Assembly (NCBI GenBank): GCA_021161465.1
Contig: JAGHAM010000036.1
Location: 1-64,000 of the forward strand
DNA length: 64,000 nucleotides
Origin: Candidatus Iainarchaeum sp.
GTDB taxonomy: Archaea; B1Sed10-29; WALL01; JAGHAM01
Reading direction: 5' to 3'
How positions within the stretch are numbered: position 1 is the first letter of the stretch; each line of letters begins with the position of its first letter. Below the pieces are notes generated by a model, which was not told the DNA's origin, made no database searches, and saw nothing but the letters and a program-made list of their open reading frames with translations. Position numbers and translations under genes: made by a program. This document shows, piece after piece, positions 1 through 64,000 of the stretch.

Positions 1-1
1 A

Positions 2-157
2 GCTATCACGTCAGGGATGAATCTGTTTATGGGGGTAGGGGGTGATATATTATACTCATCAGCGATAATTGTTGTAGTCATCTCGATTTTAGCAACGCCT
101 TTGTTGTTTGGTAGTGGATTAAAATTAGTTAAGGAAAAATCTATTTATAGGTTGTAA
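2..157 (+). CDS. C-terminal end of a membrane protein (5' truncated)
   Basis: Only the last 51 codons lie in the window; the frame is open from base 2 and stops at TAA 155-157. The visible part has a glycine-rich stretch, then one hydrophobic segment rich in I and V ending in ATPLLFGSG, and a short basic tail (KLVKEKSIYRL). This looks like the last transmembrane helix of a polytopic transporter, and the TPLL ending recalls Kef/NhaP-type cation:proton antiporters, but that family guess rests on a few residues. The missing 5' part lies upstream of base 1. Confidence 0.5.
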   Translation, partial: AITSGMNLFMGVGGDILYSSAIIVVVISILATPLLFGSGLKLVKEKSIYRL

Positions 158-175
158 TGTAAAATGATAACACAC

Positions 176-265
176 AGCGGGGTGGAGTAGCTAGGAGAGG
201 CAAAACCCTAAATGCTCGTCGGGCTCATAACCCGAAGGTCGTTGGTTCAAATCCAACCCCCGCTA
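176..265 (+). tRNA. initiator tRNA-Met (CAU) with an enlarged D-loop, probable D-loop intron
   Basis: Acceptor strands AGCGGGG (176-182) and CCCCGCT (258-264) pair fully, including the A1:U72 pair typical of archaeal initiators. The discriminator is A265 and CCA is not encoded. The anticodon arm TCGGG-CTCATAA-CCCGA (219-235) has anticodon CAT at 226-228 and the three G:C pairs of initiators. The T-arm is GTTGG-TTCAAAT-CCAAC. The D-stem is GAG/CTC (185-187 with 215-217), but the loop between is about 15 bases too long, so the gene is 90 bases instead of about 75. The surplus folds as a bulge-helix-bulge splice motif (see the intron entry). I am sure this is an initiator tRNA. Confidence 0.93.
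198..212 (+). other. candidate 15-base intron in the D-loop of tRNA-iMet (bulge-helix-bulge)
   Basis: The D-arm can refold as AGC (189-191) with GCT (214-216), then a four-pair central helix TAGG (192-195) with CCTA (207-210). A three-base bulge lies on each strand: AGA (196-198) and AAT (211-213). Two three-base bulges flanking a four-pair helix is the geometry cut by archaeal tRNA splicing endonuclease. Cutting at equivalent positions in both bulges removes 15 bases and leaves a normal 75-base tRNA. Exact cut sites are uncertain by one base; cutting after the third bulge base would restore the conserved A21. Confidence 0.65.
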
Positions 266-555
266 TCCCACACCACAATCTTATCTGAAAAATCCACGAC
301 TTTTCCATCTTCTGTGAGTATTCCATCATTTGCCAGCCTTTTTTTCTTCTTTTTCAAACCCAAAGCATAACCACCTAAACGGCCATCAGAATAAACAACT
401 TTGTAGCAGGGTATATTTTTAGGGTCTTTGTTAAAATGTAAAGCACGTCCAACTGCTCGTGGTGAGGTCTTTAGCGCCTTAGCCAGCTGTTTGTACGTCG
501 TTAACTTCCCTTTGGGTATTTTTCTTAAGAGAGACCAAATTAATTCATTATCCAT
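247..555 (-). CDS. MGMT/ATL-family DNA alkyltransferase domain protein
   Basis: This 102-residue protein corresponds to the DNA-binding C-terminal domain of O6-alkylguanine-DNA alkyltransferases. Visible are the helix-turn-helix with the arginine-finger motif RAVGRAL (33-39) and the active-site loop IPCYKVV with cysteine at 50 (PCHRVV in typical enzymes), followed by GRLGGYALG. It lacks the N-terminal domain of full-length enzymes. That length is like ATL proteins, but those carry Trp in place of Cys, so this one could still accept alkyl groups. Its last codons lie within the tRNA gene on the other strand (247-265). The histidine of PCHRV is replaced by tyrosine, so activity is uncertain. Confidence 0.85.
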   Translation of the reverse strand: MDNELIWSLLRKIPKGKLTTYKQLAKALKTSPRAVGRALHFNKDPKNIPCYKVVYSDGRLGGYALGLKKKKKRLANDGILTEDGKVVDFSDKIVVWDSGGWI

Positions 556-579
556 CAGATACCCCCTATAGTTCCGGTA

Positions 580-798
580 TTATTTCAGTTTTATGATTGT
601 CAACGCGCCGCCGCCTAATTTTTGTATAACAACATATTTAGAGAGGATAGGCTTAACAAATTTACCTTTGCTGTTTTTGTAACCATATAGATAGTTACAT
701 ATAGTTGCAGGACTTACATGGGCTTCTCTTGCTAGCTGCCGTATCCAGATACCTTCACGATGCATTCGCAAAATACGTAAAATTTCATCAGTTGACAT
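580..798 (-). CDS. small helix-turn-helix protein
   Basis: A 72-residue protein. The N-terminal half, LRMHREGIWIRQLAREAHVS followed by PATICNYLYG, reads as a helix-turn-helix (roughly residues 10-40) of the kind that asks whether a gene or site is bound by a small regulator. The C-terminal half ends in a hydrophobic strand-rich stretch (YVVIQKLGGGALTIIKLK). It lies 24 bases upstream of the alkyltransferase gene on the same strand, so the two may be cotranscribed. I do not recognise a named family and the target is unknown. Confidence 0.6.
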   Translation of the reverse strand: MSTDEILRILRMHREGIWIRQLAREAHVSPATICNYLYGYKNSKGKFVKPILSKYVVIQKLGGGALTIIKLK

Positions 799-941
799 GT
801 AAAACTATTAAACAGTGTTCAACTATAAATATATATTGTATGTATAGGATACATACTATACTTACTAAACTCACTAGTACACATCTATATCAATACTTCA
901 AAAGAATACCTCTACACTTTACATAACAGTTTACGTAACCA

Positions 942-1589
942 TTAACTCTCCTTACTAAGTCTCTCTAAAAACCCCATAGCGGAGTTTACATCTCCTGATA
1001 GTGGGAATCCCTCTAATCTAAATTCAGAACCATAATCCAATACCTTCTCAATCAATTCCACCTCATTATAATCAAAGGGCAACTTATACACAAAGAGCCT
1101 GAGCTTAGCTTTAGATGTATCATCTCTTGCACACAACAAAAAGTTTATCAAATCCCATGTATTCATCTTTGCTTTATCAAATCTAGAGAGAAATACCACA
1201 AGATCTAAATTTAATTCTTTATCCACCTTTGGCAGTCTCTTAATTAGTGGGTGCGTTTCCCTCCCCAAATATAGAAAATTAGTTTGATAAAGCGCGTTTA
1301 ATTTTCTAGGTTTTGTGGTAGATTTCTTATGGTGGTATGACACCAAGGCCCGTGCTTTAAGCCACACATTATCCCCTGGAAGGTATTCAATAATAAACCC
1401 TTCATCTCTTAGAGGAGTTAGGATATCCTCTCTAAATTTTTTGGCGACCTTCTTCGTGGGTGTTTTTGGGTAGAAGGAAGGGACACGCGCTTTCAAATAC
1501 CTAACAATCTCACTTGTTGTTGAGGGTATGGGTTTCCTACAGTACCCCACCACCAACTTCTCCACATCTAATTTATTGTAAGCAACCAT
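942..1589 (-). CDS. hypothetical protein with an N-terminal basic domain
   Basis: A 215-residue protein I do not recognise. The frame could start at 1631, but the ATG at 1589 (MVAYNKLDVEKL) is preferred because a TATA-like box (TTTAAATAT, minus strand) lies about 27 bases upstream, which is leaderless spacing. Residues 1-90 are basic with a helix-rich pattern (TSEIVRYLKARVPSFYPKTP) that could be a winged-helix; the C-terminal part is mixed alpha/beta with several LxxxLxF segments. No signal peptide, membrane segment or catalytic motif is visible. It stands alone on the minus strand. Confidence 0.6.
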   Translation of the reverse strand: MVAYNKLDVEKLVVGYCRKPIPSTTSEIVRYLKARVPSFYPKTPTKKVAKKFREDILTPLRDEGFIIEYLPGDNVWLKARALVSYHHKKSTTKPRKLNALYQTNFLYLGRETHPLIKRLPKVDKELNLDLVVFLSRFDKAKMNTWDLINFLLCARDDTSKAKLRLFVYKLPFDYNEVELIEKVLDYGSEFRLEGFPLSGDVNSAMGFLERLSKES

Positions 1590-1610
1590 TGTTATTGTTA
1601 TCTTAGCTAT

Positions 1611-1620
1611 AATATTTAAA
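1611..1620 (-). promoter_or_regulatory. TATA-like promoter element for the hypothetical gene at 942-1589
   Basis: The minus strand reads TTTAAATATT here. Its centre is about 27 bases upstream of the ATG at 1589, so transcription would start at or next to the start codon. This decides between two possible start codons. Confidence 0.55.
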
Positions 1621-1699
1621 GTTAAGTACAAAAAAATATACTACTAAACCACTATAACAAACCTAACTTTAAACCACACAAAAAATAGGGAGGTATATT

Positions 1700-2017
1700 T
1701 TATCTGGTCCTACCAAGAAGGCTTCTTCTCCTAAAGTTGTTGGATAACCTTGCGTCAACCTCTTCACTAGATGGCTCGCTTACCCTACCCTTAGATACAA
1801 TCATTATATCCCCAACAGATTTAACATTTTTGTACAATATGCTCTTCTCTTTAAGAATGTTCTTAGCTCGATCCTTGGAAACAAACCTGAGAGGTTCGGT
1901 GGTTACTCTAACTATATTACCCTTTTCTAGGTTTAATATAACATCATTAGCCTTTCCTATGTATTTACCATCATCTGTGTAAATATCAATCCCATAAAGT
2001 TCTGATATATGGAACAT
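1700..2017 (-). CDS. PRC-barrel domain protein with basic C-terminal tail
   Basis: A 105-residue protein. Residues 1-75 match the PRC-barrel pattern: a strand with LYGIDIYTDDGKYIGKANDV, then DVILNLEKGNIVRV, and a late KNVKSVGDIMIV strand. The last 30 residues are basic and probably disordered (SNNFRRRSLLGRTR). The start at 2017 is chosen over an upstream ATG because GAGGTGA lies six bases before it. In archaea short PRC-barrel proteins are common; those studied include CdpB-type cell division partners, but nothing here fixes a role. A second short PRC-barrel gene is at 42461-42724. Confidence 0.75.
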   Translation of the reverse strand: MFHISELYGIDIYTDDGKYIGKANDVILNLEKGNIVRVTTEPLRFVSKDRAKNILKEKSILYKNVKSVGDIMIVSKGRVSEPSSEEVDARLSNNFRRRSLLGRTR

Positions 2018-2234
2018 TTTTTTCACCTCTTTTGCCTGAAGCAAACAAACAAGTATAAGAAGAAGGGGTATTTAAACCTTTCTTAGTGTCATTTATAAAC
2101 CATCAGGATTACTGAGTCTATTGCCCAACACCCTTCCAGCCCTACACCTCTCGCATCAGAATACTGGAACTATGGGGGGCCTCACATAACTACCCCAACA
2201 AACAAAAACACCATATTACGTAAATTTACGTAAA

Positions 2235-2795
2235 TTAACCTATCAACCGATATTTGGTTTGTCTGCCAACCTTAAAACTTTTAACCAAACCTTCCTCCTG
2301 CAGTTGCTTCAACCTCCCCCACAAATGTTGCCTTGTATACCCCAATCTCTTGGATAACTCTATAGTGCTCATTTCTTCATCTTTAAGAGAGTCTACAATC
2401 TTCTTGTCTATCCTGAGTAGTTCTAATTCTCTTTCAACCCTATTGACCTCTCCTATGTTTTGTGTCAACTCCATAGTTGACGCGTCAATTTTGTGTGTTA
2501 ACTCTCTCTTTTGTTCCTGCAGTGACCTAATCCTCTCCTCTATACCAGATACCATTCCTATGAGGTCATCTCCCCTCACCAAACCCTCACTTACCATCTC
2601 CTTTATTTCAGCAGCATCCTCTTTTGTGGCCAGTAACTCTACCTTCTCATCCAGATGTCTGTATATCTCTTCAAGCCGGGATACTTTATCCTGTATCGTC
2701 AGGAGAGGATGCTCCACCGGAGGCGTCATTGTATCCGGGGGGTACAAACTCTCACTTTTTTCTTTCTTTTTCCAAAGCCAGTCCAACAAACCCAT
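2235..2795 (-). CDS. coiled-coil protein with C-terminal winged helix
   Basis: A 186-residue protein. Residues 1-30 are basic and proline-rich, residues 35-130 are a long heptad-rich coiled coil (LEEIYRHLDEKVELLATKED and onward), and residues 130-186 form a winged helix (DEEMSTIELSKRLGYTRQHL, then LQEEGLVKSFKVGRQTKYRL with the wing hairpin). This is a DNA-binding protein that should dimerise through the coil. A short possible ORF ends two bases before its ATG, so the two may be one operon. The target is unknown; it could regulate nearby genes or be chromosome associated. Confidence 0.7.
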   Translation of the reverse strand: MGLLDWLWKKKEKSESLYPPDTMTPPVEHPLLTIQDKVSRLEEIYRHLDEKVELLATKEDAAEIKEMVSEGLVRGDDLIGMVSGIEERIRSLQEQKRELTHKIDASTMELTQNIGEVNRVERELELLRIDKKIVDSLKDEEMSTIELSKRLGYTRQHLWGRLKQLQEEGLVKSFKVGRQTKYRLIG

Positions 2796-2797
2796 GC

Positions 2798-2953
2798 CTA
2801 TTCTTTCTCACTTTCTATATTTATTTCTTCGCTCAACATCTCTTGTGGCCCCAACACACCAACACTCACTTTTTCCCTATCCTCCACCACAGTATTTTCT
2901 TCATCCACCTTACCCCCTTCTCTCTTCCAGTTCAGCACATGCCCAACACTCAC
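2798..2953 (-). CDS. possible small acidic protein, cotranscribed with the coiled-coil/wHTH gene
   Basis: The minus strand has an open frame of 51 codons starting at GTG 2953 (or 36 codons from GTG 2908) and stopping with TAG at 2798-2800, two bases before the ATG of the next gene. Translated, it begins VSVGHVLNWKREGG and continues with many acidic residues (VDEENTVVEDREK, then EINIESEKE). The acidic bias and the tight spacing look like coding. Against it: no ATG and no strong ribosome binding site. The peptide contains KVSVG twice because the DNA carries a direct repeat. Confidence 0.3.
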   Translation of the reverse strand: MSVGHVLNWKREGGKVDEENTVVEDREKVSVGVLGPQEMLSEEINIESEKE

Positions 2954-2958
2954 TTTTT
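2859..2958. repeat. 16-base direct repeat CCAACACTCACTTTTT, two exact copies
   Basis: Exact copies lie at 2859-2874 and 2943-2958, 84 bases apart. The core CTCACTTTTT also occurs at 2751-2760 (inside the next gene) and 2998-3007, with a weaker version CTCACTTTCT at 2808-2817. Four of the five lie in the gap between divergent regulators at 2795 and 3158. They could be operator half-sites, or simply repeated coding sequence of the possible small ORF. The rest of 2954-3157 is very AT-rich and holds the promoter region of the gene at 3158. Confidence 0.5.
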
Positions 2959-3157
2959 AACTACTTTACCGATCAAACATCCAAAACCACCAAAACCCTC
3001 ACTTTTTTCAACTTTCACTTTTATCTACATTATATACATAGTAAAATATCTTTTATAAAATATTCTTATCTTAGAACATATCTCAACCAAACCACCGAAA
3101 CATATAAATTACAAAACAACCTATACAATATCTACATTTTAGTTTTGAGGTGCGTGT

Positions 3158-3445
3158 ATGGAAGCAAGTTTTTTTATAAATGAGAAACCAGTTAGGACGC
3201 TAGTTGCCCTTCTGGATGGGGATAAGACATGGTATGCATCATTATTGGCTAAGAAGGTGGATTGTACTTATGCCCACATGGTCAATATGCTGGATAGTTT
3301 GGCTAGTGGTGGGCTGGTTGTCTTCGATAGAGAAGGCAGGGTTAAGATAGTTAAACTAACGACTGCTGGCGAGGAGTTGGCCCACGAATTTGAGGCAGTA
3401 CTCAGGCGTCTGGAGAGAAAGGGAGGTAACTCTCACGCGCAATAA
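3158..3445 (+). CDS. winged-helix transcriptional regulator
   Basis: A 95-residue protein that is essentially one winged helix-turn-helix: VRTLVALLDGDKTWYASLLA, then KKVDCTYAHMVNMLDSLASG as the recognition region, and a wing VVFDREGRVKIVKLTTAGEE. The last 20 residues are charged and helical, probably for dimerisation. This is the MarR/PadR-like 'archaeal wHTH' layout. GAGGTG stands five bases before the ATG. It is divergent from the coiled-coil/wHTH gene across a gap with repeated sequence, so it may control that gap. No ligand pocket can be named. Confidence 0.75.
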   Translation: MEASFFINEKPVRTLVALLDGDKTWYASLLAKKVDCTYAHMVNMLDSLASGGLVVFDREGRVKIVKLTTAGEELAHEFEAVLRRLERKGGNSHAQ

Positions 3446-3500
3446 TTTTTCAGGAAAAGTATTTATTGGTTGTGTGTCTAATAGTAAAGGGGTGCTCTAA

Positions 3501-3869
3501 ATGGAAGAACCAGAAACACGTATCAGAACAAGCTTTATCCCAATAAGAATGATATCCGGTCAGAGGGAACCAGTAAGCTTGCAGGTAGAGGTAACAAACA
3601 AATCCCGTGAACCCAGGGGGTATTCTGTTAGCGTGAAGGTCCCTTCTAGGTTTGGTTTTGATAGGGCGTGTTTGATGGGTGAGAAGCGCGTTAGAATAGG
3701 TCTTATTAACCCAGGCGAAGCGAAGAACGCAGTATTCACTATATACAGCAAGTTCAATGTTCCAGCGGGGCTTTACAACTTGGATATTGTGGTCAGGTCT
3801 CATGCTGAAAGATTCGATAAGGTGCTAGACCAAGAAAACATGACAGCGACCCTTCGTGTTGAGAAATGA
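3501..3869 (+). CDS. hypothetical beta-sandwich (CARDB/NEW3-like) cytoplasmic protein
   Basis: A 122-residue protein with the alternating pattern of an Ig-like beta sandwich: GQREPVSLQVEVTNKSREPR, then VSVKVPSRFGF, INPGEAKNAVFTIYSKF and GLYNLDIVVRS. Such V-V-x-N-x-S and G-E-A motifs are typical of CARDB or NEW3 domains. Those usually sit on secreted proteins, but there is no signal peptide here, so this copy looks cytoplasmic. It follows the wHTH gene by 55 bases on the same strand. Function is not known; a binding or scaffold role is inferred only from the fold. Confidence 0.6.
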   Translation: MEEPETRIRTSFIPIRMISGQREPVSLQVEVTNKSREPRGYSVSVKVPSRFGFDRACLMGEKRVRIGLINPGEAKNAVFTIYSKFNVPAGLYNLDIVVRSHAERFDKVLDQENMTATLRVEK

Positions 3870-4065
3870 GGCGACACACAATCGCCTAGGTCTTCTAGTG
3901 CCATTAAGGCTTTATACCTAATAATACAACAAACAATTATTTCAGGTAGCCTTTTCTATCTAATCTAGGGTGTTCGAGGGGGAAAACCCCACATTAAGAT
4001 AAGAGCTCAATTAACACACAGAGAAAAACACACTGGTTTTGTGCATATTATAGAAGAGGTATATC

Positions 4066-4100
4066 CATTATGCATGACACATAATGTTAATCTTTAAATA
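4066..4100 (+). promoter_or_regulatory. promoter with inverted repeat upstream of the 4135-4968 gene pair
   Basis: A TATA-like box TTTAAATA is at 4093-4100. Just upstream is a perfect inverted repeat CATTATG-N7-CATAATG (4066-4072 and 4080-4086). Its position, directly against the BRE/TATA region, is where archaeal regulators act. AAGGAGTGG at 4120-4128 is a plausible ribosome binding site. The rest of 3870-4134 is non-coding; it also holds a small GGGGAAAACCCC hairpin near 3979-3990, possibly a terminator-like element for the upstream gene. Confidence 0.5.
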
Positions 4101-4134
4101 GGAGAGCGCGTTAACTTAGAAGGAGTGGCAGCAC

Positions 4135-4482
4135 ATGGTAAAATATGAAACAACTCTAAAAATAAACGCCAGGGAGAGAATCCCAGACCTATTAACAATT
4201 TTGGAGAACCTCTTCTATAGGAAAAAAGAGAACGCCAAGCTCGCGCAGAAGTTTATTTATCTGATCCTCGAGCGTAAGAGAATACCTTCAAAGGAATGGG
4301 AGAAGCTTCAAGGGGAGCTGGGTTGCACTCACCAGGAGTATTACACGATGATATCTAAGCTCAGGGATGCTGGCTTGATAACCAAAATTGATGGAGAATG
4401 GATATTGTCGGAGCAGTTCAGCAACAGATGTTCAGAAATGCATGACATATGGGCAAGCTTCATCAAACGCTGGAAGGCATGA
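4135..4482 (+). CDS. winged-helix-like hypothetical protein
   Basis: A 115-residue, mostly helical protein. Residues 30-100 read as a winged helix: AQKFIYLILERKRIPSKEWE, LQGELGCTHQEYYTMISKLR as the recognition helix, and DAGLITKIDGEWILSE as the wing. The last residues (HDIWASFIKRWKA) form a helix suited to dimerisation. It is separated from the next gene by three bases, so they are one operon behind a promoter with an inverted repeat. It may bind that repeat as an autoregulator; this is inference. Confidence 0.65.
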   Translation: MVKYETTLKINARERIPDLLTILENLFYRKKENAKLAQKFIYLILERKRIPSKEWEKLQGELGCTHQEYYTMISKLRDAGLITKIDGEWILSEQFSNRCSEMHDIWASFIKRWKA

Positions 4483-4485
4483 ATT

Positions 4486-4968
4486 ATGGTTGAATTTGAT
4501 ATTAACACAAGGTTGGGTAGGCCATCTGCGATTCTTCGTAGGGAGGGAAAGGAAGAACAAGTAGTGGTGAGTAAGCCTTTCTACGAGAGGGAGATAAGCG
4601 TTAGGTGGATTAATGGGTTCAGGAACAACAAGACGTATATAATAAAACGCAGTGGCAAGTTTAACAAGAGCGTAAAAATATACAAGAAGAGAAGGCTGTT
4701 CTGTACAGTTGAGGCCAACTTCAGTATCAATTCAACCATACTCGTTAAGAAGAAGGATGAGCTGCTTTTTAAGATGCTGGAAACTACACCCTTAAAGGGC
4801 GAATTCGAGATTATCCACGATGGCGCTAGGATTGGATTGATGAAACTTACTGGCCTGCATTTGCCGCTTCTCTCGAAAACCACTAAAGGAGTTAAGGGAT
4901 ACTTCAACCATCTGAAACCCTCTGAGGAAGAGCTTTTGGTGCTTTCTTTAATTTCAATAGGTGTTTAG
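4486..4968 (+). CDS. hypothetical protein, beta-rich, partner of the wHTH gene
   Basis: A 160-residue protein of unknown family. Repeated amphipathic beta strands alternate with turns (RREGKEEQVVVSKPFYEREI, KTYIIKRSGKFNKSVKIYKK, RRLFCTVEANFSINSTILVK, KGEFEIIHDGARIGLMKLTG). That is the layout of a twelve-strand LURP/tubby-like barrel or another all-beta fold. The C-terminus is hydrophobic (EEELLVLSLISIGV) and could be a membrane-associated helix. It lies three bases behind the wHTH gene. I cannot assign a function. Confidence 0.6.
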   Translation: MVEFDINTRLGRPSAILRREGKEEQVVVSKPFYEREISVRWINGFRNNKTYIIKRSGKFNKSVKIYKKRRLFCTVEANFSINSTILVKKKDELLFKMLETTPLKGEFEIIHDGARIGLMKLTGLHLPLLSKTTKGVKGYFNHLKPSEEELLVLSLISIGV

Positions 4969-5421
4969 TTGTTCATGTTCAGGATCGCACGAGAAAATAA
5001 CCCTGGGGTTTAAGCGTGAAAACCACCCAAAAACATCACTTCCAAAAGAGGTGTTTCTTTACCGTTTTTCTGCCGTTTAGCGCCTGAAATGAATGCACTA
5101 ATGTATTTGTGGCGTACAAAGGATAAAACAATAAAAGGAGAGCAAAATGCGCTGTTTTCTCAATTTAACTGGCGTTCGCGCCGTTTCTCATGAAAACCAC
5201 AGAAAATATTAATTTAATAGTATATCTTAAAAACATAGCAATTGAAAGACTATTTTATACTATATATTGTTGACTATATATAATTAAGATATATATAGTT
5301 TAGTATATACTTAGTTTTTGCAAAAACGTTAAGTCTCACAACCGTAAAAATGCAAAAAACTTGTGAACGTAGAAAAACAGGTACCATGCGGTTAATACTC
5401 ATGAAATCCGCAGAACGGCGC
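4969..5421. other. 453-base convergent gap with no supported gene
   Basis: The flanking genes both end into this stretch, so no promoter is required here. The left half has mixed composition with TGAAAACCAC twice (about 5018 and 5190) and one 21-codon reading frame after GGAGAG near 5138-5210, which is too short to call. The right half (5205-5320) is extremely AT-rich with repeated ACTATATA words and a long inverted repeat. An RNA gene or a replication/segregation element would fit such a gap, but no known element is recognised. Confidence 0.5.
5273..5299. repeat. AT-rich inverted repeat, 10-base arms
   Basis: ACTATATATA (5273-5282) and TATATATAGT (5290-5299) are perfect reverse complements with a 7-base spacer ATTAAGA. 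Partial copies (ACTATATATT at 5259-5268 and TAGTATAT at 5217-5224 and 5302-5309) surround it. In sequence this AT-rich some pairing arises by chance, but ten paired bases plus satellite copies is more than background. Confidence 0.6.
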
Positions 5422-5838
5422 TTATTCACGGTCTCTGGTGGGCATACCAAATGCCTTGTCTATGTCTTCAGCGATTTCCCTTATGTTCTTTATGGTTCGT
5501 TCAACATCCAAAAACAGCTCGTCAACGAGGTTTTCTAGGTTTGCTTCGCGTATATAGTAGCCCTGGCCCTCTCCTACAACAAGGCCAAGCGCGCGCATGG
5601 TCTTGAGATGATGGGCAACAGCGGTCCGGGACAGGTTGGTCTTTCGCGCTATCTCATCTATGGTGAGTGGTGTTCCATCTCTTGTGGCTGTGAGTAAGAG
5701 CTTAAATATCTTCAGGCCAGTCCTCTCTCTATCTCTACCTCCCAATAGGCCAACAGACCTACAAAACCACTCTAAATCCTCATCCACTCCCTTGGTTGTT
5801 GGTTTCCTCATCTTTCTTATCACAAACCAGCCTCTCAT
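5422..5838 (-). CDS. winged-helix regulator, probable heat-shock repressor
   Basis: A 138-residue protein. Residues 40-105 form an ArsR-type winged helix: GLKIFKLLLTATRDGTPLTI, DEIARKTNLSRTAVAHHLKT (recognition helix), MRALGLVVGEGQGYYIRE (wing). The C-terminal 35 residues are an acidic helix (LVDELFLDVERTIKNIREIA) for dimerisation. AGGTGG lies a few bases before the start. It is divergent from hsp20, with cdc48 next. That is the arrangement of Phr, the heat-shock repressor of Pyrococcus, which represses its own gene, hsp20 and an AAA ATPase. I infer the same role here but cannot prove orthology. Confidence 0.75.
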   Translation of the reverse strand: MRGWFVIRKMRKPTTKGVDEDLEWFCRSVGLLGGRDRERTGLKIFKLLLTATRDGTPLTIDEIARKTNLSRTAVAHHLKTMRALGLVVGEGQGYYIREANLENLVDELFLDVERTIKNIREIAEDIDKAFGMPTRDRE

Positions 5839-5880
5839 AGAACCACCTTCTATATTTATGTACCAAAAGGTTTAAATACT

Positions 5881-5941
5881 TTTTTATATCTAATAAATAA
5901 ACATATTAGTCATAAAAACAAACATATAGAAAAAGGAGGTG
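5881..5941 (+). promoter_or_regulatory. hsp20 promoter region with candidate operator and ribosome binding site
   Basis: TTTTTATAT (5881-5889) is the likely TATA element. An inverted repeat CTAATA-N8-TATTAG (5890-5895 and 5904-5909) lies immediately downstream, over the expected transcription start. A repressor bound there would block RNA polymerase, as Phr does. AAGGAGGTGA (5933-5942) is a strong ribosome binding site and selects the ATG at 5948. The minus strand has its own TATA-like GTATTTAAAC at 5870-5879 for the regulator gene. Confidence 0.55.
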
Positions 5942-5947
5942 ATGTCT

Positions 5948-6388
5948 ATGGTATGGGTAGACCCATTTGATGAAATGAGGAGGATGCAGAGAGAGATGGA
6001 CAGAATGTTTTCAGACGTCCTTAGAAGGCCTGAAATGCAGTCAAACTTTGGCTCCGAGTCTGGCTGGAGGGAGCCTCTCGCGGACATGTGGGAGACAGAT
6101 GACGCTGTGTTTGTGACACTGGAGCTACCCGGTGTCAGCAAAGACGACATAAAACTGAACATAACAGAGAACCAACTTGAGGTAAGTGTCGATTTCCACA
6201 AGGAGGAAAAAGAGGAAAAGAGCGGATACAAACGGTTCGAGAGACAGTACAGGGGCTTCTACAGAGCGGTGTCTCTGCCAGCGAAAGTCATACCAGATAA
6301 GGCTGAAGCCACCTATAAAAACGGCGTACTGGAGATAAAACTACCAAAAGCGGAGAAGAAGAAAGGGGTGCAGGTGAAAGTTAAGTAG
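5948..6388 (+). CDS. hsp20: Hsp20 small heat-shock protein
   Basis: A 146-residue alpha-crystallin-family chaperone that holds unfolding proteins in an ATP-independent way. The N-terminal helix (PFDEMRRMQREMDRMFSDVL) is the usual sHSP oligomerisation arm. The alpha-crystallin domain (about 45-135) includes REPLADMWETDDAVFVTLEL, PGVSKDDIKLNI and the conserved A-x-x-x-n-G-V-L motif (AEATYKNGVLEIKLPK). The C-terminus is basic. An earlier GTG/ATG is in frame but overlaps the Shine-Dalgarno sequence, so 5948 is chosen. It is followed by cdc48 after 34 bases, probably one heat-inducible unit. Confidence 0.93.
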   Translation: MVWVDPFDEMRRMQREMDRMFSDVLRRPEMQSNFGSESGWREPLADMWETDDAVFVTLELPGVSKDDIKLNITENQLEVSVDFHKEEKEEKSGYKRFERQYRGFYRAVSLPAKVIPDKAEATYKNGVLEIKLPKAEKKKGVQVKVK

Positions 6389-6404
6389 CCTGCCCCTACT
6401 TTAA

Positions 6405-9100
<2,696 letters not shown>

Positions 9101-9143
9101 TTTACTCACTCTTAATGTTATGCAACTGGTGGTATAAAACACA

Positions 9144-10547
9144 CTAGTTTGCCTTCATGAAAGCCAGATATAACTCGTAGCTGGAGTAGACATCAGCCTT
9201 GCTGGCTATCTCAAATGGGGAGTGTAAGCTTATCAGAGCAGGCCCAGCATCCAATGTTTCAATTCCTCTGTCTGTCAGGTAGGAAGCAATGGTTCCACCA
9301 CCACCTTCATCTACTTTTCCGAGCTCCCCTGTCTGCCAAGGTATCTTGTTATCACTCACTAGCTTTCTGAACCAGGCAAAGAATTCCGCACTTGCTTCTG
9401 AGGAATAATACTTACCTCCAGATCCACCGTACTTCACCAGGACCACACCATAGCCAAGCCTGGCAGTATTCTTCATCTCATAAAGGTCTTTGTAGTCGGG
9501 GTTCAGTGCGCCAGTCGTGTCCGCGCTTATTGCTTTTGAATTAGCCAGGGCTTCAATGTAGTCTTTCCCAGCTAACTTTATCGCGATTAGTTCGAGGAAC
9601 CTGCCTTTAATGCCAGTGAGGCCCTCACTGCCTATTTCCTCCTTGTCAACAAACAAAGCCACAGACGTGTACTCTGGGTTCTTCAGCTCAGAGGCCGCTT
9701 TAAGCGCGGCGAAGGTACAAGATTTGTCGTCCTGCCCATAGGCCCCAACCATACTGTTGTCGAAGCCGACATCTCTGGCTTTTTCCGCAGGCACAATCTC
9801 CAGGTCGGCACTCACAAAGTCCTCTTCAATGATGCCGTACCGCTTGTTCAGCTGCTCTAAAATCATGGCCTTTACTTTTTTCTTAATGTCCTTGTCATCC
9901 ACAGGCATGTTCCCACAGATGAGATTCAAATTTTCTCCCTCGACAACTTTGCCACCTTTTTTCTCGGACTGTTTTCTTGATAGGTGTGCAGCTATATCAG
10001 GCACCGTAAACACCGGCTCGTCTGGTTTCTCCCCCAGTGACAGCTCCAGGGTCTTTCCGTTCTTCAGGCAGATTACACCGTGTATGGCCATCGGGTGGTT
10101 TACCCATTGGAATTTCTTTATCCCACCATAATAGTGGGTTTCAAGCATTGCAACTCCAGCTTCCTCCTCCTCGTAAAGAGGTATCTGCTTTAAGTCAAGC
10201 CTCGGTGAGTCTATGTGGGCAGCAACGATCCTGAAGCCATCTTTTGGTGGCTTCTTGCCGACAACCACCAGTGCAATGTTTCTGTTTTTGTATTCCAGGA
10301 AATACTTTCCTCCACGCGCGGGCTTCTCTGGCATTCTCTTGAAGCCAGCTTTTTTAGCCAATCTCTCAATCTCGCTAACGGCTTCTCTCTCAATCTTGGC
10401 TTTATCCAAGAAATGCTTATACTCCTCAGAGAACTTCATCAGCGCGTTTCTCTTGTTGCCTTTGTAATAGTTCCACGCACTCACACGTTCAAGCGCGAAC
10501 TTCTCCTCCGCGTTCTTCTTGCTTTTCTTCTTAGTTCCAGCCACCAT
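9144..10547 (-). CDS. M18-family aminopeptidase
   Basis: A 467-residue zinc aminopeptidase of the M18 (aspartyl aminopeptidase) family that trims N-terminal residues from peptides in the cytoplasm. The metal-binding motifs are recognisable: AAHIDSPRLDLK (first His and Asp), GAYGQDDKSCTF (bridging Asp), VDKEEIGSEGLTG (catalytic and metal Glu), SADTTGALNPDY, and near the end LISLHSPFEIASKADVYSSY with the last His. Length is as expected. It would finish degrading peptides released by CDC48/proteasome, both encoded close by. GGTGAG stands before the ATG, and the translin-like gene follows 43 bases downstream. Confidence 0.9.
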   Translation of the reverse strand: MVAGTKKKSKKNAEEKFALERVSAWNYYKGNKRNALMKFSEEYKHFLDKAKIEREAVSEIERLAKKAGFKRMPEKPARGGKYFLEYKNRNIALVVVGKKPPKDGFRIVAAHIDSPRLDLKQIPLYEEEEAGVAMLETHYYGGIKKFQWVNHPMAIHGVICLKNGKTLELSLGEKPDEPVFTVPDIAAHLSRKQSEKKGGKVVEGENLNLICGNMPVDDKDIKKKVKAMILEQLNKRYGIIEEDFVSADLEIVPAEKARDVGFDNSMVGAYGQDDKSCTFAALKAASELKNPEYTSVALFVDKEEIGSEGLTGIKGRFLELIAIKLAGKDYIEALANSKAISADTTGALNPDYKDLYEMKNTARLGYGVVLVKYGGSGGKYYSSEASAEFFAWFRKLVSDNKIPWQTGELGKVDEGGGGTIASYLTDRGIETLDAGPALISLHSPFEIASKADVYSSYELYLAFMKAN

Positions 10548-10667
10548 GAACTCACCCAGTTAAAGAACGCGCTTGTTTTATAAAAAAGTTCCTAAGGTTA
10601 TTCTTATTGGCAATATCATAAGGTGAGAGCACAGCCTTTAAATTCCTATCATGTTTTCACTTGATTC

Positions 10668-11276
10668 ATGAATAAGAGGATTGTTTTAGCTTTGATGTTT
10701 GTCTTGTTGATAAGTGGTGCTTTTTCGTATGTGCCACCACCAACCCCATTTACCGCAATATCTGAGCTTAACATAAAGACGATAAAACTTGGCCAGAGGA
10801 TATCTTTTCATGAGCCAGTAATGCTTAAAGAAGGAGAAGCCTTCAGTACTGTGGGGCTTGCAGATTACTGTGGTGTCCCCAGAGGAACGATCAAGTTTTG
10901 CTATGAGGAGAAAGAACCCCAATGTCCTGCAAAAGTTGTTTTCCCAGCGGAATACTTCTCAACATCAGAAAACCAGTCCATAGTAAAAACGGATGTTTGT
11001 GGTTCTATCTGGGCTTACAACCGCAACGGAACATATTGGATTGGCTTCATAGCAAGCAAAAATCAACTTGTATGTTCTTTATCCAATTCCCAGCAGACGT
11101 ACTCTTTTCTATCCTCTTTCCTCCCCATTATTATTTTATTACCCTTGGTTGCCATCTGGTACAAGTTGAGCAAAAAACCGTTAGAGGAAAGGAAGAAACA
11201 GTTAAACACAATTATCTTGATTGTGGTCATATTGGAAGTAATTTGGCTTATCCTCTTATCTTTTCTCCTTTGTTAG
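10668..11276 (+). CDS. hypothetical membrane protein with an exported domain
   Basis: A 202-residue protein. Residues 1-20 are a signal peptide (RIVLALMFVLLISGAFS). The exported domain of about 120 residues has six cysteines in pairs (YCGVPRGTIKFC; PQC; VCG; VCS) and several N-glycosylation sequons (ENQS, RNGT). Two transmembrane helices follow (LSSFLPIIILLPLVAIWY and TIILIVVILEVIWLILLSFL). A TATA-like CTTTAAATT about 30 bases upstream of the ATG indicates leaderless transcription. No family is recognised. Confidence 0.65.
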   Translation: MNKRIVLALMFVLLISGAFSYVPPPTPFTAISELNIKTIKLGQRISFHEPVMLKEGEAFSTVGLADYCGVPRGTIKFCYEEKEPQCPAKVVFPAEYFSTSENQSIVKTDVCGSIWAYNRNGTYWIGFIASKNQLVCSLSNSQQTYSFLSSFLPIIILLPLVAIWYKLSKKPLEERKKQLNTIILIVVILEVIWLILLSFLLC

Positions 11277-11575
11277 TTGTTTTGAGTGTTCTCCAGGCAG
11301 AACATGCTGAACCATAGAACCTCTTTTACTCCGAGACGCATAATCAAAAACAACGACCGTTTTTGAATCCTTGCATCCGCGCGTTCAGGGATTACTTAAG
11401 GGAAGAGGCATTACCAACCGGCACCAATTCAAAGAGAGGGCAATCCCGCTAGTGCAAAGCAGGAACACGTGCCTCTACAGTTTTTATGGTGTTGAAATCG
11501 AATACCTCTACACTCGTTGGAAGGTTGTTGCTCCTTGCGTAGGTTTTTTTAACTCGCGCGACCTAAGGGGATTAC
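11277..11575 (+). other. 299-base stretch without a firm gene: possible gene remnant or structured RNA
   Basis: A frame starting at TTG 11371 stays open for 71 codons and ends with TAA 11584-11586, eight bases into the next gene. Its translation looks protein-like in places (FYGVEIEYLYTRWKVVAPC) but has no ATG, and its codon choice (CGC, CGG, CGT for Arg) differs from neighbours, which prefer AGG/AGA. Alternatively the stretch could be a structured RNA: GGGATT (11388-11393) can pair with AATCCC (11442-11447). TTTTTTTAA (11544-11552) is a TATA-like element for the gene at 11576. Confidence 0.35.
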
Positions 11576-12493
11576 ATGGCAGTTAAACCTAAGAAAGTGA
11601 GAATATCCTACCCAGTGGAGATAGGAATCCATTCAAAAGAAGTTATCCGGCCAACCGGTGGCGGGAAAATACCATTAGATAGGTATAAGCCAAGGAGCAA
11701 AAAGAGCAAAATAAAAGCCATTGGCGTGAAACATAGTGGTTGGCACCTCGAAGGAAGCGAATTTGATGAGAGCAAAGGCCACATGGGGTTTGAACTTCCT
11801 GCTTTCAGTGATAGGAGAGGCGCCTGGAAGCGAGTTTTTCTCATACTGGATGACCACCCGAGAGTTTACAAGATACTTTTGCCAAGTCAAGTAGTTGGCG
11901 ATTTTCCCGAGAAAACAGAAGAAGCCAGAAAAGTAGCGAAGACGCTGCATGAAAAAGTGCCTGCCGCCAAGATACTTTCTTCTAAAGAATTATCTAACGT
12001 AAGCTTAAAAGGTGAGAAAAAGCTCATAGTTGAGGTCCATGAATATGTTGGACACTTTCATACGAACAAAAGAGAGATAAAACCAAAGAACCTATGGGAA
12101 GAGGAATTAAAGGATAAAGATGAATTTTATGACGTGCTAGGGCAAATATCCAACATAGTGACAACACTCTTCCACAAACATAAAGTCCTTTACTTGGACG
12201 CGAAACCAGACAATTTCAGCAGGACAAGCAAAGGAAAGGTTAAGATAGTGGATTTGGATTCCATAGGCAGAACCAACCATAAGAATGAACCCACCTGGGT
12301 TGGTAGGGCACTTGCCAATACGGTTAATGAGCTCCTTGAAAAGAACGAGCACCTAAGACCAAAAACCCTATTTGATAAGAGAAAGATAAAAGATGTTGTT
12401 CTATCAAATGTGAGGAAAAACGTGAAAAACAAAGATGAGGCCAACAAAATAATAAAGGGCTTCAACGATGAAGTGCGCTTTAAATTCACTTAA
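11576..12493 (+). CDS. protein-kinase-like fold protein
   Basis: A 305-residue protein with two kinase signatures: VLYLDAKPDNFSRT (about 204-217) matches the catalytic loop [HY]xDxxxxN, and GKVKIVDLDSIGRT (about 220-233) matches the metal-binding DFG segment as DLD. An AKILSSKELSNVSLKGEKKL to IVEVHEYVGHF section could be the lobe hinge. It most resembles the atypical RIO/ABC1/Kdo-kinase group rather than classical Ser/Thr kinases; a glycine-rich loop and the N-lobe lysine are not obvious. The substrate is unknown. Its end overlaps the converging FttA-type gene by eight bases. Confidence 0.7.
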   Translation: MAVKPKKVRISYPVEIGIHSKEVIRPTGGGKIPLDRYKPRSKKSKIKAIGVKHSGWHLEGSEFDESKGHMGFELPAFSDRRGAWKRVFLILDDHPRVYKILLPSQVVGDFPEKTEEARKVAKTLHEKVPAAKILSSKELSNVSLKGEKKLIVEVHEYVGHFHTNKREIKPKNLWEEELKDKDEFYDVLGQISNIVTTLFHKHKVLYLDAKPDNFSRTSKGKVKIVDLDSIGRTNHKNEPTWVGRALANTVNELLEKNEHLRPKTLFDKRKIKDVVLSNVRKNVKNKDEANKIIKGFNDEVRFKFT

Positions 12494-14387
12494 GCCTGAT
12501 GCTATCAAGGTTCCTTGGGGCAGTTGCCTCTACCTTGTAGTTGTAGGATAGTGTCCTAGCTAGGTTCATACAGTTCTTCTCATCACCGTGTACCGTTATA
12601 ACGCGTTCTGGTTTTGGCTGTAGCCTCTTGTAGAACCCAAGCAGCTGATTTCTATCGGAGTGGCCAGAGAAACCTTCGATAGTTTCTATTCTCATTTTAA
12701 CATCAAACTCAATAGTCTTCCCACCAACCTGTAATGGTATCTTCTTATGGTTCTTACGCATTCCCATAAGCTGGACTTTCTTGCCTAGTGTCCCTTCACC
12801 CTGGTAACCAACAAAGATAATGGTGTTCTTTGGGTCTTCACATAGGCTCTTGAAATACTCTACACTTGGACCACCAGTGAGCATTCCTGAAGGAGACAAA
12901 ATTACACTACCTTTTTCTTCCATTATCTCTCCCCGCTTGGTTTTGTCGACAACGATGAACATGTCCGAATCAAAAGGCGAGTTGTTGTGTAAAACCCTCT
13001 TCTTTATGTTCCTGCGCATGAACTCTGGATAAACAGTGTGTATAGCAGAAGCTTCCCGGGTCATCCCGTCTATGTACACAGGTATGTCCCAGTTTTCTTT
13101 TTTGGAGTGCTCCTCCAGGACAAGCATTATCTCCTGCGCTCTGCCAACAGCAAATACAGGTATTAGAACAGTGCCTCCCGCTTCGGTAGTTTCTTTGATG
13201 GCCTTCACCAAGAGCTTCTCACTCATATACCTTGGCGGTTGTACATCTCTTGGCCCACCATAGGTACTCTCCATTATAAGTGTTTCAACCCGCGGGTACG
13301 CTGTATGGACTGTGTTGAACAACCGGGTATACCCAAACTTGAAGTCGCCTGTGTATAGCAGGTTGTGCACGCCTCTTCCTATATGCAAGTGGGCACACGC
13401 GCTTCCAATGATATGGCCAGCATTATGAAAGGTTAGTCTTATGTCTGGTGCTATATCTGTAACCTCACCATAGTTCCTGGTAATAGAATATTTTATCATC
13501 TTTTCTATGTCTTTTTGGGTGTACGGTGGATCCCTGCCCTCTTTCACAGTGACGTCAATGTAATCCAGCTGTAAGAGGACCATCACATCTCTAGTTGGGG
13601 CCGTGGAGTAAACTGGACCGTCATACCCATACTTGTAGAGGTACGGCACGAAACCAGAATGGTCAAGATGCGCGTGTGATACCACCACAGCATCTATCTC
13701 ATCCAACGGGAAATTTAAGGAACCAAACATAGGGTACGCATCGCTGTTATTTGCTACGTTTATTCCGCAGTCAAGAATAACTTTTGATGACGGTGTTTCA
13801 AGTAAGAAACTACTTCTACCAACTTCTCTACTGCCACCTAATGGAGTTAGCCTTACCCAGTCAGTGCTCTTTCCCTCCCTGTAAATACGCTTTGAAACGT
13901 TCTTCATTATCTTGACTCTCTCCCCGGCATGCTTTAGAAGATTATGCCTTATGCCTTTCACAACATTAGATGGGGATGTGGGGAGTCTCAGTATCTGTGG
14001 ATACCACCCAGTTTTTATTGCGATTTCTTTTAGCGTTGAGCCTTGCTTTCCTATCACAACTCCGGGTTTTTTTGCTTCTATGACAACTTCGCTTAGGTCA
14101 GGATTAAAACCAATATCCCCCGTCCCTGCATTCTCTGGAACCAATTCACGTATCCTCTTCTCAGCTGTACCCGGGTCTTCCACCATACTTTGGTCAGAGC
14201 GTATATGCACCCTTTTCTTGAGAGCTGTGGCTAGGTTTTTGACTATCATCTCATCTTCCAAAAACATAGCTATGTTTTTTGTGAAGACAATCACTTCAGA
14301 GGCCTGCATTAGTGTCTTCGTCACCAGAGCCTCTGGTGGAACTGTAGCCTTTATAGTATCCTCTATTTCTGAAAATTCTTCACTCAT
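12486..14387 (-). CDS. KH-domain beta-CASP ribonuclease (aCPSF1/FttA type)
   Basis: A 633-residue archaeal CPSF73 homologue. In characterised archaea this enzyme cleaves nascent RNA and drives transcription termination. The N-terminal 150 residues hold two KH RNA-binding domains (PEALVTKTLMQASEVIVFTK; VVIEAKKPGVVIGKQGSTLK with the GxxG loop). The metallo-beta-lactamase core begins at about 180 and shows HAHLDHSG near residue 237. Later motifs are GHIIGSACAHL, YTGDFK, the beta-CASP part (VFAVGRAQEIMLVLEEH) and FSGHSDRNQL plus a final VHGDEK. It is full length and precedes no gene on its strand; proteasome beta lies just upstream, a neighbourhood common in Euryarchaeota. Confidence 0.95.
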   Translation of the reverse strand: MSEEFSEIEDTIKATVPPEALVTKTLMQASEVIVFTKNIAMFLEDEMIVKNLATALKKRVHIRSDQSMVEDPGTAEKRIRELVPENAGTGDIGFNPDLSEVVIEAKKPGVVIGKQGSTLKEIAIKTGWYPQILRLPTSPSNVVKGIRHNLLKHAGERVKIMKNVSKRIYREGKSTDWVRLTPLGGSREVGRSSFLLETPSSKVILDCGINVANNSDAYPMFGSLNFPLDEIDAVVVSHAHLDHSGFVPYLYKYGYDGPVYSTAPTRDVMVLLQLDYIDVTVKEGRDPPYTQKDIEKMIKYSITRNYGEVTDIAPDIRLTFHNAGHIIGSACAHLHIGRGVHNLLYTGDFKFGYTRLFNTVHTAYPRVETLIMESTYGGPRDVQPPRYMSEKLLVKAIKETTEAGGTVLIPVFAVGRAQEIMLVLEEHSKKENWDIPVYIDGMTREASAIHTVYPEFMRRNIKKRVLHNNSPFDSDMFIVVDKTKRGEIMEEKGSVILSPSGMLTGGPSVEYFKSLCEDPKNTIIFVGYQGEGTLGKKVQLMGMRKNHKKIPLQVGGKTIEFDVKMRIETIEGFSGHSDRNQLLGFYKRLQPKPERVITVHGDEKNCMNLARTLSYNYKVEATAPRNLDSIRLK

Positions 14388-14408
14388 TTTATCCTCTCTA
14401 GCTGGGTC

Positions 14409-15017
14409 TTATTTCTTCAGGTATTTTGAGGTATCTACCTTTTCGTAGCCTTTTTTGGTTATCTTAATCACATTTATGCCATTCCCAGACATGGCATCTC
14501 TCTCCATGGCTGCCCTAAGGGCCTCCACAGCAAGCTTTACATTTTCGTCAGTTGGCTGCCCCTCTTTGTATTTGTTCTCAAGAACACCATACGCGAATGG
14601 TGAGCCAGAGCCAGTTGATACAACTTTTTCTTCAATCATAGAACCTACAGCATCAAGTGAATACAACCTTGGTTTGGAATCATACCCGCCAAGCAACAGC
14701 TGGACCCAATAAGGGAACCATCTGTTCTCCTGCAGTATGTTAGCAAGCAAAGTAGCAGCTGCTTCGACCTTTATGGTTTCTTTCCTTTCTATCTGGTAAA
14801 GGTTGGTTTCAACTTGCAGTGTCCTCACAAGTTTTTGGGCATCGGCTACGCTACCAGCGGTTGTCATACCCAAATGGTCTTGTATCTTGAACACTTTTTC
14901 AACTTCTTTATTAGCTATCATAGTGCCCATAGTTGCCCGTGTTTCTGAGGCTAACACCACTCCATCCTTTCCCAACAAACCGATAGTCGTTGTCCCTTTT
15001 CTAGTCTCTCTTTCCAT
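14409..15017 (-). CDS. psmB: proteasome beta subunit
   Basis: A 202-residue catalytic subunit of the 20S proteasome. A short propeptide (MERETRKG) is followed by the mature N-terminus TTTIGLLGKDGV; cleavage exposes the catalytic threonine at residue 9. Counted from that Thr, position 17 is Glu (as in Thermoplasma) and position 33 is Lys (EVEKVF), both needed for autolysis and catalysis. The GSGSPFAYGVLE and DAMSGNGINVI segments are typical. It is 21 bases upstream of the FttA-type gene and probably cotranscribed. The alpha subunit is not in the window. Confidence 0.96.
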   Translation of the reverse strand: MERETRKGTTTIGLLGKDGVVLASETRATMGTMIANKEVEKVFKIQDHLGMTTAGSVADAQKLVRTLQVETNLYQIERKETIKVEAAATLLANILQENRWFPYWVQLLLGGYDSKPRLYSLDAVGSMIEEKVVSTGSGSPFAYGVLENKYKEGQPTDENVKLAVEALRAAMERDAMSGNGINVIKITKKGYEKVDTSKYLKK

Positions 15018-15077
15018 TTAATGCACCTAAGAATCAGTCTTTTTTAATTTTGTAGTTACACCTTTAAATAACTTTTG

Positions 15078-15740
15078 TTACTGTGTTATTTCGATAGTTG
15101 GCTCTTTATAGGTTTCTACGACCTTGACTTCCTTGACATCTTTAACTTTCATAGCCCTATTTACAAATAAAACTTTCTTTTGTTCATAGTCTTTTTTTGG
15201 GTTCTCAACATGCAATTCGCAGATTCCGTCCTTAAATGAAACTTGCGCCTCTGGCAGGAATTTCTCGCCCATAACCTTCAATACTTCCTCAGGTTTTTTT
15301 AAAATCCTTTTTACCTTCAAGTTGAATTCAAGTTCTTTCCCTGCAAGTTCATGGTTGAAGTCAACCCGCACTCTACCACCATTTACGCTTTGTATCCTTG
15401 CTGGCATATTATCTAAAGTTAGCAACATGCCAGGGACAGGTTTTATGTTACTTTGCTTGAAAGCTTTCATTGGAACAACTCTGACTAATTCAGGGCGTCG
15501 TTCCCCATAACCTTTTTCTGGAGGCACTTTTACAGTTTTTTCTTCGCCCTCTTTCATCTTAAGGAGGGTTTCATCAACACCTTTTATTAGCTCGCCCATG
15601 CCAACTTGGATTAAAACAGGTTTTGGTTCTCCACGCTTCAGGCCTGCTTTATCAGCAACTTCTTTTATCGTCGTATCAAAGACTTTACCATTGACACGCC
15701 CAGTATAATCCAATTCAATAAATACGCCTTTTTCTACCAT
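15078..15740 (-). CDS. FKBP-type peptidyl-prolyl cis-trans isomerase, long archaeal type
   Basis: A 220-residue prolyl isomerase and folding helper. The FKBP core is split by an insert-in-flap domain, as in SlyD: GVFIELDYTGRVNGKVFDTT, LIQVGMGELIKGVDETLLKM, KEGEEKTVKVPPEKGYGERR, then the IF domain with VRVDFNHELAGKELEFNLKV. The last 75 residues (VMGEKFLPEAQVSFKDGICE onward) are the extra C-terminal domain of the 26-29 kDa archaeal forms. The start at 15740 has GGAG nine bases upstream; an in-frame TTG at 15755 is less likely. Divergent from a surface-protein gene. Confidence 0.93.
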   Translation of the reverse strand: MVEKGVFIELDYTGRVNGKVFDTTIKEVADKAGLKRGEPKPVLIQVGMGELIKGVDETLLKMKEGEEKTVKVPPEKGYGERRPELVRVVPMKAFKQSNIKPVPGMLLTLDNMPARIQSVNGGRVRVDFNHELAGKELEFNLKVKRILKKPEEVLKVMGEKFLPEAQVSFKDGICELHVENPKKDYEQKKVLFVNRAMKVKDVKEVKVVETYKEPTIEITQ

Positions 15741-15820
15741 TGAATTCAGCTCCAATAGAACTCGCGGCTTTATTTGGTAATCCTACCTATTTAAATATTT
15801 TGTCTAACAGAAAAAAAGAG

Positions 15821-17074
15821 ATGGTTTCAAAGAATGTGCTTTCTGTAATATTGTTGGTTACTGCATTTGGATTGGTTCTTGGTCCAGTTAGTTACTTCCT
15901 TCAAGAGCTGAACAAATCTCAGGTTACTGTGGAGAATAACACCCAATCAACGTACAACAATGAGCCACAACAACCACAAACAATCCAACCAATATATGAG
16001 TATTATGGAGAGTCTCGGGGAGTTGTGAAAAGCAAAGAAGGGCTCATCATAATAAACGCAGAAACAGATTTTGGTGATGAGCAACAGGTTAACGAAACAA
16101 TCCGTGGGATAGATGGGGTCAAAAACATCACCCTTCTCAACAAATCAGATAACCCAGGTGAGAATGGGCTTTATTCTTATAAGATACACTTGGCAGTTAG
16201 TCCAGAGGATACAGAAAAAGTAGGCTACTACCTTATGACAAAGCTAACGGAAGAGCCATTTAAGTTTAATCTGGATTCTGTTAGTGTCCCTGCAAAGGTT
16301 TCTTTCCCCCCACAGCTGAATGTGACCGAGAAAAACTCTGGTAGGCAAAGGGTGATAAACCTACAGAAAGAAGTTGATAGTTACATTTTTTCTTATACCC
16401 ATGTCAACCAGACCTCAAATTTCGTAATATATGTGCGCTTCATCGGCGATGATATGAATGCCATTATGGCATTCGAGAAATCTAGGATTTATATGCCGCC
16501 AGTCAATACTTCAACAATAGTGGAGAATGTAACTGTGCTTAACATTACTGATTATGGCGCTGAGTTCTCAACGGATTACGACACAAAGGTCAACTCAACA
16601 GAGCTTGAGCGAGCGCTTTCTCAAAACGGATTTAACGCATCAGTTTCCTTCTACCCGCCAAAAGACACCTTCCAGGTTAAGGTTAATGGTTCACTACAAC
16701 TCGTTGAGAAACTAAACGAGTCTGGCATAAAAGCGCAAGCCTTCCCAGGAGGTGCGATGATTTGGGTGAATGGCTCACTGGAGAAAACCATGGAAGCGAT
16801 AAGGAGCGTAGATCCAACTATAGAGTACCCAAATTTGACGGGGTTAATTACCATCATCTCAAAACAGCCATCCGACCAGTTTGCTGACTTGATTCCAGGC
16901 AACCTAACCAAGAGATTCCTTACAGGGTATGTTTTTGTTCCTGGTTACAACGACACCATTAAAACCAAGCTACCTCTTGGCACCATGGAAAATGAGCATG
17001 TGCCTGCGAATGTAACCATCCAAACAATATTTGGCGATGTACAGCATCCTGTTTTGGTTGATGTGGTATACTGA
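15821..17074 (+). CDS. exported, sequon-rich surface protein
   Basis: A 417-residue protein with an N-terminal signal or anchor helix (NVLSVILLVTAFGLVLGPVS, about 5-25), a polar linker rich in N, Q and P, and then repeated alpha/beta units. About twenty N-x-S/T sequons are spread along it, so it is probably a glycosylated cell-surface protein. Two segments (about 260-330 and 340-418) each have the pattern of a ferredoxin-like fold. The upstream ATG at 15740 is rejected because TTTAAATA at 15790-15797 sits 28 bases before the ATG at 15821, indicating leaderless transcription. No cysteine and no C-terminal membrane helix. Family unknown. Confidence 0.75.
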   Translation: MVSKNVLSVILLVTAFGLVLGPVSYFLQELNKSQVTVENNTQSTYNNEPQQPQTIQPIYEYYGESRGVVKSKEGLIIINAETDFGDEQQVNETIRGIDGVKNITLLNKSDNPGENGLYSYKIHLAVSPEDTEKVGYYLMTKLTEEPFKFNLDSVSVPAKVSFPPQLNVTEKNSGRQRVINLQKEVDSYIFSYTHVNQTSNFVIYVRFIGDDMNAIMAFEKSRIYMPPVNTSTIVENVTVLNITDYGAEFSTDYDTKVNSTELERALSQNGFNASVSFYPPKDTFQVKVNGSLQLVEKLNESGIKAQAFPGGAMIWVNGSLEKTMEAIRSVDPTIEYPNLTGLITIISKQPSDQFADLIPGNLTKRFLTGYVFVPGYNDTIKTKLPLGTMENEHVPANVTIQTIFGDVQHPVLVDVVY

Positions 17075-17075
17075 C

Positions 17076-17420
17076 TTAGTGCATTTTTTCCTGTAGGGCT
17101 ATGATTGCTGCGGCAACTTCACCATTGGCATCTTTTAATGCTTGTTCTGCTTCATCCTTCGAGCAGTTTACTTTTTCCATAACGAGTTTGACATCATCTT
17201 CTTTGAATTCCTCAACCTCTTCTTTAATCTCACCGACAATCTGGTAGGTTTTGATTCCCTGCATTGTTATCTCTGTGACCTGTGGATTGGTTATAATCAG
17301 TCTTCCAGAATCTGTTTTTATGACAACCTCTTCAGCATTTATCTCCCTGGATTTTATCCCCATTTGTTTCATCAGGTTTTGCATTTGTCGTGGATTTACA
17401 TTTCCCATTCCTGGTAGCAT
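17076..17420 (-). CDS. nac: nascent polypeptide-associated complex protein
   Basis: A 114-residue archaeal NAC, a ribosome-associated homodimeric chaperone. The N-terminus MLPGMGNVNPRQMQNLMKQM is the family signature, followed by the NAC beta-barrel (INAEEVVIKTDSGRLIITNP, QVTEITMQGIKTYQIVGEIK) and the C-terminal UBA domain (VKLVMEKVNCSKDEAEQALK, with AAAIIALQEKMH at the end). GGGTGAAATT precedes the ATG at 17420; the longer frame to 17495 is rejected on length and on the ribosome binding site. It converges on the surface-protein gene with one base between stops. Confidence 0.95.
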   Translation of the reverse strand: MLPGMGNVNPRQMQNLMKQMGIKSREINAEEVVIKTDSGRLIITNPQVTEITMQGIKTYQIVGEIKEEVEEFKEDDVKLVMEKVNCSKDEAEQALKDANGEVAAAIIALQEKMH

Positions 17421-17502
17421 AATTTCACCCTGAAATGTTGTTGGTTTTTTTGTTTTTATACTCTTGCGTTGGTGAAACATTATAAATACTATCACGAGAA
17501 AT

Positions 17503-18375
17503 ATGAGTATGGGTTTCTCAATCGGTGTTTTCTACGGCGTGATTGCCCTTCTAGGTTGGGGCATTTCAGATTTCATTGCCAGAAAGGCCATTGAGAAGGA
17601 AAAATACTACAAGGTTTTCTTCCTCTCACAAATTGCTGGTGTTTCTATACTCTTGCCCTACCTTGCACTATCATCCAAGACCCTGATGGCGCCCATGGGA
17701 GACCTAGCCGCTTTCGCGATTTTAGGCGCTGTGTGGGCCTTTGGTTGTCTCGCGTTCTATAAAGCAATAGAAGTTGGGAAACTCTCTATAGTTAGCCCGG
17801 TTGGCGCGTCTTGGGCAATGGTATCAGCACTGATTGGTTTATCCATATTTTCAGAGGAAATCACTGCTGTAAGGGGAGTGGGTATACTGATTACCCTTGT
17901 AGGAATCGCGCTTGCATCCACGAATATCCCAGAACTGAGAAAGGCAAAAGCCACACGCTTGTTGAAAGGCGTTGATTACGCTCTGCTCGCGATGTTTAGT
18001 TGGGGTATAATGTTCCCTTTCATGAATACATTCATACCATCTTTAGGACCGTTTCTACCAATAATTTACCTGAAAGGTTTCTCAATCATCTATCTGCTGG
18101 CAATCGGTCTGGTGGCGAAGAAAAGTTTTAGCTTGCCTTCAAGAAATGTCATCCCCCTTATTTTGCTGGTTGGGCTGTTTGACACAGCGGCTTTCATAGG
18201 GCTCAACTTTGGTTTGCAGACCGAGTTTGTTTCCATAGTTTCACCCACAGCAGCAGCTTTCCCAATGGTTACAATACTACTCGCGCGAACCTTCCTGAAA
18301 GAGAAGCTTGAGCTGAACCAAAAGGTAGGCGTCTTTGCGATAATTTGCGGCCTTGTCTTGATGGCCGTAATCTAA
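17503..18375 (+). CDS. EamA/DMT-family transporter
   Basis: A 290-residue inner membrane protein with ten hydrophobic helices in two homologous halves, each an EamA domain (VFYGVIALLGWGISDFIARK ...; VDYALLAMFSWGIMFPFMNT ...). The conserved GxxxW-x-I and P-x-x-A (VGASWAMVSALIGL; VSPTAAAFPMVTILLARTFL) positions are visible. The family exports or imports small metabolites and amino acids; the substrate cannot be told. TATAAATA at 17481-17488 suits a leaderless start at the ATG 17503 or the in-frame ATG 17509. Divergent from nac. Confidence 0.88.
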   Translation: MSMGFSIGVFYGVIALLGWGISDFIARKAIEKEKYYKVFFLSQIAGVSILLPYLALSSKTLMAPMGDLAAFAILGAVWAFGCLAFYKAIEVGKLSIVSPVGASWAMVSALIGLSIFSEEITAVRGVGILITLVGIALASTNIPELRKAKATRLLKGVDYALLAMFSWGIMFPFMNTFIPSLGPFLPIIYLKGFSIIYLLAIGLVAKKSFSLPSRNVIPLILLVGLFDTAAFIGLNFGLQTEFVSIVSPTAAAFPMVTILLARTFLKEKLELNQKVGVFAIICGLVLMAVI

Positions 18376-18423
18376 ACCCTTCCGCCTAAACATTTAAAAC
18401 CAAGTTCTTCGTTATTGTGTTTG

Positions 18424-19047
18424 ATGCCTAAAACAATTGGTTCTTTCGAGGAGTTCAGCAAACTTTCCCTAAACCTTCCATCAAATAGAGTAGAGGCTGT
18501 TAAGACCTATCTTCGTGGCGGCATAATCAAGTTGGAGGGGAGCAAGCTTGTTTATCCAAACGTGCAGAGACTTGAGAAGCAGGTTCAGGAAAGGGAAGAA
18601 AAACTGCGCGGACTGGCGAGCCAGCTAAAGGAGTGGGCGGATAGGGAAAAGAAGCTAAAGACCGATAAAAAAACAGACATGGCTGCTGTTGCTGTGGACC
18701 CTCTTTACTGGGAACACAAGATGAAACTTATGACAGACAAAGAGTATAGGGAAGTTTATGAGCTTGTCAAGCCTCCGATGCACCTTATGAACAGGAAGAA
18801 GTGGAGGAAGAGGATTGAAATGTTTGTGAAAAGCAAGGAGTATAGGATTAGGCTTAAAGAAGCGCGCTTAAGCCAGATTGGGAAGAAGCGCGAAAAGATG
18901 GCTGATGAAGCGGAAACCCGTATGGATTTTGATAGGCGATTGGCGACTTTAAACAAGGAGAAGATTGAGAAGAAAAAGCGCGAGCTAGAGCGTGAAGTTT
19001 CTGCTATGCGCGAACTGATACGCTGGGCAAAAGAATCTAGGCCATGA
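18424..19047 (+). CDS. coiled-coil hypothetical protein
   Basis: A 207-residue, highly charged protein. The first 45 residues look folded (SFEEFSKLSLNLPSNRVEAV, YLRGGIIKLEGSKLVYPNVQ, a possible small winged-helix-like unit). The rest is nearly continuous helix with strong heptad bias and many K/E/R (LEKQVQEREEKLRGLASQLK; IEKKKRELEREVSAMRELIR). The ATG at 18424 is chosen because TTTAAAA at 18393-18399 gives leaderless spacing. It has no signal peptide or membrane segment. Its stop is four bases from the converging purH. Function unknown. Confidence 0.6.
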   Translation: MPKTIGSFEEFSKLSLNLPSNRVEAVKTYLRGGIIKLEGSKLVYPNVQRLEKQVQEREEKLRGLASQLKEWADREKKLKTDKKTDMAAVAVDPLYWEHKMKLMTDKEYREVYELVKPPMHLMNRKKWRKRIEMFVKSKEYRIRLKEARLSQIGKKREKMADEAETRMDFDRRLATLNKEKIEKKKRELEREVSAMRELIRWAKESRP

Positions 19048-19051
19048 GCGT

Positions 19052-20608
19052 TTAATGGTTAAAGTGTCTCATACCCGTGAAAACCATTGCTATGTTGTGC
19101 TCATTGCAGGCATCTATGACTTCCTGGTCGCGTATTGACCCACCAGGTTGTATTATTGCTGTAACTCCTGCTTTTGCAGCTGCATCAATGCCGTCCCTGA
19201 ACGGGAAGAACGCATCAGAGGCCAGGGCAGTGCCTTTTGTATCCAGGCCAGCGTTTTTAGCTTTCATCGCCCCAATGACAGAAGAGTCAACCCTGCTCAT
19301 CTGACCGGCACCTATACCAATAGTCCTATCTTCCAGTGCATAGATGACACTGTTGGATTTTACATGCTTGCATACTTTCCATGCAAAGAGCATAGCCCTC
19401 TTCTCCAATTCGGTTGGTTTCCTTTTTGTGACGACCTTTAAGTGTTCGATATCCCCATCAAGAAGAGTGTTGTCTTTATCCTGTGCTAGCAGACCACCAG
19501 CTATGGACCTGATGTCAAGGCCATCAGTTCTTTTTGTTGTGAAGTTTTTAAGTTTTAACACCCTGAGCCTTTTTTTCTTACCCAGAATCTCTAAAGCTCC
19601 CTTGGAGTATGATGGTGCCACTACAACCTCAAGGAACATAGAAGTTAGCTCTTCAGCTAGTTTCTCATCTACTTCCCTATTGAGGGCAACCACACCACCA
19701 AAGGCTGATAGTTTGTCAGTTGCAAGCGCTTTTCTGTACGCTTCCAGAAGGGATTCGCTAGTGGCAACTCCACAAGGATTGTTGTGCTTTAGCACTACAG
19801 CGCATGGTTCCTCAAACTCGCGCAACAAATCTATCGCCGAATCAGTGTCAAGTATGTTGTTGTACGATAGTTTTTTCCCCTGTATCTTCTCTGCTTCAAC
19901 AACCGAGGGCTCCTTCACGATAGCTTCCCTGTAAAGCGCGCCGTTCTGGTGGGGGTTCTCGCCATACCTAAGGTCCATGACTTTCTCAAAAGAAGCGTTC
20001 AGGTATTTTCTGAACTTCTCCTCTCCAAATTCACCCGCCAGGTAATTTTCTATGATGGAGTCATAGTGAGCGGTCAGGTTAAAGGCCTTGGCAGCAAGCT
20101 TTTTTCTGGTTTCAAGGCTTATCTCTCCACTGGCTTTAATCTCTTCTGCTATTGTCGTGTAGTCCGCAGGGTCGACCACCACAGCTGTACTAGTGTAGTT
20201 TTTGGCTGCTGCCCGTACCATGGTTGGCCCGCCAATGTCTATGTTTTCAATTATGTCACTGAGCCGGGCTTTTGCCTTTAGTGAGTTCTCAAATGGATAA
20301 AGGTTAACCACAACCAAATCTATCGGCTCTATCCCCATATCCGACAGCTGGGCCATGTGCTCTTTGTTGCTTTTGTCAGCCAGAATGGCAGCATGGACAC
20401 GAGGATGGAGGGTCTTGACACGACCGTCCAGTATCTCAGGAGAACCAGTGTAGTCTGAGATATATGTTATGTCCACACCGTTCTCTTTAAGCATTTTAGC
20501 AGTTCCACCAGTAGATATAATCCCAACACCTAAACTTTTTAGGCCTTTAGCAAATTCGACTATTCCTTGCTTGTCAGAAACACTTATCAACGCTTTTTTT
20601 ATTTTCAT
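19052..20608 (-). CDS. purH: bifunctional AICAR formyltransferase / IMP cyclohydrolase
   Basis: A 518-residue protein for the last two steps of IMP synthesis. The N-terminal IMP cyclohydrolase has the MGS-like fold (KALISVSDKQGIVEFAKGLK, GIISTGGTAKML, LDGRVKTLHPRVHAAILADK). The AICAR formyltransferase half carries the catalytic Lys-His in VVLKHNNPCGVA, and later KSNSVIYA, IGAGQMSRVDS and ASDAFFPFRDGID. It looks complete and functional. GAGGTGG precedes the ATG. It is the last gene of the purine operon and uses 10-formyl-tetrahydrofolate, while the two genes just upstream are PurP types that use formate and ATP for the same step. Confidence 0.96.
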   Translation of the reverse strand: MKIKKALISVSDKQGIVEFAKGLKSLGVGIISTGGTAKMLKENGVDITYISDYTGSPEILDGRVKTLHPRVHAAILADKSNKEHMAQLSDMGIEPIDLVVVNLYPFENSLKAKARLSDIIENIDIGGPTMVRAAAKNYTSTAVVVDPADYTTIAEEIKASGEISLETRKKLAAKAFNLTAHYDSIIENYLAGEFGEEKFRKYLNASFEKVMDLRYGENPHQNGALYREAIVKEPSVVEAEKIQGKKLSYNNILDTDSAIDLLREFEEPCAVVLKHNNPCGVATSESLLEAYRKALATDKLSAFGGVVALNREVDEKLAEELTSMFLEVVVAPSYSKGALEILGKKKRLRVLKLKNFTTKRTDGLDIRSIAGGLLAQDKDNTLLDGDIEHLKVVTKRKPTELEKRAMLFAWKVCKHVKSNSVIYALEDRTIGIGAGQMSRVDSSVIGAMKAKNAGLDTKGTALASDAFFPFRDGIDAAAKAGVTAIIQPGGSIRDQEVIDACNEHNIAMVFTGMRHFNH

Positions 20609-20650
20609 ACCTGGCCACCTCTAACCGTTTTTACATTGTTTTTGGTTTTC

Positions 20651-21736
20651 TCAGTACACAATTTTGTCAAGTTGGTTTGTTCTGGTAGCTGTTTTGATTT
20701 CCCTGGCGATTCTCCTGCCGGTGCTCATTGAGTCATGGAATATATATGGGGAGTATGGGGAACCCATGGGATAAAGGTTGGTTCCAGCAACTATCCTCGC
20801 AGAAATCTCAAAAACATAGATGTCTAACTCAGGAGTGACTATGGTTTCAAGGCAGAATGGACCTATTATGCCAGGCTTGAAGAGTTCCTGTGAAACCTCT
20901 ACAACCCTCTTTCCCATTTCAAATACTTTTGGCAATAAGGATTCTCTTATGGCTAGAGGAAGGTTTCCAGTAACCACGAAACTTCTCCTTATGCCAGCGG
21001 CATCCAACTCTTTTCTAGTGAAGCCAAAACGGTAGAGTTCATCTATATTTGATTCCACTCTCCTATCTATACCAAGCATCTCAAGCCGGCCGTCCCCAAC
21101 CCTGTAGCCTTCCTTGAACAATGGAGTGTAAAAGAAATGGAAGTAGTACCTAGTCCCTATAATGAACTCCTGTATTATGTATTTCTTTTCGTCGCCTATT
21201 TTTTTGTAAAACTCATCTTCGTTTATTACTATGAAAAACCCTCTGCCGCCCTTTGCCCCGTAAAACTTCACCAGGCAGGGCCTGTCTATCTCTGATGGTT
21301 TTTTAAACCTCTCCGGAACAGTGCATCCAGCCTTTTTGAGCCATTCCCTCTCTTTTTCACGGTCCGATTCCCATTTTAGGACGCGCCTGTTGCCAAGCAT
21401 AGGGACCCTTAATTCTTTTTCTATGTTTTCAGCGCCAACATATTCAACAAATGAGCCGTGTGGGACGAGCACAGCGTTCCTCTCTATGAGCTTATCCTGG
21501 ATATCTTTCCTTAGTATATCCGGGTAACTATCTACGACGACATACTCATCAGGTTTGGCAAGAGGGAATCCATCGTACACAGGTTTTGCTTTCTCTGTTG
21601 TTATGCCTATAGTCTTCATACCCTCAAGTCTTGCCCCATGGAATATCTGGAGGGCAGAATGAGAGCAGATAGTTGCTATGGTTGTATTGCCCCTGTAGCC
21701 AATTAGTGCATCCTCTATATCTTTTTTGCTGACCAT
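20651..21736 (-). CDS. purP: PurP, formate-dependent AICAR ligase
   Basis: A 361-residue ATP-grasp enzyme that formylates AICAR to FAICAR from formate and ATP, the archaeal alternative to PurH. The N-terminus TTIATICSHSALQIFHGARL with EGMKTIGITTEKAKPVYDGF is the family's nucleotide-sensing opening. Then come LVPHGSFVEYVGAENIE, PMLGNRRVLKWESDREKERE, the ATP-grasp lid (RPCLVKFYGAKGGRGFFIVI), IIQEFIIGTRYYFHFF and the C-terminal metal site (CLETIVTPELDIYVFEISAR). This copy matches canonical PurP better than its upstream neighbour. Five bases separate the two paralogues. Confidence 0.9.
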   Translation of the reverse strand: MVSKKDIEDALIGYRGNTTIATICSHSALQIFHGARLEGMKTIGITTEKAKPVYDGFPLAKPDEYVVVDSYPDILRKDIQDKLIERNAVLVPHGSFVEYVGAENIEKELRVPMLGNRRVLKWESDREKEREWLKKAGCTVPERFKKPSEIDRPCLVKFYGAKGGRGFFIVINEDEFYKKIGDEKKYIIQEFIIGTRYYFHFFYTPLFKEGYRVGDGRLEMLGIDRRVESNIDELYRFGFTRKELDAAGIRRSFVVTGNLPLAIRESLLPKVFEMGKRVVEVSQELFKPGIIGPFCLETIVTPELDIYVFEISARIVAGTNLYPMGSPYSPYIFHDSMSTGRRIAREIKTATRTNQLDKIVY

Positions 21737-21741
21737 TTAAA

Positions 21742-22872
21742 TCACGTAATAACATTTTGGACCATGCTGTTCGTCATCGCATATTTCAATTCCATAATGC
21801 ACAGGTCAAGTGGTGAGCGTATATCCAGCTCGTACTTCAATGACAGCCTCCTCATCTCTGGTGAGGTCGGACCAACACATGGGCTGCCTGGTATCCTTGG
21901 GCTCACATCAAACACAACGAACTCAGGGCGTTTTGTTTCTTTGTTGTATGGCAGTGCCCCCTGCAGGGCGAACAAACCAATAATCCCTGGAGGGAACTCT
22001 TTTTCAGAGGCCCTTATGAATTTCTCAGCGGCGTTGTAAACAAGTGGCTTTAGCGATTCTCTCATAGTAATGCCTTTGTGACCAACCTCCTCGTTTCTTG
22101 GGTAAACTTTTATCTTCATCTGGTCCCTAGCAGGCAGATTTAGGAGGCCGGTTAAATCGGTTTGGATTCTGTCATCGAAACCAACAAAGTCAAAATCACC
22201 GAATTTATCTTTCACAGCGTAAGACTGGAAATTAGCATTGAATCTTGGCCCCAAAACGAATTCTTCTATCCTTGCCGTTTTAAGTCCTTCTTTACTTATA
22301 ACTCCATCGTAAAGCAATTCTTTAGCCTGTGCATAATAGTCCTCAGGGCTTGAAGGGTAAAAGAACGCACGTTCCAATGGGTTTTGCTTTTGTTGGACCT
22401 TAACTACTGCGAGCCGGTCTATCTCCTCTGGTGAGTTGAACTTCTTTGGGAACCTTATGCCCGCCTTCTCAAGCAGGTAGTATTGGCTTTTTACTGCGGT
22501 TCTCTCCTCTGTCCGTAACATCCATCGGTTTCCGTATATCGGAATCTTGAAGTCGTTCTCTATGGCATCGTAGCCAACATATACAGAGAATGAACGGTTT
22601 GGTATGAATATTGTTCCCATCTCTCTGAGTCGCTCCTGCACTGCCTCAGAGGTTATGTCTGAAAATTTATCAAGCACGATTATCTTACTGAAAAGGTGTG
22701 CGCTGTGCCTTGTATACAACTCCTCCCTCCCTTTCTGGCACACAGCAACCACAGGGACTTTAGCAGCTTTTGCTGCCATACCCACCTCTTCAGCGGAATG
22801 GCTCCCCAGTACACCTATAGTGTAACTTTCATAGTTCTTCGCAATCTCGTTAATCTCCTCCTGCGTTATCAT
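21742..22872 (-). CDS. PurP paralogue (ATP-grasp, DUF1246/DUF1297)
   Basis: A 376-residue second PurP-like ATP-grasp protein. It keeps the opening YTIGVLGSHSAEEVGMAAKA, FIPNRSFSVYVGYDAIENDF, PIYGNRWMLRTEERTAVKSQ, and a C-terminal EFVVFDVSPRIPGSPCVGPT. The ATP-grasp lid (RLAVVKVQQKQNPLERAFFY) is unlike the glycine-rich one of the downstream copy. Many archaea encode two or more PurP paralogues, and one has been proposed to have a different, AICAR- or IMP-related job. Its ATG overlaps the guaAA stop as ATGA, so it is tightly coupled. The exact reaction is uncertain. Confidence 0.85.
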   Translation of the reverse strand: MITQEEINEIAKNYESYTIGVLGSHSAEEVGMAAKAAKVPVVAVCQKGREELYTRHSAHLFSKIIVLDKFSDITSEAVQERLREMGTIFIPNRSFSVYVGYDAIENDFKIPIYGNRWMLRTEERTAVKSQYYLLEKAGIRFPKKFNSPEEIDRLAVVKVQQKQNPLERAFFYPSSPEDYYAQAKELLYDGVISKEGLKTARIEEFVLGPRFNANFQSYAVKDKFGDFDFVGFDDRIQTDLTGLLNLPARDQMKIKVYPRNEEVGHKGITMRESLKPLVYNAAEKFIRASEKEFPPGIIGLFALQGALPYNKETKRPEFVVFDVSPRIPGSPCVGPTSPEMRRLSLKYELDIRSPLDLCIMELKYAMTNSMVQNVIT

Positions 22873-23438
22873 CGTTTACACACCCCAACAAAATTCTCAA
22901 ATATCTTTTCCCCATACTTTGTATGCTCCACTTCCGGGTGGAACTGAATACCATATAATGGCATCTTTTTGTGCCTCATTGCTTCTATCTTGCAATCACG
23001 TGATTTAGCCAGCACCTCAAATCCAGGTGCGCTTGTTACTTCATCATTGTGGGAAGCCCAGGCCGTGAATTTTTTAGGTATTCCCTTAAATAAATCATTT
23101 TCATTCAGGACTTCTATTTCAACTTGCCCGTATTCTGGAATTTTCGCTGGTTCACTGGTCCCACCGAAATGAATGGCCATGAACTGATGACCCGCGCATA
23201 GCCCAACTATTGGCTTGCCTAAGTTATCGAGGTAGGAGGCAACATGTTTGACAATTTTCTCACCACCACTCCCTATGCGGACGGCCCCGCCGGAAAGCAC
23301 CAGACCATCGACATCCCCTAACTTTTCTATCGGTGTGTCAGGCTCAATTATAGCTGACTCACACCCAAGGTAGTTAAGCCGTCTCCAGATTCTATGGGTC
23401 CATTGCCCACCAAGGTTAACTACAAGGATTTTCATCAT
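22869..23438 (-). CDS. guaAA: GMP synthase, glutaminase subunit A
   Basis: A 189-residue class I glutamine amidotransferase that supplies ammonia to the GMP synthase ATP-pyrophosphatase subunit. The oxyanion strand and nucleophile are in [16 protein letters not shown] (Cys near residue 77), and the His-Glu dyad is in [20 protein letters not shown]. As in other archaea it is a separate protein rather than fused to the synthetase. The ATG overlaps the guaAB stop; two adjacent ATGs at 23438 and 23435 are equally possible, and a GTG at 23444 is less likely. Confidence 0.95.
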
Positions 23439-24391
23439 TCCCACTCTATGGTCCCAGGCGGCTTGCTGGTTATATCATAAACTACACGGTTTACTTTGTC
23501 CTTCATAGTGTTTGTTATCCTTATAGATATCTTATGAAGAACCTCATGCGGCACGTGCGAGTAATCTGCGGTCATCCCATCAGTGGAATCAACAGCTCGC
23601 ACAGAAATCACATAACCATAGGCCCGGGTATCTCCATGCACGCCAACACTCTTTATAGGCATAAGGACAGCAAAATACTGCCACGGGAGTTTCATTTTTC
23701 CTTCTTCCGCAGCTTTTTCCAGTTCCTCTTCCACTATTGCACAGGCTTCCCTAACTATCTCTATTTTTTCTTCGGTTACCTCACCCAATACTCTTACTGC
23801 AAGCCCCGGTCCAGGAAATGGCTGCTTTGAGTATACCTCTTTTGGAATCCCAAGGTATTCGGCAACGCGCCTCACTTCATCTTTGTAGAGGTCCCTCACT
23901 GGTTCAATTAACTTTAAGTTCATCCTCTCAGGCAGGCCCCCCACATTGTGATGGCTCTTTATAGTGTCTCTTAGCTGACCACCACTTTCAATCCAGTCCG
24001 GTGCTAGTGTGCCCTGTGCGAGATATTTTGCTTTAACCTTTTTAGCTTCCTTCTCAAATATCCTTATGAACAGTTCACCGATTATCTTCCTTTTCTTCTC
24101 TGGCTCGACAACATCGTGGAGGGCATCGATGAAATCTCTTTTTGCATCTATGACCTTAAGGGGTATGCCAAGCGATTCAAACATCTTGCTAACCTGTTCA
24201 GGTTCGTTTTTTCTCATCATCCCAGTGTCAACAAATATGCATTTTAAGTTTTTTCCAATGGCTTTATGCAGTAGAACCGCTGTGACCGTGCTGTCTACCC
24301 CGCCAGAGCAAGCTATTATTGTTGGCCCGTCGATAGTTTCCTGCAGTTGTTTTATGCTCTCGTCCACAAATTTCTCAGGCTCAAACATCAA
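23435..24391 (-). CDS. guaAB: GMP synthase, ATP-pyrophosphatase subunit B
   Basis: A 318-residue enzyme that adenylylates XMP and aminates it to GMP. The PP-loop is [20 protein letters not shown] (SGGVDS near residue 30). Downstream are [67 protein letters not shown] and the dimerisation domain ending [17 protein letters not shown], which is the normal C-terminus. It overlaps purC by about eleven bases upstream and guaAA downstream, so it is inside the operon. Together with purA upstream, both branches from IMP to AMP and GMP are encoded here, except guaB. Confidence 0.96.
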
Positions 24392-25262
24392 GTTCCCTCC
24401 CAGTTAACCTCTTGTATATATCCAGATATCTCCTGCTGGTTTCGGATACAACTTCCTCTGGCAGCTCTGGTGCAGGCGGCTCCCTGTTCCAACTGCTTTT
24501 CAACAAGTACTGCCTCAGATACTCTTTATCCAATGATTCTGGGGCGGTACCTAGTTCATACCTGTCCATTGGCCAGAACCGTGAGGAGTCAGGAGTCAGG
24601 AGTTCATCTATGAGAATAAGCTCGCCATCAACCCTACCAAATTCAAACTTCGTGTCAGCTATTATTATACCTCTTTTTTCAGCGTATTCACTCGCCTTTA
24701 AGTATATCTCAATACTTTTCTCCTTGAGTTCTTTAGCTGTTTCCTTTCCGACAATAGCCTCAAGCTGTTCCATGGAAATGTTCTCATCATGACCGGATGT
24801 AGCTTTCGTTGATGGTGTGAAAAGGGGTTCTTCAAACTTTTCTGCCTCCTTCAAACCTTTTGGCAACTTAATCCCACATATCTCACCTGTCTTCTTGTAG
24901 CTCCTCCAACCAGAGCCAGCAAGGTACCCCCTAATTACACACTCAACTGGCAGGGGCTCGCTTTTCTTTACTATTATGCTCCTATTTCTTAGCTCGTCAA
25001 AACGGGCTTCTTGAGGAAACTTCTCAAAATCGGATTCCAGGATATGGTTGTTTATGACATCTTTCATTTTGTTAAACCAGAACAAAGATAACTGATTTAG
25101 GCATTTGCCCTTGTGTGGGATTCCCGTTGGAAATACAACATCAAAAGCCGATATCCTATCAGTAGCTATGAACAACAGGTTATCCCCTATTTCGTATATG
25201 TCCCTCACTTTGCCACGTTTCCACAACTTAAGCGGAATTTTTGTTTCAAGTAATACATCCAT
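24381..25262 (-). CDS. purC: SAICAR synthetase
   Basis: A 293-residue enzyme that joins CAIR and aspartate with ATP. The family pattern is clear: [95 protein letters not shown] and [18 protein letters not shown]. The frame runs upstream to 25379, but the true start is the ATG at 25262, since GGGTGA lies five bases before it and homologues begin here ([15 protein letters not shown]). It is the longer form (about 290 residues), as in eukaryotes and some archaea. Eleven bases after the purQ stop. Confidence 0.95.
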
Positions 25263-25272
25263 TTCATTCACC

Positions 25273-26022
25273 CTAAAACTTGCTTGCGTATTTAACAAAC
25301 CCCCTGAAAAACTGTAGGCCGTCGCCCTCTTCATTGATTTTTCCTCTCGTCCAGCTTGGGTGCATCCACCCATGGACAAACCTTTCTGGATGTGGCATCA
25401 TTCCAAACACATTACCTTCTGGATTGCTAACTCCTGCAATGTTTTCAACAGAGCCATTTGGATTCTCAACGTATTTAAACACTATTTGCTTGTTGGAGTT
25501 CATCTCTTTTATGGTTTCCTTATCCACTATAAATCTTCCTTCTGCATGGGCAATTGGCAGGTATACCCCCTTTTTCACATCTTGTAGGAACTTGCAGGCA
25601 TGGTTCTTTACTGGCTTTAGGTGAACCCATTCATCCTTGAATACCCCGCTATCATTGAATGCAAGTGTGGCATCCTGTTTTATGAATGGCCCATCTATAG
25701 CAGGTAGCAGCCAAGATTTTACGAGGGCCTGGAAGCCATTGCATATGCCCATTATTGGCTTTCCCTCTTCTACGAAAGCCCTGACTTCATTACCCATAAG
25801 ATATTTTATCTGGTTTGCTAGTATCACGCCTGCGGATATATCATCACCATGGGAGAATCCTCCAGGTATTATGAGGCCCTGGTAATCCTCTATGCCTTTC
25901 TGACCTTTCATCAGCGCGTTTATGTGGACTAGTTCAGGCTCAGCACCAGCTAGCCTGAGGGCATTGGCTGTTTCCAGTTCGCAGTTTGTTCCCTCAACTC
26001 GAAGTACCAGCACTTTTACCAT
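25273..26022 (-). CDS. purQ: FGAM synthase glutaminase subunit
   Basis: A 249-residue class I glutamine amidotransferase that feeds ammonia to PurL. Visible are KVLVLRVEGTNCELETANAL at the N-terminus, GLIIPGGFSHGDDISAGVIL, the nucleophile region PIMGICNGFQALVKSWLLPA (Cys in GICNGFQ), and the His-Glu pair in VFGMMPHPERFVHGW. It is longer than the bacterial 220-230 residues. Its ATG lies inside the purL stop region (overlap of seven bases), so translation is coupled. PurS, PurL and PurQ together form the three-part FGAM synthase. Confidence 0.95.
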   Translation of the reverse strand: MVKVLVLRVEGTNCELETANALRLAGAEPELVHINALMKGQKGIEDYQGLIIPGGFSHGDDISAGVILANQIKYLMGNEVRAFVEEGKPIMGICNGFQALVKSWLLPAIDGPFIKQDATLAFNDSGVFKDEWVHLKPVKNHACKFLQDVKKGVYLPIAHAEGRFIVDKETIKEMNSNKQIVFKYVENPNGSVENIAGVSNPEGNVFGMMPHPERFVHGWMHPSWTRGKINEEGDGLQFFRGFVKYASKF

Positions 26023-28367
26023 TTGATAGTCCCACCCCATGCTCTTTTCAGTGAACTCAGCGCTTCGCTTACGACTACTCCTTTCGAGCCCCTGACAACA
26101 ACTTTCTTTTGTTTTGTTACCTCACCAATTTTAGCAAAACTGTTTCCCCCCATGACAGCTTCAAAGTCTTTTGCATTCTTCTTGCTGACTTCTACTATGA
26201 ATCTGCTGTTTGACTCTGAAAACAGTATTTTATCATCCGTTTTGATTCTCTCGCCCAACGGAACTTTCTTGAGGTTAATCTTTGCACCAAGGCCGCCCGC
26301 GAATCCCATCTCCGAAACAGCGACACCAATCCCACCCTCAGAGCAGTCGTGGCAGGAGGCGACTAATCCACGGTCCATAGCCTCTGTTAGCGCATCCATG
26401 GATTTTTTTGCTTCCTTAAGGTTTACAGTTGGAACTTTTCCACCTTTTGTGCCATTGACCATAAGGTAATGAGAGCCTCCCAGTTCATCGTAAGTCTTGC
26501 CAACTATGTAGATGTAGTTCCCAGCCTTTTTGAGATCCATGGTGATAGCCGTTCTAACGTCAGGGATTATCCCAATGGCAGTTATTACAAGTGTGTGTGG
26601 AATTGAAATTGTTTTCCCCTTGTAGACATATTCATTATGCAGGCTGTCTTTTCCTGATATGAAAGGAGCACTGAATCCTTTTGCGCCGTCATAGCACGCG
26701 CGGCTTGCCTCGATGAGTGCACCCATAACTTCTGGTTTCTCTGGGTTGCCCCAGCTGAAATTATCAAGGAGTGCGATTCTCCTCCCTCCACAAGCTACGT
26801 TATTTCGCATGGCTTCATCTATGGCTGATAACGCCATGTTATAGGGGTCTTCCGAGTATTTAGAATTAAAGCCATTTGATACTACAATCCCTCTCCAACT
26901 ATCGTATAGGGGTTTCAGCACGGTTGCATCGCCCGGACCAAAACCAACACCTTGAAGAGGCTTTACAATCGTCCTCCCCTGAACTTCATGGTCATACTGT
27001 CTTATGACCCATTCTTTGCTTGCAACATTTGGAGATGCAAGGATTTTCTTAAGGTCTTCACCGAGTTTTTTCTTCCTTGGCAATTTAGGTATAACCTCCT
27101 TCGGCTTCTTCCATTTAGCGGTTCTTGCGATAGCTGGCGTGTCATGTAGGAATCCCGCGTCGAGCTCTCCAACTATTTCTTCATCATAGTAGAGAATTAG
27201 CCGCTTGTCTGCCCTGAACTCACCAATGAAAGTGGCCTCGCATCCTTCGTTTTCAAATATCTCTTTTATCCTTTCCTTGTTTTCTGGTGGAACAGCTAAA
27301 ATCATCCTTTCCTGGGATTCAGAAATCCATATTTCCCATGGTTTAAGCCCGCTGTATTTCAGCGGCACCCTATCGAGGTGCACGTTTGCACCAAGATTCT
27401 TAGCCATTTCACCTACAGCTGAAGACAGTCCACCTCCTCCGCAGTCAGTGACAGCACTGTATAATGGTCTGCTGCCGGCATCTCGGGCTTTAAGCAAGCC
27501 ATCAAGAACGACTTTTTCCTTTATGGGATTTCCTATCTGCACCGCTCCGCTGGAGGTTTCTTCAGAGCTATCCTCAAGCTCAACACTTGCGAAAGTTACA
27601 CCATGAATGCCATCCCTACCGGTTTTGCCGCCAACGAGCAGGATAAGGTCTTTTGGTTTGGGGTTATAGACATATCTTTCTATAGGCATTATCCCAATGC
27701 ATCCTGCATAAACCAGCGGGTTTCCCACATAACCATCGTCAAAGGCCACAGCGCCATTGGCAGTAGGTATGCCCATCCTATTGCCATAGTCTCTTATTCC
27801 AGCGACTGAGCCCTTAAACAGTCTTTTCGGGTGCATGGTTCCTGGTGGAAGCTTGTCATAAGGATAATCCAGCGGACCAAAGAATAACACATCAGTGGAC
27901 AATATTGGCTTTGCACCAACACCCATTACATCCCTGAATACCCCTCCAGAGCCAGTTCCAGCTCCACCGTAAGGGTCTAATGCAGTTGGGTGGTTATGGG
28001 TTTCAACTTTAGCTGCTATTGCATACTTCCCATCAAAATCGATTATCCCTGCGTTGTCTTTGAAGACCGACAAGCACCAGGGGTGGTTTAACTCCTCAGT
28101 TGCTTTGAATATGAAGCTTTTAAAGAGGCTCTCTATCTCGCCTTTTGGGGTTTTTATGGTGGCTTTGAACGTCTTGTGCACGCAGTGCTCAGACCATGTT
28201 TGTGCAATGGTCTCAAGCTCAATGTCAGTTGGGTTCCTCCCCATCCTTACATAGTATTCACGGATTTTTTTCATTTCATCTAAAGTCAGTGAGAGAAGCC
28301 CCTTCTTACTTAATTCCATGAGCTCCTCATCAGTTGCGTCAACTATGTTTATTTCCTTGGCAATCAT
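26016..28367 (-). CDS. purL: FGAM synthase, large subunit (small-type PurL)
   Basis: A 783-residue amidoligase that converts FGAR to FGAM. It is the small PurL, which needs separate PurS and PurQ. Motifs: ELETIAQTWSEHCVHKTFKA, AAKVETHNHPTALDPYGGAG, GVGAKPILSTDVLFFGPLDY, the second half with GIVVSNGFNSKYSEDPYNMA, RRIALLDNFSWGNPEKPEVM and SCHDCSEGGIGVAVSEMGFA. It starts one base after the purS gene stop. Its length is close to the usual 720-780. It lies mid-operon. Confidence 0.96.
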   Translation of the reverse strand: MIAKEINIVDATDEELMELSKKGLLSLTLDEMKKIREYYVRMGRNPTDIELETIAQTWSEHCVHKTFKATIKTPKGEIESLFKSFIFKATEELNHPWCLSVFKDNAGIIDFDGKYAIAAKVETHNHPTALDPYGGAGTGSGGVFRDVMGVGAKPILSTDVLFFGPLDYPYDKLPPGTMHPKRLFKGSVAGIRDYGNRMGIPTANGAVAFDDGYVGNPLVYAGCIGIMPIERYVYNPKPKDLILLVGGKTGRDGIHGVTFASVELEDSSEETSSGAVQIGNPIKEKVVLDGLLKARDAGSRPLYSAVTDCGGGGLSSAVGEMAKNLGANVHLDRVPLKYSGLKPWEIWISESQERMILAVPPENKERIKEIFENEGCEATFIGEFRADKRLILYYDEEIVGELDAGFLHDTPAIARTAKWKKPKEVIPKLPRKKKLGEDLKKILASPNVASKEWVIRQYDHEVQGRTIVKPLQGVGFGPGDATVLKPLYDSWRGIVVSNGFNSKYSEDPYNMALSAIDEAMRNNVACGGRRIALLDNFSWGNPEKPEVMGALIEASRACYDGAKGFSAPFISGKDSLHNEYVYKGKTISIPHTLVITAIGIIPDVRTAITMDLKKAGNYIYIVGKTYDELGGSHYLMVNGTKGGKVPTVNLKEAKKSMDALTEAMDRGLVASCHDCSEGGIGVAVSEMGFAGGLGAKINLKKVPLGERIKTDDKILFSESNSRFIVEVSKKNAKDFEAVMGGNSFAKIGEVTKQKKVVVRGSKGVVVSEALSSLKRAWGGTIKW

Positions 28368-28835
28368 CTAGACCCTCACATATCGGTAATTATGAATTAG
28401 TGGGTTACAAAGGACCTTTTCGCAAACAGTCCTCAGTTCGCTCTCTGTTAACTTTCCTTTGATGATGTAACTGAATGCACTTTCAACACGTTCAACACCA
28501 TGTATCCCAATTAGTGCCATAGCTTTCATCGCGCTTTCCCCAACAGCATCGGTGACACCCGTTTTGCTTTTGACCTGAACCAGCCAAGCATTTTTTTCAG
28601 TTATGAGCTTAAGGCTATCTCCTTCATGCGTGTATGAGAAATCTTGTGTTATTGGGTCAACAAACAACTCTTTACATGCTCTTAGGATTTCTGGCTCGCC
28701 TACTGTCCCATATATGAAGTAGACATACATGGTTTCAACACGTTCTACATGGAGCCTAAGGTCATGTATCTCACCTTTTTTCATAATGCCTATTGGGTCA
28801 TAATCAGGTCGTTTGTACGTTACACCAACTATCAA
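28368..28835 (-). CDS. purS: PurS with a duplicated domain (tandem PurS)
   Basis: PurS bridges PurL and PurQ in FGAM synthase and is normally about 80 residues, acting as a dimer. This protein has 155 residues and two PurS units: VERVETMYVYFI (30-41) with LRACKELFVDPITQDFSY (51-68), and again VERVESAFSYII (114-125) with LRTVCEKVLCNPLIHNYRY (134-152). The second copy keeps the helix AVGESAMKAMALIGIHGVER; the first is more diverged there. The start is TTG at 28835, with AGGGGG nine bases upstream inside the purM stop region. A fused pair could replace the homodimer. Its place between purM and purL supports the assignment. Confidence 0.9.
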   Translation of the reverse strand: MIVGVTYKRPDYDPIGIMKKGEIHDLRLHVERVETMYVYFIYGTVGEPEILRACKELFVDPITQDFSYTHEGDSLKLITEKNAWLVQVKSKTGVTDAVGESAMKAMALIGIHGVERVESAFSYIIKGKLTESELRTVCEKVLCNPLIHNYRYVRV

Positions 28836-28847
28836 GAAAATTTCCCC

Positions 28848-29870
28848 CTAAAGCACCAATTCCTTGGTCTTGTATTTTACCACTATCTTTTTCTGCGGTA
28901 TCACCTTGCCTATTATCTCAGGACCAAATTCATCGCCAATCATATCAACACATCTCACCGCATCCTCACGATTTACCACTAGGGCAAAACCCCATCCAAG
29001 GTTGAATGTCTTGAACATCTCATCGTCAGCTATACCACCAATCTGCTGTATCAGTTCAAATATGGGCTGTGGATGAAAGTTGTCGAACTCAAACCCGACA
29101 CCGAGTTTATGGAATTTCAGGTAAGCATCCCCTGTTATGTGGACAGCTCCTAAGACTTCTATTTCTTTCATGACTTTCATCACTGGTCTAACGTAAATTT
29201 TGGTTGGCTTGAGGACTTCATATATGAGCTCTTTGTCCAATGGCTCTGGCTTCTCAAAAGGGTCATACCTCCCACCCCACTCTTTGAATAAAACTTTCCT
29301 GACGAGACTTATACCGTTGCTGTGGACACCAGAGCTTTTGAGTCCTATAACAACGTTACCTGGTTTTATCTTTGAGCCATCTACTATTTTCTCCTCTTTA
29401 ACTTCTCCGACGCAATCGCAGTTTATGTGATATTCAGCCTGCATCAGCTCGGGGACGTCAGCAGTCTCCCCACCTATCAATGGACACCCTGCTTCTGATG
29501 CCCCACTATTCAATCCTTTCAACAGTTCCCCAAAAAGCCCAGGCTCGCTTTTCTTTAGGTCGATTACATCTGTTATGGCAAGCGGTTCTGCACCGGAGCG
29601 TATGCAGTCATTTGCGACCATAGCTACTGCATCTACACCAATAGTGTCGTGCTTCTCAGCAAGCTGGGCAAGCAGGACTTTCGTTCCAACACCATCTGAC
29701 GTTTTTACCTGATACCTACCATCACCAATAGGGTACAGAACGTTGAATGGCGTTTCAACAACAGGACCATACTTGCTGAATGAGTATGTTTCCTTTAACT
29801 CAACCAGATGCTTTTTTGCTTTCTCCCTTAACTTCCTGTCTACACCTGAATCAGAGTATGTTAAAGGCAT
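28848..29870 (-). CDS. purM: AIR synthetase
   Basis: A 340-residue ATP-dependent cyclase that turns FGAM into AIR. It belongs to the same fold superfamily as PurL. Motifs: [94 protein letters not shown] and GVGFEFDNFHPQPIFELIQQ. The ATG at 29870 follows GAGGAAGTGGG and overlaps the purB stop by ten bases. AIR is the branch point between purines and thiamine pyrimidine, and thiC lies directly upstream of this operon. Confidence 0.96.
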   Translation of the reverse strand: MPLTYSDSGVDRKLREKAKKHLVELKETYSFSKYGPVVETPFNVLYPIGDGRYQVKTSDGVGTKVLLAQLAEKHDTIGVDAVAMVANDCIRSGAEPLAITDVIDLKKSEPGLFGELLKGLNSGASEAGCPLIGGETADVPELMQAEYHINCDCVGEVKEEKIVDGSKIKPGNVVIGLKSSGVHSNGISLVRKVLFKEWGGRYDPFEKPEPLDKELIYEVLKPTKIYVRPVMKVMKEIEVLGAVHITGDAYLKFHKLGVGFEFDNFHPQPIFELIQQIGGIADDEMFKTFNLGWGFALVVNREDAVRCVDMIGDEFGPEIIGKVIPQKKIVVKYKTKELVL

Positions 29871-31201
29871 TTTTCCCACTTCCTCACGACTTCACGGGTT
29901 TTCTTCCTGGCAAGCCCTATGTAGTTCTCAGGTTTCATTATCTTGTCTAGCTCTTTTCTGCTTAGGTATTTCATGACAGTTTTATCCTTTGCCAGGACAT
30001 CTTTCAATGGTATGTCTTCCTTTAGGCTTTTCATGCTGGCTTTCCTCAGAAGTTCATGTGCTTCCTGCCTTTCAAGACCTTTAGCCGCTAGCAGGGTGGT
30101 TACTGCTTCAGCCATTATTCTGCCTTTGGTCAAGTCAAGGTTCTCCTTCATCTTCTCTGGGAATACTTGAAGGTTGTTTAGTACTCTTATCATACGGTCG
30201 GTCATGTCATCTAACAGCAGGAAGACTGTTGGGAACACCGAGCGCTCGGCGGCAGAGTTAGTCAAATCCCTCTCATGCTCAAGTGCAATATTCTCCAGGG
30301 CCGGCAGGACACAGGAACGCACCACACGGGCGTTGCTGCATACGTTCTCACAGTTTATTGGGTTTCTCTTTTGTGGCATGGCTGAGCTACCAACCTGCTC
30401 TTTTCCGAACCCCTCACTTACTTCAGCGATTTCCGTTCGCTGCAGGTTCCTAATCTCCTTCGCGATTTGTTCCAGTGTGCCAGCCATTATTGCCATGTCA
30501 GAAACCAACATTGCAATGTCCTCTCTTGGAACAACCTGCGTGCTTATTTCTGCTGCATCCAGGTCAAGCCTCTTCATTATTTTCCTCTCTATGCCAGCAA
30601 CCCCAAACAGTTTTTGGGCAGCGTAAGTTCCGGTTGCCCCAGAGAATTTCCCCCTAAGGGAGAAGTAGTCACTCAGCAGGTTGTGCAAGTCATATCCAAC
30701 TTTGTCAACGTAGTTGGCAAGCTTGAAACCAAAAGTTATTGGTGTCGCATGTTGACCATGGGTCCTACCCACCATCGCCGTGTTTTCATACTTTAGTGAC
30801 AGGTCCATAAGCACCCTCATAAGGACTCTCCCTTTCTCCAGGAGGATAGTCAAGCCCTCCTTTAGCTGGAGAGCCAGGGCGGTGTCAACTATGTCATAGC
30901 TGGTTGCAGTTAAGTGAACATATCTTGCGGTTTTAGGTGAGCACTGTTCCGACAGAGCCTTCACCATTGCCATCACATCGTGTTTTGTCTTGCGCTCTAT
31001 TTCCTTCACCCGCTCAAGCTTCACATTCTTTGCTTTTACTCTGATTTCCTTGGCAGCTGTTTTTGGTGCTTTTCCCATATCAGCAAGGGCTTCCACCAGC
31101 GCGACTTCAACATCCAGCATTCTCTTAAGTCTGGTTTCCTCGTCGAATACCCTTCTCATCTCTTCGGAGCCGTAACGATAGTCTATTGGATGAACACTCA
31201 T
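29861..31201 (-). CDS. purB: adenylosuccinate lyase
   Basis: A 446-residue member of the fumarase/aspartase superfamily acting twice in the pathway: on SAICAR and on adenylosuccinate. The superfamily signature [20 protein letters not shown] is present (catalytic Ser on this loop), as are [37 protein letters not shown] and [20 protein letters not shown] with the acid/base histidines. Its ATG overlaps the purE stop by four bases. The length and all three conserved regions are normal. Confidence 0.96.
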
Positions 31202-31665
31202 TTTCTCACCTTCTCGTCAGACTTCTCAACCTTCTCTCGCATCTTCGCGCGATAGTCTTCCAACTTCTCCCTCAGCTCGGGATGCTTTAAAGCCAAGATT
31301 TCTACAGCAAGTAACGCTGCGTTATCGCCTCGATCAACACCAACGGTAGCTACCGGTATCCCTGGCGGCATCTGCATTATTGACAACAATGCGTCCAATC
31401 CCTCTAACTTTGCATTCACAGGGACACCAATTACAGGCTTCGTCGTATGAGCTGCAACTACTCCAGGTAGAGCAGCAGCAAGCCCAGCGATTGCTATAAA
31501 AACATTAGCGTCAGATTCCTTTACAATCTTTTCAAGTTTTTCCGGAGTCCTATGCGCGGACGCCACCCTTATCTCATTTGAAATTTCAAAAGCGTTTAAA
31601 ACAGAGATGCATTTGTCTGCTACGGGTTTGTCCGACTCCGAACCAAGAATAATAAGAACTTTCAT
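31198..31665 (-). CDS. purE: phosphoribosylaminoimidazole carboxylase PurE
   Basis: A 155-residue enzyme acting on (N5-carboxy)AIR to give CAIR. Visible are [35 protein letters not shown] with the catalytic His, [20 protein letters not shown] and [20 protein letters not shown] followed by [23 protein letters not shown] in shorter pieces. The loop AGLAAALPG differs from bacterial class I AGGAAHLPG. No purK is in the window, so it may act directly on AIR and CO2, or purK lies elsewhere. GGGGGAT before the ATG at 31665 sets the start; the open frame to 31740 contains the promoter. First gene of the operon. Confidence 0.92.
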
Positions 31666-31678
31666 CAAATCCCCCACA

Positions 31679-31711
31679 GGTTTTGTTATAGTGCCTAGGG
31701 TTTTTATAATT
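31679..31711 (-). promoter_or_regulatory. promoter of the purine operon
   Basis: On the minus strand AATTATAAAAA (31701-31711) is a clear TATA box. Transcription should start about 26 bases on, near 31679, giving a leader of about 15 bases with the ribosome binding site GGGGGAT in front of purE. No other TATA-like element of this quality is seen between purE and purH, so the twelve genes are probably one unit. Confidence 0.6.
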
Positions 31712-31771
31712 TTGTTTGTGGTTAGTTGGCATAGTCCCAAAACGAGTGGAAGCGCCTTAGGGCGGTGGAAA

Positions 31772-31800
31772 ACGGGTTTAGTTGATACAACTGACGGGTT
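31772..31800. promoter_or_regulatory. candidate operator upstream of the purine operon
   Basis: A direct repeat ACGGGTT (31772-31778 and 31794-31800) brackets a palindrome AGTTG-ATA-CAACT (31780-31792). The two direct copies are 22 bases apart, two turns of DNA on one face. It lies about 65-95 bases upstream of the purE TATA box, just after the thiC stop. A short CGCC-TTAG-GGCG hairpin (31753-31764) is nearby and could be a weak thiC terminator. Function as an operator is inference. Confidence 0.35.
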
Positions 31801-31814
31801 AAGGATAAAGGCAA

Positions 31815-33077
31815 TTAGTGAGGCACTTTTCTTCCCTTTGTTTTGAAACCATGTTTGGATAAGTTCCTCAATCGTTTTATTGGGCAGTAACTATCGCACA
31901 TTGAACAAGGGTTTTCATTCGTTAGCCTGTATCTCTCAAGCTTTGATGGGTCTATGGCATACTTGTGTTGTACGCTCCAGTTTAGTTCAGAGCGCGCTTT
32001 TGACATACTGTGGTCCTTGCCTATATCTATACCCCTAGTTATATCAGCAGCGTGGGCAGCTATCTTTGATGCCACCACACCAAGCCTAACGTCATCTTTT
32101 CCAGGCAAACCCATATGCTCTGATGGGGTTACGTAGCAAAGGAAGTCGGCACCATAGAATGCGGCTAAGGCACCGCCAATAGCCCCAACAATGTGGTCGT
32201 AGCCGACACCTATGTCAGTCACCAGCGGGCCTAAAACATAGAAAGGCGCGCCTGAACACAGTTTTTTCTCAAGTGCAACATTCTTTTCTATACCATCTAA
32301 TGGTATGTGCCCCGGCCCTTCCACCATGGTTTGTACACTAGCTTTTCTGGCTCTTTTCACAAGCTTCCCAAGTATTTCAAGCTCTTTCAGCTGTGCTTTG
32401 TCAGTTGCATCGTATATCGCGCCAGGCCTTAGCCCATCACCAAGACTCAATGTGGCGTCATACTTCTTTGCCAACTCTAAAAGATAGTCAAAGTTCTCGT
32501 AAAGAGGGTTCTCCTCGCCAGTTTTTAGTATATACTCTGCTATAAGCCCCCCTCCTCTACTGACAACAGGAATCATCCTCTTATTCCTCTTTAAAACACC
32601 AACACTTTCTTTAGTTACACCACAATGAACCGTTACAAAATCAACGCCATCTTTAAGGTGCCTCTCAACAGCCTTGAAGACACAGTCTTCGCTTATGCTC
32701 CTACAGTCATAGACGGGAACAGTCCCTAACGGGGCTTTAACTGACTTTATCACAGCCTTCCTGGTCTTACGCGCTTTTGAACCAATGCTTAAGTCCATGA
32801 TTGTATCGGCGCCATAGGACACTGCCGTTAATGCTTTTTTCACCTCGGTTGCAGTGTTGCTGCGCGTTTCTGAAACGCCAATGTTGGCATTGACTTTCAC
32901 CCGCAGGCCTTTCCCCACCCCTACAACAGGGATATCTCTCACTACGTTCTTTAAAACAACAATCCTACCAGCAGCTATTTCCTTCTTTAGGAATTTGCGA
33001 GTAACTCCTTCTTTTTTTGCCAGCTCGTTGACCTCAGGGCTAGTCTGCCCTCTCTTTGCCTCAACCATTTGTAGCAT
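31815..33077 (-). CDS. thiC: phosphomethylpyrimidine synthase ThiC
   Basis: A 420-residue radical SAM-type enzyme that rearranges AIR into HMP phosphate for thiamine. Visible are [110 protein letters not shown] and the C-terminal iron-sulfur site [14 protein letters not shown]. The cysteine spacing is CX2CX3C, one residue shorter than the CX2CX4C of bacterial ThiC. GGGGTGAG precedes the ATG. Its location just upstream of the purine operon fits its use of the purine intermediate AIR. Confidence 0.95.
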
Positions 33078-33091
33078 TAGCTCACCCCTAA

Positions 33092-35347
<2,256 letters not shown>

Positions 35348-35351
<4 letters not shown>

Positions 35352-36607
35352 AGAACCAACAGACTAGCATATAATGCAATGCTGAAGACCGTTGCACCCG
35401 CCAACATATCCAGGAAAGAGTCCTTGATGATTTCAAGTGCTTTGTAAAACCACATTAAAGGTATTGCCCCAAACAAAAGCTCACTTAACGAAGCGGCAGC
35501 AAACCCAACCACAACCATGTCAGCAGTTATGGCCTTGGTGCTACCCAGTATAGCCAATGAGGCAACCGTCGAGGCGCCGCTTACTAGGCCGCCAAGTATT
35601 ATCGTAGGTATGAATGCATCCGGGAAATAATGCGTGAATAGCTCGATTATGATTATCATGAGAAATAACTTTATCGAAAGCCCAATGGCGTGCATCACGT
35701 CGAAAGGAGACTTAATCTTTAGCACTGTTTTTTTAGAGCTTCTCAACCTCCTGTAACCTAGCAGGGCAAGTGCAAAAAAGCCCAGGAAGGCAGCCGGGGA
35801 GAGTTTTACAATCAGCACAGGCATGAATACGCCCACTAGAGCTAGGTTCCTCAGCAGAATTGAAGCGTTCAATGTTATCAGCGACCCCCCAACAAGATTT
35901 ATATCCTTGGTTTTCTTGTAGATTTGGATTAACGGGCTGCAGCTTGCCTTCTGGCTTATTAGCCCCCCCAGGAAACCAATCAGTTCGACACATTTCCTTG
36001 CGGTTAGTAGTCTTGAGCCTATGAAGCCGACTAGGTTTATGATTGAGATTAACACAACCAGCAGCCACAACGAACGTAGGTCAAGACTTATGCCAGCGAA
36101 GTTGATTGGTGCTAGGGGTATGAATGGGTAAACTATGCCAATGACCACCATGAACTCAATAAGGTCCAGCATCTCCTTCTGGGTTAAGTGCCTGACTACT
36201 CTGTGGAGTTTCTCCCTTGCGAATAAGATTAAAACAACGATGACCGCTATGAAAACTGCTTCCGCATAACAGTTTATGGAAACGAGGGCACCCATGGCAT
36301 ATGCTAGTAGAAGCGATATTGTTGTTGTCAGGCCTATCTCCTGAAACTTAAATAGGTTGCCGATATAGAGAGCCAGAGCTAGAAGCCCAATAGCAAGAAA
36401 GCCAAGTACAGGCAGGTAATCAGCACTCATCAGTTCCGGTCCAGCTAGAATGCCTAGGACGCATCCAAGGAGGGAGATAAGCGAGAAGGTTCTAAGCCCA
36501 GCTATCTCCTGGTGTTTTGAATGCTCCCTTTCGAGCCCCATCAGCGCGCCTATCAATGTTGCCAGGACTATCTTTTGGGTAAATTCAAGTCCGATTAGAA
36601 AATCCAT
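35348..36607 (-). CDS. MgtC/SapB-DUF4010 membrane protein
   Basis: A 419-residue polytopic membrane protein with about twelve hydrophobic helices. The first 130 residues are an MgtC/SapB domain: IVLATLIGALMGLEREHSKH, then AGLRTFSLISLLGCVLGILA with the family's GLER and RTF motifs. The rest matches the DUF4010 part (KEMLDLIEFMVVIGIVYPFI, IGFLGGLISQKASCSPLIQI). MgtC-type proteins act in magnesium or acid stress in bacteria, by regulating other proteins; the archaeal role is not known. It overlaps rtcA by four bases and starts four bases after the GGGP synthase stop. Confidence 0.85.
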
Positions 36608-36611
36608 TCAA

Positions 36612-37376
36612 TCACTGTTTCGCGTTTTTGATTGCGTTCTTGAATTTTTGTACAGTTTCCTTAACGTTTTTGTTCCCTTCCATCAGCGTACCTATCTGGA
36701 TTGCATTAGCTCCTGCCTTCACTATGTTTTTAGCTTCATCAAGTTTTCTTATTCCACCGCCAACTATGTAGGGAACATCTATGGTCTCTGCCACTGCCTT
36801 CACCATCTCAATTGGCATTGGCCCCTGTGGGCTTGCCGAGCCGCAATCAGTTAGTATGAACCTGTTTCCCATATACTGGCCAGCCAGGGCGAGGGCAGCG
36901 GCTATGTTTGGTCTCCAGCGTGGGACCAGATTGGCATTTCCAACCCACCCAACGCTTCCACCTGGCTCTATTACTATGTAGCCAGTTGGTAATGGCTCAA
37001 GGCCATAACTCTTTATCACAGGCGCGCTTATGGTCTGGGCTGTGGATAACCAGTAAGGGTCACGCGAGTTGAGCATAGTCATAAAGTAAATGGAGTCTGC
37101 ATGCTTTGTTATGGTTGCAACGTTTCCAGGGAACAGGTTTATCGGCACGTTTACGTTTTCCCGTATAAGCTTGGTTGTTGTGTCAAGTAACTCACCCTGT
37201 GCACCTATGCTACCCCCAACAAGGATGAGGTCCGCCCCGCCCTCAACACTTTCTTTCGCAACCTGTGCAGCGACATCCGGGCTAGGATGGTCACACGGGT
37301 CGATTAAAATCATGAGCATGCCTTCTCCCCGTTCTTTGTAGTCACCTATGTAACGCTCCACTTTGCCTGGTTTCAT
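36612..37376 (-). CDS. geranylgeranylglyceryl phosphate synthase
   Basis: A 254-residue TIM-barrel prenyltransferase that joins sn-glycerol-1-phosphate to geranylgeranyl diphosphate, the first committed step of archaeal membrane lipids. Features: MLMILIDPCDHPSPDVAAQV, ADLILVGGSIGAQGELLDTT, LFPGNVATITKHADSIYFMT, GYIVIEPGGSVGWVGNANLV and VGGGIRKLDEAKNIVKAGAN for phosphate binding. AAGGTGA six bases before the ATG at 37376 decides the start over the GTG at 37385. It heads the leftward run of genes and diverges from the SDR gene across a 56-base promoter region. Confidence 0.95.
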   Translation of the reverse strand: MKPGKVERYIGDYKERGEGMLMILIDPCDHPSPDVAAQVAKESVEGGADLILVGGSIGAQGELLDTTTKLIRENVNVPINLFPGNVATITKHADSIYFMTMLNSRDPYWLSTAQTISAPVIKSYGLEPLPTGYIVIEPGGSVGWVGNANLVPRWRPNIAAALALAGQYMGNRFILTDCGSASPQGPMPIEMVKAVAETIDVPYIVGGGIRKLDEAKNIVKAGANAIQIGTLMEGNKNVKETVQKFKNAIKNAKQ

Positions 37377-37432
37377 CAAATTCACCTTCTCAGCATAACT
37401 TTATATTTGACCCATTAATATACTTAATCTTG

Positions 37433-38365
37433 ATGAGAATACTTGTTACTGGGGCGGATGGTTTCGTTGGTTCACGCCTAGTTAAGAAGCTTTCTGAGAA
37501 CCACTCAGTCCTGGCATTTTCCCGGTCCAAAAAGGAAATACCGGGCGCGAAACAGGTAATAGTTGGGGATGTCTTGAAAGATCTGTCTGGCCTTAGGAAA
37601 AAGCATTTCGATGTAGTTTACCATCTGGCGGCTGTTCTGGATGAGTCTAATCCAGAGCTGTGGAGCGTGAACGTTGAGGGGACGCGCAACCTGCTTGAGC
37701 TGTGTAAGAATAGAAACGTAGAGAGGTTTGTGTACACAAGTTCAATAGGTGTTCTTGGCGAAACTAAAGAGCCCGCAGAGGAGGATTTCCCATACAACCC
37801 ACAAACGAAATATGAGAAATCAAAGGCGGAAGCAGAGCGACTGGTCATGGACTACAGGCTAAAGTATAGGATACCTTATACTATCGTGCGCTCGACGATA
37901 GTTTATGGTCCAAACAGTTTCTGGAAGCAGATTTTTGAGGCAGCGAGGGAAGGCTATCCAATCATAGGGAGTGGGAGCAATTATTTCCATTTAGTATACG
38001 TGGACGATTTTGTTGATGCATTGGTTGCTGTTTTGGACCTGAGGGCGCAGAACCAGATATACCACGTGGCAGGGCCGGATGTTTACTCCTACAAAGAAAC
38101 ATACCATATGATAGCTAAGGCCCTTGGAGCCAAGGCGCCAGACAAGCATGTCCCAGTTAGTCTGGCAAAAGCGATGGCGCTAGCCCATGAAACTAGGGCG
38201 AAGCTGCAAAGAGAAAAGCCTAAGCTGACGATGATGAGGGCGAGCATAGCCCGGTTGGTTAGGAACAGGATAGTGAGCACAAAAAAAATAGAGAAAGAGT
38301 TGGGCTTCAAGCCAAACTACCCATTAGAGAAAGGCTTGAAGAAGACTGTGCAGGAACTATTATAA
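37433..38365 (+). CDS. NAD-dependent epimerase/dehydratase (extended SDR)
   Basis: A 310-residue extended short-chain dehydrogenase. The Rossmann motif is ILVTGADGFVGSRLVKKLSE; VVYHLAAVLDES and VNVEGTRNLLELCKNRNVER follow; the catalytic Tyr-Lys is in TKYEKSKAEAERLV; and RSTIVYGPNSFW is the family's substrate segment. Relatives include nucleotide-sugar 4-epimerases and sterol-type dehydrogenases, so the substrate cannot be fixed. TTTATATT about 33 bases before the ATG suggests leaderless transcription. The next two genes on the strand follow within 31 and 13 bases. Confidence 0.88.
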   Translation: MRILVTGADGFVGSRLVKKLSENHSVLAFSRSKKEIPGAKQVIVGDVLKDLSGLRKKHFDVVYHLAAVLDESNPELWSVNVEGTRNLLELCKNRNVERFVYTSSIGVLGETKEPAEEDFPYNPQTKYEKSKAEAERLVMDYRLKYRIPYTIVRSTIVYGPNSFWKQIFEAAREGYPIIGSGSNYFHLVYVDDFVDALVAVLDLRAQNQIYHVAGPDVYSYKETYHMIAKALGAKAPDKHVPVSLAKAMALAHETRAKLQREKPKLTMMRASIARLVRNRIVSTKKIEKELGFKPNYPLEKGLKKTVQELL

Positions 38366-38396
38366 CCCTCCTTGGCCATAAAGTTTAGTGAGAACT

Positions 38397-39002
38397 ATGG
38401 ATACCGGCACCCTAACAGCTAGGCAGCTTGCGCCACTCATAGAGTCAAAACCAGTGGTTACAATTTGTCTGTCCGGGCGGGATGAACTTTACAACACATT
38501 CAAAGAGAACGGTATTTCTGCAGCTTTGAAATCACTTAGGTTCAGGTATGACGACTGGGCCGATGGGATGGTTGCAGAGGAAGCTGTCCCCGACGAAGAA
38601 ATAGATGCAACCACAGGATTCCATGTAGTGAGAAAACCTGGTGGGCTTCTATCAACCGCAAGACCAATAGAAGAAGATGAGATTGATGTTTTCCTTGCCA
38701 TGTTGTTGAATCAGCATAAGGATATGTTTGCTTTAAACAAGAACAACCATTTCATAGTGTTTCAGGACACGGTCCACACGGGGAAGTCGCTTGAAGCTAT
38801 GAGAAAAGCCATTTTGTTGAATGGCATCCCAAAGAGTAAGGTGGTGACCGCCGCATTTAAGTCTAGTATATCGCCGGTGTTCCCTCCAGATGTCATTGGT
38901 GGGAGAGCCGTGCTTAGACCACCAAAACAGAAAAAGGATAGACAGTGGATAAGGGTTGACCACCGTGGAAGGGGCTTTGTTCTGAACGTGCCAATGCCAT
39001 AG
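38397..39002 (+). CDS. phosphoribosyltransferase-like protein
   Basis: A 201-residue protein. HFIVFQDTVHTGKSLEAMRK (about 120-139) resembles the PRPP-binding loop of type I phosphoribosyltransferases (usually DD-x-x-x-TG-[KS]-T), but the second acidic residue is replaced. The preceding region with PVVTICLSGRDELYNTFKEN could be the first strand and pyrophosphate loop (SGRDE). The C-terminal third (PPKQKKDRQWIRVDHRGRGF) is basic and unlike known PRTases. The ATG at 38397 follows GTGAGA. It may act in nucleotide metabolism with the dUTPase relative that follows. Assignment is tentative. Confidence 0.5.
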   Translation: MDTGTLTARQLAPLIESKPVVTICLSGRDELYNTFKENGISAALKSLRFRYDDWADGMVAEEAVPDEEIDATTGFHVVRKPGGLLSTARPIEEDEIDVFLAMLLNQHKDMFALNKNNHFIVFQDTVHTGKSLEAMRKAILLNGIPKSKVVTAAFKSSISPVFPPDVIGGRAVLRPPKQKKDRQWIRVDHRGRGFVLNVPMP

Positions 39003-39015
39003 GATGTGTTGTCTT

Positions 39016-39519
39016 ATGATTTTAAATGATAGCCAGCTAGCGAAACTGCAAAAGGCAAAACCACCCTTGATAGAGGACTATATAGATTGGGATAAACAGT
39101 TGCAGCCGAACGGGTTTGATATCACGGTTAAAGAAGTCCATCGGTTGCTGGGACCCGGGCAGGTGGATTTCTCGAATGAGGAGAGAGAGCTTCCAAAGAC
39201 AGAAGCTATGGGATTCAAGGATGGCTGGCTTGAGCTTCCTCCTGGCGCGTACAAAATACGGACAAATGAATATGTGAATATACCCAATGATGTGGTTGCA
39301 TTCGCACAAACCAGGTCAACACTGCTTAGGATGGGCGCGTTTACGGTTCATGCTGTTTGGGACGCAGGGTTTCATGGAAGAAGCGAGTTCCTGCTTGTGG
39401 TGCAGAATAAGCACGGGATACGTTTAAAGAAAAACGCGAGAATAGCCCAGCTGGTTTTTGTGCGCCTTGGAACCAAACCAGACAAAGTTTACTTTGGTGT
39501 TTACAAGGGCATGAAATAG
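39016..39519 (+). CDS. dUTPase / dCTP deaminase family protein
   Basis: A 167-residue trimeric-fold nucleotidohydrolase. It begins MILNDSQLAKLQ like dCTP deaminases (MILSDxxI), then shows LQPNGFDITVKEVHRL, the phosphate motif AFAQTRSTLLRMGAFTVHAV and WDAGFHGRSEFLLVVQNKHG, where Glu would be catalytic. The DUT-type PNGFD and TRSTLLRMG fit archaeal dUTPase (DCD-DUT) better than pure deaminases. It would keep uracil out of DNA and provide dUMP for ThyX (48391-49083). The ATG at 39004 is also possible; 39016 matches the family start. Confidence 0.85.
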   Translation: MILNDSQLAKLQKAKPPLIEDYIDWDKQLQPNGFDITVKEVHRLLGPGQVDFSNEERELPKTEAMGFKDGWLELPPGAYKIRTNEYVNIPNDVVAFAQTRSTLLRMGAFTVHAVWDAGFHGRSEFLLVVQNKHGIRLKKNARIAQLVFVRLGTKPDKVYFGVYKGMK

Positions 39520-39594
39520 CTCTTTTGTGGATGGGTCTCATAATTGTTGAATGGCTTTTTGGGAATTTTCTATTCTCATTTACGCACAACTAAT

Positions 39595-39834
39595 TTAATA
39601 CTCCTTGTCCTCTATCAACCCGTGTTTTATAAGTTCCTTCCTTATATCCCTGTGTCCAGATAGCTTTCTTATCACTTCTTCTCTTATCTTCAATCCTTCT
39701 GGAAGGCTACTTAAATGTTTTAGTACTCCCTTACGCTCAACTTCTTTCATTCCCAGGAACTCTGCGTTCACGTAACCCCCTGAGGTTCCTGCCCATCTCT
39801 TCACGATTTCTTTTGGTTCTTCCCTTGGTGCCAT
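39595..39834 (-). CDS. small hypothetical charged protein
   Basis: A 79-residue helical protein rich in K, E and R with no signal peptide, cysteine or membrane segment. Leu/Ile spacing in LKIREEVIRKLSGHRDIRKE suggests two amphipathic helices. The frame could start at 39840, but MAPREEPKEIVKRW is the better start. It stands alone between the dUTPase and radA genes on the minus strand. I do not recognise a family; that it is translated is likely but not proved. Confidence 0.5.
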   Translation of the reverse strand: MAPREEPKEIVKRWAGTSGGYVNAEFLGMKEVERKGVLKHLSSLPEGLKIREEVIRKLSGHRDIRKELIKHGLIEDKEY

Positions 39835-39932
39835 GAGCATTCAGTCTCAGATTGTGTTAATAAAACTTTCTGTGTGCTGTCGCTTAAAAGCGTCTTTGTG
39901 TTTTAGTCCAACTAAGCACTTGTTCCAAAGCT

Positions 39933-40877
39933 TTAAACATCCTCAATACCGTTTTCAGTGACGCGGAATATACATTCTCCCTCTGGAAGACACGGACTAT
40001 CTACAAGCCTTGCTATACGCTTATCCTCTTTACTCTTGCGCAGATAAACTCTATATGCACTTGCATGCCCAACTATGTGACCCCCTATGGGTGTAGTTGG
40101 GTCCCCAAACAGCAGTCCAGGGTTTGCCATGACCTGGTTGGTTACAAGGATAGCAAGGTTGTTCAGGTCAGCCAGCTTCCTGAGAGTGTGCATGTGCCTG
40201 TTCAGCTTCTGTTGCCTGCCAGCAAGCGCGCCTCTGCCAACGTATTCAGCCCTAAATAACCCTGTTAGTGAGTCAACTATAATTAGTTTTACATTATTCT
40301 CCGTTATCAGGTCTTCAGCTTTCTCAACCAATAGCATCTGGTGGTCAGAACTGAAGGCCCTGCCAACAAAAACATTATCTAGTGCCTCGTCTTCATCCAA
40401 ACCAACTGCTTTTGCCATCTGGGCGACACGCTCTGGTCTGAATGTACCTTCAGTGTCTATGTATAGTGTGCTCCCACCCAAGCCACCTTTTTCAACTGGC
40501 AGCTGTACATTTACAGATAACTGAAATGCAAGTTGAGTCTTCCCAACACCAAAACGCGAGTAAAGTTCAGTAATTGTTCTGGTTTCAATCCCTCCTCCAA
40601 CAAGTGCGTCCAGCTGCTTTGAGCCGGTTGTTATCTTGCCAACCTCAGCCCGCTTTTTCAACAGTTCCCCAGCAGTTTCAAAGCCCATGTCCATGGCGTT
40701 TCTCGCGGAATTTATTAATTTTTTTGCTGCACTCTCCCCCATACCTGTTGCATCAACCAGCTCTCCAGTGGAGGCTACTGCTATAGATTCAACACTTTTA
40801 AAACCGCTTTCCCTAAGCTTCTCTGCCGTTGTTGACCCAACACCCGGCAAATCTTCAAGTTCTTTAACATCTCCCAT
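39933..40877 (-). CDS. radA: DNA repair and recombination protein RadA
   Basis: A 314-residue archaeal RecA/Rad51 recombinase. The first 60 residues are the helix-hairpin-helix domain ([20 protein letters not shown]). The ATPase core has Walker [10 protein letters not shown] near 106-114 (usually GEFGSGKT), the [20 protein letters not shown] block, Walker [18 protein letters not shown], the L1/L2 region [10 protein letters not shown] and the conserved [20 protein letters not shown]. The ATG at 40877 follows GGGTGA and is six bases after the rpa stop, so rpa and radA form one recombination operon. It is a typical RadA, not RadB. Confidence 0.97.
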
Positions 40878-40882
40878 TTTAT

Positions 40883-42127
40883 TCACCCTTTTAGTTCCTT
40901 ATCCAGGTTAACATCCTCTATCTCCCTAACCACAAATTCCTTTCGGCCGAATCGCTGGTTCTCCTTAACCTGACCCCTGAATATCTTTTCTTCACCAAGG
41001 ATTTTATTTGTATCATAATTCTCAATGCTTTTTGGCTCATCCCTTTTGATACCAAGAAGCTGTTCGGCTATGTCCCTGTAAAACACACCTTTTATAACAC
41101 CTGTGCCGTCGTCCAGTTCGCAGTTTAGTATGGCTGTAGTTATCGATTCAACACCACATTCAGGACATTTGCCACTAACCCTTTTCCCGCATTTTGGACA
41201 AACCTCAAGTGGCACTGGCTTATACGCTTGGACTATGACTGCTTTTATCTCTTTGTATTTGTCTCCGACTTGCAATTCTTTTATTTTAACCCGCTCTGAT
41301 GTGCTGACGTCCGGTAGCTCTGGAGCCCCATCTGGGTTCACTTCTATCCTACCTTTCCACCCAAGGTTGAGTTCTAATGCTCCCCTGTTCATCTTAACAT
41401 ACGCACCCTCGGCCCTTATGATGTCGCCAGCATGTAGCTTCTCCGACCAGTCTGCTTGTTTGTCCCATAGAACCAGTCTTGCATCCGTACCATCAGATAC
41501 GATTATGCTTGCCAGTTGGCCCTTCCTGTTGTTGGTGCTAAATTCTCTCTTTGGGAACACTCTCCTAACTCTTGCAAAGAAATTAACATTCTTCTGACCT
41601 TCAGCAAGGGCAGAGAGCTTAATGTAGTTGAGTTCTGGTTTGCTTTTGAATACTATTTGTGACGAACGGCCATAGCTGAGCTCCAATTCATTCCTTTTGC
41701 GAACCATTAAGTTTCTGAGCTCCAGCCTGCTACCCTCTCTAGCTTCATCAAGCAGCTTACAGTCATCGTTCCAGAAACTTACTCTTACTGACCCAGAGGC
41801 ATCAGACACAATCAGACTTCCTACTTTCTTGTTTTTTGCCCATTCCCTTGCGGGAAACACGGTCTTTACCTCACCGCTTATACTTGCTGTTCTAAGGGTT
41901 TCATCTAGCTCGCCTATTGGCGTCAGTTTCACGTCCTCTTTTATATCCAGCTCAACACCGAGGTCCTTGGCTATAGAATATGCAGCCCCAGCACGTGTGA
42001 GCAATCCACCGTATTCTTCCTGCTTCTTTTCTATCTCTTTAGCGAGCTGCTCTTTGGACAGGCTAGTTTTAGCTAGTATTTTTTCCTCCAAACCTTCTTC
42101 ATTGTCTAATATCTCCGAGACCATCAT
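40883..42127 (-). CDS. rpa: replication protein A, single-strand DNA-binding
   Basis: A 414-residue archaeal RPA with repeated OB folds. At least three are visible: around [40 protein letters not shown] and [20 protein letters not shown]. Near the C-terminus is a zinc finger [17 protein letters not shown] (four Cys), as in the large RPA subunit of Euryarchaeota and eukaryotic RPA70. The N-terminal 50 residues are helical and charged. It protects ssDNA and loads RadA, whose gene follows by six bases. The gene has its own promoter (42147-42155). Confidence 0.93.
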
Positions 42128-42146
42128 TTAGCTTATATGCCAAGCT

Positions 42147-42155
42147 ATTTTTATA
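42147..42155 (-). promoter_or_regulatory. TATA-like promoter element for rpa-radA
   Basis: The minus strand reads CTATAAAAATAG here. It is about 25 bases before the rpa ATG (42127; a second ATG at 42124), again a leaderless arrangement. The region 42128-42236 is otherwise AT-rich non-coding sequence shared with the gene on the other strand. Confidence 0.5.
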
Positions 42156-42236
42156 GCAACCCGCTAAACATTTCCGAGATTTTTTGTAAATTTTTATCAG
42201 AAAATTTTTTTAATAAGGTTGCACCATAATAGTTCC

Positions 42237-42297
42237 GGAGGGTGCTTTCGTTTTTTAAAACCGAACCTACCAAGAGTTCCAAAAAGGGGCGCCCTCC
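42237..42297 (+). promoter_or_regulatory. long-range hairpin in the 5' leader of a 50-residue gene
   Basis: GGAGGGTGC (42237-42245) pairs with GCGCCCTCC (42289-42297) over nine bases with one G:T pair. The 43-base loop contains a second GTTCC and runs of A/T. A TATA-like TTTTTTAATA (about 42205-42215) would put the transcription start near the first arm, so the stem forms the 5' end of the message. The ribosome binding site GGGGTG at about 42304 is just outside the stem. It may be a regulatory leader; terminator function is unlikely in this position. Confidence 0.5.
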
Positions 42298-42316
42298 TAT
42301 TTTGTGGGGTGCGAGC

Positions 42317-42469
42317 ATGAGAAAAGACATAAGTAAAGTTATTGATAGTTATAGGAAGGGGGATATAAGCTTATTCGAGGCTTCTAGGATTGTTGATATG
42401 CATCCAAGTGAATTCCTGGAATTATTGGTGAGAAGAAATAAGGTTGAAGTTGCTTACAGTTCATTTTAG
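42317..42469 (+). CDS. small UPF0175-like helix-turn-helix protein
   Basis: A 50-residue protein (MRKDISKVIDSYRKGDISLF followed by EASRIVDMHPSEFLELLVRR). The segment GDISLFEASRIVDMHPSEFL is a small helix-turn-helix of the UPF0175/PHD-antitoxin-like type. The frame extends upstream to 42242, but the ATG at 42317 is preferred because GGGGTG lies five bases before it and upstream sequence is the leader hairpin. No toxin partner lies next to it. The end overlaps a PRC-barrel gene tail to tail. Confidence 0.5.
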   Translation: MRKDISKVIDSYRKGDISLFEASRIVDMHPSEFLELLVRRNKVEVAYSSF

Positions 42470-42724
42470 TAGGGTTTCATCAACAACAATTACGTCGCTA
42501 ACGGCGAAAACCGCTTTGAACGGTATTGCAACGAAGTCATCCTCAGTTCTGGGTAAATTCTTGGCTGTTTTGCTCTCCTCAGCTGGTTCAACAAGGAAAG
42601 TTTCGAGAACACCAGTGTGTTCATCGAATTGAATATCACTAAGCCTGCCAATCTCTTCTCCTTTGTTTGTTATAACTCGCTTCCCTCCTAATTGTTTTGC
42701 AATAGCGAATTTCCTCGTAGCCAT
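42461..42724 (-). CDS. PRC-barrel domain protein
   Basis: An 87-residue protein that is one PRC-barrel: FAIAKQLGGKRVITNKGEEI, GRLSDIQFDEHTGVLETFLV, EDDFVAIPFKAVFAVSDVIV. The late VSDVIVVDETLL strand and the K-G-x-x-I-G turn are typical. In archaea such single-domain proteins act in cell division (CdpB) and other membrane-associated processes; no specific role is visible. It overlaps the small HTH gene by nine bases at the 3' ends. A more diverged PRC-barrel gene lies at 1700-2017. Confidence 0.85.
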   Translation of the reverse strand: MATRKFAIAKQLGGKRVITNKGEEIGRLSDIQFDEHTGVLETFLVEPAEESKTAKNLPRTEDDFVAIPFKAVFAVSDVIVVDETLLK

Positions 42725-42747
42725 TTAAATCACTGGTTTCAATTACT

Positions 42748-44466
42748 CTAAAAGCCTATAAAAGCTTTTCGCTGGTTCTTGATGAAGAATACACCCACTG
42801 ATATCAAAAGGAGTACAAACATTAAGACTAATGGATTCGGGTATTCATCAGCCATATACTCTTCTCTTCCTTCAACAGAAACCTCAGTAATAGTGGAGTT
42901 CAGTACAGAGCTACCCAACTTATCATAAAGTGTTGTGTTAATGGTATATCTTCCAGGGATTGTAGGCTTCCACTCAAACAACTCCTTTCTCATCTTTTTT
43001 CCAGGTAATACCTTCTCAATTGAGGACTGAGAATAAACCACTTGCTTATTTTCATCTGTTATCACAATAGTTAGGTTGTAAGAAGTGCTTTGGCTCTCCC
43101 CCCTATTTTTTACTGTTACTACACTCTTAGTTTTTACTCCTGTTATAAATGGCTTCACGAGTTCAACATTTTCTACAACTAGGTTTGCTTGAGTGCCTCC
43201 ATGTGGGTGTACGTGTAGTAAAGAAGTGTCAACATCTTGAGAACCCTCAGGATTCGTAACGGTTAACTGGAGGTTGTAATCTCCAACATCGGGGCAAATC
43301 AAGGGAGACTTTGCACCAGTTAAAGGTAGAGTCCAAGAACCATTAGTAACGGTCCAAGAGTAGGTCAAAGAGTGGCAGATTCCGCCTCCAGGACAGTAAT
43401 TTGCGTCAGTTGAGCCGGTACCATCTAATTCTACATTCTCTCCACGAATACATTCGTAGGGCCCATTTGCATCTGCAACTGGCCTTGAACCGCACGTACA
43501 GTCTGCTTTACACAAGCCTGGGCAGACCGAATCATCGTTGCCATCACACTCTTCTCCACAGTTCCTCTTTCCATCACCACAATGATTAGGACAACTGCTG
43601 CAGTAGAGTGAGCCCGTAAAGTACCTACTTGTGCATTTTGAAGAGTAACAGCCTTTTCTTACGAACCTTTGGTTGTTATAATCACAGTGACTTTTGGTAT
43701 TGCATAATTTGTAGTTGCACCACTCTACACAAGAGTCTGAATCGCAATCTTTACATTCCTGTAGGGTGCTGCCTAAACATCTCAGCTCTCCAGCATTACA
43801 CTCATCCGTACAGACCGGTCCACAATCTTGCGGACATGTTTCCTTGGTTTCATTACAATCACAAAGACCGTTGGGACAGTGTTTACACGTATTACAATAC
43901 TCTTCTCCATGGATGACCCTCCCAATTACCACAACCCCATTCACAGTGTTGAATCTACAATAATCATCATAACAATGGTAACATAGGAGTGCCTGATTCT
44001 TACAAGTTAAAGCACAGCATCCCTCTACACATTCTGCTCCTTTACATTTGTTTTCTCCAACACAGGATGAAAAATTAGAATATGTTGACCAAGAAACACC
44101 GCTGCAGTACCCAAGGAGTCCTCTTTCGTTTCCGCATGCGTACCTCCTGTGGACATATCTATCTGCATGAAGGCAGGACCCTACACATTCCCTTCCCGCA
44201 TAAGTATCCGATGATGGATGGCACGGACCAGCAACACATTCCGGGCTGCCGTTGATCATCTCGCAATGACTATCAGCTCCTGTGCAATACCCACTACAGT
44301 ACCCGTCTATATCACAACTCTCTCCAGGTTTACAATCGGCATCTGTCTGGCACTTTTGTGAAGTTATGTACAAGCACTCAGTGTCACAACAATTGTGGCA
44401 CAAGTGAGAAAAAGAAAAAGGAACAAAGAGTAGATAACATAATAGGAAAACAAAAAGCTTCTTCAT
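42748..44466 (-). CDS. secreted cysteine-rich protein with PKD and CARDB domains
   Basis: A 572-residue protein. Residues 1-20 are a signal peptide. Residues 20-310 contain more than fifty cysteines in EGF/dickkopf-like spacing, including repeats such as CPNGLCDCNETKETCPQDC and CGDGKRNCGEECDGND, suggesting many disulfide-bonded small modules. A PKD domain (PVADANGPYECIRGENVELD to SYSWTV-like strands) and a CARDB beta-sandwich (VENVELVKPFITGVKTKSVV) follow, then one C-terminal transmembrane helix (NPLVLMFVLLLISVGVFFIK). It is a surface protein, probably for adhesion or binding. It overlaps the upstream anchored partner gene by four bases. Confidence 0.8.
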   Translation of the reverse strand: MKKLFVFLLCYLLFVPFSFSHLCHNCCDTECLYITSQKCQTDADCKPGESCDIDGYCSGYCTGADSHCEMINGSPECVAGPCHPSSDTYAGRECVGSCLHADRYVHRRYACGNERGLLGYCSGVSWSTYSNFSSCVGENKCKGAECVEGCCALTCKNQALLCYHCYDDYCRFNTVNGVVVIGRVIHGEEYCNTCKHCPNGLCDCNETKETCPQDCGPVCTDECNAGELRCLGSTLQECKDCDSDSCVEWCNYKLCNTKSHCDYNNQRFVRKGCYSSKCTSRYFTGSLYCSSCPNHCGDGKRNCGEECDGNDDSVCPGLCKADCTCGSRPVADANGPYECIRGENVELDGTGSTDANYCPGGGICHSLTYSWTVTNGSWTLPLTGAKSPLICPDVGDYNLQLTVTNPEGSQDVDTSLLHVHPHGGTQANLVVENVELVKPFITGVKTKSVVTVKNRGESQSTSYNLTIVITDENKQVVYSQSSIEKVLPGKKMRKELFEWKPTIPGRYTINTTLYDKLGSSVLNSTITEVSVEGREEYMADEYPNPLVLMFVLLLISVGVFFIKNQRKAFIGF

Positions 44467-45182
44467 TTGTTCCCCTCACTCAAACTGATTTTAACATGGT
44501 TCTTCTCAATGGAATCAATTTTCAATGAGTGCTGTTTATCTAACTCACATACTTTTGAAAGGTCTAGTGTTGAACCATTCAATAGAGCATAAAACGAGAA
44601 ATTCCCATGGCAAGAAACACCAAGGATAACCATATTTTTAGAACGATCCACATTTTCAACAATGATTTTAACATCTGTTTCTTTTATATGAAGACAAGTG
44701 GTCTCATTGAGGGTCAGATTGCCATGGCTCTTCTCACTGCATGGGTCAGTCAATAGGAGGAGTACTTTGTCACTAGAGATTTCCGACACATTCACATCTA
44801 GGAATAACACCCTATGTTTTCCCTCAGGCAATTGTCTAACTGTTGAGTAGCCACCTACAGACCATACAAAATTCATAAGAGCGGGATTTCCAGCTCTCTC
44901 TAAGTCAATCTCATATTTATCAATTTCAGCACTCTGACCTCTGCAAAGATAAAATTTTTTATCGAAATGAGCCTGAACAACAGGTGGAGGGTTGAAACAA
45001 ATGCACTCTTCTTCAGGGAAGTCTTGCGGACAGTTGCTGCAGTTTTCTCCGTCATCTACTTTTCCATTACCACAGGAAAGCAGGTGTTGTTTAGGTATAT
45101 GTAGGAGATGATAAACTACAAGGCTTAGTATAAGTAAAGAAAAGACAAGAAAAATACCAACTAAAATACGAAACTTATCCAT
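44463..45182 (-). CDS. membrane-anchored cysteine-bearing protein, partner of the Cys-rich protein
   Basis: A 239-residue protein with an N-terminal anchor helix (ILVGIFLVFSLLILSLVVYH) and an extracellular part. A short module CGNGKVDDGENCSNCPQDF-x-EEEC resembles the modules of the downstream protein. The rest is beta-rich with isolated cysteines (LLLTDPCSEK, GVSCHGNFSF, SKVCELDKQH) and several sequons (NLT, NVS, NGS). It overlaps the downstream gene by four bases and they form one operon of surface proteins. No family is recognised beyond the shared module. Confidence 0.7.
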   Translation of the reverse strand: MDKFRILVGIFLVFSLLILSLVVYHLLHIPKQHLLSCGNGKVDDGENCSNCPQDFPEEECICFNPPPVVQAHFDKKFYLCRGQSAEIDKYEIDLERAGNPALMNFVWSVGGYSTVRQLPEGKHRVLFLDVNVSEISSDKVLLLLTDPCSEKSHGNLTLNETTCLHIKETDVKIIVENVDRSKNMVILGVSCHGNFSFYALLNGSTLDLSKVCELDKQHSLKIDSIEKNHVKISLSEGNK

Positions 45183-45240
45183 CCATAAGTGACTATTGAG
45201 TTTTAGTATATATTTTTAACTATTGCTTACTCTTTAATTT

Positions 45241-46227
45241 ATGAAACTTCATAAAAATGCTATGATTTCGGAGTCACTTAGGAAGGAGCTTACACATCAG
45301 CATTACAGGTTGGCTGGCGCGCATTCGGCAGTAAAGCTATGCCACTGGACTAAACATAGCCTTTTGGAAAACCGCTACTGCTACAAACAGAAGTTCTATG
45401 GCATCCAGAGCCATCGCTGCCTCCAAATGACCCCTGCAATAGCATGGTGCAATCAGAGGTGCCTTTACTGCTGGAGAACGCACAAGCTGGTAACGCCGGA
45501 TATCAAATGGGATGACCCAGAAACAGTGATAGAGGAAAGTATCAAGGCACAGAGGGTGCTGCTTACAGGATATTATGGGCTTCTGGATAGGGTTGACAAG
45601 GCAAAGCTTGAAGAAGCAATGAATCCAAACCAGGTAGCGATAAGTTTAGCCGGCGAGCCGACTCTTTACCCGTATCTCAGCGGCCTAATTGAAGCCTTTA
45701 CCAAGCGCGATTTTAGCACTTTCCTTGTGACAAATGGGCTTAGGCCGCAAGTTCTAGCAGAGCTAGCTCTGCCAACACAGCTTTATGTCTCCCTGAGCGC
45801 GCCGAACGAGGAGATACATAAGAAGCTGAATGTGCCGATGATACCAAACAGCTGGAAACTGTTGAATGAAACACTTAAGCTTTTTCCATCTCTGGATACC
45901 CGAAAAGTCATAAGGATAACCCTTGTTAAAGGCTGGAACGACGTGCATCCAGAGCTTTATGCCAAGCTGATAAGCAAAGCTAGCCCCGATTTCATCGAGG
46001 TTAAGGCGTATATGTTCGTTGGCGATTCAAGGAGGAGAATGACAATAGCTAACATGCCAAGGCATGGGGAAGTTGTTGCTTTCACTAGGCTGCTTGAGAA
46101 CGAGCTACCAGACTACAAGCTGATAGATGAGAAAGAAGACTCGCGTGTTGTGCTTTTGAGTAATGGCAGGAAAACTTCCCTGATAGGCGAGGCTGAAAAA
46201 CATGAGCAAAAAACCAAAGAATATTAG
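45241..46227 (+). CDS. taw1: Taw1/TYW1-like radical SAM tRNA wyosine enzyme
   Basis: A 328-residue radical SAM enzyme. Archaeal Taw1 condenses N1-methylguanosine-37 of tRNA-Phe with pyruvate carbons to form the tricyclic imG-14 base. The iron-sulfur motif is C70-x3-C74-x2-C77 (AIAWCNQRCLYCWRTH), preceded by the family's GIQSHRCLQMTP. SLAGEPTLYPYLSGLIEAFT is the GGEP-like SAM-binding strand and LYVSLSAPNEEIHKKLNVPM the substrate region. TATATATT about 34 bases before the ATG suggests a leaderless start. It overlaps the next gene by 26 bases. As in archaea, it lacks the flavodoxin domain of eukaryotic TYW1. Confidence 0.92.
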   Translation: MKLHKNAMISESLRKELTHQHYRLAGAHSAVKLCHWTKHSLLENRYCYKQKFYGIQSHRCLQMTPAIAWCNQRCLYCWRTHKLVTPDIKWDDPETVIEESIKAQRVLLTGYYGLLDRVDKAKLEEAMNPNQVAISLAGEPTLYPYLSGLIEAFTKRDFSTFLVTNGLRPQVLAELALPTQLYVSLSAPNEEIHKKLNVPMIPNSWKLLNETLKLFPSLDTRKVIRITLVKGWNDVHPELYAKLISKASPDFIEVKAYMFVGDSRRRMTIANMPRHGEVVAFTRLLENELPDYKLIDEKEDSRVVLLSNGRKTSLIGEAEKHEQKTKEY

Positions 46228-46756
46228 TGAGTTAGTGCACGAGAGCATAGAGGTTAGGAAGGGTCTAACTAGTGGGAATCATCTATCCTATGTTGTTGTT
46301 AAAAAGGAGCCAGAGGGATTTCTTAAAGGCATTGAAAACAAGGAGCTCGAAAGACAGGTTGCCAACTACATAAAGGAAAAGAAACTGGGACAAGTTGACA
46401 TTGAATTTAGGAGAGTGAAGGAGTTGGTTAAAGCCCCCAACCCTAACAAGAGGCTCACGCCAAGTGAGGTAAGGAGATTAGGGCTTAATGAGGGTGACCT
46501 CGTTGCCGAAATAACTGATTTTTTCCCACTTCACGATGTACCTAACGAATACTATCATAGACACTTTGAGCATGGGATGCATGTTGGTGACAAGGTGCTT
46601 GATAAGATTCTAACCAACTTAAAGGAAAAACACAAAATAAAAGCAGTTTTTGCAGACACACGGATGGAAAAAATGCAAGGGTTGCTAGAGTCCAGGGGCT
46701 TCAAAAGGGGGAGGAAGGGTACTGAGAGGGAACATGTATTTGTGAGGAGATTATAA
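46202..46756 (+). CDS. hypothetical protein, first of a tandem paralogous pair
   Basis: A 184-residue basic alpha/beta protein. It shares an order of motifs with the gene at 46833: a start like ISELVHESIEVRKGLTSGN, a FLKGIENKELERQV block, KEKKLGQVDIEFRRVKEL, then EHGMHVGDKVLDKILTNLKE and a final KMQGLLESRGFKRGRK. The last part resembles the closing strand-helix of GNAT acyltransferases (x-x-L-L-E-x-x-G-F), which is a guess. It overlaps taw1 by 26 bases, so it is translated from the same message. Function unknown. Confidence 0.6.
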   Translation: MSKKPKNISELVHESIEVRKGLTSGNHLSYVVVKKEPEGFLKGIENKELERQVANYIKEKKLGQVDIEFRRVKELVKAPNPNKRLTPSEVRRLGLNEGDLVAEITDFFPLHDVPNEYYHRHFEHGMHVGDKVLDKILTNLKEKHKIKAVFADTRMEKMQGLLESRGFKRGRKGTEREHVFVRRL

Positions 46757-46832
46757 CCAGACAGAACAATGTGCTTCGTGCCCGGCGTTATTATATACCT
46801 AAAAAGCGTAAAAATTATACGGTGTTTTAATC

Positions 46833-47540
46833 ATGGAAAAACCAAGAGGGCGCGTCCGGGAAAAATTGGGGAAAGCAGGCAGGACCATAAAGAAAATCAT
46901 AGAGCCTGTCCACTTCGATGAGCCAGTGAATAGTATAGATTCTAGGGCAAAGATTGGACAGATTAAAAAGAAACCAAAGAAATACGAATCATTTAGGGAG
47001 CTTGTGGAGGATAACATAATAATTAAGAAATCATACCCATCTCACTCTAATACATACCTTAGATTTGATGTTTTCAAGAAGAAGGCCAGCGGAGATTTTG
47101 TTAAAGGCGCGTCAGAAAAAAGATTGAAAACTGTTTTGGATAAAATGAAAGTGCACCTAGGCGAAAAAAAGTTAGGTAGTGTGGGTGTAGAATATGGTCT
47201 TTTGTCATCTTTTGGGGATATTATCCACGAGGAAGGAAAGAAAGCTGGATTGGGGGGTCTGGATAAGGTTGCCAAGATAGACTGGTTCCGCCCGTCACAC
47301 AGAATCAACAAACTATCCCGCAAGGAGATAATCAGAGAAAAAGTCCTCGATGAGATAATAAAGTTTATGCGAAATGAGCATGAAATCCGAAGAATTCACA
47401 TTATAAATCCTCCTGAAGATTTAGTGGAACTTGCTGAGAAAAAAGGCTTTAAGGAGCTCAAACCAAGCGGAGATGTCCGCATAATGGTCAAGGACTTCAA
47501 GAAACGAAAGCAGAAACAAGAGCTGAACTGGTTCCACTAG
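46833..47540 (+). CDS. hypothetical protein, second of a tandem paralogous pair
   Basis: A 235-residue basic protein similar in layout to the gene at 46202: YESFRELVEDNIIIKKSYPS, DFVKGASEKRLKTVLDKMKV, LGEKKLGSVGVEYGLLSSFG, HRINKLSRKEIIREKVLDEI and a final EDLVELAEKKGFKELK. It has a longer basic N-terminus of about 50 residues (KPRGRVREKLGKAGRTIKKI), perhaps for binding RNA or DNA. A promoter of its own is likely, with TATA-like TTATATAC at 46790. Function unknown; the duplication suggests a lineage-specific family. Confidence 0.6.
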   Translation: MEKPRGRVREKLGKAGRTIKKIIEPVHFDEPVNSIDSRAKIGQIKKKPKKYESFRELVEDNIIIKKSYPSHSNTYLRFDVFKKKASGDFVKGASEKRLKTVLDKMKVHLGEKKLGSVGVEYGLLSSFGDIIHEEGKKAGLGGLDKVAKIDWFRPSHRINKLSRKEIIREKVLDEIIKFMRNEHEIRRIHIINPPEDLVELAEKKGFKELKPSGDVRIMVKDFKKRKQKQELNWFH

Positions 47541-47556
47541 CTGGGTAATCATACAG

Positions 47557-48183
47557 TTAAACTTCTATCCCTTCTCCCGGACTGAGTACTAGGGCATTTT
47601 CTGTTTTTATGTCCTGTTTGCTGTAGCTTGCAATTGCAGGGAGTGTCCCGTAATGCATTGGTATGAAGTGCTTTGGTTTTATGATTCCAACAGCCCTCTC
47701 GGCTTCTGTTAAGTCCATAGTGTAGACCCCACCAACTGGTAGGAATGCATAATCAATGCCTTTTTCAGCAAGAGAGCTCATTTCAGGGATGATGTCTGTG
47801 TCACCTGCATGGTATACTTTTTTGCCTTCCAACGTCAGTATGTAGCCAACACCAAACCCCTTTGGGTGGAATTTCTTGTTTACGTTGTACGCTGGAATGC
47901 TCTCGACTGAGAACCAGTCAAACGATTTAGTTTCACTTTGTCCAATAACTTGCGGTTTGTACCCGGAAAGCTCTTTTTCACAGCTCTCTGGGCAGATTAT
48001 GATTGTGTCGTTTTTGTAGACCTGGCTTATCTTGTCTTTATCCAAGTGGTCAAAATGCGGATGTGTTATAAGAATTACATCCGCCTTCTCACTGTAGTCC
48101 CCCTCCCAATAGGGATCAATGTAAACGGTCCTATCACCCGACTTTAAGCGTATGGAAGCATGCCCAATCCATTTCAGTAGCAT
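47557..48183 (-). CDS. metallo-beta-lactamase fold hydrolase, UPF0173 type
   Basis: A 208-residue metal-dependent hydrolase. The metal-binding motif HPHFDHLD (THPHFDHLDKDKISQV) is in place, with KVYHAGDTDIIPEMSSLAEK, PVGGVYTMDLTEAERAVGII and KPKHFIPMHYGT near the end. This is the UPF0173 (YtkL-like) branch, close in fold to UlaG lactonases and the RNase Z group; its substrate is unknown. It starts MLLKWIGHASIRLKSGDRTV, as expected for the family. Eight bases downstream of a small basic gene on the same strand. Confidence 0.9.
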   Translation of the reverse strand: MLLKWIGHASIRLKSGDRTVYIDPYWEGDYSEKADVILITHPHFDHLDKDKISQVYKNDTIIICPESCEKELSGYKPQVIGQSETKSFDWFSVESIPAYNVNKKFHPKGFGVGYILTLEGKKVYHAGDTDIIPEMSSLAEKGIDYAFLPVGGVYTMDLTEAERAVGIIKPKHFIPMHYGTLPAIASYSKQDIKTENALVLSPGEGIEV

Positions 48184-48191
48184 ACCCTCAC

Positions 48192-48377
48192 CTAAGATGC
48201 CTTTCCTTTTTTCCCTTTCTTGGTTTTCTTTACTGGTGCTTCTGGCTTGGCAGGCTCCATTCTTATCCTTGCCATATCAGTTATGACGTCTGGTATTGGC
48301 TTGTCATATTTGTATGCGAGCTCAATTATCTTTAGCTTTACTTCCATTAGCCTTAGCTCCATTTCAGATTCATCCAT
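48192..48377 (-). CDS. small protein with a lysine-rich tail
   Basis: A 61-residue protein: an acidic to neutral helix (MELRLMEVKLKIIELAYKYD) followed by a short loop and a strongly basic tail (VKKTKKGKKGKAS). GAGGTGA seven bases before the ATG supports translation. It sits between thyX (13 bases) and the metallo-hydrolase (8 bases), probably one operon. The shape suggests a nucleic-acid or ribosome-associated peptide, but no family is recognised. Confidence 0.6.
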   Translation of the reverse strand: MDESEMELRLMEVKLKIIELAYKYDKPIPDVITDMARIRMEPAKPEAPVKKTKKGKKGKAS

Positions 48378-48390
48378 AATCTCACCTCAT

Positions 48391-49083
48391 TTATTTTTTT
48401 GCCGAAGCAAACAGTGGCTCATCGTTTCTTGGTGTTCCACACGTAAACTTCCCTTCTGGGCAGGGACCGCGAATACATGGTGGCCCTGCTTTTTCAAATA
48501 TTACTGGGGCGACTTTCTTCACCTCGGCCAACATTGCGTCGGCCAGTTGCCTTATTTCCCACTGCGCGCGGTAGCAACACCTCAAGGTGAAGAAGTGAAG
48601 AAGACTCCTGGCGTTCATTGTCACAACGATACTTGTATGAGTTGCATTCGGTAAGACGTATCTTGCATCCTCAGCAGGTATGCCCTGCTCAAGCAGATTT
48701 TTATAGCTCTCAAAGCTATTGTCTATTGTTTCTTTGTAGGCTTTTAACAGCTCGGGGTTCTCCTTTATGGTGTCAGGAATGGTATAATTTCCCTCACCAA
48801 GCTTAACATACCTCTGGCTTTGTTGCGTGTAGGAAGCCAGCCTATGCCTTACCAACTCGTGAGTCACCACCCTCGATACTCCACTTATGTTGAAGGTGAA
48901 GCTTGCATGCTCTATGACAGAAAGGTGCCCTCTTGATATAATATTCCTCAGGACCCGCTCAACCCTCTTCCTGTCGAGATTTTTAAACATCTCATCGTCA
49001 AGCTTCTCATGAGTGCTCGCGTATGCTGCTACTGCGCAGGTCCTCTCTGGATCAGGCGTGTAGTTGATTAGCTCCACATGCAT
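48391..49083 (-). CDS. thyX: flavin-dependent thymidylate synthase
   Basis: A 230-residue FAD-dependent enzyme that makes dTMP from dUMP with methylene-tetrahydrofolate. The signature RHRx7S is ELVRHRLASYTQQSQRYVKL (RHR at 79-81, Ser 89). Also visible are ISRGHLSVIEHASFTFNISG and the C-terminal helix HFFTLRCCYRAQWEIRQLAD with the dUMP-binding arginine. The last 25 residues with four cysteines (CIRGPCPEGKFTCG) are an extra tail. With the dUTPase and dCMP deaminase also encoded here, the dTMP route is covered. It abuts the serA gene with two bases between. Confidence 0.96.
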   Translation of the reverse strand: MHVELINYTPDPERTCAVAAYASTHEKLDDEMFKNLDRKRVERVLRNIISRGHLSVIEHASFTFNISGVSRVVTHELVRHRLASYTQQSQRYVKLGEGNYTIPDTIKENPELLKAYKETIDNSFESYKNLLEQGIPAEDARYVLPNATHTSIVVTMNARSLLHFFTLRCCYRAQWEIRQLADAMLAEVKKVAPVIFEKAGPPCIRGPCPEGKFTCGTPRNDEPLFASAKK

Positions 49084-49085
49084 TT

Positions 49086-50057
49086 TTATTTCTCCTTAAT
49101 TGTGTTAATGCCATTAACACTGTTTATTATTTCCCCTTTTTCAAGGGCGTCCATAATCTGCTTGGCTATCTCTGTGCCAACTCTTTCCTGGGCTTCTATA
49201 GTTGACGCTCCAAGGTGCGGCGTCATGAGCACATTCTCAAGCCCAACCAGGGGAGAGTTTGTTGGTGGCTCTTTCTCCCAGACATCTATAGCAGCACCAG
49301 CAACCTTGCCGGATTTGATGGCTTCTGCAAGAGCTGCTTCATTTATTAGGCCCCCTCTTGCAGCGTTTATTATCCTGACGCCTTCTTTCATAATATCAAA
49401 CTGCTCCCTATCCAGTGTGTTTCTGGTTTCCGGAACCAGCTTAAGGCACATCACTATGAAATCAGACTTTCTGCAGATTTCATCAAGGGTTGCTTTTGTT
49501 ACCCCCCTTTCCAATAGTTCCTCTTTACTTCTAAATGCATCATAACCAATTACATTCATGGACAGACCTCTGGCAATTCTGGCTACTATGCTGCCAACAT
49601 GGCCAATCCCAATTATACCCAATGTCTTGTCCTTGACCTCAACACCAACAAAACGCTTTCTGTCCCATTCGCCCTTAAGCATGGACATGTGAGCCTTGTG
49701 GATGTTTCTTGCGAGTGCCAGCATCAGTGCTATGCTATGCTCTGCCGCGCTGTTGATGTTCCCTAAAGGGACATTCATCACAGGGATGCCTCTCCCCTTA
49801 GCGGTTTCACAATCAATGTTGTCGACTCCAACCCCTGCCCTGCCAATCACTTTAAGTTTTTCGCCAGCTTCTATAATTCTCTTTGTGACTTTGGTGCCAC
49901 TCCTAACTACCAGTGCGTCGTAGTTCTTAATCTCAGCCACAAGCTCGTCCTCGCTGAGCCCTGTTTTCATTTCAACATCAAAATTAGGGTTTGATTTAAA
50001 GAGCTCTATGGCTTTGTTCGTGAGCTTATCGCTAACTAAAACCTTAAATACCATCAT
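49086..50057 (-). CDS. serA: D-3-phosphoglycerate dehydrogenase (short form)
   Basis: A 323-residue NAD-dependent 2-hydroxyacid dehydrogenase. It has the two domains of the family: KVLVSDKLTNKAIELFKSNP and DALVVRSGTKVTKRIIEAGE, and then the nucleotide fold LGIIGIGHVGSIVARIARGL. The catalytic residues are in AGVGVDNIDCE, RIINAARGGLINEAALAEAI and VLMTPHLGASTIEAQERVGT. It lacks the ASB and ACT domains, so no serine feedback through ACT. Its ATG overlaps the aminotransferase stop. Next to it are a class V aminotransferase and DUF1015, a serine-metabolism cluster. Confidence 0.9.
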   Translation of the reverse strand: MMVFKVLVSDKLTNKAIELFKSNPNFDVEMKTGLSEDELVAEIKNYDALVVRSGTKVTKRIIEAGEKLKVIGRAGVGVDNIDCETAKGRGIPVMNVPLGNINSAAEHSIALMLALARNIHKAHMSMLKGEWDRKRFVGVEVKDKTLGIIGIGHVGSIVARIARGLSMNVIGYDAFRSKEELLERGVTKATLDEICRKSDFIVMCLKLVPETRNTLDREQFDIMKEGVRIINAARGGLINEAALAEAIKSGKVAGAAIDVWEKEPPTNSPLVGLENVLMTPHLGASTIEAQERVGTEIAKQIMDALEKGEIINSVNGINTIKEK

Positions 50058-51157
50058 GCACCACCAACTTTAGGAAAAACCTCTTCATACGCGCCAAACA
50101 ACGTGTCCAGATCTTCCTCCGTAGTGTCGCCCATGTGAGCTATCCTAAAAGTCATCGGTTTTCCAGCATCAGCAAGTTTGTTGTTCAGTTTCCTGTAACC
50201 AGAGTCCACGGAGAAGCCCCTTTCACCCATGAGCTCTTTCATCTTGCTCAAGTCCATGCCTTTGGTGTCAGAGAAGCAACTTACGGTTACCGATTCGTAG
50301 CCAGTCTCTGGGAACAGCTCAAAGCCAAGTTTCTTTCCCCACTTTCTGGTTTTCTCTGCAAGTCGCTCATGCCGTTTGAATCTGTTTTCCAACCCTTCTT
50401 CCAACATTCTATCAAGCTGGTATTTCAGTGCATACAGGTGACTAACCGAAGGCGTATACGGTGTATTATCTTTGTCGTACATCTTCTTCAACTCAAGCAG
50501 GTCGAAGTAATAACCTCTTCCCGGGATTTGTTTTGCCCGTTCAAGAGCCTTCTCGGACACGGAAGCCAGCGCAATCCCTGGAGGCAGGGCAAGCGCCTTC
50601 TGTGAGCTGGTTATGCACATATCTATGCCTAGTTTGTCAACCTCTATCTTAGCTCCACCTAAAGAACTTACAGCATCCACGAGGAACATAACATCAGGAT
50701 AGTTCTTGACAACTTCTGATATCTCCTCAAGATGGTGCATAACCCCAGTTGAGGTTTCGTTGTGAGTCACGCAAATTGCATCGAATTCACCAGTAGAGAG
50801 CTTTTCTTCAATCATATCTGGCTTGATGGCTTTCCCCCAGTCCACCTCAAGCTTCTCAGCTTCCTTTCCGCAGCGGATGGCTATGTTGTACCATTTGTCA
50901 GAGAAGGACCCACAAACGCAGTTTAAGACCTTCTTGCCAACGAGGTTCCTCATAGCTGCCTCCATAAATCCACTTCCACTTGATGTGGAAACCATCACAG
51001 GATTTTCGGTGTAGAAAAGCTGCTTCAGCTTGCCCTTAACATCATGGAACAGCTCGGCGAACTCCTTTGTTCTGTGTCCCACTAAAGGTGTAGACATCTT
51101 CTCCAAAACATCCTTTCTCACCTCTACAGGTCCAGGAATGTAAAGTATTTTGTGCAT
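50054..51157 (-). CDS. class V aminotransferase (serine/alanine-glyoxylate type)
   Basis: A 367-residue PLP enzyme of the serine-pyruvate/alanine-glyoxylate and phosphoserine aminotransferase superfamily. It starts KILYIPGPVEVRKDVLEKMS, has VSTSSGSGFMEAAMRNLVGK for the cofactor phosphate, CVTHNETSTGVMHHLEEISE, the PLP aspartate in LVDAVSSLGGAKIEV and the lysine in CITSSQKALALPPG. Beside serA it probably converts phosphohydroxypyruvate to phosphoserine, or handles glyoxylate/serine. Four bases overlap serA. The stop of DUF1015 is 21 bases upstream. Confidence 0.87.
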   Translation of the reverse strand: MHKILYIPGPVEVRKDVLEKMSTPLVGHRTKEFAELFHDVKGKLKQLFYTENPVMVSTSSGSGFMEAAMRNLVGKKVLNCVCGSFSDKWYNIAIRCGKEAEKLEVDWGKAIKPDMIEEKLSTGEFDAICVTHNETSTGVMHHLEEISEVVKNYPDVMFLVDAVSSLGGAKIEVDKLGIDMCITSSQKALALPPGIALASVSEKALERAKQIPGRGYYFDLLELKKMYDKDNTPYTPSVSHLYALKYQLDRMLEEGLENRFKRHERLAEKTRKWGKKLGFELFPETGYESVTVSCFSDTKGMDLSKMKELMGERGFSVDSGYRKLNNKLADAGKPMTFRIAHMGDTTEEDLDTLFGAYEEVFPKVGGA

Positions 51158-51178
51158 CGATACCCCCCAGCGTGATTA

Positions 51179-52411
51179 TTATTTCAAACTATACTTATAT
51201 AAGAATATGCCACTGAGCAATTTTGGCCAGAAATAGGTTGACTTCTGTGGCATGGCTATCTCCGGGTTTTTAATCCCGGCATCCGCCACCTCTTTTAATT
51301 CGTAGAACTCTACTGGTGCGAGTGAGACAGCGAACTGGTAATCGCCCTTGTCCACCAGCTTTTTCATGTTCTTAAGCCCTTCCTCGTTGCCAGGGAAATA
51401 GTTAAAGTAGTGCTTATCCTTGAGCTTATCGGGGGATAAACCTAACTCTGGGAAGAGAATATGTTCCTGAAGGATGCTTGTGTCCAGGCGCGCCACAGCG
51501 TCCCCCCTTACCTGTTCAAGCAGACTCTCCCTGGCGCTTAGCTTTGTAGCCTTATCCTTGAAATAAAAGATGAATGAGCGCTTCTCAGGAATTTTTAGCC
51601 CGTCAGTAGGTGTAATTTCAAATTTGCCTTCTAGCCGTTTGGGGAAATTCTCAAGCTTTTCCTCTGGGACCCCCCCAACCACCCTGTCATATGGCAGTAT
51701 CTTCGCGCTTTCGGAAGGAGAGATGTATGTCTGCACATACTTCTGGCCCATCACGAGCGCGCAGTGATAGCGGTGGTGGCCATCAGCTATGTAAACATTC
51801 TCCCTGGCTATGAGGTCGTGGATTCTTCTTCCAGGGGGCGAGTTTTCTGGAATTCTCCACACACTGTTTGTTATCCCGTCCATGTCGGAAGTTCTTTCAA
51901 AATCCGTGGCGAATGAGCAAAGCGGTTTCAGGGTTGAAATCTCGTTAAGAGTTTCAAGTAGGTCCTCATTTTTGTCTTCAACTACTCCAAAAACAACACC
52001 GACCTGGTAGCCTAGCGCTTCTCTGAGTTTCTTCCTGTCTGTTACCTTGTTGTCGAAAGTTTTCTCGTGCCTGACGACTTTACCCTCTGAGTAGTCCGAG
52101 ACTTCAAGGGCGAGCATCACACCTATGCGCGACCCACTTTCAAATTCCTGTTTGTAAACGTAATAGCATGGCTCGTCATCCTCAACCAGAAGATTTTGTT
52201 TTTTGAATTCTTCAAGTGCTGCACGCGCGTTTTCATACCTGGCTTCCCCCTCTCCTTTTGGCCTTAGATGTATGTGGATAAGGTTTTTCCTTGATGAGAG
52301 AACTTCATAAAGCTTGCTGTCGTGCGAGATGACATCATAAGGTGGCGCGACGAACTCGGATATGGCATTCTCTGATGGCCTCAGCCCGATTAAGCCTTTA
52401 TTTTCTGGCAT
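51179..52411 (-). CDS. DUF1015 family protein, possible serine kinase
   Basis: A 410-residue protein of the DUF1015 family. Motifs: PENKGLIGLRPSENAISEFV, APPYDVISHDSKLYEVLSSR, FVYKQEF-type strand VYKQEFESGSRIGVMLALEV, and NVYIADGHHRYHCALVMGQK, the family's DGHHRY signature. The family is related in fold to ParB/sulfiredoxin-type proteins and the archaeal SerK/SbnI serine kinases, and is frequently placed beside serA. A serine-phosphorylating role here is inference from that and from the neighbouring genes. GGGGGAT lies before the ATG at 52411; the upstream frame to 52456 is not used. Confidence 0.85.
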   Translation of the reverse strand: MPENKGLIGLRPSENAISEFVAPPYDVISHDSKLYEVLSSRKNLIHIHLRPKGEGEARYENARAALEEFKKQNLLVEDDEPCYYVYKQEFESGSRIGVMLALEVSDYSEGKVVRHEKTFDNKVTDRKKLREALGYQVGVVFGVVEDKNEDLLETLNEISTLKPLCSFATDFERTSDMDGITNSVWRIPENSPPGRRIHDLIARENVYIADGHHRYHCALVMGQKYVQTYISPSESAKILPYDRVVGGVPEEKLENFPKRLEGKFEITPTDGLKIPEKRSFIFYFKDKATKLSARESLLEQVRGDAVARLDTSILQEHILFPELGLSPDKLKDKHYFNYFPGNEEGLKNMKKLVDKGDYQFAVSLAPVEFYELKEVADAGIKNPEIAMPQKSTYFWPKLLSGIFLYKYSLK

Positions 52412-52539
52412 GCTATCCCCCATCCACAGCGCTAACCTTTTAAGAGCCCAGTGCATAAAAATGAAACGGTGAGGCGTTCCAACTTTTTCTTAAGTACCAA
52501 AAATGTTAGATTTTTATATGTTCAAAAACGCAAACCAGA

Positions 52540-52971
52540 ATGATGCATAGAGACACTGCTAAGCTTATAGGGGGCCTTATACTACTTCTTGTTAGTATTT
52601 ATTTTATTCTTTATCTTGGATACTTTGTATATGGAGTCAAAGAGGCATTGGCTTTTCTCCAATTTTTGTTTGTGGTGATGGTCCTACTACTCATTCCTTT
52701 TTTTCATTTGCTTTTGATGAGATTACTGCGCTTGTCTTTTCATTTTTTTGAAAAATATATCCATAAAAAGAACCCAAAAATTACTAAATACAAAGCCAAA
52801 AAATGTACTGCGATGTATTCCTTCTTCTTACTTGGATTTCTGATACTCTTCCTTTCTTATTTTTTTAGAAATGATTGGTGGAGGGCAACTCTACTTATTA
52901 CAATAGCAACAGTTTTATTTGGCATCGGTATTGGCATGGCTTCGCCAACCGATTGGCTGGAGGACTTTTAA
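52540..52971 (+). CDS. hypothetical membrane protein, first of a pair
   Basis: A 143-residue protein with four hydrophobic helices (LIGGLILLLVSIYFILYLGY; LAFLQFLFVVMVLLLIPFFH; YSFFLLGFLILFLSYFF; ATLLITIATVLFGIGIGMAS) and a charged basic loop between the second and third. No motif is recognised. TTTTTATATG about 27 bases before the ATG supports a leaderless start. Directly followed, with no gap, by a second small membrane protein gene, so they are cotranscribed and may form a complex. Codon use and A/T richness stand out from the neighbours. Confidence 0.6.
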   Translation: MMHRDTAKLIGGLILLLVSIYFILYLGYFVYGVKEALAFLQFLFVVMVLLLIPFFHLLLMRLLRLSFHFFEKYIHKKNPKITKYKAKKCTAMYSFFLLGFLILFLSYFFRNDWWRATLLITIATVLFGIGIGMASPTDWLEDF

Positions 52972-53505
52972 ATGAAAAAAACCGAACTCATGAATAAAAA
53001 ATTGGAGATAATTGGGATTTATGTTCTTATAATGAGTGCCTGGACATACTCTTCATCTATTTTACTCTCTCTAGTTAGTTTTTTATATAATAAACAGCAG
53101 GACAAGATAATTGCCTATAGCGGGATAGCTTTGATTCCACTTGCGATTATTGTTTCTTCATTGCTAATCGTTTTTAGTATCCATATATTAAGTTATAAAA
53201 AAGAACCGAAGCTGTGGTTTTACAAGTTTAAAACTCAGAAATACTTTATGAGTTTCATGATGGGGGTAGCTCTCCTTACACTCTCCTTCACCGCTTTTTC
53301 TCTTTTTGGTCTTTTATTGTTCTTTCTTGCTAATACACAACACATCGTACATTTCATAAACGTAGGCCTCTCTGTTTTTCTATTCTTTTTCTATCCTTTT
53401 AGCATCCTATTAGGATTGTTAACCTTCTCGTTGTTCTCAGAAGCTCTTGGCGAGTCGATACCTGATTTTATAAAAAAATTGAAAGGTAAAATAAAAAAGA
53501 GTTGA
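52972..53505 (+). CDS. hypothetical membrane protein, second of a pair
   Basis: A 177-residue protein with about four to five membrane helices (IGIYVLIMSAWTYSSSILLS; GIALIPLAIIVSSLLIVFSI; FMMGVALLTLSFTAFSLFGL; NVGLSVFLFFFYPFSILLGL) and a basic C-terminus (DFIKKLKGKIKKS). The start codon begins right after the stop of the first gene. I do not recognise a family. Low G+C and lack of motifs suggest a lineage-specific pair. It is followed by a zinc-ribbon gene within six bases. Confidence 0.6.
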   Translation: MKKTELMNKKLEIIGIYVLIMSAWTYSSSILLSLVSFLYNKQQDKIIAYSGIALIPLAIIVSSLLIVFSIHILSYKKEPKLWFYKFKTQKYFMSFMMGVALLTLSFTAFSLFGLLLFFLANTQHIVHFINVGLSVFLFFFYPFSILLGLLTFSLFSEALGESIPDFIKKLKGKIKKS

Positions 53506-53510
53506 TATGT

Positions 53511-53690
53511 ATGTGGTCGTTTTCTAAGAAGAAGGATGAGAAAGGCGTCAAGGAAGAGGTAAGTGAAAGCGCGCAGGGGCATGAGTGCGCGGCCTGCGGG
53601 AAACCTGGCGCGGATAAAAAGTATGGCGGGCAGTGGTGGCACAAAAAATGCCTGAGGAAATTAAGAAAGCAGGCTAAGGGCATGGTTTGA
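53511..53690 (+). CDS. small zinc-binding protein
   Basis: A 59-residue protein with a candidate zinc knuckle HECAACGKPGADKKYGGQWW followed by HKKC: two cysteines (CxxC), a WWHKKC pair of His/Cys. The N-terminus (MWSFSKKKDEKG) and C-terminus (LRKLRKQAKGMV) are basic. The ATG at 53511 is preferred to the in-frame TTG at 53502. It may bind nucleic acid or act as an adaptor. Similar short WWH-x-x-C proteins occur in archaea, but I cannot name one. Confidence 0.65.
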   Translation: MWSFSKKKDEKGVKEEVSESAQGHECAACGKPGADKKYGGQWWHKKCLRKLRKQAKGMV

Positions 53691-53738
53691 TTTCGCCGAG
53701 GAAACATATTAATAGTTTTACCAACAAAATTAACGCTA

Positions 53739-54212
53739 ATGGAAACGGCGCATGAAACTAAACCAAAGAAGCGGATAGATGCAGACCACTATTTCATGAA
53801 GATAGCGGAAGTCGTTAAGGAACGGTCTACATGCCTGCGCGACCAGGTTGGAGCAGTTCTTGTGAGGGATAAGCACATAATATCCACAGGCTACAACGGC
53901 GCTCCTTCGGGGCTACCCCACTGCACCGATATTGGTTATTGCATAAGGGAGCGGCTTGGTGTTCCCTCAGGCGAGAGGCATGAGCTGTCAAGAGGAGTCC
54001 ACGCCGAGCAAAACGCAATTATACAGGCAGCACTCCACGGTGTCAGCACCGAGAACTCAACACTGTACTGCACGCATTCACCTTGCTCTGTTTGTGCCAA
54101 GATGTTGATAAATGCAAAGGTAAAAAGAGTGGTTTACAAGAGACACTACCCAGATAAAATGGCATTTGATTACTTCAAGCAGGCTGGTGTTGAAGTTGTG
54201 CATCTGGACTAA
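53739..54212 (+). CDS. dCMP deaminase family protein
   Basis: A 157-residue zinc deaminase turning dCMP into dUMP for ThyX. The zinc site is HAEQNAI (His 88, Glu 90) and SPCSVCAKM (Cys 116 and 119). The N-terminal part has [20 protein letters not shown] and [14 protein letters not shown], and the inserted [20 protein letters not shown] holds additional metal or allosteric residues typical of ComEB-type dCMP deaminases. A TATA-like ATATTAATA lies about 31 bases before the ATG. Full length. Confidence 0.92.
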
Positions 54213-54252
54213 CACAATCTGCTTTAAATATAACTAACACGAATATAGTTTT

Positions 54253-54453
54253 ATGGAAAAAAGACGTTGTTTGTTCACGAAGTATGAGTTTGAGATAGGT
54301 GTTGTTACACTCCCTGCTCATCTTGTCGTCCTTAGTGTGGGAATTATATTGTTCAGCACACCAATAGGTAAACTAGTTGCTGTTTTGAGTTTAGTTGGGG
54401 CTCTAGCAGCAGTGAACTCATTGATTCATGGCGCTAAAGAAATCAAATTTTGA
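54253..54453 (+). CDS. small membrane protein
   Basis: A 66-residue protein with a short basic N-terminus (MEKRRCLFTKYEF) and two hydrophobic helices (GVVTLPAHLVVLSVGIILF; GKLVAVLSLVGALAAVNSLI) ending GAKEIKF. TTTAAATATAA about 28 bases upstream of the ATG points to leaderless transcription. No known family. It is upstream of a radical SAM gene by nine bases and could be cotranscribed. Confidence 0.55.
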   Translation: MEKRRCLFTKYEFEIGVVTLPAHLVVLSVGIILFSTPIGKLVAVLSLVGALAAVNSLIHGAKEIKF

Positions 54454-54462
54454 GTTGGGATT

Positions 54463-55155
54463 ATGGAAGTTGGAAAAGTTGTGCCTCAAGATTTTCACAT
54501 ATGGGAAGGCCATGCCTCTTTTGTGATATTCACTATAGGGTGCAATATGCAATGCCCTTACTGTTTTGTTCCTGATTTGGTGAGACACAGGGTGTCCAAG
54601 CTGGACTGGTTTCCCAAGTTGAGGCCTGTGATACACTCAATTGACAGTGTGGTTATAACTGGTGGCGAGCCGCTTATGCAGAAATATCTACCGGTGGTTT
54701 GCAAGAAGCTGAAGCTTGAAGGACTGAAGGTGAGGATAGAGACAAATGGCTCTAAGCCTGATGTTCTTAAATCCTTGATAAGGATGAAGGTGATTGACAG
54801 TGTTGCCCTTGATGTTAAGGCACCCTTTGGTGATTACCAGGCGTTGACTAACAGTCAGGTAAGCCCGGAAAACGTTAAGAAAAGCATAGGGCTTTTGCAG
54901 GAGAGCGGCATAGAGCACGAGCTAAGGACTACCTGGAGCCCAAACTTAACTGAGGAGCAGATAGCCGAGATAGCGAAACAGTGTTCCGGCTCAACATGGG
55001 TTTTACAGGAGTTCAAGCCGGGTGGGTGCCTGGATGCATCCTATGATTCCAAAGAGCAAACCAACTATGAAAAGCTTAAGAGTTTGGCTTCTAGGGTTAC
55101 CGGCCCAGCCAGAGTGTTGATAAAAACAGGTAAAGGAGAGGAGTTGATAAGGTAA
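54463..55155 (+). CDS. radical SAM protein, anaerobic RNR-activase (NrdG) like
   Basis: A 230-residue radical SAM enzyme. The cluster motif is C27-x3-C31-x2-C34 in FTIGCNMQCPYCFVPDLVRH, followed by SVVITGGEPLMQKYLPVVCK (GGEP) and RIETNGSKPDVLKSLIRMKV. The layout matches activating enzymes of anaerobic ribonucleotide reductase, pyruvate formate-lyase and related glycyl radical enzymes (COG1180 group). No glycyl radical partner is in the window. The stop overlaps the start of the thpR gene by one base. An alternative is a stand-alone SAM enzyme of unknown substrate. Confidence 0.82.
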   Translation: MEVGKVVPQDFHIWEGHASFVIFTIGCNMQCPYCFVPDLVRHRVSKLDWFPKLRPVIHSIDSVVITGGEPLMQKYLPVVCKKLKLEGLKVRIETNGSKPDVLKSLIRMKVIDSVALDVKAPFGDYQALTNSQVSPENVKKSIGLLQESGIEHELRTTWSPNLTEEQIAEIAKQCSGSTWVLQEFKPGGCLDASYDSKEQTNYEKLKSLASRVTGPARVLIKTGKGEELIR

Positions 55156-55658
55156 TGCGATGTTTCATAGGGGTTCCTTTAACAGACAATGTCAGGAAAG
55201 GCCTCTCTGAAATGCAGAAGAGGCTAAAGCACTCTTCCACAAAGATGAAGCTAGTCGAGCCGGAGAATCTACACATAACTTTAAGGTTCCTTGGTGAGAT
55301 TGCTGATGTGGAAGTAGCCAAACCCTTGCTGGAGGGCATATCCATTAAAAAGTTTCATGTTCAATTTACCCACATTGGCGCATTCCCTAGCAGGGATTAT
55401 ATACGTGTCGTTTGGGCTGGCGTTGGCCAGGGGAGGGATGAGTTAGTTGAACTTTACAAGGCAGTTGGCGGGAAAAATAGCCTCGAGCCGCATGTAACCT
55501 TAGCTCGTGTGAAAACTAAACCCGATGCGCTGCTGTTGGAGATGTTAGATGAAAAATTAGATTTATCTATGGATGCTGAGAGGGTGCAGCTAATCGAGAG
55601 CAAGTTAACCCCAACTGGCCCAATATACTCAAAGGTGTTTGAAGTTGAATTTGACTAA
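55155..55658 (+). CDS. thpR: RNA 2',3'-cyclic phosphodiesterase / 2'-5' ligase ThpR
   Basis: A 167-residue 2H phosphoesterase. The two HxTx motifs are LHITLRFLGE (His 40, Thr 42) and PHVTLARVKT (His 113, Thr 115). It opens RCFIGVPLTDNVRKGLSEMQ. In archaea this enzyme hydrolyses or ligates 2',3'-cyclic phosphate RNA ends, such as tRNA halves; RtcA (34347-35351) makes such ends. Its last codons overlap the start of the next gene. Confidence 0.93.
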   Translation: MRCFIGVPLTDNVRKGLSEMQKRLKHSSTKMKLVEPENLHITLRFLGEIADVEVAKPLLEGISIKKFHVQFTHIGAFPSRDYIRVVWAGVGQGRDELVELYKAVGGKNSLEPHVTLARVKTKPDALLLEMLDEKLDLSMDAERVQLIESKLTPTGPIYSKVFEVEFD

Positions 55659-57171
55659 ACTGGCTGTAGCGATGTTGTTAATCTGTGCGACCTCATCAGC
55701 CCTTACCATGCTCGGGAAAACACCAAACGGAACCATGCTGCTCGCGAACAAGAACTATGTAGTGGAGATGGATCCAGCCAACAATACGCTTAACATCAAT
55801 AACATTATCTCGGTTTATATGTTCCCAAAAGGCAGGATTCTTGGTACTGATATAAAGCCACTGGAGCCATCCTTTGGAGACATACATACTGGAGAGCAGG
55901 TTGAAAGGTATATTGTGGAATACCCCCCCTCAATCGCAAAGAATGTTTACATATCATCAAAAATAAACTTTGAGGATAAGTTCATACGACAGGAGATAAC
56001 AATTGAAAACACTCAGAGCAGCAAACTTGATATAACCCTAAGACTTTCCCAGCAAAAGAACAGGAGCTACTACGTATTCGCGCCGTTCACAAATAATCCC
56101 CTTATGAACCATATGTGGATTTCTCCAAGTTTTAATCAGGAGAAGGGATTGGGCCTAGCAGTTTATTTCGATTCTGAGAATCCAACTTACTCTCAGACAG
56201 GAGAGGTAAGCCGTGTGGATAACTCTGGTGGCCTTTTGAATTGGAGGCTGTCTGTACCAGCCGGTGAAACAAGGACTATTATAGTTAAGTACATCCTAGG
56301 TTATGTTGCAGATTCAACACTTCTAAGGTCGCATGCATTTAAAATCCCCTCTACAAAACAGCACCTGCTTGATACAGAAACTGATGCATTGTTCAGCTTC
56401 AAGAACGATGATGCACTCTCATCAATGCTCGATGGAATAAACGGTAAGAATCCCGGGGAAGTCTTTGATGAAACAAAGAGGGCTATGGGCCAGATTATGA
56501 ATTCACCTGTGGAGGCAACTGTCTTAACAACAAACGTAAATTTCCAGGAGCTTGTCAGCAAACAGCAGCTTAATAGCCTGGAAAAGGCTTTGCTATTCAG
56601 GAAGCTCATTGAGGAGAAGGGCATCCCTGCTGAGCTTAACATAGGGATTAAAGGCGGGAGTTATTATGCGTGGGTCAAGGCATACCCAACCATAGAGCCT
56701 CTTGTTTACGACCCGGCTGGTGGCATGTCCGCTAGCAGGGAAATATACTCTGACCCTACCCCCATCTATTGCAACTCAAACATTGGTAGCTGCAATTGGG
56801 CGGGTAGCATAAAGACAGATGTTGTGTGTATACTTAACCTTTGTTCTTCAGTTTATCTGCTGTCTGCTGTAATACTCATACTCATAATCGCTCTGTTCTT
56901 ATTGCTGCAATACAAGGCGAATGCCCTGTACAAAGTGCTTGGCAAGAAGAAGACAGGACAGGACATATCACAGATTGATGGCAGCTACATGGTATTGAAT
57001 GAGAACTTCACACCCGACAATCCACTTGAAGATGCTGTGCTAAAAGAGATAAAGTCAACCATGGGTTCTGTTAAGCTTAGTGACTATACAAGAAAGACTG
57101 GGTTCTCCAGTTTTCTGATTGCTGCAGCCATCGAAAGTCTTATGGAAAAGAAAGTCATAAAAAAGCTTTAA
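55645..57171 (+). CDS. membrane-anchored protein with a degenerate transglutaminase-like domain and cytoplasmic winged helix
   Basis: A 508-residue protein starting at TTG 55645 (GGTG seven bases before; TTG 55639 also possible). Signal or anchor residues 1-20; an extracellular beta-rich domain (about 25-240); then LNSLEKALLFRKLIEEKGIP, AELNIGIKGGSYYAWVKAYP and PLVYDPAGG (about 305-375), which align with the Cys-His-Asp motifs of transglutaminases. The Cys position is Ser, and the HAW position is YAW, so catalysis is unlikely. A transmembrane helix (VYLLSAVILILIIALFLLLQ, about 400-420) is followed by a cytoplasmic winged helix (LEDAVLKEIKSTMGSVKLSD, RKTGFSSFLIAAAIESLMEK). This layout suggests a sensor that acts directly on DNA. 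Confidence 0.75.
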   Translation: MNLTKLAVAMLLICATSSALTMLGKTPNGTMLLANKNYVVEMDPANNTLNINNIISVYMFPKGRILGTDIKPLEPSFGDIHTGEQVERYIVEYPPSIAKNVYISSKINFEDKFIRQEITIENTQSSKLDITLRLSQQKNRSYYVFAPFTNNPLMNHMWISPSFNQEKGLGLAVYFDSENPTYSQTGEVSRVDNSGGLLNWRLSVPAGETRTIIVKYILGYVADSTLLRSHAFKIPSTKQHLLDTETDALFSFKNDDALSSMLDGINGKNPGEVFDETKRAMGQIMNSPVEATVLTTNVNFQELVSKQQLNSLEKALLFRKLIEEKGIPAELNIGIKGGSYYAWVKAYPTIEPLVYDPAGGMSASREIYSDPTPIYCNSNIGSCNWAGSIKTDVVCILNLCSSVYLLSAVILILIIALFLLLQYKANALYKVLGKKKTGQDISQIDGSYMVLNENFTPDNPLEDAVLKEIKSTMGSVKLSDYTRKTGFSSFLIAAAIESLMEKKVIKKL

Positions 57172-58661
57172 AATGAGGCAATTTTGTTCAGGAAACTATC
57201 CTTGTCGGTGTAAAACTCGTTGGACATCCTCATGATGTCCTCATAGGACACTTTCTGTTTTTTCATCCATTCAAGTATGCCTTCTCTAAGCTTAAGCTCT
57301 TCTGTAACCTCGTTTTTAGTCATACCACAGGTAAATGCTAGTTTCTCAATGGTTTGCGATGGTAGCTGTGTCCTTGAGATGGAGTCTCTTCCTTTGTCCC
57401 ATTTGTAGATGCCGTTCAGCAATATCTGGTCACCCATCCAGCTTACCTCTGAAACCTCAGTTACTCTCCTAACAACCCGTCCACCTTCTCCTTTGAACCT
57501 GTGTTGTATCACTATGAGGTCAAGGAGGGATAGCAGCTGTTTGTGCACATTCATTGGAGGGGACTCCAACCGTAGCACTGTTTCCTTGGCATCATTTGCA
57601 TGCAATGTTCCCATCGAGCCAGAGATACCAACATCCATGGCAGTGAAGAGTGAAGTGGCTTCCTCACCGCGCACTTCCCCAACTAGTATCCTATCCGGCC
57701 TCATCCTCAACGATGCTTTGACAAGGTCGTTCATGGTTATAGTGGTCTTACTTTTGTAGTCATACGTTGCCTCTAGCTGAACCCAGTTATCCCTTGAGCC
57801 TAAATTAAGCTCGAGAGTGTCTTCTATGGTTAGGACTCTGTTGTCATAAGGTATGAAACCAGATATAGCATTTAGGGTTGTTGTTTTTCCACTACCTGCC
57901 CCACCACTTATGATTAGGTTCATTGGGCTTACCTTCATGCCTTCCACAGCAAGCCACAGGAAGGCAGCAAGCTCGGTTGATACAGTTCCAAAGTTGATTA
58001 AGTCAACTATGGAGAACGGGCGGAATGTGAATTTCCTTATGGTTAAGCTTGGGCTCACGGATGCCGGAGGAATAGCTATGTTAACCCTGGAGCCATCAGG
58101 AAGTCGGGTGTCTATCAGGGGGCTTGATCTACTCAACTCTTTTCCGCTGGAGCTTGAGATCCGGCTTAATAGCACTAAGAGTTTCTCCTGCGAGTGGAAA
58201 ACAAGATTGGTCTTGCATGGGCCCTCTTTTCTGTGTACAACCCATACTGGTCTGTCAATACCATTTACAATAATTTCTTCTAGGTGCTGGTCGTGCAGGA
58301 GAGGAGTTAATTTTCCAACACCACAGAGCATGTTTGTTACTTCCTCAACTAGGTTGTCCTTGTTTTTCGACTTTGGTAGGTATTTATTGACGAATTTGCT
58401 GACAATCTCTTTTTTCCCTTCTAGCTCGGAGGAATCAAACAGGACATCATGTATTTTCAGCTTGTTAAGCAGCTGATTTTCAATGGAATGCAGCCAAGCT
58501 CCAGCTTTTTTGTTTGATAAAAATATCTGTTCTATTTCCTCAACTGAGAATTCCTTCAGTGCCAACTTTGAAACCACATCTAAAAAGAGCTGCTCTTCGT
58601 CCGTAAATTCAGGCCTTTTAAGCAGATAATACTTCTGACCTTTTTTCTCAACTATACGCAT
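57168..58661 (-). CDS. GspE/TadA/VirB11-family secretion ATPase
   Basis: A 497-residue ATPase of the type II/IV secretion and archaeal pilus group. Residues 1-100 are an N-terminal helical domain. Then come DQHLEEIIVNGIDRPVWVVH, LIDTRLPDGSRVNIAIPPAS, LTIRKFTFRPFSIVDLINFG, Walker A GGAGSGKTTTLNAISGFIPY (near 253), NRVLTIEDTLELNLGSRDNW (Asp box), RMRPDRILVGEVRGEEATSL (Walker B) and MGTLHANDAKETVLRLESPP (His box). No membrane partner gene of the FlaJ/TadC type is next to it, so its system is elsewhere or it works alone. It overlaps the wHTH-membrane gene by four bases. Confidence 0.9.
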   Translation of the reverse strand: MRIVEKKGQKYYLLKRPEFTDEEQLFLDVVSKLALKEFSVEEIEQIFLSNKKAGAWLHSIENQLLNKLKIHDVLFDSSELEGKKEIVSKFVNKYLPKSKNKDNLVEEVTNMLCGVGKLTPLLHDQHLEEIIVNGIDRPVWVVHRKEGPCKTNLVFHSQEKLLVLLSRISSSSGKELSRSSPLIDTRLPDGSRVNIAIPPASVSPSLTIRKFTFRPFSIVDLINFGTVSTELAAFLWLAVEGMKVSPMNLIISGGAGSGKTTTLNAISGFIPYDNRVLTIEDTLELNLGSRDNWVQLEATYDYKSKTTITMNDLVKASLRMRPDRILVGEVRGEEATSLFTAMDVGISGSMGTLHANDAKETVLRLESPPMNVHKQLLSLLDLIVIQHRFKGEGGRVVRRVTEVSEVSWMGDQILLNGIYKWDKGRDSISRTQLPSQTIEKLAFTCGMTKNEVTEELKLREGILEWMKKQKVSYEDIMRMSNEFYTDKDSFLNKIASF

Positions 58662-58707
58662 AAATAGTAGTTCTCAGTAACTAAATAAAAGCTTAAGGGT
58701 TTGCTGG

Positions 58708-59952
58708 ATGCGTGACGATATTCTTAGAAAACTGGTACCAACTCCTAAGGAGAGGGAATTTGAGCTAGGATTGGCCAATGAGATAATCGACGAAGTGCGT
58801 GAGCATGGGCGCGATGCCATACTTGTTGGGAGCATAGCTAAGGACACATGTCTGAGGGGGGATAGGGATGTGGATATCTTTGTCTTATTCCCAAAAAACG
58901 TTCCTAGGGAGCAGCTTGAAAGGGAAGGCCTCAGCATAGGAAAGCAGGTGTGTAAGGCTTTTGGTGTGAAGCCAGAACTGAAATACGCGGAGCATCCGTA
59001 TATAAGAACAGAAATAAAAGGCTGTGATATTGATATAGTGCCTTGCTATAAAATAAAGCCAGGCGACAGGATAATTTCAGCGGTGGATAGGTCGCCATTG
59101 CATACTGAATACGTCAAGGCAAGAATTGGTGACAAAACCAAAGATGTGCGGCTGTTGAAGTACTTCTGCAAGCAGATAGGGGTTTATGGTGCCAATGTCC
59201 GGGTCAAAGGATTTAGCGGATACCTGTGCGAGTTGCTGGTGCTTAACTATGGCTCTTTTGAGAAAACCCTGCGTGCAGCATCTAGCTGGCACTACGGTGA
59301 AAAAATAGACCTTGAGAACCATGGAGAGTTGGAGTTTGATAGTCCTTTGGTTGTTATTGACCCTGTGGATTCCCAGAGGAACGTGGCTGCTGCGTTAAGT
59401 GAGGAGAACCACAGCTGGTTCATAGCAGCTGCGCGCTACTACTTAAAGTCCGGCGAAATACCAAAGAAAGTGAGGATAGGCACTCCAAGGGGAAAGCTGC
59501 TTCTGGTGGACTGGCGGATAAAGGAGAACATAGAGGAGATAGTCTGGTCACAGCTTGAGAAATTTAAGGAGCACGTTGTGAAGCATCTCAAACTGAATGG
59601 CTTTAGCGTAATAGACAGTTTCATCTGGACTGACTCTAAAGCCAGCGCGCAGATGCTTTTGGAGCTGGAGGTGTGGCAGTTACCAGAGATAGAAATGCAT
59701 TATGGCCCAGCTGTCTATGACAGGGAGCGCTCTGATAGTTTCATAGCGAAGTACAAGAAAGTTATGGTGAAAGGCAACCAGCTTGTGTCCGAGAAGAAGC
59801 GCGATTTCCATAGCGCTAGAGACCTTTTAACCAAACTTCTGAAGAAGCCCCCCGCGCACCTTGGGAAGAACTGGAAGATAGTGGAGGGCGCATCCGTGAA
59901 GCGCGCAAAGGTCTTCAAAGAATACGAGAAGAAGCTATGGAAGCTTGCGTGA
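58708..59952 (+). CDS. cca: CCA-adding tRNA nucleotidyltransferase, class I
   Basis: A 414-residue archaeal enzyme that adds or repairs CCA at tRNA 3' ends. Class I signature: LVGSIAKDTCLRGDRDVDIF (GS at 41-42; carboxylates Asp 54 and Asp 56), with the third carboxylate in IKGCDIDIVPCYKI. VRLLKYFCKQIGVYGANVRV and GFSGYLCELLVLNYGSFEKT are the central-domain motifs. As the tRNA-iMet gene in this window lacks encoded CCA, the enzyme is needed. TAAATAAAAG about 25 bases upstream suggests leaderless start. Confidence 0.95.
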   Translation: MRDDILRKLVPTPKEREFELGLANEIIDEVREHGRDAILVGSIAKDTCLRGDRDVDIFVLFPKNVPREQLEREGLSIGKQVCKAFGVKPELKYAEHPYIRTEIKGCDIDIVPCYKIKPGDRIISAVDRSPLHTEYVKARIGDKTKDVRLLKYFCKQIGVYGANVRVKGFSGYLCELLVLNYGSFEKTLRAASSWHYGEKIDLENHGELEFDSPLVVIDPVDSQRNVAAALSEENHSWFIAAARYYLKSGEIPKKVRIGTPRGKLLLVDWRIKENIEEIVWSQLEKFKEHVVKHLKLNGFSVIDSFIWTDSKASAQMLLELEVWQLPEIEMHYGPAVYDRERSDSFIAKYKKVMVKGNQLVSEKKRDFHSARDLLTKLLKKPPAHLGKNWKIVEGASVKRAKVFKEYEKKLWKLA

Positions 59953-59959
59953 TGTGTTT

Positions 59960-60736
59960 TTATGGATAGTGGGAGTACACACCTTTAGCCAATATACCTT
60001 CCCTTTTGATTATCTCTTCTATACTTGCAACCTGCTCCTCCATCCCATTTTGACTCGATAGTATCTCAAGACTCTCAGGGCTTATCTCTTTTAGCCATCT
60101 CTTGAACTTACCGCCACTGGCTCGTAGGTTCAGAAATTCAAACCAATAGTAATCTACAAAACCCTTAGTCTTTTCAACGATTTCCTCGATATGGCTTAAC
60201 CCCGGTATGATTGGGGAGATAAAAGCGTAATTTTGGATTCCTTCTTCATGCAAACTCCTTAATGTGTTTACTCTTTTTTCAATTGGCGGAGAAAGAGGCT
60301 CAATTTCTTTCTTGACTTCTTTATCAAATCCGTTCACAGTTAGTCCAACACTGATATCTTTGAATTCTTTGATTAGCTGAATGTCTCTTAGAACTAAATC
60401 TGATTTTGTTAGGATAGAAAGTTCAGTTCCTTTGTCCATAACCTCTAAAATCCTTCTTGTTAGCTCTAGTTTCTTTTCTATTGGTTGATAGGCATCGCTA
60501 ATGCTGCTCATGTAAACTTGGCCTTCAACTTTTTTTCCTTCAGCCAGTTCTGGTATATTCTCTCTGGCAACAACCCATGACCCCCACTCACCATAATCGT
60601 ACCATCTACACATGAATTTTGCATAGCAGTATTTACAAGCATGTTGGCACCCTATGTACTGGTTTATAACCCATCTAGCCCCAGGAATCTTTGTTCTGTT
60701 GAACGCTCTCTTTGCCTTTTTTATTATTAGCTTCAT
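59960..60736 (-). CDS. radical SAM protein, spore photoproduct lyase-like (COG1533)
   Basis: A 258-residue radical SAM protein. The cluster motif is C30-x3-C34-x2-C37 in QYIGCQHACKYCYAKFMC, after NRTKIPGARWVIN, as in COG1533 proteins. Then VEGQVYMSSISDAYQPIEKK, LTRRILEVMDKGTELSILTK, LVLRDIQLIKEF and FISPIIPGLSHIEEIVEKTK. Members of this group lack the DNA-repair specifics of SplB, and most have no known substrate. The start at 60736 (MKLIIKKAKRAFN) is chosen by a TATA box 28 bases upstream. Its stop is eight bases from the converging cca stop. Confidence 0.85.
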   Translation of the reverse strand: MKLIIKKAKRAFNRTKIPGARWVINQYIGCQHACKYCYAKFMCRWYDYGEWGSWVVARENIPELAEGKKVEGQVYMSSISDAYQPIEKKLELTRRILEVMDKGTELSILTKSDLVLRDIQLIKEFKDISVGLTVNGFDKEVKKEIEPLSPPIEKRVNTLRSLHEEGIQNYAFISPIIPGLSHIEEIVEKTKGFVDYYWFEFLNLRASGGKFKRWLKEISPESLEILSSQNGMEEQVASIEEIIKREGILAKGVYSHYP

Positions 60737-60759
60737 ATGCAAAATTTTGTGACGTAGCC

Positions 60760-60767
60760 TTTTTATA
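60760..60767. promoter_or_regulatory. TATA-like box between divergent radical SAM and AsnRS genes
   Basis: Minus strand TATAAAAA is 28 bases before the ATG at 60736, ideal for leaderless transcription. On the plus strand the same bases read TTTTTATA and lie about 35 bases before the AsnRS ATG at 60799. No second TATA-like box separates the genes, so one element may serve both directions. Confidence 0.5.
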
Positions 60768-60798
60768 CCGATGTTTCTAAATTCTATTTGTGAGTGAG

Positions 60799-62073
60799 AT
60801 GGCATTCAAGCACATAGCAGAAATTCCAGGATACGTTGGCAAGGAGGTCGCGCTTAGGGGATGGGTCCATCGTCATCGCGCTACCAAGAACAATGTCTTC
60901 ATAGTCCTTCGTGATTCGACAGGAGTTGTCCAGTGTGTGGTTAAAAAGGATGCTAAGTTCTTTGAAGATGCCGAGCGCGTGGGTATAGAAACTAGTATAG
61001 CTGTGAAGGGAACTGTGAAGAAAGATGAGCGCGCCCCTGGTGGGCACGAGCTTACGCTTAACAGCTTTAAGGTGGTTGGGCCGTCAGAGGAATTCCCAAT
61101 CACAAAAGACCAGAGCACGGAGTTCTTGCTGGATGTCAGGCATCTCTGGCTTCGCTCACAAAGGATGACACAGATGATGAAAGCCAGGGCATACCTGCTT
61201 GGTTATTTCAGGGACTGGTTCAAGGAGAACGGCTTCTGGGAGGTAAGCCCGCCGATACTAACAGTAACTGGCTGTGAGGGGGGCTCTACATTATTCTCCA
61301 TAGACTATTTTGGTAGAAAAGCCTATCTGTCGCAAAGCGCGCAACTGTACCTGGAGGCGATTTCCTATTCACTTGAACGAGTTTACTCCCTCACACCCTC
61401 GTTCAGGGCTGAGAAGTCGCGCACTACAAGGCATCTGATTGAATATTGGCACCTAGAGGCAGAGGAGGCGTTTGTCGATAACGAGGGAAACATGAAGATA
61501 GAGGAAGAGTTAATTTCATATGCTTGCCAGAAGCTAGCCAAGGAGCACCCGCAGATTCTAAAGTTTTTTGGTAGGGAGCCGAAAGAAATGCTAGCTGTGA
61601 AACCGCCTTTTGAAAGACTTAGCTACGACGAAATGCTCGAGGAGCTTAAGCATAAGGGCATTGACCTGCCATGGGGAGAGGACCCCGGTGCAAAAGAGGA
61701 AAAAGCGTTAACCATGGACAGGAAGAAACCCCTTTTTGTCTACAACTATCCACGTGGTGCTAAGGCCTTCTATATGAAAAAGGCTGATGAGAAGCATGTG
61801 GCATGCGCGGACTTGCTTGCCCCAGAAGGTCACGGCGAGATAATTGGCGGCAGTGAGCGCATATGGGATTTGAAAGAACTGCTTCAGTCCATAAAGGAGT
61901 TTGGTTTGAATCCAAAGGACTATGAGTGGTACGTAGACCTAAGACGGTATGGCTCTGTCCCGCACTCTGGCTTCGGGCTTGGTGTCGAAAGAACTCTAAA
62001 ATGGATACTCAAGCTGGAGCACATACGTGATGCAGTGCCGTTCCCAAGGACCATAAACAGGGTTTATCCGTGA
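60799..62073 (+). CDS. asnS: asparaginyl-tRNA synthetase
   Basis: A 424-residue class IIb synthetase. The OB-fold anticodon domain is AFKHIAEIPGYVGKEVALRG, WVHRHRATKNNVFIVLRDST. Motif 2: SPSFRAEKSRTTRHLIEYWH; motif 3: SVPHSGFGLGVERTLKWILK. The closing EWYVDLRRYGSVPHSGFG and IRDAVPFPRTINRVYP fit AsnRS rather than archaeal AspRS (GGIGxxRL type). The ATG at 60799 follows GTGAG; GTG at 60790 is also possible. It means asparagine is charged directly on tRNA-Asn. Confidence 0.93.
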   Translation: MAFKHIAEIPGYVGKEVALRGWVHRHRATKNNVFIVLRDSTGVVQCVVKKDAKFFEDAERVGIETSIAVKGTVKKDERAPGGHELTLNSFKVVGPSEEFPITKDQSTEFLLDVRHLWLRSQRMTQMMKARAYLLGYFRDWFKENGFWEVSPPILTVTGCEGGSTLFSIDYFGRKAYLSQSAQLYLEAISYSLERVYSLTPSFRAEKSRTTRHLIEYWHLEAEEAFVDNEGNMKIEEELISYACQKLAKEHPQILKFFGREPKEMLAVKPPFERLSYDEMLEELKHKGIDLPWGEDPGAKEEKALTMDRKKPLFVYNYPRGAKAFYMKKADEKHVACADLLAPEGHGEIIGGSERIWDLKELLQSIKEFGLNPKDYEWYVDLRRYGSVPHSGFGLGVERTLKWILKLEHIRDAVPFPRTINRVYP

Positions 62074-62077
62074 GACA

Positions 62078-62302
62078 ATGCAGCTTTCTCATATCATAGG
62101 AAAATTGGTTTTCAAGAAAGAGGAAGGTTTTGTTGAGCTAACGTATAGGGGCGCGCCTGGTAACATAAAGAAGATAGCGCTGGCGCGCATAACCAGGGTC
62201 GCTCACGGATATTTTTATCTGGACAGTGGTTCTGCAATACCTTTGCACAGGATAGTGAGAGTTAGCAGTGAGGGGAAAGTGCTTTGGGAGAAATCCCCCT
62301 AG
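62078..62302 (+). CDS. DUF504/UPF0248 family protein
   Basis: A 74-residue protein typical of the archaeal UPF0248 family: ELTYRGAPGNIKKIALARIT matches the family's RGAP motif, and SAIPLHRIVRVSSEGKVLWE is the closing IPxHRIxxI-x-GxVxWx pattern. These proteins are often next to RNA-processing genes, but their function is unknown. It follows asnS by four bases and is probably cotranscribed. Its stop overlaps the converging gene. Confidence 0.9.
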   Translation: MQLSHIIGKLVFKKEEGFVELTYRGAPGNIKKIALARITRVAHGYFYLDSGSAIPLHRIVRVSSEGKVLWEKSP

Positions 62303-63186
62303 TCTTCTAGAAGCTTCTTTATCTCCTGTATCTGGTAAAGTGCGTCCTGCATAGATTCCTTTTCTTCTGGGGTGCTGGCGTTATTAACACCCGACTTCAG
62401 GACCTGTTCATGTTTTTCTATCCCCATTTTTTGTGGAGCTTCCTCAGCCGACTTAAGCTTCTCCAGAGCTTCAAGTGATTTCTCCAGTTCTTCTATCGGC
62501 TCCACTTCTTTAGCTCTTGGCTTTGCCCCTGGTGGTGCTGGTGGGGTCTTTGGCAAGCTTATGAACTCCCTTGACCTGCTTTCTATCTTCTGCACGTCAA
62601 CACCTCTTGCTTCCAAGACTTCTTTGCGTATGTTTTTTATAAGTGATTTGGTGCCGTTTTGCACCTCTCCTAATTTACCCTCACCAACCCGTTGATGGGA
62701 AACACCATGCCAGTCCTTCACAAATAGATTTAATTTGTATTTTCCTTTCGCGATTTCATAGGACTCCTCAATAGTATATTTATCGCTTTTTCCCCTCATG
62801 TAAAACCCATACCAACCAGAGGGAGCATCACTTTTCTGGCCATGTTTGTGGAGCACCCCGCTGAAGAGGAGTATTGGGGGCTTGAAATTGATTGATATCT
62901 CGGATTCCTTCAAATCAAACTCTTTATAGGTGCGTTTTAGTGCGCCCATAACTCTAAAAACAACGTTCAGGTAACCATAGAATCTTAGGAAAGCAATTGC
63001 TGCACACATTAATGAAACCGTTGGAACAACTACGAGCACAACAGGAAACGCTACAATTTGGAGAGTTATCAAGGTTATATTGAATACGGCGGCGAGTAAG
63101 AAGAACAACGTTAAGAGGTCGCTTATTATGATGTTTACTAGTAAGGTTTCAAACTTTGATGGACTAACCTTTAGGGTAATCTGCAT
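62299..63186 (-). CDS. hypothetical membrane protein with a long disordered C-terminus
   Basis: A 295-residue protein. Two hydrophobic helices in residues 15-75 (IIISDLLTLFFLLAAVFNIT; ALPVVLVVVPTVSL-type segment) are followed by a beta-rich domain of about 120 residues (SEISINFKPPILLFSGVLHK; APSGWYGFYMRGKSDKYTIE) and a charged, proline-rich tail (LPKTPPAPPGAKPRAKEVEP, then EELEKSLEALEKLKSAEEAP) with a final helix. No family is recognised. TATA-like sequence and a near-leaderless start are seen upstream. It converges on the UPF0248 gene with a four-base overlap. Confidence 0.6.
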   Translation of the reverse strand: MQITLKVSPSKFETLLVNIIISDLLTLFFLLAAVFNITLITLQIVAFPVVLVVVPTVSLMCAAIAFLRFYGYLNVVFRVMGALKRTYKEFDLKESEISINFKPPILLFSGVLHKHGQKSDAPSGWYGFYMRGKSDKYTIEESYEIAKGKYKLNLFVKDWHGVSHQRVGEGKLGEVQNGTKSLIKNIRKEVLEARGVDVQKIESRSREFISLPKTPPAPPGAKPRAKEVEPIEELEKSLEALEKLKSAEEAPQKMGIEKHEQVLKSGVNNASTPEEKESMQDALYQIQEIKKLLED

Positions 63187-63239
63187 ATACGAGAAATAGA
63201 AAATATAACTATAAAAACCTTTGTAGCCAAAATGAACTC

Positions 63240-63647
63240 ATGAGTGTAGTAATGGCTTTTGGCACTTTCTCCTTGGTACATCCCGGTCACATTTACTACC
63301 TTTCCGAGGCCAAAAAGTTGGCGGATGAATTGATTGTTGTCATTGCGAGGGACTCAACAGTCAAGGAAGTCAAGGGTAAATGTGCTATTCCTGAAAGGCA
63401 AAGAGCGAAGGTAGTTGAGGCACTAAAGCCGGTTGATAAGGTTATACTGGGCTCCAAACAGGATAAATATGAAGTCATAGTGAGCCAAGAGCCCGATATA
63501 CTTGCTCTTGGCCCAGACCAGGAGAAAAATATAGACAAATTCAAGTTTGAATTGTCTAAAAGGGGCTTGAACCCGAAGATAGTAAGGATACCTCGCTTGG
63601 AGGGTGAACTCTACAGCACATCAAAAATGTTGAAGTTTCTATGCTAG
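63240..63647 (+). CDS. ribL: FAD synthetase, archaeal RibL type
   Basis: A 135-residue nucleotidyltransferase that adenylylates FMN. The class signature MAFGTFSLVHPGHIYYLSEA holds the HxGH (His 14 to His 17). Then VVIARDSTVKEVKGK, PERQRAKVVEALKPVDKVIL and LALGPDQEKNIDKFKFELSK; the end RIPRLEGELYSTSKMLKFLC is the RibL C-terminus with the RLEGxLYSTSK motif. This type is distinct from bacterial RibF. FAD made here would serve ThyX. Confidence 0.93.
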   Translation: MSVVMAFGTFSLVHPGHIYYLSEAKKLADELIVVIARDSTVKEVKGKCAIPERQRAKVVEALKPVDKVILGSKQDKYEVIVSQEPDILALGPDQEKNIDKFKFELSKRGLNPKIVRIPRLEGELYSTSKMLKFLC

Positions 63648-64000
63648 TTATTTCCTAAGCAATGTTAAAATAAAGCTTCCAGGTCCACCGCTTCCCTTCT
63701 TCAGCTCACTGACACCCACTTTTATCACGTCAACCCCATAGTCCTCCAGTACGTTGTTAAGTTCGTTGCAACTTTCGTCTATTATGACTTTATCTGGTTC
63801 CAGAGTTATGAAATCCGGAGCGAATTCTTGTTTGTCTTTTAGTGAGATTAATTCGAAATTCCTGCCTGAAAGGAAAGTTTTAAAGGCTGCTGGAAGTGAT
63901 GGCTCGTATGCCACAGCAAGTGAGTCATCCACAATACCAAAAATAGAATCAAGATGCGTTTCCTCTTTGTGGAATACGGGAAGCATTACCTTGTTGAAGA
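63648..64000 (-). CDS. arginine deiminase/amidinotransferase-like protein, cut by the window edge, catalytic Cys replaced
   Basis: The window holds the last 117 codons; the frame is open to base 64000 (FNKVMLPVFHKEETHLDSIF), so the N-terminal part is missing. HLDSIFGIVDDSLAVAYEPS is the conserved His strand of guanidino-modifying enzymes, and the end KKGSGGPGSFILTLLRK aligns with the GGPRCM catalytic loop of arginine deiminase, with Ser in the Cys position. DDAH and arginine deiminase need that Cys, so this protein is probably not a hydrolase. ATG 63986 is internal. A pseudo-enzyme or a different activity is possible. Confidence 0.78.
   Translation of the reverse strand, partial: FNKVMLPVFHKEETHLDSIFGIVDDSLAVAYEPSLPAAFKTFLSGRNFELISLKDKQEFAPDFITLEPDKVIIDESCNELNNVLEDYGVDVIKVGVSELKKGSGGPGSFILTLLRK

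Follow-up and report, generated by a model that had tools for sequence, protein, structure and literature searches.

Near the start of the window (the whole stretch of 64,000 nucleotides that was analysed) an interrupted initiator tRNA-Met gene (CAU) lies on the plus strand at positions 176–265. It is 90 nt long and is the only copy found in a genome of 976,286 bases (40 contigs, 93% complete). The gene reads AGCGGGG TG GAGT AGCTAGGAGAGGCAAAACCCTAAAT GCTC G TCGGG CTCATAA CCCGA AGGTC GTTGG TTCAAAT CCAAC CCCCGCT A; its anticodon arm, GGGCTCATAACCC, is typical for archaeal initiators, and the A1-U72 pair is present. The Rfam tRNA model matches positions 181–265 with 42.4 bits and places the surplus bases in the D-arm, in agreement with the first-pass annotation, which had described a 90-base initiator with its surplus in the D-loop. 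ARAGORN in the standard mode reported no tRNA in the window and missed the gene at 176–265; hence its silence is uninformative. A putative TATA box, TATTTATA, can be read from the sequence on the plus strand at 142–149, 27–34 bp upstream of the gene. On the minus strand, the 3' end of a 102-aa alkyltransferase-like ORF (247–555, with a PCYKVV motif) extends over the final 19 bases of the initiator gene.

The surplus was delimited by comparison with the class to which the organism belongs (19 genomes, 0.3–1.3 Mb). The nearest relative compared, G001, which belongs to the same family but another genus, has an initiator gene of 75 nt that lacks exactly positions 198–212 and is otherwise 100% identical, and removal of these 15 nt (AGGCAAAACCCTAAA) from the window's gene gives a 75-nt product 100% identical to the G001 initiator. 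The insert is located in the D-loop, at 20a/21, between exon 1 (176–197, tRNA positions 1 to 20a) and exon 2 (213–265, tRNA positions 21 to 73), both identical to the G001 gene. Its border is fixed, as a shift in either direction is incompatible with the flanking bases, G|A and A|T. A check of homologous initiator genes had been proposed in the first-pass annotation: the insert is absent from G001 and from all other class members yielding a full-length 75-nt initiator, and the D-loops of these genes are normal. The initiators of G009, G010 and G012 carry an insert in or beside the anticodon loop instead. Identity as a group I intron was rejected, 15 nt being too short.

The ends of the insert coincide with the cut rule of the bulge-helix-bulge (BHB) motif. 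The 4-bp central helix and the two 3-nt bulges that define membership in the BHB class are present: the exon strand TAGG (192–195) pairs with the intron strand CCTA (207–210), and around this helix lie the bulges AG|A (196–198) and AA|T (211–213), with predicted 5' and 3' splice sites after 197 and after 212, respectively. When the 15-nt insert was shuffled, 0.29% of trials gave four Watson-Crick pairs at this fixed register; the share is 0.37% if G-U pairs are counted as well.

The helix and bulges thus stand as originally described, whereas the further claim that they form a canonical BHB was borne out only in part. The minimum-energy fold of the precursor (-35.3 kcal/mol) keeps the D-stem and the TAGG/CCTA helix and has a 2x2 internal loop instead of a strict bulge. 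The strict BHB conformer with an outer AGC/GCT helix (189–191 with 214–216) has -28.7 kcal/mol, the D-stem conformer being about 6.4 kcal/mol better; energetic proof of a strict BHB failed, since the D-stem conformer is favoured. The outer helix is possible, yet it competes with the D-stem and lies outside the minimum-energy fold, and it is the least supported element of the motif. The inner helix has at most one G-C pair. Given the predicted folds, the motif is best called a relaxed BHB.

We consider it very likely that the insert at 198–212 is a short BHB-type tRNA intron, placed at 20a/21 in the genome's single initiator tRNA-Met gene, and that it is spliced out. In the precursor, exon TAGG would pair with intron CCTA, and the endonuclease EndA would recognise this 4-bp helix, which the D-loop exon strand forms with the 3' end of the intron. 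EndA would cut after the second base of each three-base bulge, releasing 15 nt, and the RtcB ligase would then join the exons into a normal 75-nt initiator, which would be charged and function in this form. The mature tRNA elbow needs G18-G19, which the unspliced helix would sequester and which after splicing would be free to contact the T-loop. The 15-base D-loop intron proposed in the first-pass annotation, whose removal would yield a tRNA of normal length, agrees with the G001 gene, identical without 198–212, which points to splicing.

We regard it as very unlikely that the initiator stays unspliced, as a mature 90-nt RNA whose enlarged D-loop bears a small extra hairpin. The unspliced minimum-energy fold is indeed a cloverleaf with an extra hairpin on the D-arm, but this hairpin occupies G18-G19 (194–195); moreover, the insert is the sole difference from the G001 gene and obeys the cut rule exactly, and other tRNAs of the same genome have inserts in the T-loop and the anticodon loop that would be intolerable if left unspliced. 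One could also suspect a decaying pseudogene or an assembly error, as the assembly is of the metagenome type, in 40 contigs, one of which ends 176 bases away from the gene. This is scarcely credible: no second initiator gene was found in the genome, which is 93% complete, 75 of 75 exon bases match G001 although the EndA enzymes of the two genomes are only 85% identical, and the insert has meaningful structure. Finally, position 21 of tRNAs is usually A, and an intron spliced at other cuts, for example one at 199–213 leaving A21, would restore this base, but in the relatives position 21 is T and 20a is G, and only removal of 198–212 restores their sequence, so that we give shifted cuts hardly any weight.

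Archaeal BHB tRNA introns at non-canonical positions, of the D-loop type, were reportedly described by Marck and Grosjean in 2003. A scan of named genomes gave at least 120 archaeal initiators with D-arm inserts, representing at least 105 distinct sequences (the window's included), with inserts of 14–15 nt among them. The rarity that the first-pass annotation had ascribed to initiator D-loop introns is contradicted by these numbers: judging by the sequences, the short initiator D-loop intron is widespread in archaea and not exceptional. Among the matches listed, 97 of the 105 distinct sequences permit a 4-bp BHB that restores the normal length, a count that comes from a permissive BHB search. 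The fixed-register test is sharper: 48 of the 56 inserts at the same 20a/21 site among the matches listed show 4/4 pairing, with compensatory changes in the exon and intron strands (CAGG/CCTG, TAGG/CCTA, TTGG/CCAA), and this covariation lends the pairing independent support. The exon-junction sequence AGGAG|TGCCC, with the same site and motif, is found at three loci, L058 and L101 (both Woesearchaeota) and L157.

Initiators of Nitrososphaeria, Thermoplasmata, Thorarchaeota, Woesearchaeota and Micrarchaeota have D-loop introns in the same tRNA and the same arm as here. In Nitrososphaeria the introns, of about 14–15 nt, occupy the neighbouring G18/G19 site. Those of Thermoplasmata have about 26–28 nt and strong inner helices, whereas the present one has 15 nt and an inner helix of at most one pair. 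Thermoplasma acidophilum was rejected as an experimental precedent for the initiator, as an intron is reported there only in the elongator (PMC4307237). Archaeal BHB introns at non-canonical positions are known from D-loop, T-loop and anticodon sites (PMC6379350), and the initiator D-loop intron is a further example of this known kind: it shares with them the succession of 3-nt bulge, 4-bp helix and 3-nt bulge at the borders, as well as an excision that restores a normal tRNA, and differs in its very short length, its near-absent inner helix and the alpha4-like sole EndA of the genome.

The initiator is not the only interrupted tRNA gene of this genome. The Rfam tRNA model found only eight tRNAs, all of them interrupted, versus 32–44 in seven of eight other class members tested and 14 in G012. 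We then searched the genome with 31 mature G001 tRNAs, fetched the loci and made spliced alignments. All 27 tRNA genes modelled (loci L245–L281 and L313–L322) are interrupted, with one to four introns each and 50 introns of 12–172 nt in total. Two artefacts were merged from 52 raw introns, the spliced-alignment exons of 4–7 nt in Leu (L249) and Glu (L255) being judged artefactual, and the count omits the Lys model of L272. The universal interruption is not a selection effect, because uninterrupted genes are the easiest to find, and since every modelled gene carries an insert, splicing must be routine in this genome. A 4/4 central helix occurs in half of the 52 raw introns, against 13% of shuffled ones; the other raw introns are relaxed.

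A T-loop intron near 59/60 is present in 22 of the 27 genes. Several of these introns form repeated families, such as AAGAAGGGTTGCACCCTTTCTAAACCTGCAGG..., with near-identical copies at L245, L272, L254, L263 and L274. Queries with the T-loop intron families gave 39 matches in this genome and one significant match in G001; among 297 archaea surveyed, members of the class alone gave significant matches. One of these members, G012, which belongs to another family of the class, repeats one related intron family, with identical copies at L323–L325. The 3' end of the T-loop introns usually reads as the complement of TTCA, a part of the near-invariant T-loop, and this complementarity may explain how one intron family entered most tRNAs. 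Several contigs (C20, C25, C34, C2 and C5) end inside or beside repeated tRNA introns, which probably broke the assembly at these points.

The most interrupted gene encodes tRNA-Pro(GGG) and lies on the minus strand of contig C34 (L262, G000:C34:2000-2800): its four introns are in the D-loop, at about 32/33, at about 45/46 and in the T-loop, and three of the four have the full 4-bp central helix. The tRNA-Gly(GCC) gene, with three introns, lies on the window's own contig beyond the 64-kb window (C30:89303-89536; L272, G000:C30:88800-89653). It is adjoined in L272 by a tRNA-Lys-like gene that is also interrupted. In G001, tRNA-Gln(TTG) (L209, 159–261) has a D-loop BHB intron, and the same site is interrupted in this genome (L248).

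The reported maximum is three introns per tRNA gene, and the densest genome reported, that of Pyrobaculum calidifontis, has 71 introns in 46 genes (PMC8450103). Thus the four-intron gene exceeds the reported maximum, and the tRNA set, at about 50 introns in 27 genes, seems to equal or surpass the record density. A large-scale gain of tRNA introns in Thermoproteales is attributed to Fujishima et al. 2010 as cited in PMC3293823. As far as that citation goes, the present genome shares with Thermoproteales many non-canonical introns per genome, repeated families and several introns per gene; Thermoproteales, however, have an (alpha beta)2 EndA with the crenarchaeal loop, whereas in the class studied here a single alpha-type EndA is seen.

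The EndA gene (L039, 1474–1986, minus strand) encodes 170 aa and is the only one found: searches with PF01974 and with PF02778 each match this same gene, and a gene for a second EndA subunit was not found by these searches in the 93%-complete genome, of which 7% may be missing. The protein matches the EndA of M. jannaschii (1A79) over its full length with 102 bits and a one-residue gap; its alignment to the M. jannaschii enzyme has neither the crenarchaeal nor the ARMAN specific loop, and the protein contains no long insertion when compared with its homologues in the class. By sequence, it looks like an alpha subunit resembling the Methanocaldococcus alpha4 type, that is, euryarchaeal-like. 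The endonuclease type, which the first-pass annotation had marked for checking, is therefore a single alpha4-like EndA, while the accompanying description of the lineage as one with standard euryarchaeal genes was not confirmed, although the endonuclease itself is euryarchaeal-like. RtcB ligase is also encoded (565 bits), and the presence of both enzymes speaks for splicing of the initiator insert.

The type of this EndA, like the 2x2 internal loop of the minimum-energy fold, is a point against splicing of the initiator insert. The alpha4 and alpha2 types are reported to cut canonical motifs only, and a broad range of substrates is ascribed to (alpha beta)2 and epsilon2 enzymes with a specific loop (PMC4033280, PMC6379350). 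A relaxed BHB in a genome with an alpha4-like EndA therefore counts against the splicing reading, and, more generally, an intron-dense tRNA set coexists here with an endonuclease type said to be canonical-only.

By itself, the initiator intron is useful mainly for its exact borders, which can be read off from a near-identical gene without interruption; the genome is apparently more interesting than the intron, with what the sequences suggest to be permissive alpha4-type splicing and record-level interruption of tRNA genes. It is quite possible, though we would stop short of calling it probable, that an alpha4-type EndA with neither of the known specificity loops removes relaxed-BHB introns from practically every tRNA, that the T-loop family spread via TTCA(A) supplying the exon half of the motif, and that the initiator intron is a further product of the same process. 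If true, permissive alpha4 splicing would break the rule that broad tolerance needs a looped (alpha beta)2 or epsilon2 enzyme. The rule of endonuclease-intron co-evolution becomes directly testable with one recombinant protein. In practical terms, the standard tRNA finders used in this analysis detect hardly any tRNA genes in genomes of this kind. Elsewhere in the class, two EndA-like genes (L196 and L197) are found in G016.
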